This document shows positions 1 through 23,151 of a stretch of 23,151 nt of DNA, piece after piece (positions within the stretch are counted from its first letter, which is position 1; each line of letters starts with the position of its first letter). The stretch spans positions 1 through 23,151 of IMG/VR virus record IMGVR_UViG_3300027784_000860; one strand, 5' to 3'. The DNA comes from a virus. The translations under genes were made by a program, and so were the position numbers. Below the pieces are notes generated by a model. That model was not told the DNA's origin. It did not search any database and saw only the letters and a program-made list of their open reading frames with translations.

Positions 1-314
1 TCGTCGTAAAAAGAATCCGGATGACCACTGATATAAAGATGGATCATTTCATGCAATAACGTACTAACTATTTCGTCTGGATATTTCTGATGATATTTAC
101 TTGATAACTCTATTAAACCGCCTTTTTCGCGACCCGCAATTGCTGAGAATTTATTATTCCATTTTACGTTTTCGAACGAAGACATATCACGATTTTTAAA
201 ATACTTATCTTTTAACGAATAGTACAATTTTTTTAAATCTAAATTTTTCAAATCTTCTTTCGAAAGCTTGTAATGCACTGTATACTTTTGCTTAATCGCT
301 TTTTTATCAACCAT
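1..314 (-). CDS. SprT-like zinc metalloprotease, partial (C-terminus outside window)
   Basis: The reading frame starts at ATG 314-312, with AAAAGGAG eight to nine bases upstream, and stays open to the window edge, giving 104 codons. A lysine-rich N-terminal part is followed by LLHEMIH near residues 89-95 and a nearby GH. This HExxH zinc-binding motif, with the preceding strand-rich segment, is typical of SprT/Spartan-like domains, which are putative proteases, some acting on DNA-protein crosslinks. The C-terminal zinc ribbon often found in the family cannot be seen because the gene is cut. It is the last gene of the cluster of small early-type genes. The metalloprotease class is fairly sure; the SprT assignment rests on the motif and size. 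Confidence 0.7.
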   Translation of the reverse strand, partial: MVDKKAIKQKYTVHYKLSKEDLKNLDLKKLYYSLKDKYFKNRDMSSFENVKWNNKFSAIAGREKGGLIELSSKYHQKYPDEIVSTLLHEMIHLYISGHPDSFYD

Positions 315-336
315 TTATATCACTCCTTTTTTAATT
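311..336 (-). repeat. Duplicated RBS/start block, copy A
   Basis: These 26 bases are identical to 564-589. Each copy spans the ATG, the AAAAGGAGTGATATAA ribosome binding site and the A/T-rich stretch upstream of it. Copy A initiates the SprT-like gene. Confidence 0.85.
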
Positions 337-567
337 CTATAATTTCCTTATATCAGCGTAACCATCATTGTGCCACAGTTCTGCGAAGTAATATTCTTCT
401 TCGAAACTAAACCATATTCGTTCAATGATACCAGGTTTGTCTGAGTCATTAACGCGTTCGATTTTTTCGATTCTATCGGGACCGTCTAATATGTCTAAAT
501 TAAATTCTTCTTTCATCAACTGAATTATTACATTTACAAATTCTCTAGTAATTGTATCAACTTCCAT
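337..567 (-). CDS. Hypothetical 76-aa acidic protein
   Basis: I do not recognise this gene. It starts at ATG 567-565 behind GGAGTGATATAA. The protein is acidic, with a predicted N-terminal helix (about residues 5-22) and a beta-rich aromatic C-terminal half containing IWFSFEEEYYFAELW. No cysteine cluster or membrane segment is seen. It lies 22 bases upstream of the SprT-like gene and shares an identical translation-initiation block with it, so the two are probably expressed at similar levels. Confidence 0.7.
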   Translation of the reverse strand: MEVDTITREFVNVIIQLMKEEFNLDILDGPDRIEKIERVNDSDKPGIIERIWFSFEEEYYFAELWHNDGYADIRKL

Positions 568-589
568 TTATATCACTCCTTTTTTAATT
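564..589 (-). repeat. Duplicated RBS/start block, copy B
   Basis: Identical over 26 bases to 311-336. It serves as the initiation region of the 76-aa gene. The proteins downstream of the two copies are not similar, so this is a duplicated regulatory segment and not a gene duplication. Confidence 0.85.
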
Positions 590-592
590 TTA

Positions 593-632
593 AGTAAAGA
601 AGAAAAGCTTTTTCAAGCTTTCCTTCTTTACT
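593..632 (-). other. 18-bp stem with GAAA tetraloop between genes
   Basis: The minus-strand RNA folds into an 18-bp stem closed by a GAAA (GNRA) loop with no mismatch and one G-U pair. On the plus strand the same position would be an A-C mismatch, so the structure fits minus-strand transcription. No U-tract follows: the next bases are UAAAAUUAAAAAAGG. It is therefore a poor intrinsic terminator and may be an RNA processing or stability element between the 645-941 and 337-567 genes. Confidence 0.65.
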
Positions 633-644
633 ATTTCTACTTAA

Positions 645-941
645 TTAACAACTTTTGATTTCTTCAATTGTTCTAATTTGACCTAATATGTTTTCTAAAA
701 CTACTTCTAAATTTTTAACCGCTTTCATTGCTTCTTTATCTTTTTCTATTTCTAAATTTGCATCTATCATATTCAAAATACTCATCATTTCTTCTACTAC
801 TTCTGAATCCTCAACTATTGAAAACTGACCATCTTTAGCTTTTATAACCTGTTTAACTTCAACTCTTTCATTAAAAATATCTTCCAATTCATTTAAAACT
901 ATACCCTCTTCTGAATTAACCTTAATATTAGTTTTTAACAT
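645..941 (-). CDS. Hypothetical 98-aa acidic, helical protein
   Basis: I do not recognise this gene. I chose the second ATG (941-939, giving MLKTNIKV) because GGGAG lies nine bases upstream. The first ATG (950-948) touches the Shine-Dalgarno and is unlikely to be used. The protein is acidic and mostly helical, with heptad-like Leu/Ile/Val spacing over residues 45-95, and ends in a single cysteine. It is the first gene after promoter P1 (995-1025), so it leads a short transcription unit with the 76-aa protein and the SprT-like protease. Confidence 0.65.
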   Translation of the reverse strand: MLKTNIKVNSEEGIVLNELEDIFNERVEVKQVIKAKDGQFSIVEDSEVVEEMMSILNMIDANLEIEKDKEAMKAVKNLEVVLENILGQIRTIEEIKSC

Positions 942-994
942 TTTTTCCATCTCCCTTTTTTAATTATTTTTTATAGCTCCTTTATTACGCTCCT

Positions 995-1025
995 AGTATA
1001 ACATGTTCTACTCACAATTGCAAGC
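995..1025 (-). promoter_or_regulatory. Promoter P1 (GC-TTGCAA / TATACT, 17-bp spacer)
   Basis: The -35 TTGCAA lies at 1023-1018 and is preceded by GC. The -10 TATACT lies at 1000-995, separated by exactly 17 bp. The spacer ends in AGTAGAACATGT, the same 12 bases as in promoter P2b. A GCGTAATAAAGGA leader follows. Confidence 0.75.
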
Positions 1026-1041
1026 GATTCTCGAAAAGGTT

Positions 1042-1350
1042 TTAATTCTTTTTTAATCTTTTTTCGCATGCTCTACAAACTTTACCATAACCACGCTTTA
1101 TATCTTTTCCGCAGCTTTCGCATGAGTAGATTTCGCGGAAAATTGGAAATTTTAAATCGTTTAGATGATAGTATTTTACGAAATATTTTTTACCATTATA
1201 AAATAATTTAACGGATTCTATTCCATCTCTATCTTGATAATCCGCGATATAATAACTTTTACCATTTCGTTGCGTATATTTCTTTAATCTTTTTTCTATA
1301 AATTCCTTTACTTCACCACTTAAATTATATTCTTTACCAATTAATAACAT
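1042..1350 (-). CDS. Small protein with C-terminal zinc ribbon
   Basis: This 102-aa basic protein starts at ATG 1350-1348, ten bases after GGAGG. Residues 1-75 are Lys/Tyr-rich and of unknown fold. The C-terminus has CESCGKDIKRGYGKVCRAC, a CxxC-x12-CxxC treble-clef or zinc-ribbon-like module, and then a Lys-rich tail. Such modules usually bind nucleic acid, or protein in transcription or translation complexes; no specific function can be given. Its start follows the stop of the 1353-1643 gene, which suggests translational coupling. Confidence 0.7.
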   Translation of the reverse strand: MLLIGKEYNLSGEVKEFIEKRLKKYTQRNGKSYYIADYQDRDGIESVKLFYNGKKYFVKYYHLNDLKFPIFREIYSCESCGKDIKRGYGKVCRACEKRLKKN

Positions 1351-1352
1351 TA

Positions 1353-1643
1353 TTAATACACCTCCTTATGTTGTTCTACACGCATTATAACTTCAATTTT
1401 ATCTCTGTAGTCGTTTTTACCTAACGGATAAATCGTACCCATCGTTACATTTTCGACTGTAGTAAAGCCGTTTTTATCAGCTTCTACGTAATAAAGATGG
1501 TCGTTTTTATAATTGATATAACCCGCTTCGTATTGATTTGTAGTAGAATCAGCGATAGATTTTGTATAATTTTCGTCGAGATATTCTAACATTAAATCTA
1601 ACACCATATTAACGGTGTCTAACATATCAACTTTTCTTAACAT
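1353..1643 (-). CDS. Hypothetical 96-aa protein
   Basis: I do not recognise this gene. It starts at ATG 1643-1641 with GGAGGGAAATA in front, and its first base overlaps the TAA of the preceding gene (TAATG), a typical coupled pair. The protein has an N-terminal hydrophobic helix with several Met residues (about 3-22), followed by a beta-rich, Tyr-rich domain. It has no cysteine and no evident membrane anchor. Confidence 0.7.
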   Translation of the reverse strand: MLRKVDMLDTVNMVLDLMLEYLDENYTKSIADSTTNQYEAGYINYKNDHLYYVEADKNGFTTVENVTMGTIYPLGKNDYRDKIEVIMRVEQHKEVY

Positions 1644-1948
1644 TATTTCCCTCCTTTCTTATTCAAATAATGTGCGATTACGTACGCCGCTTCAGTTAAA
1701 CTATTTTTTAATTCTTTATAAAATTCCTTATCTTCTTCAGTAACTTTCTCACCATCAAAAAACCGATCGTGTAGATCTTCCAGTTCTTCGATTTCGCTAT
1801 CTGAAAGACTTTTAGAAAACTCCGAATGTTTTCCGCATAATGAATCACAATCTGTCGTATTATTATTTTTAGTACAAAAACCTGTGTTAGCATTCTGAAA
1901 ATGATAATGGTGAAAAGACGTACAATTGCTACAACGTAGAATTAACAT
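1643..1948 (-). CDS. Small Cys/His-rich protein, probable zinc binder
   Basis: This 101-aa protein starts at ATG 1948-1946, seven bases after GGAGG. Its N-terminal 40 residues carry CSNC, then HHYHF, a lone Cys, and CDSLC with GKH: five cysteines plus several histidines, which suggests one or two zinc sites. The rest is an acidic helical region (about 45-95) ending in KKGGK. No family is recognised. It sits in a row of coupled small genes of unknown role under promoters P2a/P2b. Confidence 0.7.
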   Translation of the reverse strand: MLILRCSNCTSFHHYHFQNANTGFCTKNNNTTDCDSLCGKHSEFSKSLSDSEIEELEDLHDRFFDGEKVTEEDKEFYKELKNSLTEAAYVIAHYLNKKGGK

Positions 1949-1950
1949 AA

Positions 1951-2277
1951 TTATTCCTCCTCATTAAGATATAAGTCAATAACGTATTTTTCAACTTCAC
2001 TAATATAATCGCGTTGTCTTAATTCGTATAAGTATTCCTCAGCACTCCGCCCACCGATTTGTCGTTTTAAAGCCGCTAATTCTTTATCTAATTTACTCGC
2101 GTAATTTAATTTTTCGTCAATATTTAATCTTTCGTATTGTGCCGCTTTAATTTTTAAATACTTTATTGAGAATTTATCGATAATAATATCAGATTTCTCG
2201 TAATCCTCTAATTTTCTTTCCATTGCTTCGTGTAGTTGATTATTAATCTTTAAATAAACTTCTTCAAATCGCCTCAT
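1951..2277 (-). CDS. Hypothetical 108-aa helical protein
   Basis: I do not recognise this gene. It starts at ATG 2277-2275 behind AAGGAGGCTAAATA. The protein is highly charged and almost entirely helical by composition, with Tyr residues at regular intervals. It has no cysteine and no membrane segment. It is third or so in the small-gene unit that starts at P2b. Confidence 0.7.
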   Translation of the reverse strand: MRRFEEVYLKINNQLHEAMERKLEDYEKSDIIIDKFSIKYLKIKAAQYERLNIDEKLNYASKLDKELAALKRQIGGRSAEEYLYELRQRDYISEVEKYVIDLYLNEEE

Positions 2278-2289
2278 TATTTAGCCTCC

Positions 2290-2481
2290 TTATGCGTATT
2301 CGTAACCAAAATCTTTAACTAGTTGTTCTGTAATTGCTGGTTTTCCTAACCAATATTTTCCGTCGTCTCCTAATACTATCATTTTAATTTTTATACTTCT
2401 TTCTGCGTATCTTCTTGCTAAATATAATTCGCTAAATTTGTCAACCTTTTTTTCTAATTCTTCAAATTTTAATTTTTTCAT
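2290..2481 (-). CDS. Hypothetical 63-aa basic protein
   Basis: This is the first gene after promoters P2a and P2b. I chose the second ATG (2481-2479, MKKLKFEELEKK) because AGGAG lies nine bases before it, while the first ATG (2490) abuts the Shine-Dalgarno. The same GGAG-ATG-six bases-ATG layout occurs at 941-955. The protein is Lys-rich with a helical N-terminal half, then a short strand region with IKMIVLGDDGKYWLGKP. Family unknown. Confidence 0.6.
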   Translation of the reverse strand: MKKLKFEELEKKVDKFSELYLARRYAERSIKIKMIVLGDDGKYWLGKPAITEQLVKDFGYEYA

Positions 2482-2529
2482 TTCTTTCATCTCCTTTTTG
2501 TTTTTTAACGCCTTCCTTATTACGCGCTT

Positions 2530-2560
2530 AGTATCACATGTTCTACTATTAATTGCAAGC
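2530..2560 (-). promoter_or_regulatory. Promoter P2b (GC-TTGCAA / GATACT, 17-bp spacer)
   Basis: The -35 TTGCAA is at 2558-2553 and the -10 GATACT at 2535-2530, with a 17-bp spacer ending AGTAGAACATGT as in P1. The leader also resembles P1 (GCGTAATAAGGA). It lies about 40 bases upstream of the 63-aa gene. Confidence 0.75.
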
Positions 2561-2605
2561 GCTTTTTACAACCTTTTTATTTCTTTTTGTTTCTTTTTCG
2601 CTGCG

Positions 2606-2636
2606 ATTATAATATGTTATAATAAAAAATTCAAGC
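2606..2636 (-). promoter_or_regulatory. Promoter P2a (GC-TTGAAT / TATAAT, 17-bp spacer)
   Basis: The -35 TTGAAT is at 2634-2629 after GC, and a perfect TATAAT lies at 2611-2606, 17 bp apart. It sits immediately after the nrdJ terminator and upstream of P2b, so the small-gene unit has tandem promoters. Confidence 0.75.
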
Positions 2637-2638
2637 TA

Positions 2639-2682
2639 TAAAAAAAAAAGAAGGCTAAAGATATTTCTATCTTTAGCCTTCT
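2639..2682 (-). terminator. Intrinsic terminator after nrdJ
   Basis: A perfect 14-bp stem (2682-2669 with 2662-2649) and six-base loop are followed on the minus strand by ten consecutive T residues (2649-2640). It starts 13 bases after the nrdJ stop and closes the long nucleotide-metabolism operon. Confidence 0.95.
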
Positions 2683-2695
2683 GACACAGGAGGAA

Positions 2696-4747
2696 TTAAC
2701 CGCACTTAGAGTATCCGCAATTATTACAAACAAAGCAATTACCTACAATAGAACCGTCTTTTGTTGGTGCGCCGCATTCCGGGCATTCGTTTAATTCTGG
2801 TGTTGGTTTATTTTTATTAGTACCATTATTTAATAAAGCTTCACCAACAATCGACGGACAACTTACGCCGTCAATATTTTCATCTTTACCGAGTCTATAT
2901 AAACAACTACCGCATTTATGAACTGATTTTAATTGGTCTGCGATTTCATTAGTATCAATATTTGACCTTAAACAAAGACTAATTAATCTAGATACCGCTT
3001 CTGTATTTGATGCGCATCCGCCACCACTACCGACTTGAATAAATGTTTCGATTGGGTTTCCTTCGTTATCTACATTGGTTGTGAGATATAATTTCCCGCA
3101 ACCGGTTTTATATTTAGTAGTAATACCAGCTGCCGCGACTGGCCTTTGATCAGGTTTAATTTTATCGTTTTCATTAGCGTCTGATTTTAATACTTGTGTT
3201 TCTCTACTTCCGTCTCTATAAACAGTTAAACCTTTACAACCTAATTGATACGCTTTTTTATAAGCGTTTTCAACGTCTTTTTTCGTCGCGTCATTCGGCA
3301 TATTTATTGTTTTACTTACTGCATTATCTACATATTTCTGCCAGGCCGCTTGCATATTAACGTGATTTTGTGCGTCTATTTCTGACGCGGTTACTACGGC
3401 GTCGGAGTTTTCTTGAATATATTTCGGTTTATAATGAGTAATATTTCCGTCGGCGTCAGTATGAGTATATTCTCGCGAAAATAACGGTTCGATTCCGCCT
3501 GTAGTATCTGCTAAAATACCAATACTACCCGTTGGTGCTATTGTAGTAGTCGTAACGTTCCGCCTTTTTGGTAAACCTTCTTTATAACCCGGATATAAAC
3601 CTTTTATATCAGCGAGTAGTTCAGAAGTAGTATGACTCGTTATTTTAATAAATTCTGATATTTCTTCCGCTAGTTCTAACGATTCGGAAGTACCGTATCT
3701 AATATTTAATCGAATTAACATTTCTGCCCAACCCATTACACCAAGACCGATTTTTCTATATTTTTTAGTTTTTTCTGCGATTTGAGGTATCGGATATTTA
3801 TTAACTGAAATAACATTATCTAAAAATCGAACGGCAACTTGAATAGTATTTTCTAATTTTTCCCAATCTACTTCGCCGTCAGATATCATATTCGACAAAT
3901 TAATAGAACCTAAATTACACGCTTCGTATGGTAACAAAGGTTGCTCGCCGCACGGATTGGTACTTTCTATTTTTTCTGGTAACGGGTGGTCTTTATTAAT
4001 TTTGTCAATAAATATAACACCCGGTTCACCATTTTTATGCGCTTGCGAAATAATTTTATTCCAAACCTTATTAGCATCTATTATATCCCAAATTTCACCA
4101 TTTCGCGGATTTATTAATTTATAATCCGAATTAGTTTTTACCGCTTTCATAAATTCGTCTGTTATCGCGACTGAAAGATTAAAATTACTCAACCTACCTT
4201 CTTTATCTTTATATGAAATAAATTCTAAAATATCAGGATGGTCAACTCTCATAACACCCATATTAGCACCGCGTCTTTTACCGCCTTGCTTAATGGTATT
4301 TGTCGCTGAATTAAATACTTCTATAAAACTAATCGGACCAGAACTAATACCGCCAGTACCTAAAACTACGTCGTTTTTAGGTCGTAGATTCGAAAAACTA
4401 AACCCAGTACCGCCACCACTTTTCTGAATTAATGCCATATCGCGTACTGAATTAAATATTCCTTCCATATGATCTTCTACAGGTAAGACAAAACATGCCG
4501 CAAGTTGTTGTAAATGAGCGCCCGCGTTCATTAAAGTCGGTGAATTTGGTAGAAAATCGAAATTTGTCATTACTTCATAAAATATATTTTTCCATTTTTC
4601 TCGCGCTTCTTTATTTGGTTCTACACTAGCGATATTTGTCGCAACTCTAGTAAACAATTCTTCTGGCGTTTCTACAACCTCATTATTTTCATCTCTTTCT
4701 AAATATTTTCGTTGTAAAAGTGTTTCAACTTTATTTGATAATTGCAT
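2696..4747 (-). CDS. nrdJ: Class II (adenosylcobalamin-dependent) ribonucleotide reductase
   Basis: Reduces ribonucleotides to deoxyribonucleotides using a cobalamin-generated radical, so it works with or without oxygen if the host supplies B12. About 683 aa. Visible are the N-terminal LAACFVLPVED cysteine region, the glycine-rich KSGGGTGFSFS loop, GGISSGPISF, the active-site NPCGEQPLLPYEACNLGS block, PTGSIGILADTTGGIEP, and a late GCKGLTVYRDGSR segment typical of NrdJ. The C-terminus has redox-type cysteines (KCGSC) and a zinc-ribbon tail (CPECG and CNNCG). I chose ATG 4747 because AAGGAG lies just before it and thyX ends two bases upstream; a start at 4777 would lie inside thyX. The terminator follows directly. 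Very sure of the class. Confidence 0.95.
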   Translation of the reverse strand: MQLSNKVETLLQRKYLERDENNEVVETPEELFTRVATNIASVEPNKEAREKWKNIFYEVMTNFDFLPNSPTLMNAGAHLQQLAACFVLPVEDHMEGIFNSVRDMALIQKSGGGTGFSFSNLRPKNDVVLGTGGISSGPISFIEVFNSATNTIKQGGKRRGANMGVMRVDHPDILEFISYKDKEGRLSNFNLSVAITDEFMKAVKTNSDYKLINPRNGEIWDIIDANKVWNKIISQAHKNGEPGVIFIDKINKDHPLPEKIESTNPCGEQPLLPYEACNLGSINLSNMISDGEVDWEKLENTIQVAVRFLDNVISVNKYPIPQIAEKTKKYRKIGLGVMGWAEMLIRLNIRYGTSESLELAEEISEFIKITSHTTSELLADIKGLYPGYKEGLPKRRNVTTTTIAPTGSIGILADTTGGIEPLFSREYTHTDADGNITHYKPKYIQENSDAVVTASEIDAQNHVNMQAAWQKYVDNAVSKTINMPNDATKKDVENAYKKAYQLGCKGLTVYRDGSRETQVLKSDANENDKIKPDQRPVAAAGITTKYKTGCGKLYLTTNVDNEGNPIETFIQVGSGGGCASNTEAVSRLISLCLRSNIDTNEIADQLKSVHKCGSCLYRLGKDENIDGVSCPSIVGEALLNNGTNKNKPTPELNECPECGAPTKDGSIVGNCFVCNNCGYSKCG

Positions 4748-4748
4748 A

Positions 4749-5435
4749 CTATTTCTCCTTCCGTTGTAACTCTTCAAGTTTACCGCAACTTAATTCTCCT
4801 TCATTACATATTCCTTTCGCTTCACAATCGGCGCCCGCTTTTGAGAATAATACTGGCGCGATTTCTTTAACTTGTTCTAACATTTGATTCGCTATACTTC
4901 TAATTTCCCATTGACTTCTATTACAACATCTTAATCTAAATAAATAATATAGTGACCGCGCGTTATATGACGCGATTAAATTCGTTTTAATAGCCGGAAA
5001 TATGAACCTCGCATCTTCTTTTGGTATACCTTCTTCGCGAAATTCGCGATAAAGTTCTTGACTTTTATTAAAAAATTCCATATATTTAGTTTTATTTTCA
5101 CCGCGAATTGTATCAGGAATTATATAATCGAAATCATCTTCCTCAACATATCGTTGCGATCTTTGACTATAAGACGCGCCAACCCTTTGCCGTACGATCT
5201 GATGGCTAGTAACTTTACTACAAACAATGTGAAATGAAAAGAAGTTATGCTCCATTGTAGAAAAATGACCTAAATCTAAAATCTTTTTTACTAATCTTTC
5301 AACCTCGCCAGATTCGAATTTTTCGCGAATCCGTTCGGCACCATCTTTTGAGTAACATAATCTCGCTGCGGTCGCAACGTTTTCTTCTGGGTTATCACTA
5401 TAATCAATTAAAGTCGCTTTTGGTTTAATAATCAC
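4749..5435 (-). CDS. thyX: FAD-dependent thymidylate synthase ThyX
   Basis: Makes dTMP from dUMP using methylenetetrahydrofolate, FAD and NADPH. The 228-aa length is normal for ThyX. The signature region reads IVRQRVGASYSQRSQRYV, a variant of the RHRx7S flavin/dUMP motif, preceded by HFSTMEHNFFSF and followed by an RSLYYLFRLRCCNRSQWEIR substrate-binding block. The C-terminal part has CEAKGIC and a Cys-containing tail often seen in phage and clostridial ThyX. It starts at GTG 5435, seven bases after a strong GGAGG. It ends two bases before nrdJ, so dNTP reduction and dTMP synthesis are co-translated. Confidence 0.95.
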   Translation of the reverse strand: MIIKPKATLIDYSDNPEENVATAARLCYSKDGAERIREKFESGEVERLVKKILDLGHFSTMEHNFFSFHIVCSKVTSHQIVRQRVGASYSQRSQRYVEEDDFDYIIPDTIRGENKTKYMEFFNKSQELYREFREEGIPKEDARFIFPAIKTNLIASYNARSLYYLFRLRCCNRSQWEIRSIANQMLEQVKEIAPVLFSKAGADCEAKGICNEGELSCGKLEELQRKEK

Positions 5436-5455
5436 GGTTATTCCTCCTTTTTATT

Positions 5456-5950
5456 TTATGGTTCTCGCCAAATTAAAATAACATCATTAATACCGAAATC
5501 TAACGCGTCTTGATAAGTTGGTTGATAAACATCAACTCGGTAAGGATTATTTTTCATTGCCGCACCAGTATCTAATGCAGTAGCTTCAATAACGAAATCC
5601 TTACCAATAACAATTACTTCACTATAATAAGGAATTTCGCTTGGATCTACTGCTATGACATCTGGTCCAGGTCTAACTCCTTTACTAGTAATTTCCGGAT
5701 TTCCATCCGCGCAAATTCCGCTTTTATTATCGAAAGGAGCGTATGCGGTCGCGGTACCAACTACAATATTATAATTGTCGACTTCATTAATTAGGTCGGA
5801 TTGTTCTTTTAGCGCTAATTCTAATTCCGAGTTAAGGTTATCTAACTCATATTCTAACGAATTAATTGTATAGCTTTGGTAAAAACCAAAACTAAAAGAA
5901 CTAATAAGAATAACTAAAATAATTAGCAACCGTCTTCTCATATACCGCAT
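5456..5950 (-). CDS. Membrane-anchored 3D-domain cell-wall enzyme (YuiC/MltA-type)
   Basis: A 164-aa protein. Residues 1-25 form a basic, then hydrophobic signal-anchor (RRRLLIILVILISSFSFGF), followed by a short coiled coil (30-60) and a 3D domain (about 62-164). The domain is named for three aspartates, seen here in AVDPS, ALDTG and RVDVY, and has a double-psi beta-barrel fold found in lytic transglycosylases and YuiC. The likely role is cutting or remodelling peptidoglycan from outside the membrane. Two ATGs, at 5950 and 5941, are possible; AAAGGAG is three bases from the first. Its place between DNA polymerase and thyX, far from the lysis genes, is unusual. An alternative is a wall-penetration or superinfection role. 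Confidence 0.85.
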   Translation of the reverse strand: MRYMRRRLLIILVILISSFSFGFYQSYTINSLEYELDNLNSELELALKEQSDLINEVDNYNIVVGTATAYAPFDNKSGICADGNPEITSKGVRPGPDVIAVDPSEIPYYSEVIVIGKDFVIEATALDTGAAMKNNPYRVDVYQPTYQDALDFGINDVILIWREP

Positions 5951-5962
5951 ACACTCCTTTTA

Positions 5963-6193
5963 TTACTTTTTCAGATCTCGCGTTTTCTTTTTTAGATCAT
6001 CTTCACCGATATAAATGCGAGAGTTTAATTCTTTTGGATCAAGCGGAAGATCCTTACAAAAATCATCTAAGTCAAGAATATCAAGATCTTTAGAATTATT
6101 ATCTGCCCAATAGTATATTGTAGCGCGAGGTACTTTAAACTTTTCAGCCGCTTCTTTTGGTGAATAATAATTTTTATTTTGCCATTTTATCAT
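5963..6193 (-). CDS. Small MerR/excisionase-like helix-turn-helix protein
   Basis: A 76-aa protein. The N-terminus reads YYSPKEAAEKFKVPRATIYYW, a winged-HTH layout as in excisionases and MerR N-terminal domains: a helix, a turn, then a recognition helix. A wing-like SRIYIGEDDLKK segment lies near the C-terminus. It likely binds DNA as a transcription factor or recombination directionality factor; no integrase is in the window to decide between them. Its ATG (6193) follows the polymerase TAA with no gap, and its GGAGG lies in the last polymerase codons, so translation is coupled. Confidence 0.75.
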   Translation of the reverse strand: MIKWQNKNYYSPKEAAEKFKVPRATIYYWADNNSKDLDILDLDDFCKDLPLDPKELNSRIYIGEDDLKKKTRDLKK

Positions 6194-8692
6194 TTATCTT
6201 ACCTCCTTTTTAAAATTTATCTTACTTGTCGAACCCCACCTATCACCGACTTCTACATCGGCCTCAAAAGGAATGTTCACATTTTGATAATGTTTTGGCA
6301 CCCATTCCATGGTGTCTTTAATAATTTTTCCATATTCTTTTACTTTATTTTCTTTAACTTCAAATAAAATAGCATCATGAACCAAATTAACGAGATTTAT
6401 TTCTTTATTTTTAAATTTTTCGTGTAAATGAATCGCCGATAATAATAGAAAATCTGACGCTGTAGATTGAATTGGAAAATTTACAACTTCACGCATTACG
6501 TGGTGTTTTCTTCTACGCGAAATATAACCGAAGTTTCTAGTTCTACCAAACGCGGTTTCAATAGTTTCGCCACTTAAAACTTTAGATTTCTGTTCTTCTA
6601 ACCACTTATTAGCGCCACTATATTGACTTTTCCATTTCTCGATTATATCTTTCGCTTCAGATTTCTTTAAACCAAATTGTAACGCTATAGATTCGTAACC
6701 TCTTCCGTAAGGAATACCGAAATTAATAGATTTAGTAATCGACCTTTGTTCATAAGTGAAATCTTCACCAAACATTTCTTTTGTAGTTTCATCATGAAGA
6801 TCCTTACCTTCATTATATAATTTTATTAATGATTCGTCTTGCGATAAAAATGCTAACGTTCTTAATTCCGCTTGAGAATAATCCGCTTCAATTATTTTGT
6901 AACCTTCTTTTGCCGTAAATTGACCTCTTATAACTGAATCTCTTGGTATATTTTGAAGGTTTGGGTCAGTCGATGATAATCTACCGGTTTCTGTACCGTA
7001 TAATTTAAATAAACAATGAATTCTGCCGTCAAAATTAGCGTGATCTTTCATCGCTTTTATAAATTTTGTATAAATTCCGCTATATCTACGCCATACAATT
7101 ATAGTATTTAATAATTTATTTACTGGATTTTCTAATCTTTCTGGCGGTATTTTTAATACAACCTCACCTTTATTTCCGCCTTCATGAATTACTTCAACTA
7201 AATCTTCTCGTGTTCTATCTATATCTTTTGTAACACCTTGTACCTCGTGAAAGAAATGATCTAATGCGGCTCGATTTGTAGTTCGCTTACCTTCATACCT
7301 ATCAAAACCAATTAAATCATATAATACGTGAGATAATTGTTGCGGTGAATTTGGGTTAAATTCTTCTGGTTCTGATTTCGCATCAGTAACTTCTACATAA
7401 TGAGAAGGATTAAAACCGAAATGGTTTACAACAAGATCGTTAATAGTGTTCGAAAGATTTTCTACTTTTTGTCCGTATTCGTATAATAATTGTTCGTTTT
7501 TCTCTTCGTCAAGTTTAATTCCTCTTAATTCTACGTCGATAAGCATATTTGTAGCCGGTATTAAAATATTGTCGTAAATCCATTGATAGTTTTCTGAAAT
7601 TTCTTCGTCGAGTTTTTTATTAATTTTTAAAACGTAATCTGTATCTTTAGCTAAATATTCATACAATTTATCTTTTGGTGCGTCGCCGTAATTTCCGCCG
7701 CTCGGAATATATTTTTTAAATTCAGATTCATAATCTTTCGCGCCAAGGTATAATTTACTTAATTCTGATAAACTATGAGTACCGCGGCGTTCGTCTACAC
7801 AATAATGTTTTAATAAAGTATCTTCATCTATTTTAGATTTTATATCGTATTGATATCTTAGAAATCTACAGTCAAATTGTCCGCCTTGCCAAACGAATTT
7901 AACCGAGGGGTTTTCGAGAAGTGTCTGGAGATTTAACATTACGACTGGATAATCTATCATTTTTTCGGGGATAATATAAGAAGTTCCCTCGAATGCCGAT
8001 AGACCAATTGCGATAATTTTATCTTCATACCATTTAAAACCTTCGGTTTCTATATCAATTGAAATTAAATCTTGTCTACTAAACCATTCAAACATTTTTA
8101 AACATTTCATCGGCGTATCTAATAATTTATATTCTTGTTCTAATTCTGGTAAATCTGAAGGTTTTTTATTTAATAAAGATACTGCGGTTTTTATATCGCG
8201 ATCAAAATCTATTAAAGACCGCGGTGAGTAAAATATAGAATTCGGACTATAGGTTGAAACGACAAACGCATTAAATTCTTCGTTCCATTTTCCGGGTCCT
8301 CTAGATTCAGTAACGCTATTATTACTTTGATAAAAAGATCTAATCGCATTTTTACCCATTAATACGATTATCTTAGGGTTTACTTTTTTAATATCATTAA
8401 CTAATTTTGATCTACAGTTATTAAGATGGGTTAAATTAATTTTCTTACTTCGTGGTGGTTTACATTGTAACGCGTTTCCAATCGATATATCTTTATAATT
8501 TATACCAGAATCTTCTAAAACGACTTGAAATAATCGCCTAGCTTTACCAGACAACGCTTCTTTATTAAATAATTCTGCGCGATTTGGAGAACTTCCAATA
8601 AAAAACATATCGGAAGTCTCGTTTATTTTATTTTTAACGCGCTTATCTTTACTACAAATACAAACGCCGCAAGGATTATCAGCTGTAGTCAT
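6194..8692 (-). CDS. Family A DNA polymerase fused to an Fe-S uracil-DNA-glycosylase-like domain
   Basis: Replicative phage polymerase of about 832 aa. Residues 1-195 match a family 4 UDG fold: CGVC, then Cys-x15-Cys (CKPPR...NNC), as in the 4Fe-4S site, and GNALQCKPPR. The catalytic GE of motif A is GS here (FIGSSPN), and the motif B HP is SP (TYSPNS), so the glycosylase is probably inactive. Next is a 3'-5' exonuclease domain (SIDIETEG, QFDCRFL, YLAKDTDYVL) with its acidic residues intact. The polymerase domain has motif A DYSQAELR, motif B RSITKSINFGIPYG and motif C VHDA, where VHDE is usual. A 5' nuclease domain is absent. I prefer ATG 8692; a TTG at 8719 is also possible. The start overlaps dpdA by 14 bases. 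Confidence 0.93.
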   Translation of the reverse strand: MTTADNPCGVCICSKDKRVKNKINETSDMFFIGSSPNRAELFNKEALSGKARRLFQVVLEDSGINYKDISIGNALQCKPPRSKKINLTHLNNCRSKLVNDIKKVNPKIIVLMGKNAIRSFYQSNNSVTESRGPGKWNEEFNAFVVSTYSPNSIFYSPRSLIDFDRDIKTAVSLLNKKPSDLPELEQEYKLLDTPMKCLKMFEWFSRQDLISIDIETEGFKWYEDKIIAIGLSAFEGTSYIIPEKMIDYPVVMLNLQTLLENPSVKFVWQGGQFDCRFLRYQYDIKSKIDEDTLLKHYCVDERRGTHSLSELSKLYLGAKDYESEFKKYIPSGGNYGDAPKDKLYEYLAKDTDYVLKINKKLDEEISENYQWIYDNILIPATNMLIDVELRGIKLDEEKNEQLLYEYGQKVENLSNTINDLVVNHFGFNPSHYVEVTDAKSEPEEFNPNSPQQLSHVLYDLIGFDRYEGKRTTNRAALDHFFHEVQGVTKDIDRTREDLVEVIHEGGNKGEVVLKIPPERLENPVNKLLNTIIVWRRYSGIYTKFIKAMKDHANFDGRIHCLFKLYGTETGRLSSTDPNLQNIPRDSVIRGQFTAKEGYKIIEADYSQAELRTLAFLSQDESLIKLYNEGKDLHDETTKEMFGEDFTYEQRSITKSINFGIPYGRGYESIALQFGLKKSEAKDIIEKWKSQYSGANKWLEEQKSKVLSGETIETAFGRTRNFGYISRRRKHHVMREVVNFPIQSTASDFLLLSAIHLHEKFKNKEINLVNLVHDAILFEVKENKVKEYGKIIKDTMEWVPKHYQNVNIPFEADVEVGDRWGSTSKINFKKEVR

Positions 8693-9455
8693 AGCGACAC
8701 CATTTCTTAAAAACGTCAATATTATAACTATATAAATCGCGCGGTTCTACGTCTTCAAACATATCTGGCGAACGTTTCGGTCTATCTATACTGCCTTTTA
8801 AGTCAAAACCATTATACGCGAAAGTAATCGGTGTTCTTGTATCGATACCGCGAATCCATTTTTTATCAGCTATCATTTTTATTTTATCTGATGGACCTTT
8901 TTGCCTCATTAAATAGCCTAATAAATGATATTCTTTACTTTCGTCAATTAAACCTAAATCTTCTAATAAATTTATCAAAGTAACTCTACCTAATTCTAAT
9001 TCTGAATATACGTCAGTTGTAGCTGAGATACCAATCGTATCTATAAAACCTAATTTCGACATTTTATAGAAACAATTTAAATAATCTATTAACGTTTCAC
9101 CTTGTGGTACACCATGAATTTGAAATGGTATGTCGCCGTAATTATTAATATAGTGATGATATGAATTAACAGTTTCGTTATACGTTCGTTCTGAATTAAA
9201 CGAATAATCCGGTAACATAACTTCGCTAGCGTTAACTCGTTTTGCTAAGTCGACAATACGCGGAAACGGCATAGGATACCCGAGTTCTACTACTGCAGTA
9301 TCGACCATAACGAAATCTTCATAAGTCGCGCGGTTATAGAAATAATTCGCATATTCGTCGCTTTCTTCAATATAAGACGGAATAGTCATATGATAGTTTG
9401 TTTTATCTCCGTAATGTTTTAATAAACTTACCGGCATAATATTAGAAACTTTCAT
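8679..9455 (-). CDS. dpdA: DpdA-like DNA guanine transglycosylase (7-deazaguanine insertion)
   Basis: A 258-aa relative of tRNA-guanine transglycosylase. Family members exchange guanine in DNA for a 7-deazaguanine base such as preQ0 or preQ1, protecting phage DNA from restriction. Matching features are the conserved N-terminal Asp (VMVDT, D52), the VMLPD block (D83), FQIHGVPQG (111-119, the substrate-pocket PQG typical of phage DpdA), IGIS (141-144), HLLG (177-180) and RGIDTRTP with the probable nucleophile D205. It is shorter than bacterial Tgt (about 375 aa), and the Cys-rich Tgt zinc site is absent, as in phage DpdA. Start ATG 9455 follows GGAGAGGGTTAA and overlaps the kinase gene. The two transporter genes upstream support this role. 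An unrelated TIM-barrel function is less likely. Confidence 0.85.
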   Translation of the reverse strand: MKVSNIMPVSLLKHYGDKTNYHMTIPSYIEESDEYANYFYNRATYEDFVMVDTAVVELGYPMPFPRIVDLAKRVNASEVMLPDYSFNSERTYNETVNSYHHYINNYGDIPFQIHGVPQGETLIDYLNCFYKMSKLGFIDTIGISATTDVYSELELGRVTLINLLEDLGLIDESKEYHLLGYLMRQKGPSDKIKMIADKKWIRGIDTRTPITFAYNGFDLKGSIDRPKRSPDMFEDVEPRDLYSYNIDVFKKWCRYDYS

Positions 9456-9984
9456 TTAACCCTCTCCTTCCGCATACTTGAATAATTTTTTCTAAAGCAA
9501 CTTCAAATGTTTCTTTTTTACTAATATTAGACGTATCAATTCTAAACGAAGAAACGGTTAATTGATTATAATACCAATTATCGTACGCGTCTTTTAAATC
9601 TTTTAAATACGTTTCATTCATATAGTCGTCAGGCGTAATTCTACTTGCGAGAATATCTTTATCTGCCGATAAATAAATAACAATAGTATTTAAATCTTTT
9701 AACCTTTTTTGAACATCATTTAAATACCAATTTCTAATCGGTTCCGGATGTGTATAACCGTTAATAATTTTTCCGTAAATTAAATTTGAAGGAAAGTGAC
9801 AACGGTCGATAATTTCTGGCGCACTAAACGAACTAAACAAATGTCTCATCGTTACGCCAACTGCTTCATTCGCGGTTACGTGGTTGGTATATTTTTTAAT
9901 CGGCCAACCAAGATAATGATGAAGTTGTGATACTAAACTAGATTTACCCGAACCATCAGGACCTTCAACAAGAATAAGCATCAT
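9442..9984 (-). CDS. Deoxynucleoside-monophosphate (thymidylate-like) kinase
   Basis: A 180-aa P-loop kinase. Walker A GPDGSGKSS is at about 8-16, the DR motif (DRCHFPSNLIYG) at about 60, typical of thymidylate and deoxynucleoside kinases, and a lid region follows IYLSADKDILASRI. It probably phosphorylates dTMP or other dNMPs for phage replication, beside MazG, ThyX and NrdJ. A role in phosphorylating a modified nucleotide is possible but unsupported. The start at 9984 overlaps the mazG stop (TAATG), and GGAGG lies close by; a second ATG follows at once. The 3' end overlaps dpdA by 14 bases. Confidence 0.85.
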   Translation of the reverse strand: MMLILVEGPDGSGKSSLVSQLHHYLGWPIKKYTNHVTANEAVGVTMRHLFSSFSAPEIIDRCHFPSNLIYGKIINGYTHPEPIRNWYLNDVQKRLKDLNTIVIYLSADKDILASRITPDDYMNETYLKDLKDAYDNWYYNQLTVSSFRIDTSNISKKETFEVALEKIIQVCGRRGLNESF

Positions 9985-10337
9985 TATTCCTCCTTTACTA
10001 TTAGTTGAATTTTTCTACAACTTAAATCTCGGTCGGCCCACCTTTCGTATAGTTCTTCGTGTTTTTCGTTCCAATATTTTTCGATATCAATATCAAGAAT
10101 AACGATAAGTTTAGCGATATAAATTAGTATATCTACAAGTTCTGTCGCCATATTGTCGCGTAGTTCTTGTGAGTCGCCGTCGCGCCAAATTTTCTTTACT
10201 TCGTTTGCGAATTCACCAGCTTCACCTGATAAACAAAGCGCCATATGAAATAAATTGTCATACTGTGGTTCATTTTCCTCCATTAAACCATGATAATCGT
10301 CAAATTTCATCACGTCGTTAATTACTTTATCTAACAT
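9984..10337 (-). CDS. MazG-like nucleotide pyrophosphohydrolase
   Basis: A 117-aa all-helical enzyme that would hydrolyse (d)NTPs or (p)ppGpp-like nucleotides to monophosphates plus pyrophosphate. The metal-binding acidic pairs are visible: GEAGEFANEVKK (ExxE) and ELVDILIY (ExxD), separated by about 24 residues as in the MazG fold. It is the first gene after promoter P3, with GGAGG seven bases before ATG 10337. The 3' end overlaps the kinase. Possible roles are cleansing the dNTP pool of an unwanted nucleotide or blunting a host alarmone response. In diaminopurine phages a MazG relative (MazZ) makes dGMP, but neither PurZ nor DatZ is visible here. Confidence 0.88.
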   Translation of the reverse strand: MLDKVINDVMKFDDYHGLMEENEPQYDNLFHMALCLSGEAGEFANEVKKIWRDGDSQELRDNMATELVDILIYIAKLIVILDIDIEKYWNEKHEELYERWADRDLSCRKIQLIVKEE

Positions 10338-10366
10338 CTTATCCCTCCTTTTAGATTCTAAAACCG

Positions 10367-10397
10367 ATTCTACTATATACCATATTATAAATCAAGC
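10367..10397 (-). promoter_or_regulatory. Promoter P3 (GC-TTGATT / TAGAAT, 17-bp spacer)
   Basis: The -35 TTGATT is at 10395-10390 after GC and the -10 TAGAAT at 10372-10367, 17 bp apart. It starts the mazG-to-nrdJ unit after the terminator at 10417-10451. Confidence 0.7.
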
Positions 10398-10416
10398 AAA
10401 TTCGAACATAATTTAG

Positions 10417-10451
10417 AAAACAAGTAAGACGACATTACGTCGCCTTACTTG
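10417..10451 (-). terminator. Intrinsic terminator after the guaA-like gene
   Basis: A 13-bp stem (10451-10439 with 10433-10421) and five-base loop are followed by TTTTCT. One G-U pair on the minus-strand RNA would be an A-C mismatch on the other strand. It begins nine bases after the GuaA-like stop and separates the transporter unit from the mazG unit. Confidence 0.85.
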
Positions 10452-10459
10452 CATTATCA

Positions 10460-11395
10460 TTACACTGCCGGAGATTGCAATTCTATACCACCCGGAGGTT
10501 TTGGCGTTATATCAAATAATACTCGCGAGACTTTCGGTACTTCTCTAACAATACGTTTAGATATATGAGTTAATTTATCCATCGGTACATCTGGTATTTC
10601 TGCTTCTGTCGCGTCTTCGCTAATAACGATTCTTAAACCAACTGCAAAACTATAGTTATCTCTAGAATCTTCTTCTTTACCGCGTTCGATTTTAGATACT
10701 AATGTCGCGAAATACCAGAAATTCGGATCATCATTCTGTGAAAATTCTTGTTCTACAATATAATCGGCGTGACGAACCGTAGAGAGACGTTCGCGATCTA
10801 TTTCGCCTAAAATTCGGACCGCTAAAGCAGTACCTGGAAATGGTTGACCGTATTTAATACGGTCGGGTAAATCTAATTCTTCTGCTAACTTTCTAATATC
10901 ACTTTTATACAAATCTTTTAACGGTTCAAATATTTCTATATCAAGATTCATATGCTTTACCGGCCGGACGTTATGATGGTTTTCTTCTATATCAATTTTT
11001 AATGTTCCTTGAGCAAGGATTTCAGCTTGTTCTTTTCTAGCGTATTCTTCAAATATCTTTAAATACTCGCTTCCAATTAACATACTTTTTTCGTGATAAC
11101 CAGGATTTTCTAATTCTGTTAAAGCATCGATAAAACGCGTTTGTTCTTGAGCGTAAATATACGGAATATTATGATTTATTAAAAACCTTTCGGTTTTCTC
11201 CCATTCATTAGCTCTTAACAAACCGTGATCTACAAATATACATTTAAAATCTACGTTCGCGATTTGTAGTAATTTAATCATACAAGACGAATCTATACCG
11301 CCGGAATAAGCCGCAAGAACTTTTTTATTACCAACAGTTTTACGAATATTTTCGATAATACGATCTTTAACCAGCGAGATGTTCGTTGTATTCAT
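10460..11395 (-). CDS. Stand-alone GuaA-like ATP pyrophosphatase (GMP synthetase C-terminal type)
   Basis: A 311-aa enzyme resembling the synthetase plus dimerisation part of GMP synthase, with no glutamine-amidotransferase domain. It has the PP-loop SGGIDSS (31-37), CIFVDHGLLR (52-61), LAQGT, NHHNV, PFPGTALAVRILGE (185 onward; normally PFPGPGLAVR) and a C-terminal KPPGGIE (usually KPPATIEWE). The usual VGVMGDxRTY region is replaced by a divergent GKEEDSRDNY stretch. GuaA adenylates XMP and amidates it; this form would use free ammonia, a partner amidotransferase or another substrate. The start at ATG 11395 is chosen for its AAGGAGG; the gene overlaps the transporter upstream by 29 bases. It could boost GMP or act on an imported deazapurine. 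Confidence 0.85.
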   Translation of the reverse strand: MNTTNISLVKDRIIENIRKTVGNKKVLAAYSGGIDSSCMIKLLQIANVDFKCIFVDHGLLRANEWEKTERFLINHNIPYIYAQEQTRFIDALTELENPGYHEKSMLIGSEYLKIFEEYARKEQAEILAQGTLKIDIEENHHNVRPVKHMNLDIEIFEPLKDLYKSDIRKLAEELDLPDRIKYGQPFPGTALAVRILGEIDRERLSTVRHADYIVEQEFSQNDDPNFWYFATLVSKIERGKEEDSRDNYSFAVGLRIVISEDATEAEIPDVPMDKLTHISKRIVREVPKVSRVLFDITPKPPGGIELQSPAV

Positions 11396-12095
11396 TTGTA
11401 AATCCTCCTTCGGTAACATCTTTCTTTAACCAAGCAACTATTACATAGATTAACGGAGTTTCTGCTAGTGCTAAAATAGTTTTAATTAATTGAACAGTAC
11501 CCATCATAATTAACATATCTCGCCATGACATAGTACCTGCAAATGCTAAGAATTGAAATACGATTGTGTTAGCGACTTGCGCTAAAAATGTACTAACATT
11601 ATTTCTAATCCAAAGCCCTGTTTCGCCTTGTTTTTCTTTCATTTTAGAGAAAATATAGATATCTAATACTTGAGTGAAACCTGAAGTAATGAAGCTTGCG
11701 AATAATATTCTCGGAACCGCGCCAAGCACTATTTCATATGCTGCTTGATGTTCGAAAAACGGTGCTGGTGGAAGCGATACAGCACCAATGTAAACTGCGA
11801 GTGAAACTAATTGGATTCCAATTCCGATAAACATTGTTTTAATTGCTAATCTTTTACCCCAAACTTCGTTTACTGCATCTGTACACCAAAACGTTAATGC
11901 GTAAAATATTGTTGCTGAATTAAGAATAAATGGACCTATTTGAACTAATTTACCTGCAACAGTATTCGCTGAAATATAAATCGCGAAAGTTATACCTAAC
12001 ATCAACATTAATCGCCATGGTATTACTGTATCAGCTGTACCAAATATCTTTTCAAACCTTGTATTCTCTTTTACATAACCACCAATTTTATTCAA
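11367..12095 (-). CDS. yhhQ: YhhQ/VUT-family queuosine-precursor transporter, second copy
   Basis: A 242-aa membrane protein with about six hydrophobic helices of the Vut_1 family, whose E. coli member YhhQ imports preQ0/preQ1. Family blocks are VAGKLVQIGPFILNSATIFYALTFWCTDAVNEVWG, given here as the region at about 46-80, and LWIRNNVSTFLAQ at about 161-173, then LAFAGTM. It starts at TTG 12095, eight bases after GGAGG. It ends inside the GuaA-like gene, so the two are translationally linked. Substrate is inferred from the family and the nearby DpdA. It differs clearly from copy 1 (for example CTDAVNEVWG versus VTDIVNEIWG). Confidence 0.9.
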   Translation of the reverse strand: MNKIGGYVKENTRFEKIFGTADTVIPWRLMLMLGITFAIYISANTVAGKLVQIGPFILNSATIFYALTFWCTDAVNEVWGKRLAIKTMFIGIGIQLVSLAVYIGAVSLPPAPFFEHQAAYEIVLGAVPRILFASFITSGFTQVLDIYIFSKMKEKQGETGLWIRNNVSTFLAQVANTIVFQFLAFAGTMSWRDMLIMMGTVQLIKTILALAETPLIYVIVAWLKKDVTEGGFTNEYNEHLAG

Positions 12096-12108
12096 TACTA
12101 TTTCCTCC

Positions 12109-12792
12109 TTAGTTTATACCTTTAATATTTTTAACTATTCTAACGCCGAGATATATTAATGGTGTATCTGCTATACCAACTAAACTTTTTAGTAACGCGG
12201 TTGTAGCCATCATTACAATTAATTCTCCAGTAGCCATCGTACCAGCAAATGCTAAAAATGAAAATAATATCGCGTCGAAAATTTGTGCTGTTACTGTAGA
12301 AACATTATTTCTAAACCAAAGCATTTTACCTTCATGCGCTTTTTTAAGTTTATCATAAATCCATACATCATAAGCGTGAGTTATAAGATACGTTGTAAAA
12401 CTCGCTATTAAAATTCTTGGTACACCGCCTAATACCATTTCAAATGGTCCTTGCATTTCGCCCCATGGAGCTTCTGGTATAAATATTCCGAAATAATAAA
12501 CGCCAATCATTATTAATTGAGCATAAATACCCATTACAACTAACTTTTTAGATATTTTTATACCCCATATTTCGTTAACGATATCAGTAACAAGAAATGT
12601 TAAAGGATACAATAAAGTACCTGCAGATAAGACAAATGGTCCAATTTGAGCTACTTTTGGTGTGATAGTATTAATCGCTGTTAATGAAGCGATAAACGAT
12701 ACTACTAAAACTAGTAAAGTCCAATCGAAATTCACATCGAGTTCTGAAGATTCTGAGACCCCAACCGATTTTTGTACATTTGAATTTTTCAT
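12109..12792 (-). CDS. yhhQ: YhhQ/VUT-family queuosine-precursor transporter, first copy
   Basis: A 227-aa inner-membrane protein with about six hydrophobic segments from residue 25 to the C-terminus. It shares the Vut_1 blocks PLTFLVTDIVNEIWG, GGVPRILIASF, LWFRNNVSTVTAQ and SFLAFAGTM with the second copy, so the pair is a tandem duplication that has diverged well beyond half of its positions by eye. A hydrophilic N-terminal tail of about 24 residues precedes the first helix. Start ATG 12792 has GGAGG 13 bases upstream, a longer spacing than elsewhere in the window. It is the first gene after promoter P4. Two copies may form a pair or take two substrates. Confidence 0.9.
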   Translation of the reverse strand: MKNSNVQKSVGVSESSELDVNFDWTLLVLVVSFIASLTAINTITPKVAQIGPFVLSAGTLLYPLTFLVTDIVNEIWGIKISKKLVVMGIYAQLIMIGVYYFGIFIPEAPWGEMQGPFEMVLGGVPRILIASFTTYLITHAYDVWIYDKLKKAHEGKMLWFRNNVSTVTAQIFDAILFSFLAFAGTMATGELIVMMATTALLKSLVGIADTPLIYLGVRIVKNIKGIN

Positions 12793-12842
12793 ATTTTTTA
12801 TATTACCTCCGATTTAAATTATTAATTAATAAAACTAAAAAG

Positions 12843-12855
12843 TCACCTCCTTTCT
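12843..12855 (-). promoter_or_regulatory. Orphan extended Shine-Dalgarno in the transporter leader
   Basis: AGAAAGGAGGTGA is complementary over 13 bases to the 3' end of Bacillus-type 16S rRNA, but no start codon with a usable frame follows; an in-frame stop comes within a few codons. It lies between P4 and the real RBS (12810-12806). It might bind 30S subunits as a standby site or mark a degenerated leader gene. Confidence 0.55.
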
Positions 12856-12878
12856 ATCTAATATGATCCTTAAAAAAG

Positions 12879-12909
12879 AGTATCCTATATTTGCTACTAT
12901 TTATCAAGC
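12879..12909 (-). promoter_or_regulatory. Promoter P4 (GC-TTGATA / GATACT, 17-bp spacer)
   Basis: The -35 TTGATA is at 12907-12902 after GC and the -10 GATACT at 12884-12879, 17 bp apart. It gives a leader of about 80 bases before the first transporter. P4 and the terminator at 10417-10451 delimit a three-gene unit. Confidence 0.72.
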
Positions 12910-12914
12910 GAAAT

Positions 12915-15455
12915 TTATTTTAAATCTACATTAAAATTTTGGGTTTCATATTTTTGTTCGCACATGTCTGTTAGTCTAATATTTCGCCACGCGTTAACTT
13001 GTTTGCCTTTCTTTTTATCTTTCGGATGAAATTCAACGAAATTATGAGGCGGTTGTTGAGATCTTCTAATAAACTTTCTAAATGATACAGGTTTTCTACC
13101 AACGTCGTGGCACCAATTTCTATATGCGGTATAAATAACAGACTTTTCTTCCCAACTACCTCTTTCTACAACAGTTTGGCTATCAATAAATTCTGACACA
13201 GAGTCAGACTGGTTACGGTATGATGAAATTTCATCTTCTACAGATTGAACTGTAGTAAATTTCTGATTATCTAACAATCTTTGGGCGCCTTTAACAGCGC
13301 GATTTAACCAGTATGATTTACCTTCGTCAGTATTCAATTTTTGTAAAATAAATGGGTCAGCATTTTCGCCTGGAATGAATTGATTTGGACACCTAACAAC
13401 ATGAATTCTATTAAAAAATACTGCGTCGTCGCTATTTATACGCGGCAAAGTATTTGCTGAAAAGAAAAACCTAGCACGATTTTGAAAATAAAATGTATCG
13501 CCGTGTTTAATCTCAGCATGAATTTTATCGCCACCAGTTAACATTTTAATAATTCCGGTATTTTTTAGCGCGCTACTTTCTAAATCAGAATAAATATTCG
13601 CTACTTTTCCAAATAAATTAGCGATTGAAAATGGCCTACCAGTTAATCTATGAAGCGATTCATGTGAAACGTTATCTTCACCAACTACTTCTTCTATTAA
13701 TTCTAAAAATTTACTTTTACCTGAATTACTATTACCAACTAGAATTAAAAACTTTTTTAACTCTAAATCATCAAGTAAAATATAACCGCAATGTTCCCAT
13801 AATAACGGAATTGTGTCAGAAGGAAATACTTCTTCTATAAATCGATCTAAACGCTCATTATATGCGTCAGGATTATAATTGACCGGAAATTGAATTATAC
13901 TTTTATATTTTTCATTATGCGGTTTTAATTCTTTTGTTTTAATATCTAACATACCGTTTTTAACATTAACGAGGTTATTATTTGAAGGTAACATATCTAA
14001 ATCTTCGTAAGTCATATCTTTTATCCACGTTATTGTATCGTCGCGGTATTTTTTCGCCCATCTATAGTCTAATTCTTCGCGAATTTTATTTTTTAAATAT
14101 GGTTCTGCGCCAGTATTAAAAACACCGTCTTCATAACGGTATAATACTCCGTTTAAATACATATACGAATCTTGTTCTAACAAATATTCTGCTAATTTTT
14201 TCGGTACAAATTTTTCAGATCCGGTAGATGTAAATGTAAAGAATTTAGATGTACCACCATCATCTTCTTTCTCAACTTGATGTAATTTTCTTCGAATAGT
14301 TTTTAAAGGTATACCACCAAGCGCTTGTTGTAAACGTTTAATTGTCATTTCTTTTCGTTTTGGTGGTAGATTAACTATTTTCTCATAAATCGGTTCCGCC
14401 CTTTCATCCTTCTTATAATCCGGAGCTTCCTCAACCTTCCTTAATAACCCCTCTAAACTATCGTCTTGTTCCTCTCTGATATAAACTTTTTTAGCGGACG
14501 GTAATACATAAGTTAATAAATATTTAGCACCTTTTTCTTTAAACTTATCGCCGCCAATCCAATTATTTTTAGCAAATATTTCAAATGCGCGGTATACTTC
14601 TGCATCATTTAACCCTTCTTTATAAAGATTAATAGCTAACCAAAAATCATTTCTCGATCTATCGCCTTCAAATTTATCTGGCGCACTTGAAGCCCTTTTT
14701 AAAATACGGTTTGAAATACGATCTTTTAAATCGTCAAGGTTTAAAATATCTACATCTTTGTCAATATCGATAGTAGTTTTAAAAATTTCTTCTTTCGCTT
14801 GTTCGAAATCTAATATTTCGTCGAAATCATTTAAAGTATAATAATTATTATTAATAGTTTTTACCGAACAAGTTTTCCACAAAGCTGGGTCATCAACGAC
14901 TTTCAAACCCGTAGGGTCATGTGGATTTTTAATATTTGGCGTACCAGGTAGCCTTAATAAACGACTAATATTATGAGTTGAGTCCGCTTCAAGTTCTATA
15001 TGAAGTGCTTTAGAATATAACGTTAATTCTTCACAGTTACGATTAGTTACTTCTATCGGATTTTCTAGAACCCAATAAACATGAAAACCATTACCTGAAT
15101 CTACAATAATAGTAGGGTCGAGGTCGAAGTTTCTAATTTTTTCTAACGCTTCACTTTTACCACCGTCAAAATCTTTACCATCCATATCGACCCAAAAGGT
15201 AATTAAATGAGAAACGTCTTGATCTTTACCAGATTTCCTTATTCGCGGTTGAATACCTAGAAAAATATGGTATTGGCCGGCGTGGCTTTGTGCGTAATTA
15301 AGTGGTTGAGATAAATCTTGATCTTCAGATAAACTAAAAAATCTTCTGTTAACAGTTGTTTCTCTAACTGGTCTTAATTCTAAAAAACCTTCATTAATTT
15401 TACTAAATAAAGTAGTTAAAAATAATTCCGCATCATCTAAATTAAACTGTTTCAT
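12915..15455 (-). CDS. Primase-helicase (AEP-type primase plus D5/P4 SF3 helicase)
   Basis: An 846-aa replication protein. Residues 1-200 look like an archaeo-eukaryotic-type primase: FWVDMDGKD (metal-binding DxD), DSGNGFHVYW, and SRLLRLPGTPN with the RLPGTxN block common in RepB/PrimPol-like phage primases. A linker (about 330-480) has helical, winged-helix-like features. The C-terminus has the D5 region (VKNGMLDIKT) and an SF3 helicase with Walker A GNSNSGKSK, Walker B region IYSDLES, and the sensor FFFSANTLPRI. It would prime and unwind at the phage fork for the PolA enzyme. ATG 15455 has GGAGG five bases upstream. Confidence 0.92.
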   Translation of the reverse strand: MKQFNLDDAELFLTTLFSKINEGFLELRPVRETTVNRRFFSLSEDQDLSQPLNYAQSHAGQYHIFLGIQPRIRKSGKDQDVSHLITFWVDMDGKDFDGGKSEALEKIRNFDLDPTIIVDSGNGFHVYWVLENPIEVTNRNCEELTLYSKALHIELEADSTHNISRLLRLPGTPNIKNPHDPTGLKVVDDPALWKTCSVKTINNNYYTLNDFDEILDFEQAKEEIFKTTIDIDKDVDILNLDDLKDRISNRILKRASSAPDKFEGDRSRNDFWLAINLYKEGLNDAEVYRAFEIFAKNNWIGGDKFKEKGAKYLLTYVLPSAKKVYIREEQDDSLEGLLRKVEEAPDYKKDERAEPIYEKIVNLPPKRKEMTIKRLQQALGGIPLKTIRRKLHQVEKEDDGGTSKFFTFTSTGSEKFVPKKLAEYLLEQDSYMYLNGVLYRYEDGVFNTGAEPYLKNKIREELDYRWAKKYRDDTITWIKDMTYEDLDMLPSNNNLVNVKNGMLDIKTKELKPHNEKYKSIIQFPVNYNPDAYNERLDRFIEEVFPSDTIPLLWEHCGYILLDDLELKKFLILVGNSNSGKSKFLELIEEVVGEDNVSHESLHRLTGRPFSIANLFGKVANIYSDLESSALKNTGIIKMLTGGDKIHAEIKHGDTFYFQNRARFFFSANTLPRINSDDAVFFNRIHVVRCPNQFIPGENADPFILQKLNTDEGKSYWLNRAVKGAQRLLDNQKFTTVQSVEDEISSYRNQSDSVSEFIDSQTVVERGSWEEKSVIYTAYRNWCHDVGRKPVSFRKFIRRSQQPPHNFVEFHPKDKKKGKQVNAWRNIRLTDMCEQKYETQNFNVDLK

Positions 15456-15487
15456 GTAACCCTCCCTCCAATTACAATTATAAGGGT

Positions 15488-15522
15488 AAGAGACCGTATT
15501 ATGTAACGTAATACGATCTCTT
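15488..15522 (-). other. Intergenic stem-loop after the DUF669 gene
   Basis: A 14-bp stem with a seven-base loop includes a U-G pair that would be an A-C mismatch in plus-strand RNA. It lies 10 bases after the DUF669 stop. No U-tract follows (UACCCUUAUAAUUG), so termination would be weak or partial. It could lower expression of the primase-helicase or act as a processing site, like the element at 593-632. Confidence 0.6.
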
Positions 15523-15531
15523 TAGATTTAC

Positions 15532-15939
15532 TTAAACTGGCGGAAGGTCTCCGTCGCCAAGTTCGTCTTCTTTTGGTGCTAAAATGTCTTCAACTTTATC
15601 GTTTTCATATTCTTCGTCATAAGTCATTACGAGTCTACATTTTCTACCAGCGAGGTCGTCGGGGTCAATTTCTAACTTACCAGAAAGGTCATATTCCGGC
15701 GCAATTCTTTTTAAAATTTGCTTTAATTTCCACATACAATTCGGTAATAGAACGCTTCTGTACCACGCGCGTCTGTTTTGATATTCTTCGTCTTGTAATT
15801 TAAATTCCCAAACCAACATCATGTTACCACTTTTAGCTTCTTCTTTCTTAACTTCCCATACGACAGCATCGTATTTACCTGGTTCGATTGGTTCAAAATC
15901 TCCACCTTCTACATTCGTAAAATCGACAGTTAAACTCAT
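15532..15939 (-). CDS. DUF669 phage protein, probable ssDNA-binding partner
   Basis: A 135-aa acidic protein. The N-terminal block FEPIEPGKYDAVVWEV and the internal LVWEFKL and AWYRSVLLPN match the DUF669 pattern. This family travels with AAA_24 ATPases, primase-helicases and PolA genes in many phages and is thought to bind ssDNA, as an SSB-like fold with an acidic tail (here DELGDGDLPPV). ATG 15939 overlaps the ATPase stop by four bases (ATGA), and an AAGGAGG precedes it. The family is fairly sure; the ssDNA-binding role is inferred. Confidence 0.8.
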   Translation of the reverse strand: MSLTVDFTNVEGGDFEPIEPGKYDAVVWEVKKEEAKSGNMMLVWEFKLQDEEYQNRRAWYRSVLLPNCMWKLKQILKRIAPEYDLSGKLEIDPDDLAGRKCRLVMTYDEEYENDKVEDILAPKEDELGDGDLPPV

Positions 15940-16790
15940 TTGTTAGCCTCCTTAGGGTTATTGAAATTTATTTGATCATAAAGTTTTTGCATTGTCGGTT
16001 GTATAATATGACTATCAACAGAATTGTAACGACTTTTAGCTTTGTACTTACCAGAATTTTTCAGTAGTAAGACGTTTTTAAATTCATCTATTTCGCTATT
16101 ATCATCCGCTGTATACATATAACCTACCACCTTCAGCATGCCAGAGATTTGATCTGGTAACTTACCCGGTAACGATGGTAGTATTTCAATTTCGCCGGTT
16201 TTATCATCTTGGTTCCGTTGTTTATGAGCAGAAAACCAAACATGAATTGGTAGATTTCTAAAAGTTCTAACTAATAGTCTAACAGTTTCTGAATTTTGAC
16301 CCCATTCTTTAATTCTTGGTAAATCTAAATCAGGGTCAAACACTAACCTACCCGGATTTCGCCCCATTATATTAGCCATAATGAGTTTTTGTATTTCCGT
16401 TAAACTATCAATCGCGACTGAACGATATAGTACTGGTTCGTCGCTAATTTGATTTTTATCTTTAATACGTTCTTCGAGTTTTAAAAGTTTTTTCTTAATA
16501 CTATTATCCTTAGGATTTCTTTCGTATTGTTCTCTCAATTTTACATGCGTCGCTAGGAAATCATATAATTCATTAAATTCATCAACGCTTGACGGCGAAA
16601 CTACATCGACGTTCGGATAATGGTCGCGTAATGGTGTAACACCTCCTTCTAGATTTACAAATAGTAAATTACTCATATCATCTACTACCGAACAACTACC
16701 GAGAAAAACCGTTTTACCAACGCCAGGATCACCATATACCATACCCTTAATCCATCCATCTTCATCGGGTTTCGTTACTCTAATACCCAT
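15936..16790 (-). CDS. RecA-like AAA ATPase (AAA_24 / Sak4-like)
   Basis: A 284-aa P-loop protein. Walker A GDPGVGKT is at about 22-29, a Walker B-like region YRSVAIDSLTEIQ at about 125, and a sensor-like HVWFSAHKQR at about 195. The layout matches phage AAA_24 proteins, some of which (Sak4) act as RecA-like ssDNA-annealing or loading factors. It lies between a RecB-like nuclease and DUF669, which supports a recombination-dependent replication module. Start ATG 16790 follows AAAGGAGGAATAAT. It could also be a nucleotide-binding protein without annealing activity. Confidence 0.82.
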   Translation of the reverse strand: MGIRVTKPDEDGWIKGMVYGDPGVGKTVFLGSCSVVDDMSNLLFVNLEGGVTPLRDHYPNVDVVSPSSVDEFNELYDFLATHVKLREQYERNPKDNSIKKKLLKLEERIKDKNQISDEPVLYRSVAIDSLTEIQKLIMANIMGRNPGRLVFDPDLDLPRIKEWGQNSETVRLLVRTFRNLPIHVWFSAHKQRNQDDKTGEIEILPSLPGKLPDQISGMLKVVGYMYTADDNSEIDEFKNVLLLKNSGKYKAKSRYNSVDSHIIQPTMQKLYDQINFNNPKEANK

Positions 16791-16821
16791 ATTATTCCTC
16801 CTTTTTGGTATTATCTATTTA

Positions 16822-16995
16822 TTACTCTTCATCTTCTACTTCTTTAACCGCTTTTAATTTTTCTTCTAACGCAACGATATCGTTATTTATATCAACGAAA
16901 TCCTCATTGCTAATTCTACCCATTCCGTATAACCTAGACACTCTATTTTTTAATTGCCCTAATTCTTCAACGCCTTTTGTAGCTAGTTCTTTCAT
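16822..16995 (-). CDS. Small 57-aa helical acidic protein
   Basis: I do not recognise this gene. ATG 16995 follows AAGGAGGTAATAATA, whose first part lies in the end of the nuclease gene; the stop is TAA 16824-16822. The protein is helical with a coiled-coil-like Leu pattern (VALEEKLKAVKEVEDEE at the C-terminus). It fills the gap between nuclease and ATPase, and its spacing and RBS match the rest of the operon, so I regard it as real. It may be an accessory subunit of the recombination proteins around it. Confidence 0.7.
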   Translation of the reverse strand: MKELATKGVEELGQLKNRVSRLYGMGRISNEDFVDINNDIVALEEKLKAVKEVEDEE

Positions 16996-17000
16996 TATTA

Positions 17001-18020
17001 TTACCTCCTTTCTCTTTCTTCATACATTTCTTCTAACATAAATTCTACATCAGTGCCGTTATTCATTTCTATACAAACGTGTCTGAAATCACAATCCCAC
17101 ATACAATTACGATTCGGAGTCGGATAAAATTCTTTAGCGTTTCTCATTTGTTTATATTCAATATACGTTCGCCGTTTTATATTTTCAATTTCAGCTTGAG
17201 ATTTACGAATTCTTTTACGATAATAAAAATCTTTCCATCCGTCTTCTAACGATTCTAATACGTCTTCATATTCATCCCATGGTACGTTATCTTTACCGCC
17301 GTAGTATTCTATTAAAGATTTTTTATATTTCGACCAAGTTGTAGAAATACTTTTAGATTTACTTAAACCACCAGATTTTAATTCTTTTGGTTCTTTCGGA
17401 ATTTTCTTTCTAATTATATTATAAATTACGCCTTCTAATTTTAAACCATATTCTTCTTGCGCCGCCCAAATATATCTAACTATTTGTTCATCTAAAGGTA
17501 AATGGTCTGTTGAAATCCTAGATGCTGTTTTGTGTTCTAATAACCAATATTGACCTAATTCATCTTTTACAATACCGTCGATTGTACCAGAATAACGACC
17601 CCAAGAAAGGTTTCCTTCAGGCGTTTTTATTGGTATTGTAAAACTTTTTTCAGTTTCGACTACTTCTTCAAAATACTCATCATCAACCGCTTCGGCGAAT
17701 TTTTTATAATATTTTAACATTCCGATACCGAGTTCTCTTTGTTCTTCTAACATATCGATTTGATCTTGAAATAAACCGTAACGATCTTTTTTAATTTCTT
17801 CTATTTCATTTTCAGCCCAATCCTCGAAAGATTCAACTAAATCTTTTCCTTCACCGTAATATAATTCAAGCGCTTTATGAATTCCGGTACCTAACCATAA
17901 TTTGTCATTTACTTTAATTGGCGTTAAATTACGGTGTAACGGAGAAGATAAATACCATTTTCTACGACATCTTTTAAACGTTTTAATATCTGAATTATGG
18001 ATATTTATTATACCGTTAAT
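17001..18020 (-). CDS. RecB/Cas4-like PD-(D/E)XK nuclease with Fe-S cysteines, ATT start
   Basis: A 339-aa nuclease if it starts at ATT 18020. The N-terminus (IHNSDIKTFKRCRRKWYL) holds the first cluster Cys, and GTGIHKALELYY is the conserved helix of the PDDEXK_1 family. The active site is GTIDGIV (D) with WLLEHKT (E-x-K). The C-terminus has CMWDCDFRHVC, three more cysteines for a 4Fe-4S cluster as in AddB/Cas4. No ATG, GTG or TTG occurs in frame before ATG 17753, which would lose the first Cys and the conserved helix. ATT 18020 sits eight bases after AAAGGAGGTG, just behind an in-frame TAA. It is the first gene after promoter P5 and probably processes ends for recombination. Confidence 0.8.
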   Translation of the reverse strand: MNGIINIHNSDIKTFKRCRRKWYLSSPLHRNLTPIKVNDKLWLGTGIHKALELYYGEGKDLVESFEDWAENEIEEIKKDRYGLFQDQIDMLEEQRELGIGMLKYYKKFAEAVDDEYFEEVVETEKSFTIPIKTPEGNLSWGRYSGTIDGIVKDELGQYWLLEHKTASRISTDHLPLDEQIVRYIWAAQEEYGLKLEGVIYNIIRKKIPKEPKELKSGGLSKSKSISTTWSKYKKSLIEYYGGKDNVPWDEYEDVLESLEDGWKDFYYRKRIRKSQAEIENIKRRTYIEYKQMRNAKEFYPTPNRNCMWDCDFRHVCIEMNNGTDVEFMLEEMYEERERR

Positions 18021-18053
18021 TTAAAACACCTCCTTTCATTAATTTCAATAGTA

Positions 18054-18084
18054 ATTCTCATATATTCTAGAGAAAAAATCAAGC
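18054..18084 (-). promoter_or_regulatory. Promoter P5 (GC-TTGATT / GAGAAT, 17-bp spacer)
   Basis: The -35 TTGATT is at 18082-18077 after GC and the -10 GAGAAT at 18059-18054, 17 bp apart. It lies about 35 bases upstream of the nuclease ATT start and drives the nuclease-to-primase unit. Confidence 0.65.
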
Positions 18085-18125
18085 GTTTTCTAGCATCTTT
18101 TTAAAAAGTTTTAAATCTCTTTTAC

Positions 18126-18218
18126 TTATATAATTATGCCTATATACCATAAATAGACGCTTGAAGTATAACCTAAAATAGTCCCAATAATTGTGCCGAA
18201 AACCGAATACCTATCCAT
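18126..18218 (-). CDS. 30-aa single-pass membrane mini-protein
   Basis: ATG 18218 lies eight bases after AAGGAGG, which overlaps the helicase stop; the TAA is at 18128-18126. The product begins MDRYSVFGTIIGTILGYTS and continues with hydrophobic residues to the end, so nearly all of it is one membrane helix. The strong RBS and its place directly after the helicase, before P5, favour a real gene. It resembles no family I know. Possible roles are a small membrane regulator or superinfection or antiholin-like factor; nothing in the sequence decides. Confidence 0.6.
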   Translation of the reverse strand: MDRYSVFGTIIGTILGYTSSVYLWYIGIII

Positions 18219-18223
18219 AGATT

Positions 18224-19843
18224 TTACCTCCTTTTCTCATCTAACTGAGATAATCTCTTTTTAAAAAGTTTGATAGTTTCTTCTATACATAGCGACTCGT
18301 CTATAATATCTTGTTTCTTTTTTAAAACTTTTTCGAGATCTTCTTCGATAGTGTTTTGACAAACTAGCGAAATAATTACTGGACTATCCTTTTGACCAAT
18401 TCTATGGATTCGATTATGAACCTGTTTGTTATCTTCTGGTACCCACCCTTTATGAGCGTGTATTAATGTAGAACTAACTTGTAAATTTAAACCTGGCGCA
18501 ATTTGATTAGTACCAAAAAATAATTTTATATCATCATTTTCTTGAAATTTTTGTTCTACATTACCACGTTCTTCAGACGGAACATCACCGGTAATATAGA
18601 CATATTCGTATTGACCATCAATTAGATTCATTAAATAATAAAGGTATTGTTTAGATTTAGCGAAAATACAAATTTTACCATCTATATCGTCTATTAAATC
18701 TAAAATTGCTTTAGTTTTTACGCCCTTTATATTAGTATCATGAATTAAATCTGGCGATAAACATAACTGTTGTAGTCTAATTAATTGCGTTAAATGATGA
18801 CCTGCTTTTTCTAATTTGCCGTCTTCAAATCTCGCGAACATATCTTTTTCCATACTCTCATATAAATTCCGCTGTTTTCCTTCTAATTTTAAAGGAATTT
18901 CTTTATAAATTTTATCTGGTAATTCAGATAATACGTCTTGTTTTTTCCGCTTAATTAATATAGGGTTTAACATATAATGAAACGCTTTTTTATTTCTCAA
19001 ATCGTTAGGTTTTGGTACCGGCGAACCGTGGATTTCTTCTAATTCGCAAAATCTTTCTACAAATTGCCAGTAAGAAGTAAAGCGTTTTGGGTATAAAATA
19101 TGAAGTAAGTGCCATAATTCGTTTGGGTGGTTTGGAATCGGAGAACCAGTAAGCATTAAGATACGATCGGATTTTAATCTAGACGCGCCGCGAGATTGTT
19201 GCGAATTTCTATTTTTTAATCTATGCGCTTCGTCAAAAATTACCATATCCCATTTTTGATCTAATAGATACGGATAACTACCTTTCCGTAGCATTGCGTA
19301 ATTAATAATTTTATACTGAAACTGATACCTTAATTTACTTTTTCTCTCGTTTTTATGACCGTCTACAACGAGGGCTTCTTTATCGACCCACCGATGGATT
19401 TCTTTTTTCCAACTATATTTAATAGAAGATGGACAAACTATTAAAACATTTGGTAAATCTAATTTTTCTACCGTCATAATAGCTTCTACAGTTTTACCAA
19501 GACCCATATCGTTACCATTAATACAGCGTTTATTATTTAGAAAGAAATTAATATCAACTTTTTGATAGTTATATAATTCATCAGGTAAATCTAAATCTAC
19601 ATTAGAGCGGCGTTTTAGTTCGGCCATATGACGATTAAATTTTAAACAGTTATCGATAAAATTTTGTAAATCTTCTGATATCTCTGCGTCAGGAAAAATC
19701 TTTTTTAATTGATAGAAAATTATTTCTTCTGGTGGAAATGTAAAATTACCAACTCTACCCCTTCTACAACCCGGAATATTATGAAGGCGAGACGCGAAAC
19801 TTTGGTCGCATTGAACAGTAAGCCTTTTCGGTCGATTTTTCAT
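18224..19843 (-). CDS. SNF2-family DNA helicase/translocase
   Basis: A 539-aa SF2 ATPase. After a short N-terminal region with a HARP-like FASRLHNIPGCRRGRVG, the motifs run in order: NDMGLGKT (I), VCPSSIKYSW (Ia), FDEAH (II), LTGSPIPN (III), IFAKSKQYLYYLM (IV), APGLNLQVSS (V) and QVHNRIHRIGQ (VI, the SNF2 signature). It likely remodels forks or moves on dsDNA during replication or recombination. The ATG at 19843 has no clear RBS. An in-frame ATT at 19870 lies nine bases after GGAGGTG and would add nine residues (IAKLGLERD), paralleling the nuclease start. The resolvase gene lies just upstream. Confidence 0.92.
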   Translation of the reverse strand: MKNRPKRLTVQCDQSFASRLHNIPGCRRGRVGNFTFPPEEIIFYQLKKIFPDAEISEDLQNFIDNCLKFNRHMAELKRRSNVDLDLPDELYNYQKVDINFFLNNKRCINGNDMGLGKTVEAIMTVEKLDLPNVLIVCPSSIKYSWKKEIHRWVDKEALVVDGHKNERKSKLRYQFQYKIINYAMLRKGSYPYLLDQKWDMVIFDEAHRLKNRNSQQSRGASRLKSDRILMLTGSPIPNHPNELWHLLHILYPKRFTSYWQFVERFCELEEIHGSPVPKPNDLRNKKAFHYMLNPILIKRKKQDVLSELPDKIYKEIPLKLEGKQRNLYESMEKDMFARFEDGKLEKAGHHLTQLIRLQQLCLSPDLIHDTNIKGVKTKAILDLIDDIDGKICIFAKSKQYLYYLMNLIDGQYEYVYITGDVPSEERGNVEQKFQENDDIKLFFGTNQIAPGLNLQVSSTLIHAHKGWVPEDNKQVHNRIHRIGQKDSPVIISLVCQNTIEEDLEKVLKKKQDIIDESLCIEETIKLFKKRLSQLDEKRR

Positions 19844-19862
19844 ATCACGTTCTAAACCTAAT

Positions 19863-20324
19863 TTAGCAATAGTTTTTCACCTCCGAATTAAAGTCAAAAG
19901 CATATAAAGCGTGACGATATGCGTCTCGTAGATGCGGACTTTGCCCTCGCTCGAATAAACCGCACATACGAAGTTTTTTATTATCATAAAACTTTTTAGT
20001 ATTAGCGCCTTGCTCTATTAATGGGATATTATTAATAAAACTTAAGAATTTTATAACGCCAATAATTTCGACTGTAGGAAAATTAGATAACGTTTTAGCT
20101 TTCGCTTTATGAGGATATAGCTTAAACGACTCAATTACAACCAAATCGATGCGATCTTTTTTAAAGATTTTTCTAAATTCGTTATATTTTTTTAATTCTC
20201 CGCCTTCGCATAAAAATTTTTGAGAAGTTCCGTCCAAAGGAATCGTTTCTAAATCATTTGGAAATTCAAATATCGCGTAACCAGTCGTAACGCCGGGGTC
20301 AAAAGATAAAATTTTAATTTTCAC
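19863..20324 (-). CDS. RuvC-like Holliday-junction resolvase
   Basis: A 153-aa RNase H-fold nuclease. The first strand is ILSFDPGVTTGYA with the catalytic Asp. The second acidic residue is in DLVVIESF, and the C-terminal helix SPHLRDAYRHALYAFDF carries the last Asp/His pair. The pattern matches phage RuvC-like junction endonucleases that resolve branched DNA before packaging. I chose the GTG at 20324, which directly precedes the first strand, with AAGGAG four bases upstream; a GTG at 20381 would lie upstream of the probable -10. The stop lies inside the possible upstream extension of the SNF2 gene. Confidence 0.85.
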   Translation of the reverse strand: MKIKILSFDPGVTTGYAIFEFPNDLETIPLDGTSQKFLCEGGELKKYNEFRKIFKKDRIDLVVIESFKLYPHKAKAKTLSNFPTVEIIGVIKFLSFINNIPLIEQGANTKKFYDNKKLRMCGLFERGQSPHLRDAYRHALYAFDFNSEVKNYC

Positions 20325-20341
20325 CACTCTCCTTATATCAT

Positions 20342-20371
20342 AGTATAGTGTAAAAATTAAGATATCGCCAA
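20342..20371 (-). promoter_or_regulatory. Probable promoter of the resolvase-helicase genes
   Basis: The -10 TATACT is at 20347-20342 and a weaker -35 TTGGCG at 20371-20366, with an 18-bp spacer. It lacks the GC-TTG form of P1-P5. Its -35 lies inside the repeat copy at 20359-20383, so a protein bound to that repeat would compete with RNA polymerase. Confidence 0.5.
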
Positions 20372-20383
20372 TATCGCGCACAA
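20359..20383 (+). repeat. ATATCGC repeat, inverted copy R3
   Basis: These 25 bases match the core of R1 and R2 at 23 or so positions, but in the opposite orientation. The core holds two direct ATATCGC units ten bases apart. It overlaps the -35 of the resolvase promoter. Confidence 0.7.
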
Positions 20384-20431
20384 ATTATTTTATTCTCCTC
20401 CAGGAGATTCTAAACATAGATATATCTAAAG

Positions 20432-20451
20432 GGCTCCTTTGGCAAGAAGCC
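20432..20451 (-). other. 8-bp hairpin with GCCA loop in the non-coding region
   Basis: GGCTTCTT pairs with AAGGAGCC, including one U-G pair. The bases after it (CTTTAGATATATCTA) include a 12-base palindrome but no U-tract. It could be a weak terminator, an RNA element or part of an origin. Confidence 0.45.
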
Positions 20452-20509
20452 TGTATCATTATACGAAGAAGCGCGAGAATCGCTATATCTCTATCAATCT
20501 CTAGTAAAG

Positions 20510-20566
20510 AAAAAGAAAAATTGCGCGCGATATTCGCGATATCTTTTGTACTTTCGCTTGCTTTTG
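20510..20566 (-). repeat. Direct repeat R2 (about 57 bp)
   Basis: Nearly identical to R1 at 20616-20671, 106 bases away, with a 38-base part differing at one position. The core carries two ATATCGC units, a CGCGCG segment and an A/T-rich flank on each side. Together with R1 and R3 it fills most of the region between the late terminator and the resolvase gene (20325-20721), in which I see no gene. Confidence 0.8.
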
Positions 20567-20615
20567 TCTATGTATTATGAGACAATCTGTTGAAAATTTT
20601 TTGTACCGATAAAAT

Positions 20616-20671
20616 AAAAAGAAAAATTGCGCGCGATATTTGCGATATCTTTTAAAACTTTGCTTGCTTTT
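20616..20671 (-). repeat. Direct repeat R1 (about 56 bp)
   Basis: Partner of R2 in the same orientation. Both include a GCAAGC motif on one side of the ATATCGC core; R1 has additional GCAAGC just outside. The spacing and A/T-rich flanks suit iterons of a replication origin or repeated operators. Confidence 0.8.
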
Positions 20672-20721
20672 GCTTGCGATTGAGGAGAGAATAATTTTAA
20701 AAATTTTTTACGCGTGTAAGA

Positions 20722-20757
20722 TAAAAAAATACTACGCCGCAGTGAGCTACGGCGTAG
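20722..20757 (-). terminator. Intrinsic terminator of the late operon
   Basis: An 8-bp GC-rich stem (CTACGCCG with CGGCGTAG, positions 20757-20750 and 20739-20732) is followed on the minus strand by TATTTTTTTAT. It lies about 20 bases after the last small late gene. Confidence 0.92.
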
Positions 20758-20778
20758 CATCCCCTAAGGAGGAAACTT

Positions 20779-20934
20779 TTAGATATCGCTATCATTAAAT
20801 CGTTCATCTAAATCAGATGACGATAACCTATCGATTTGGAATGTTTCTCTTTTTGACAACTCTTTTTTTAATTCTTTAAATACCTCTTTATCTACTTTAC
20901 TCTTCTGATTTACTTCGAAATCGTCCAATCGCAT
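20779..20934 (-). CDS. Possible 51-aa protein overlapping the preceding gene
   Basis: The frame opens at ATG 20934, with no strong RBS (TAGG only), and ends with TAA 20781-20779 just before the terminator. The product (MRLDDFEVNQKSKVDKE and so on) is charged and helical. It overlaps the 99-aa gene by 38 bases in another frame. It could be a separate coupled gene or the continuation of the 99-aa gene by frameshifting. No family is recognised. Confidence 0.45.
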   Translation of the reverse strand: MRLDDFEVNQKSKVDKEVFKELKKELSKRETFQIDRLSSSDLDERFNDSDI

Positions 20935-21196
20935 TGTAGAAACCTACAAAGATTTCAATTAATTTATCGACTGTATCTCTTACATCGTCTTCCGTTAGAG
21001 GTAAATCGACATAACGATCTGTAGTATTAAACAAAGTTAAAATAACATTCACTACCGCTTCTTTTTTCTCTTTTCCGCGTTTAACCCCATCGTTTACATC
21101 GTCGTCTTGAACTAATTTAACTAAAGTCGCGACGTCTTTCGCTACTTCGGTCAAAAATCTTAGAATTGCTATCGCTGTAGTAATTTTTGCGATCAT
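20897..21196 (-). CDS. Hypothetical 99-aa protein of the lysis region
   Basis: I do not recognise this gene. It follows the amidase stop at once: ATG 21196, with GGAGGCGAG within the amidase 3' end. The first 30 residues are an amphipathic or weakly hydrophobic helix (ITTAIAILRFLTEVAKDVATLV), followed by a charged linker and a helical domain with a Phe/Tyr-rich segment (IEIFVGFYNAIGRF). The size and place fit a lysis accessory such as a holin partner, but no clear membrane span is visible, so that is only a suggestion. Confidence 0.7.
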   Translation of the reverse strand: MIAKITTAIAILRFLTEVAKDVATLVKLVQDDDVNDGVKRGKEKKEAVVNVILTLFNTTDRYVDLPLTEDDVRDTVDKLIEIFVGFYNAIGRFRSKSEE

Positions 21197-21763
21197 TTAA
21201 CTCGCCTCCTTTCGTAAATACTTAATAATACCATCGTAAATACTTTGAGCTGCTAAATATTTAAATTGGCAACTCTTTAATAACTGTTCCTCTTTAGGGT
21301 TCGTAATAAATCCGATCTCGAGTAAGACCGCAGGCATATTAGTAGTTCGTAAAACATAGAAATCATTATTTAACCAATTTACTTGACCAGCGTGTTTGAT
21401 ACCTCTGTCGGATCTTTCTAATTCTTGAATTAATTCTTCTTGAATATATTTAGCTAATTTTTTACCTTGAATAGAATTTCTATGATACCAAGTCTCTATT
21501 CCGTTTGCTTGCGGATTTGTAGCTCCATTATTATGAATACTTATAAATAAATCTGCGCCAATACCGTTAGCGATTTCCGCTCGCTTTTTTAACGGAATAT
21601 TTTTATCGTATTTTCTTGTTAGAACCGGCGTATGGCGAGTATTTTCTAAAATAGAATATAATAATAAACTTATATCTAATACTACTTCTTTTTCGGTAAT
21701 ATTTTCGCCGACGGCCCCAACATCGTTTCCGCCGTGACCTCCATCAATTACTATAATTGCCAC
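21197..21763 (-). CDS. N-acetylmuramoyl-L-alanine amidase (Amidase_3), endolysin
   Basis: A 188-aa zinc amidase that cleaves between MurNAc and the stem peptide. It consists of the catalytic domain only, with no wall-binding repeats. Visible are VIDGGHGG with the first Zn His, ENITEKEV with the Zn Glu, LFISIHNNG with the second His, and LLEIGFITN with the catalytic Glu near residue 147. No signal peptide is present, so release depends on a holin, probably the 21764-22141 product. GTG 21763 follows GGGGTGATGTAG and comes directly after the stop of that gene. Confidence 0.94.
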   Translation of the reverse strand: MAIIVIDGGHGGNDVGAVGENITEKEVVLDISLLLYSILENTRHTPVLTRKYDKNIPLKKRAEIANGIGADLFISIHNNGATNPQANGIETWYHRNSIQGKKLAKYIQEELIQELERSDRGIKHAGQVNWLNNDFYVLRTTNMPAVLLEIGFITNPKEEQLLKSCQFKYLAAQSIYDGIIKYLRKEAS

Positions 21764-22141
21764 CTACATCACCCCTAGAATTCTTAGAATTGTATAAAAA
21801 GCCCCTATACCACCCGCGATACCAGTACCGAAAAACGCGAGCGCCGCTGCTAGTTTTTGTTTTGCCGATAATGACCCTTCTTTATACGCTTTATTCTTCT
21901 TTAATAATGCTTTTATTTCGTTTAAATCGCAACCTATACTTTCGATTGATTTTTTATTTTCTTTAGTAGTTTCATTTAGTCCGTTATTAATAATTTCGTT
22001 ATTACGATTTACCGCATTTTCTAAATTTTCTAATCGGCGATTTAAATTCCTATAAATCTCAACTATTCCAAAATGGGGTACTTCTCCTGCTTTATTCGCC
22101 GACCCGTAATCTTGCGTCTCGTTATTAGTTTCTCTTCCCAT
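21764..22141 (-). CDS. XhlA-like coiled-coil protein with C-terminal membrane helix (putative holin)
   Basis: A 125-aa protein. Residues 1-30 are polar, 30-85 form a coiled coil rich in Asn/Glu/Leu (IYRNLNRRLENLENAVNR), and 95-122 are one membrane span rich in Ala/Gly (LAAALAFFGTGIAGGIGAF). This order matches XhlA of the PBSX family, which works with a holin and amidase in lysis, although XhlA is usually nearer 90 residues. It directly precedes the amidase gene. No second small holin (XhlB) is seen in this window. The ATG at 22141 follows GAGGTGG. Confidence 0.75.
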   Translation of the reverse strand: MGRETNNETQDYGSANKAGEVPHFGIVEIYRNLNRRLENLENAVNRNNEIINNGLNETTKENKKSIESIGCDLNEIKALLKKNKAYKEGSLSAKQKLAAALAFFGTGIAGGIGAFYTILRILGVM

Positions 22142-22192
22142 TATACCACCTCATCAAGTAATTAATTTTATCCGAATTTAAATACAACTGGT

Positions 22193-22510
22193 TTAATATA
22201 TCGCGATAATATCTTCAGCGGTCGTATCCGTATTCCAGATCCTTTTAATCCTTAATGGGTGGATAACCCCTTCTTGTAAACCTTTCAAAACTACGCTTGT
22301 TCCGTCTTCCATATCTGTTAGAGTAATCTTTACATCTCCGCTAGTACCGAGATACAACCCTTCTGTAACATCAATATCGTCTACATCACTCGGCGTAATA
22401 GATTCTGCTTTTCGAGCTTTTCCGCCATACAATTCATCAGCAATATTAACAATTTTACCATCTTCGTTAAACGTACGACCTGATCTTGGTGCCATTCCGC
22501 TAAGTTTCAT
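22193..22510 (-). CDS. Spike-base-like tail protein (RCAP_rcc01079 / GTA family)
   Basis: A 105-aa beta-rich protein. The pattern ESITPSDVDDI, GLYLGTSGDVKITLTD, VVLKGLQEGVIHPLRIKRIW, ending TTAEDIIAIY, matches the small spike-base protein of Rhodobacter gene transfer agent and many siphophages. It would form part of the tail-tip spike. It starts at ATG 22510, eight bases after GGGGG, and sits between a hub protein and the lysis genes, as expected for the end of a tail module. The family call is from motif memory. Confidence 0.75.
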   Translation of the reverse strand: MKLSGMAPRSGRTFNEDGKIVNIADELYGGKARKAESITPSDVDDIDVTEGLYLGTSGDVKITLTDMEDGTSVVLKGLQEGVIHPLRIKRIWNTDTTAEDIIAIY

Positions 22511-22522
22511 TTTTATAACCCC

Positions 22523-23151
22523 CTATAATTCATCTAATATTCGTGCGAGTAACTCGTTATCATCTAAGATTATATCTCCTACTTTTATTTTAGAAATCTG
22601 ATTTATAACATCGTGTTCTACGCTTTGGACCGGATAAAAATCTTCTATCTTACTGTCAGGAATTACAATTTTTACTTCTTCTTCAAATTGCAAATCGACA
22701 AATAATCGTATATCACCTGTTATACTTACATTTTCTCTTGACCACCTTTCTAGTAATTTATCAGCTACTTGTCTACAAATAGATTGGTCTCCTTCATCTA
22801 TTTCGATAGTTCTTTCTACAATATGGTCTTCCGAAATTTCCGGATCCGTTGATGTCCATTCCGCGGTTTCCGATCGAACAGTAACTCTGTTAGCTTTCGG
22901 ATATTCAATTTTTGTTTGCGGCATTTCTATAAATTTAAGATCACCTACTCTTGAAACATAAGGGTGATTTAAACCAATTTCAGGTCTAGCGTCAACCGCG
23001 CCGCTAGCTGTCGGATCCGGCTCTTTTCCAATGATATATTCCGGGCTACCGCCATCGTCCCAAACTAAAGCTTGTAAAGTATGATCTTCATCTTCCGGCG
23101 GATACCAATCAGTTAGAAAATCTTCTGATTCTAGCATTTCATAAGTGTTCC
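22523..23151 (-). CDS. Tail/baseplate hub protein, partial (N-terminus outside window)
   Basis: The frame is open to the window edge (NTYE before the first internal Met at 23137), so this is the C-terminal 209 residues of a longer gene. The C-terminal half shows the gpD/XkdQ-type hub layout: a helix with SICRQVADKLLERWSREN, a barrel strand region, EVKIVIPDSKIEDFYPVQSVEHDV, and an acidic helical end. Such hubs sit at the tail tip and lead host attachment. The stop (TAG) lies 12 bases before the spike-base gene. Moderate certainty because most of the gene is missing. Confidence 0.65.
   Translation of the reverse strand, partial: NTYEMLESEDFLTDWYPPEDEDHTLQALVWDDGGSPEYIIGKEPDPTASGAVDARPEIGLNHPYVSRVGDLKFIEMPQTKIEYPKANRVTVRSETAEWTSTDPEISEDHIVERTIEIDEGDQSICRQVADKLLERWSRENVSITGDIRLFVDLQFEEEVKIVIPDSKIEDFYPVQSVEHDVINQISKIKVGDIILDDNELLARILDEL

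Follow-up and report, generated by a model that had tools for sequence, protein, structure and literature searches.

Phages that carry a DpdA-type transglycosylase are the closest described relatives of the system considered here. Hutinet et al. (2019) listed 76 phages with DpdA only, noted YhhQ in some phages and proposed uptake of the modified base (PMC6884629). Import-fed DpdA systems are already known in this sense, having been suggested in 2019. The DNA of CP220 (a Campylobacter phage, Firehammervirus) has been reported to contain 100% dADG, with all dG replaced (PMC8306585). In the present work we examined a viral locus in which the genes lying between a primase and a DNA polymerase are likely, in our judgement, to form an import-fed phage 7-deazaguanine DNA modification cassette, i.e. 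one that combines import with insertion.

Gene content and order of the cassette

The window, by which we mean the whole stretch of DNA analysed (23,151 nt), is a linear fragment of a genome. One co-directional and tightly packed row occupies its minus strand, in the order primase–YhhQ–YhhQ–GuaA-like–MazG–dNMP kinase–DpdA–PolA (Table 1), and the same fragment also encodes RNR and ThyX. An earlier sequence-only reading had named the DpdA-like gene, two YhhQ genes and the GuaA-like ATP pyrophosphatase gene, all of which are present at the positions it gave; MazG and dNMP kinase, which it did not mention, also lie in the row. Across the region, neither promoter-like nor terminator-like sites showed a clear excess over shuffled sequence.

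Table 1. Features of the cassette and of the genes bordering it
Feature	Position	Strand	Basis and remarks
DNA polymerase A with N-terminal UDG-like domain	6194..8719	-	PF00476, PF03167; cassette border, DpdA side
DpdA-type DNA guanine transglycosylase (predicted), 258 aa	8679..9455	-	Predicted fold, profile alignment, conserved residues
dNMP/deoxynucleoside kinase, 180 aa	9442..9984	-	PF01712 above cut-off, phrog_761; overlaps DpdA start
MazG-like nucleotide pyrophosphohydrolase, 117 aa	9984..10337	-	PF03819, phrog_229
GuaA-like ATP pyrophosphatase (ammonia-type, no GATase domain), 311 aa	10460..11395	-	PF00958; likely start 11395
YhhQ family queuosine-precursor transporter, copy 2	11367..12095	-	TIGR00697 129 bits; PF02592
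YhhQ family queuosine-precursor transporter, copy 1	12109..12792	-	TIGR00697 137 bits
Primase	12915..15455	-	phrog_864; cassette border, YhhQ side

No gene for FolE, QueD, QueE or QueC was found in the 23-kb window, a statement that applies to these 23 kb only. The claim that import and insertion alone are visible accordingly holds for the 23 kb and does not extend to the genome, the window being a linear fragment.

Parts of this arrangement recur elsewhere. DpdA, kinase and PolA stand in the same order in phages Youna2 and BSP7, where the kinases adjoining DpdA share 26–27% identity with that of the window, and PolA adjoins DpdA in BSP7, in Youna2 and in a second IMG/VR record (L079) as it does in the window. 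MazG is found near DpdA also in L079, in a further record (L133) and in phiST. In Oceanotoga phage UFV02, the nearest backbone relative, the primase is followed directly by PolA, with no cassette between them.

DpdA has a predicted TGT fold and conserved catalytic residues

An AF2 model of DpdA (pLDDT 67.6, pTM 0.70, with the final 50 residues predicted poorly) was compared with the PDB using Foldseek; the best match was the TGT 3hfy (E 1.6e-7, prob 1.00) and the best 50 listed entries were all TGTs, including the archaeosine TGT 1iq8. Alignment with bacterial TGT by hhalign (P 0.0017 for this single pair, with a probability of only 15%) placed D52, PQG (Q118), HLLG and D205 on the TGT motifs, and D83 was matched by eye to the FDE(C) motif of TGT. 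No TGT was returned when the PDB was searched with a profile of four DpdA sequences, such that the DpdA–TGT link rests on the fold and the profile–profile alignment; the window DpdA has no Pfam TGT match either. Residues D83, P117-Q118-G119 and D205 are exactly those of the sequence-only reading, which had named a model lacking the TGT pocket and two acidic residues as evidence against its proposal; the TGT fold is present in our model and the acidic residues are kept. These data indicate that DpdA is a predicted DNA guanine transglycosylase in which the active site of the TGT type is intact. The corresponding minus-strand codons are 9300–9302 (D52), 9207–9209 (D83), 9102–9104 (Q118) and 8841–8843 (D205). 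Among 13 aligned members of the clade, including that of CP220, D52, D83, H177, G180 and D205 are invariant, and Q118 is present in 11. The invariant D52, which was missing from the earlier reading, is the counterpart of the general acid/base Asp of TGT.

The window DpdA is only 25–29% identical with its relatives. A profile built from its group scored 258–332 bits against its own members, compared with 0.4 bits for the 9g DpdA and 11 bits for nt-1 DpdA2, values that rule out a DpdA of either of these types, and the DpdA profile matched CPT_0056 of CP220 (E 2e-46), which belongs to the same clade. Cui and colleagues, in 2023, reportedly linked a transglycosylase clade, DpdA3, to complete dG replacement. 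IMG/VR scans with single window proteins (DpdA, GuaA-like, PolA and primase) or with two alignments (A2 and A3) yielded no relative that could be confirmed, the patterns used probably being too narrow; a genome scan with A3 likewise gave none.

A TGT fold, found beside transporters of the queuosine-precursor family, would also fit an enzyme that acts on tRNA, by which queuosine in the tRNA of the infected host would be raised. We consider this highly improbable, however, as the window DpdA falls outside the bacterial TGTs (a separate BLAST group from the eight compared), has 258 residues compared with about 375 in TGT, groups with the protein of CP220, a phage whose DNA is modified, and is encoded between primase and polymerase. 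Moreover, it contains only two Cys residues and therefore cannot form the zinc site known from TGT.

Two transporters and the distribution of YhhQ in viruses

The two YhhQ-type transporters of the sequence-only reading were confirmed by the TIGR00697 model (‘queuosine precursor transporter’), both scoring far above its curated cut-off of 50.95, and both also exceed the curated cut-off of Pfam Vut_1 (PF02592). The two copies share 41% identity, and both lie under the curated cut-off of NF008406, the equivalog model for preQ0/preQ1-specific transporters as in E. coli (33 and 48 bits compared with 252). YhhQ1 and YhhQ2 probably import a deazaguanine base, their putative substrate, in place of the usual synthesis genes.

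In a survey of IMG/VR, YhhQ adjoined DpdA in 27 of 28 YhhQ clusters, with a median gap of 30 bp, and 20 of these 27 clusters had no nearby synthesis gene, whereas seven did. Import-fed DpdA is therefore common, and these counts suggest that most viruses with YhhQ have the import-fed form. Taken together with the conserved DpdA–kinase–PolA order, the adjacency of YhhQ and DpdA indicates an association beyond chance. Two deposited complete genomes, phiFN37 and Roos, carry a TGT/DpdA-family gene together with YhhQ and lack QueD. YhhQ matches in the gut ‘phage’ contigs MT836020 and MT836583 were set aside, as their surroundings look bacterial-chromosomal.

We weighed these findings against the possibility that full synthesis is encoded in the part of the genome beyond the window and that YhhQ merely tops up the supply. 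The 23-kb record may be incomplete, about a quarter of the YhhQ–DpdA clusters (7/27) contain synthesis genes, as does Streptococcus virus MS1, and phage EC151 carries both YhhQ and synthesis genes (PMC8310023), all of which would be compatible with such an arrangement. However, relatives hold their synthesis genes either inside the same interval (BSP7 and Youna2) or beside DpdA and YhhQ (MS1), and PTPS/QueD is absent along the whole length of the 52.9-kb L133 record and of phiFN37 and Roos, such that we regard synthesis elsewhere as distinctly unlikely. The cassette sits where relatives place QueC, QueD, QueE and FolE, with two YhhQ genes and the GuaA-like gene there instead, which we count in favour of the import-fed reading.

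The GuaA-like enzyme has an altered acceptor pocket

The unusual part of the cassette is the GuaA-like enzyme. Its start is more likely to be at 11395, with the ribosome site GAAGGAGG ahead, than at 11419 as in the ORF list (10460–11419), although residue numbers are counted here from the latter. Its description as a GuaA-like ATP pyrophosphatase was upheld by a match to GMP_synt_C (PF00958, E 3e-18) and by a best PDB match to GMP synthetase subunit B of M. jannaschii (6jp9, E 3e-62). The AF2 model, which has a confident GMPS fold across most of its length, matched the same structure (E 2.8e-28, TMq 0.78), and the score against TIGR00884 (guaA_Cterm) was 246, under the cut-off of 339. The PP-loop motif reads SGGIDSS. 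An identity as QueC (preQ0 synthase) was rejected, since the sole sequence match, to phrog_1550 (E 2e-5), is weak and confined to the PP-loop and the place in the row is otherwise the only link. No GATase was found in the GuaA-like ORF or among the window proteins scanned, which represent part of the ORFs of the 23-kb fragment.

We found no relative of this gene in the other viruses or genomes searched, including 44 YhhQ–DpdA virus records (0/44). Of 54 viral contigs matched by a DNA pattern encoding its QPFPGTA motif, none encodes a GuaA relative, and GuaA matches in INPHARED, which include standard GuaA with canonical motifs and unannotated contigs, were not counted as phage relatives. Our literature search found nothing that connects GuaA or GMP synthase with the modification of phage DNA. 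The sequence-only reading had already singled out this PP-loop enzyme as absent from the sets it knew. With no relative in these searches, the link of the gene to the deazaguanine pathway rests on one gene row.

The pocket was read against 80 GuaA sequences, with the aid of PMC11448925 and PMC10526850, and 40 of 108 near-invariant GuaA columns are changed. The protein retains the PP-loop, D143, H148, H149, N150 and K172, as well as the XMP-phosphate residues K307, I312, E313, R299 and R253. The Arg that contacts the XMP base, present in 100% of the 80 GuaA sequences and described as the key XMP discriminator, which recognizes xanthine O6 in GMP synthetase (PMC10526850), is replaced by S112. 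In addition, the base loop PGPG reads PGTA, with T197 and A198 in place of Pro and Gly, the ribose Gln that is invariant among the compared GuaA is deleted, and the lid motif IK(S/T)HHN reads IEENHHN, giving a shortened lid that retains HHN. The deleted lid Ser and Lys columns are also conserved at 100% in the 80 sequences; the lost Lys is Lys386 of P. falciparum GMPS, and an Arg contacting the ATP phosphate is lost as well. On these residues, the GuaA-like protein probably differs in function from ordinary GMP synthetases.

The same comparison bears on a cassette as described above in which the GuaA-like protein is an ammonia-dependent GMP/dGMP synthase that, together with MazG and the kinase, maintains dGTP and has nothing to do with the modified base. 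Its fold and overall sequence are those of GMP synthetase, with PP-loop, catalytic His/His/Asn and phosphate residues retained, it adjoins MazG and dNMP kinase, and the phage also has RNR and ThyX. Nevertheless, the Arg kept in 80/80 GuaA is Ser, the equally invariant base loop, Gln at the ribose and Ser-Lys of the lid are changed or deleted, and the guaA_Cterm score is below the cut-off (246 compared with 339), and we find such a role rather doubtful.

With the lid Lys and the ATP-contacting Arg, invariant elsewhere, both lost, the enzyme could be inactive, and its occurrence in one virus only would likewise suit a decaying or passenger gene. This we judge unlikely given the intact reading frame, the strong ribosome site and the tightly packed row, as well as the retention of the catalytic Asp, both His residues, the Asn, the PP-loop and the phosphate residues and a GMPS fold that is predicted with confidence for the greater part of the model.

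A base-tailoring role for the GuaA-like enzyme is plausible from its sequence. We infer, more weakly than for the transporters and DpdA, that it may be an adenylating enzyme that uses ammonia and is no longer adapted to XMP, which would aminate or amidate another phosphorylated purine, most likely a deazaguanine, at the nucleotide or DNA level; candidate conversions are acid to amide and amide to amidine. Taken by itself, such a tailoring step is a tentative possibility. The fuller proposal, a new tailoring enzyme with base and sugar contacts rebuilt to adenylate and aminate the imported deazaguanine as a nucleotide or in DNA, is somewhat doubtful.

A model for import-fed modification

In the import-fed cassette, YhhQ1 and YhhQ2 would make more preQ0, preQ1 or related base available in the cell. 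DpdA would exchange guanine for the imported base in new phage DNA, perhaps at the majority of G residues or at every one, and the modified DNA may evade restriction. This agrees with the sequence-only reading in so far as fold, catalytic residues, clade and synteny give good support to the predicted insertion of an imported deazaguanine by DpdA; import-fed systems as such had been proposed in 2019. If true, the phage rewrites its genomic guanine with an imported rather than a self-made base, so that what the host and surroundings supply would determine the modification and might determine escape from restriction as well.

A candidate for a step that has not been described is the GuaA-like gene; if that is true, a core purine enzyme would have been turned to DNA modification. 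A tailoring role would imply phage DNA with a deazaguanine, for example an amide or amidine, beyond what import or DpdA alone would give, by a route unlike those of QueC, Gat-QueC, ArcS and QueF-L. The clade link to CP220 points to a candidate transglycosylase for the fully dG-free Campylobacter phages, which was left open by the 2019 work, and later work may have named one.

Comparison with known systems

The GuaA-like protein resembles the archaeal GMP synthetase subunit B of M. jannaschii in being a stand-alone ATPPase plus dimerization domain, with about 40% identity and a common fold, catalytic residues and phosphate residues. It differs from 6jp9 in the loss of the XMP base Arg102, the PGPG loop, the ribose Gln and the lid Ser-Lys, in a changed C-terminal Glu and a longer tail, and in having no GATase partner in view.

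CP220 has a transglycosylase of the same clade and of the same length of 258 aa, which adjoins a P-loop kinase, but this kinase has no detectable kinship to that of the window and, unlike the window, the 18.5 kb of CP220 examined have no annotated transporter or GuaA-like gene. L079 (IMGVR_UViG_3300027784_000835) follows the gene order of the window over about 15 kb, with YhhQ, MazG, DpdA, PolA and RNR in the row AAA-DUF669-QueC-YhhQ-MazG-DpdA-PolA-RNR. It differs in having QueC, also a PP-loop ATPase, at the GuaA-like position and a single YhhQ, in that no kinase was found, and in the location of its primase elsewhere.

Bacillus phage BSP7 and Weizmannia phage Youna2 resemble the window in having primase on one side and kinase–DpdA–PolA on the other, with homologous DpdA, kinase and PolA, whereas their primases show no detectable kinship to that of the window. 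Their interval runs primase, QueC, QueD, QueE, FolE, kinase, DpdA, PolA and lacks YhhQ; the window has YhhQ, YhhQ, GuaA-like and MazG instead of QueC, QueD, QueE and FolE. Finally, with no synthesis genes in view, the window is like group 3 of Hutinet et al. (2019), i.e. DpdA without synthesis genes, but it differs from that group in its two adjacent transporters, its GuaA-like enzyme and a DpdA clade apart from 9g DpdA and nt-1 DpdA2.

Organization of the gene row

The putative deazaguanine genes lie in a row on the minus strand, the members of which mostly overlap or stand no more than 20 bases apart, with clear ribosome sites at most of them; the exceptions are 122-base gaps before the first YhhQ gene and before MazG. 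For the GuaA-like gene the likeliest start is 11395, in preference to 11419. At its N-terminus, PolA has a domain of the uracil-DNA-glycosylase superfamily (PF03167, E 8e-16). An inverted repeat of 9 pairs (15495-15515) occupies the gap between primase and DUF669, and hairpins of this kind were not clearly commoner in the region than in shuffles. The virus record, of 23,151 bases, is probably a fragment, and its 33% GC, amidase endolysin and 3D-domain protein suggest a Gram-positive host.

Genes of the row in order of transcription
Gene	Coordinates	Strand
Primase	15455-12915	minus
YhhQ (first)	12792-12109	minus
YhhQ (second)	12095-11367	minus
GuaA-like ATP pyrophosphatase	11395-10460	minus
MazG	10337-9984	minus
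dNMP kinase	9984-9442	minus
DpdA-like protein	9455-8679	minus
DNA polymerase A (PolA)	8719-6194	minus
HTH protein		minus
3D-domain-like protein		minus
ThyX		minus
Class II ribonucleotide reductase		minus

Fold, active site and clade of the transglycosylase

The DpdA-like protein is named by neither Pfam nor NCBIfam and gave weak matches to two PHROG families, both of unknown function. A structure model was built from four sequences (pLDDT 67.6, pTM 0.70; weak beyond residue 208), and the 50 PDB matches listed for it were exclusively tRNA-guanine transglycosylases (TGT; best E 1.6e-7). Profile-profile alignment to eight bacterial TGT equated D52 with the Asp of DSGG, PQG with VQGG, HLLG with YLMG and D205 with the Asp of FDCV, and by eye D83 was placed on the Asp of FDE. 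D52, D83, H177, G180 and D205 were invariant in all 13 aligned members, and D52, D83 and D205 correspond to D102, D156 and D280 in TGT numbering. The sequence-only reading had listed D83, PQG and D205 for this protein, which is correct but omits one residue, D52.

BLAST linkage of the collected transglycosylases gave a 48-sequence group with phage 9g DpdA and a ten-member group with the window protein, bacterial TGT being separate. The window-group profile scored its own members at 258-332 bits, 9g DpdA at 0.4 bits and nt-1 DpdA2 at 11 bits, and both of the latter types were thus rejected for the window protein. Members of the group include Youna2, BSP7, Flavobacterium phage immuto (annotated DpdA) and Cellulophaga phage phiST. 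We do not claim this clade as new; Cui et al. in 2023 reportedly named a DpdA3 subfamily that permits complete replacement.

By profile, CPT_0056 of Campylobacter phage CP220 also joins the window group (E 2e-46). This unannotated protein of 258 aa (L224:8995-9771, plus strand; FN667788.1 54675-55451) keeps all catalytic residues. CP220 DNA is reported to contain dADG in place of all dG (PMC8306585), and work of 2019 considered that CP220-type phages might use a route independent of DpdA (PMC6884629). On sequence grounds, CPT_0056 is a candidate for the enzyme behind this full replacement.

Probable import in place of synthesis

A search of the window for the synthesis genes QueC, QueD, QueE and FolE found none of them. 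Scanning for YhhQ of phages yielded 60 virus loci in 28 clusters; in 27 clusters one or more members had a transglycosylase gene close to YhhQ, the median gap being 30 bases, and 20 of these 27 had no synthesis gene nearby. QueD-family genes occurred in only 7 of 44 whole records, and none was found over the whole length of Fusobacterium phage phiFN37 or of Roos. These two genomes, which were deposited as complete, each have YhhQ together with a gene of the TGT/DpdA family. On these counts, DpdA fed by import is common among such viruses. That the base is taken up has been proposed previously (PMC6884629), and a transporter alongside full synthesis has been described in EC151 (PMC8310023).

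Upstream of DpdA, several import-type loci encode a small protein in which the motifs HCWP, HRH and SCEDIA occur (L133:8020-8382, L119:469-1290 and L014:8435-8743); its PTPS/QueD likeness is very weak (E 0.099), and it might be a reduced QueD relative. A further virus locus (L131:9983-12372) has YhhQ on either side of one DpdA. In phiFN37, a DUF6884 gene lies between DpdA and YhhQ (L012:8565-8999) and a PP-loop (PAPS reductase-like) gene lies upstream (L012:2532-3803); a similar-sized PP-loop gene is also present in L074 and L076-L078.

The GuaA-like enzyme and a proposed pathway

The GuaA-like protein has approximately 40% identity to GMP synthetase ATPPases and the same fold, and contains no GATase. 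Compared with 80 bacterial GuaA proteins, it deviates at 40 of the 108 columns conserved at ≥95%, and we read the changed columns against the XMP contacts published for T. thermophilus GuaA (PMC11448925) and the M. jannaschii ATPPase (PMC10526850), counting residues from 11419. The window protein retains the PP-loop and the four residues required to adenylate and aminate (one Asp, two His and one Asn), and none of the five residues listed as contacting or supporting the XMP phosphate is altered. In contrast, the Arg that reads xanthine O6 is Ser112, the PGPG loop surrounding the base is PGTA, the ribose Gln and the lid Ser-Lys are deleted, an Arg that contacts the ATP phosphate in simulations is Gly191, and the C-terminal Glu, the carboxylate of which holds the base Arg, is Gln followed by four extra residues. 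Phosphate contacts are thus kept and base and sugar contacts mostly lost, which, with eleven contacts in all, is a pattern and not statistical proof; we take it to point to an acceptor that is phosphorylated but is not XMP. Among the virus records and phages examined, no other has a comparable protein, so that its link to the pathway comes from one genome only.

In the pathway that we propose, the YhhQ pair probably brings a deazaguanine into the cell and DpdA probably swaps it for guanine in DNA; the GuaA-like enzyme may then add ammonia to the base or its nucleotide. Assuming a 50-kb genome, 33% GC and a burst of a hundred progeny, replacement, if complete, would demand approximately 16,500 bases per genome copy and 1.6 million per burst, which would explain the two pumps. 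QueC is likewise a PP-loop adenylating enzyme and is present in the row of the co-linear virus contig L079, making a related chemical step for the GuaA-like enzyme an attractive possibility.

Comparison with related phages

L079 is co-linear with the window across approximately 15 kb, in the order AAA ATPase, DUF669, QueC, YhhQ, MazG, DpdA, PolA and RNR. MazG and a kinase recur close to DpdA in several phages; a P-loop nucleotide kinase adjoins or neighbours DpdA in the window, BSP7, Youna2, CP220 and immuto, and these kinases fall into at least two unrelated-looking sequence groups. In Youna2 (L002:8707-11976) and BSP7 (L005:8683-11586) the homologue of PolA is divided between two ORFs, and the other sequence that separates them is possibly an intron or intein. 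In Oceanotoga phage UFV02, the nearest backbone relative of the window, PolA directly follows the primase. The corresponding interval of BSP7 and Youna2 runs primase, QueC, QueD, QueE, FolE, kinase, DpdA and PolA, the last three being homologous with those of the window, whereas between primase and kinase the window has two YhhQ genes, the GuaA-like gene and MazG.

Follow-up and report, generated by a model that had tools for sequence, protein, structure and literature searches.

A phage-encoded protein of the GMP synthetase family has retained the catalytic core of that family and lost the residues that read its substrate. Its gene lies in a virus record of 23,151 bases (33% G+C), called here the window, in which the minus strand carries nearly all genes. 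The protein, referred to as GuaA-like, is by its sequence a stand-alone GMP-synthetase ATP-pyrophosphatase of the GuaAb type. The gene shares an operon with two transporters of the queuosine-precursor type, and the next unit encodes a DpdA-type DNA guanine transglycosylase. The explanation that we tentatively favor, and that falls a little short of probable, is an amidating or aminating synthetase whose specificity has shifted off XMP and that is tied to a deazaguanine supply module; any substrate named for it is a guess.

The gene occupies positions 10460-11395 on the minus strand and is a real ORF, as had been called in the preliminary description. The longest ATG-initiated ORF spans 10460-11419; the ATG at 11395, with a Shine-Dalgarno sequence (AAGGAGG, 11410-11404) 8 nt upstream, is the most likely start and gives a protein of 311 aa. 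This protein matches the Pfam family GMP_synt_C with 66 bits (cut-off 27), and its best matches are GMP synthetases throughout. Against the NCBIfam GuaA equivalog TIGR00884 it scores 245.9 bits, which is 93 bits short of the cut-off (338.75). Among solved structures, 6jp9 and 2dpl, both archaeal ATPPase subunits that stand alone, are nearest, and identity to Methanocaldococcus jannaschii GuaAb (6jp9) is 43%. The AlphaFold2 model (mean pLDDT 84.6) matches 6jp9 with a Z-score of 32.7 over 289 residues, compared with about 21 for LarE and about 19 for NadE, so the protein is of the GMP synthetase type and more than a generic PP-loop protein. Both the Pfam match and the structural match thus recover the ATPPase and GMP_synt_C dimerisation fold of GuaA and GuaAb. 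The GATase domain is absent from the protein, and no GATase partner was recognised among the scanned ORFs of the window, a 23-kb virus fragment. A synthetase without an amidotransferase had been proposed for this gene, and that assignment holds. A relationship to QueC finds no counterpart in the protein, which gave no match to PF06508 and has two Cys in its whole length, so that the C(x)8CxxCxxC motif is missing.

Few amidotransferase systems have been studied as well as GMP synthetase. An alignment of GuaA-like with 99 homologs (bacterial, archaeal and virus-derived sequences taken from virus contigs, genomes and solved structures) was read column by column against the published contacts of XMP. 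In Thermus thermophilus GuaA, Arg288 touches O6 and N7, Gln424 touches the ribose, a Pro-Gly-Pro stretch lies around the base, and Lys495, Ile500 and Glu501 grip the phosphate (PMC11448925). The Arg discriminates XMP from other purine monophosphates and is itself held by the C-terminal carboxylate (PMC10526850). In this alignment, GuaA-like keeps the SGGxDS P-loop (S39-S44), D143, E146, the HHN motif (H148-H149-N150) and K172, which contacts pyrophosphate. The site for the 5'-phosphate of XMP, built of a Lys, an Ile and a Glu with an Arg of the partner chain, is also kept (K307, I312, E313 and R253, together with R299; residue roles from PMC10526850), as are the dimerisation residues R299 and E313.

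The substrate-reading residues show a different pattern. The xanthine-reading Arg (O6/N7), an Arg in 99 of 99 homologs, is S112 in GuaA-like, and the ribose-contacting Gln, likewise present in all 99, is deleted. The lid that precedes HHN reads I/V-K-S/T in 97 of the 99 homologs and EEN (EENHHN), without the Lys, in GuaA-like; the lid, counted from the Asp to the HH, has 5 residues, as against 8-20 elsewhere (mostly 15-18). The PGPG of GMP synthetases has become PGTA. At the C-terminus the protein runs four residues beyond the usual end, an extension that displaces the carboxylate which holds the Arg in other enzymes. Altogether, 11 of 52 near-invariant columns are lost, whereas the median for the other homologs is 0. 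Because the catalytic and phosphate residues are kept while the Arg, the Gln and the lid are gone, the losses center on substrate reading and the lid and spare the core. In Plasmodium falciparum GMPS the lid Lys is essential for the formation of adenyl-XMP (PMC10526850), and so the activity of GuaA-like, which lacks it, is not assured. Either R152 or K156, immediately after HHNV, might stand in for this Lys.

The preliminary description had based its case on shorter motifs. Its kept parts (PP-loop, HHNV and KPPGGIE) are indeed conserved in the alignment, at S39-S44, H148-N150 and K307/I312/E313. Its differences need qualification. The change of PFPGPG to PFPGTA is present but not diagnostic, and PFPG-T was rejected as a sign of a distinct enzyme, since GuaAs that are otherwise ordinary can also have T, S or A after PFPG. 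The VGVMGDxRTY region, described as replaced, is changed at its V, M and G positions but keeps G247, D251, R253 and Y256. The terminal LQ, noted in place of WE, belongs to an end that resembles archaeal IEF-type ends lengthened by four residues. The stronger differences had been missed: the Arg that reads xanthine, the Gln at the ribose and the Lys of the lid have all been lost.

How does GuaA-like compare with its characterized relatives? With GuaAb (6jp9 and 2dpl), the synthetase subunit of the two-subunit GMP synthetase, it has in common its length and fold, the lack of a GATase, the PP-loop, the HHN, the D/E helix, the phosphate-site K/I/E with R, and a C-terminus ending near I-E-F/L, apart from the four extra residues. 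It differs from GuaAb in having lost the equivalents of Arg102, the ribose Gln and the IK of the lid, in the PGTA and the shortened lid described above, and in its gene neighborhood, where it adjoins YhhQ and has no GATase gene as neighbor. Full-length bacterial GuaAs are 35-45% identical to it over the ATPPase and dimerisation domains and include PFPG-T/S/A variants, but GuaA-like has neither their GATase domain nor a recognised partner for it in the window, and carries the Arg, Gln and lid losses. The QueC and Gat-QueC proteins of dpdA phages such as BSTP12 and Youna2 resemble GuaA-like in their PP-loop HUP fold, their adenylation-amidation chemistry and their place in the dpdA neighborhood. 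They are a different family, however: GuaA-like lacks PF06508 and the Cys zinc motif and has the GMPS dimerisation domain.

No ortholog of GuaA-like was found by motif searches of IMG/VR and GTDB or by a single-protein octamer scan of viral contigs. In viral contigs, the PFPGTA pattern gave 5 matches (all spurious), PFPG[STA] gave 9 (none encoding GuaA) and KPPGGIE gave 11 (none GuaA); in genomes, PFPG[STA] gave 49, about two dozen of them ordinary or partial GuaAs and none an ortholog. Only exact motifs are caught by these patterns, and an ortholog that differs in a letter could escape them. A profile search of viral contigs recovered 39 GuaAs, nearly all ordinary and full-length, and GuaA matches in records labeled as phage resemble ordinary full-length or bacterial GuaA. 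In a separate observation, divergent GuaA-type paralogs with altered GDxR loops (GVRDNKR, GVHEGVR and CYRDGAK) were seen in virus-labeled contigs and a Bacillota MAG (L041:10001-10915, L012:1073-1987 and L085:2484-3377, all on the plus strand); one of the three lacks HHN. The phylogeny with GuaAb and GuaA called for in the preliminary description was obtained, but it does not fix a placement. The maximum-likelihood tree draws GuaA-like beside M. jannaschii on a terminal branch that, at 2.9 changes per site, exceeds the median about 20-fold, and a placement within bacterial GuaA survives the AU test (p 0.79); no origin is claimed for this reason. With a single sequence on so long a branch, relaxed constraint could explain some of the residue losses.

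GuaA-like overlaps by 29 nt, as first described, the upstream gene for a YhhQ/QPTR-type queuosine-precursor transporter (11367-12095, minus strand, TTG start), the GuaA-like start lying at 11395 and the transporter end at 11367. This transporter matches Pfam Vut_1 and scores 129 bits against TIGR00697 (cut-off 51). A second transporter of the same type (12109-12792, minus strand) scores 137 bits against the same cut-off of 51, and the two are 42% identical to each other. Members of the YhhQ/QPTR family vary in substrate (PMC11130926), and preQ0, preQ1 and queuine are the candidate cargoes here. No riboswitch was found upstream of the operon. Directly 3' of the GuaA-like gene lies an intrinsic-terminator-like hairpin (10420-10452, minus strand; 14 bp, -21 kcal/mol, z -6.5) followed by the U-rich tail UUUUCU. 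Gene spacing and this hairpin support a single transcription unit for GuaA-like and both transporters, with dpdA in the next unit, which is the arrangement that had been proposed.

The unit after the hairpin consists of four minus-strand genes that touch or overlap. The first encodes a MazG-like nucleotide pyrophosphohydrolase (9984-10337), with a 41% identical homolog in the same place in the metagenomic contig L110. It is followed by a P-loop (deoxy)nucleoside/thymidylate-kinase-like protein (9442-9984; phrog_761, dNK), the DpdA-type DNA guanine transglycosylase (8679-9455) and, overlapping dpdA, a UDG-like domain fused to a family A DNA polymerase (UDG-PolA; 6194-8719). The 8679-9455 product matches annotated phage DNA guanine transglycosylases by tblastn, its model matches tRNA-guanine transglycosylases (TGT) and the DpdA structure 7ui4, and its Asp residues D52, D83 and D205 are invariant in 19 sequences. 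By fold it is a TGT/DpdA protein and by kinship a phage DpdA, and insertion of a 7-deazaguanine base into DNA is its predicted activity. The phage also encodes RNR and ThyX; among the genes recognised in the window there is no phosphoribosyltransferase.

Several features of this unit recur elsewhere. The MazG-like and thymidylate-kinase-like genes (9984-10337 and 9442-9984 in the window) stand just before dpdA in several unrelated phages (L110:9103-10004, plus strand), and kinase homologs lie directly upstream of dpdA in BSTP12 and L110. This pairing suggests a constant part in DpdA-type modification. The UDG-like domain N-terminal to a family A polymerase (6194-8719, minus strand, in the window) recurs in Youna2, L110 and the metagenomic contig L190, near dpdA each time. 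A phosphoribosyltransferase is recurrent in immuto-like dpdA clusters (L105:5840-6235, plus strand, and many DpdA loci), where it may serve the salvage of guanine released by DpdA or the synthesis of deazaguanine nucleotides.

The neighborhood of DpdA with the kinase, MazG or both is kept in Youna2 (Weizmannia), BSTP12 (Bacillus), immuto (Flavobacterium), phiST (Cellulophaga) and L110, and in most of them PolA follows DpdA. Upstream, these phages carry genes for preQ0 synthesis (QueD, QueE and FolE, often with QueC). In the window, that upstream place is occupied by the two YhhQs and GuaA-like. This synteny is the best positional evidence available, and it supports the view that import would replace preQ0 synthesis in this phage and that GuaA-like would belong to the supply module. 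Phages with YhhQ/QPTR and dpdA but without preQ0 genes have been grouped as salvage phages (Hutinet et al., 2019, PMC6884629). The window resembles them in its DpdA and YhhQ and in lacking preQ0 genes, and differs in having two YhhQs and GuaA-like in one operon.

The association of GuaA-like with deazaguanine genes is a single case. A search of 45 phage records with a DpdA or TGT gave no GMP_synt_C match, and with no ortholog recovered by motif, the co-occurrence with deazapurine genes on which the preliminary description had staked its proposal appeared in none of the records covered. GuaA-like is also absent from four contigs that carry both YhhQ and DpdA (L190, L249, L250 and L252), and QueC, QueE and FolE were not recognised near these genes there. 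L190 is otherwise the most similar salvage phage: it shares a YhhQ (44%), a DpdA, a 3D-domain protein and UDG-PolA, the polymerase and DpdA being of the same types. Instead of GuaA-like it encodes an adenylosuccinate synthetase that resembles PurA and PurZ, along with a QueD-like protein of divergent sequence. The former (L190:15166-16371, plus strand; phrog_1211) lies directly upstream of the polymerase, falls short of the PurA cut-off and far short of that for PurZ, and keeps the PurA catalytic Asp (GDEGKGK); for these last two reasons it may be an ordinary PurA-like enzyme. With this enzyme encoded next to UDG-PolA in a salvage phage so similar to the window, phages of this type may need purine-nucleotide enzymes generally. 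The divergent QueD-like (PTPS-fold) protein occurs in two YhhQ+DpdA phages (L190:10874-11632, Pfam 19.6 bits, and L250:7987-8424, without a Pfam match; both on the plus strand) and might act on deazaguanines or pterins as a salvage-type enzyme.

Under the favored explanation, GuaA-like would be translated from the tail of the two-transporter message and would still bind ATP-Mg. Its substrate would be a purine-like compound with a 5'-phosphate, but not XMP; the enzyme would adenylate an oxygen of a carbonyl or carboxylate group on it, and free ammonia would then displace AMP to give an amine or an amide. From its position, the enzyme would act in a 7-deazaguanine supply module that feeds DpdA, with import in place of preQ0 synthesis. 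A pocket opened around N7 and O6 would suit a 7-substituted deazaguanine nucleotide, though this is a guess at the substrate. Because the xanthine and ribose readers are lost and the gene sits in a YhhQ operon at the position of the preQ0 genes, a connection with the deazaguanine module in preference to plain GMP synthesis is reasonable, as had been suggested earlier; the substrate itself is predicted only. The further suggestion of work on the imported free base is not supported by the residues: the 5'-phosphate site is retained, so the substrate is more likely a nucleotide than a free base. YhhQ imports bases and DpdA uses bases, yet the retained phosphate site implies a nucleotide and the window has no recognised phosphoribosyltransferase, which points to a difficulty for a dedicated deazaguanine step. 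The most specific form of the proposal, in which the scaffold has been re-tooled for the amidation or amination of a (ribo)nucleotide of 7-deazaguanine derived from the imported queuosine precursor and so gives a new DNA base modification, is doubtful.

The strongest competitor is that GuaA-like has remained a GMP synthetase: it would evolve fast, aminate XMP with free ammonia, and serve either to raise GMP/GTP for the DNA and RNA of the phage or to recycle purine once DpdA has freed guanine, its adjacency to YhhQ being incidental. Best matches that are all GMP synthetases, an entirely kept fold, and an intact phosphate site and catalytic residues are what such an enzyme would show, and the nucleotide-supply genes of the phage (RNR, ThyX, MazG and the kinase) would fit it, as would the adenylosuccinate synthetase of L190, which acts on the sister branch from IMP. 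It is nevertheless rather unlikely: all or nearly all of 99 homologs have the XMP-discriminating Arg, the ribose-contacting Gln and the Lys of the lid, GuaA-like has none of them, and the score (246 bits) stays below the GuaA equivalog cut-off (339).

PurZ makes 2-aminoadenine nucleotides in Z-genome phages. By analogy, GuaA-like could aminate some other purine (d)nucleotide that has nothing to do with the imported base, such as a deoxynucleotide for the phage polymerase. Loss of the ribose Gln could favor deoxyribose, the PurA/PurZ-like protein of the DpdA/YhhQ phage L190 lies beside UDG-PolA, and each of the two phages encodes a family A polymerase and a MazG-like protein. Nothing in the window points directly to a second modified base, however; MazG and the kinase accompany dpdA in phages without GuaA-like, and the GDEGKGK Asp and low PurZ score of the L190 enzyme weaken the analogy, which makes this improbable. 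A non-catalytic role, in which GuaA-like would bind host GuaA by its dimerisation domain and modulate the synthesis of GMP, would suit the loss of the lid Lys, an active site built across the GMPS dimer and the kept R299/E313, but it is very unlikely, since conservation of the ATP loop, HHN, Asp/Glu and K172 is unexpected in a dead protein and pairing would be fortuitous with bacterial GuaAs only about 35-45% identical. The little probability that is left goes to some other function.

GMPS-family ATPPases and YhhQ-DpdA salvage phages are known already. A GuaA-like protein in phage deazaguanine modules was not described in the literature searched, nor were the combination of the two and the residue pattern. 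The XMP-reading residues of GMP synthetase are practically invariant, and a homolog with the core but without the base and ribose readers would show by what changes this scaffold can switch substrates. Do base-importing phages also tailor deazaguanines with uncatalogued enzymes? The YhhQ-DpdA setting of GuaA-like makes this question testable. If the most specific proposal is true, phage deazaguanine pathways would have in GuaA-like a third kind of PP-loop enzyme, beside QueC and Gat-QueC.
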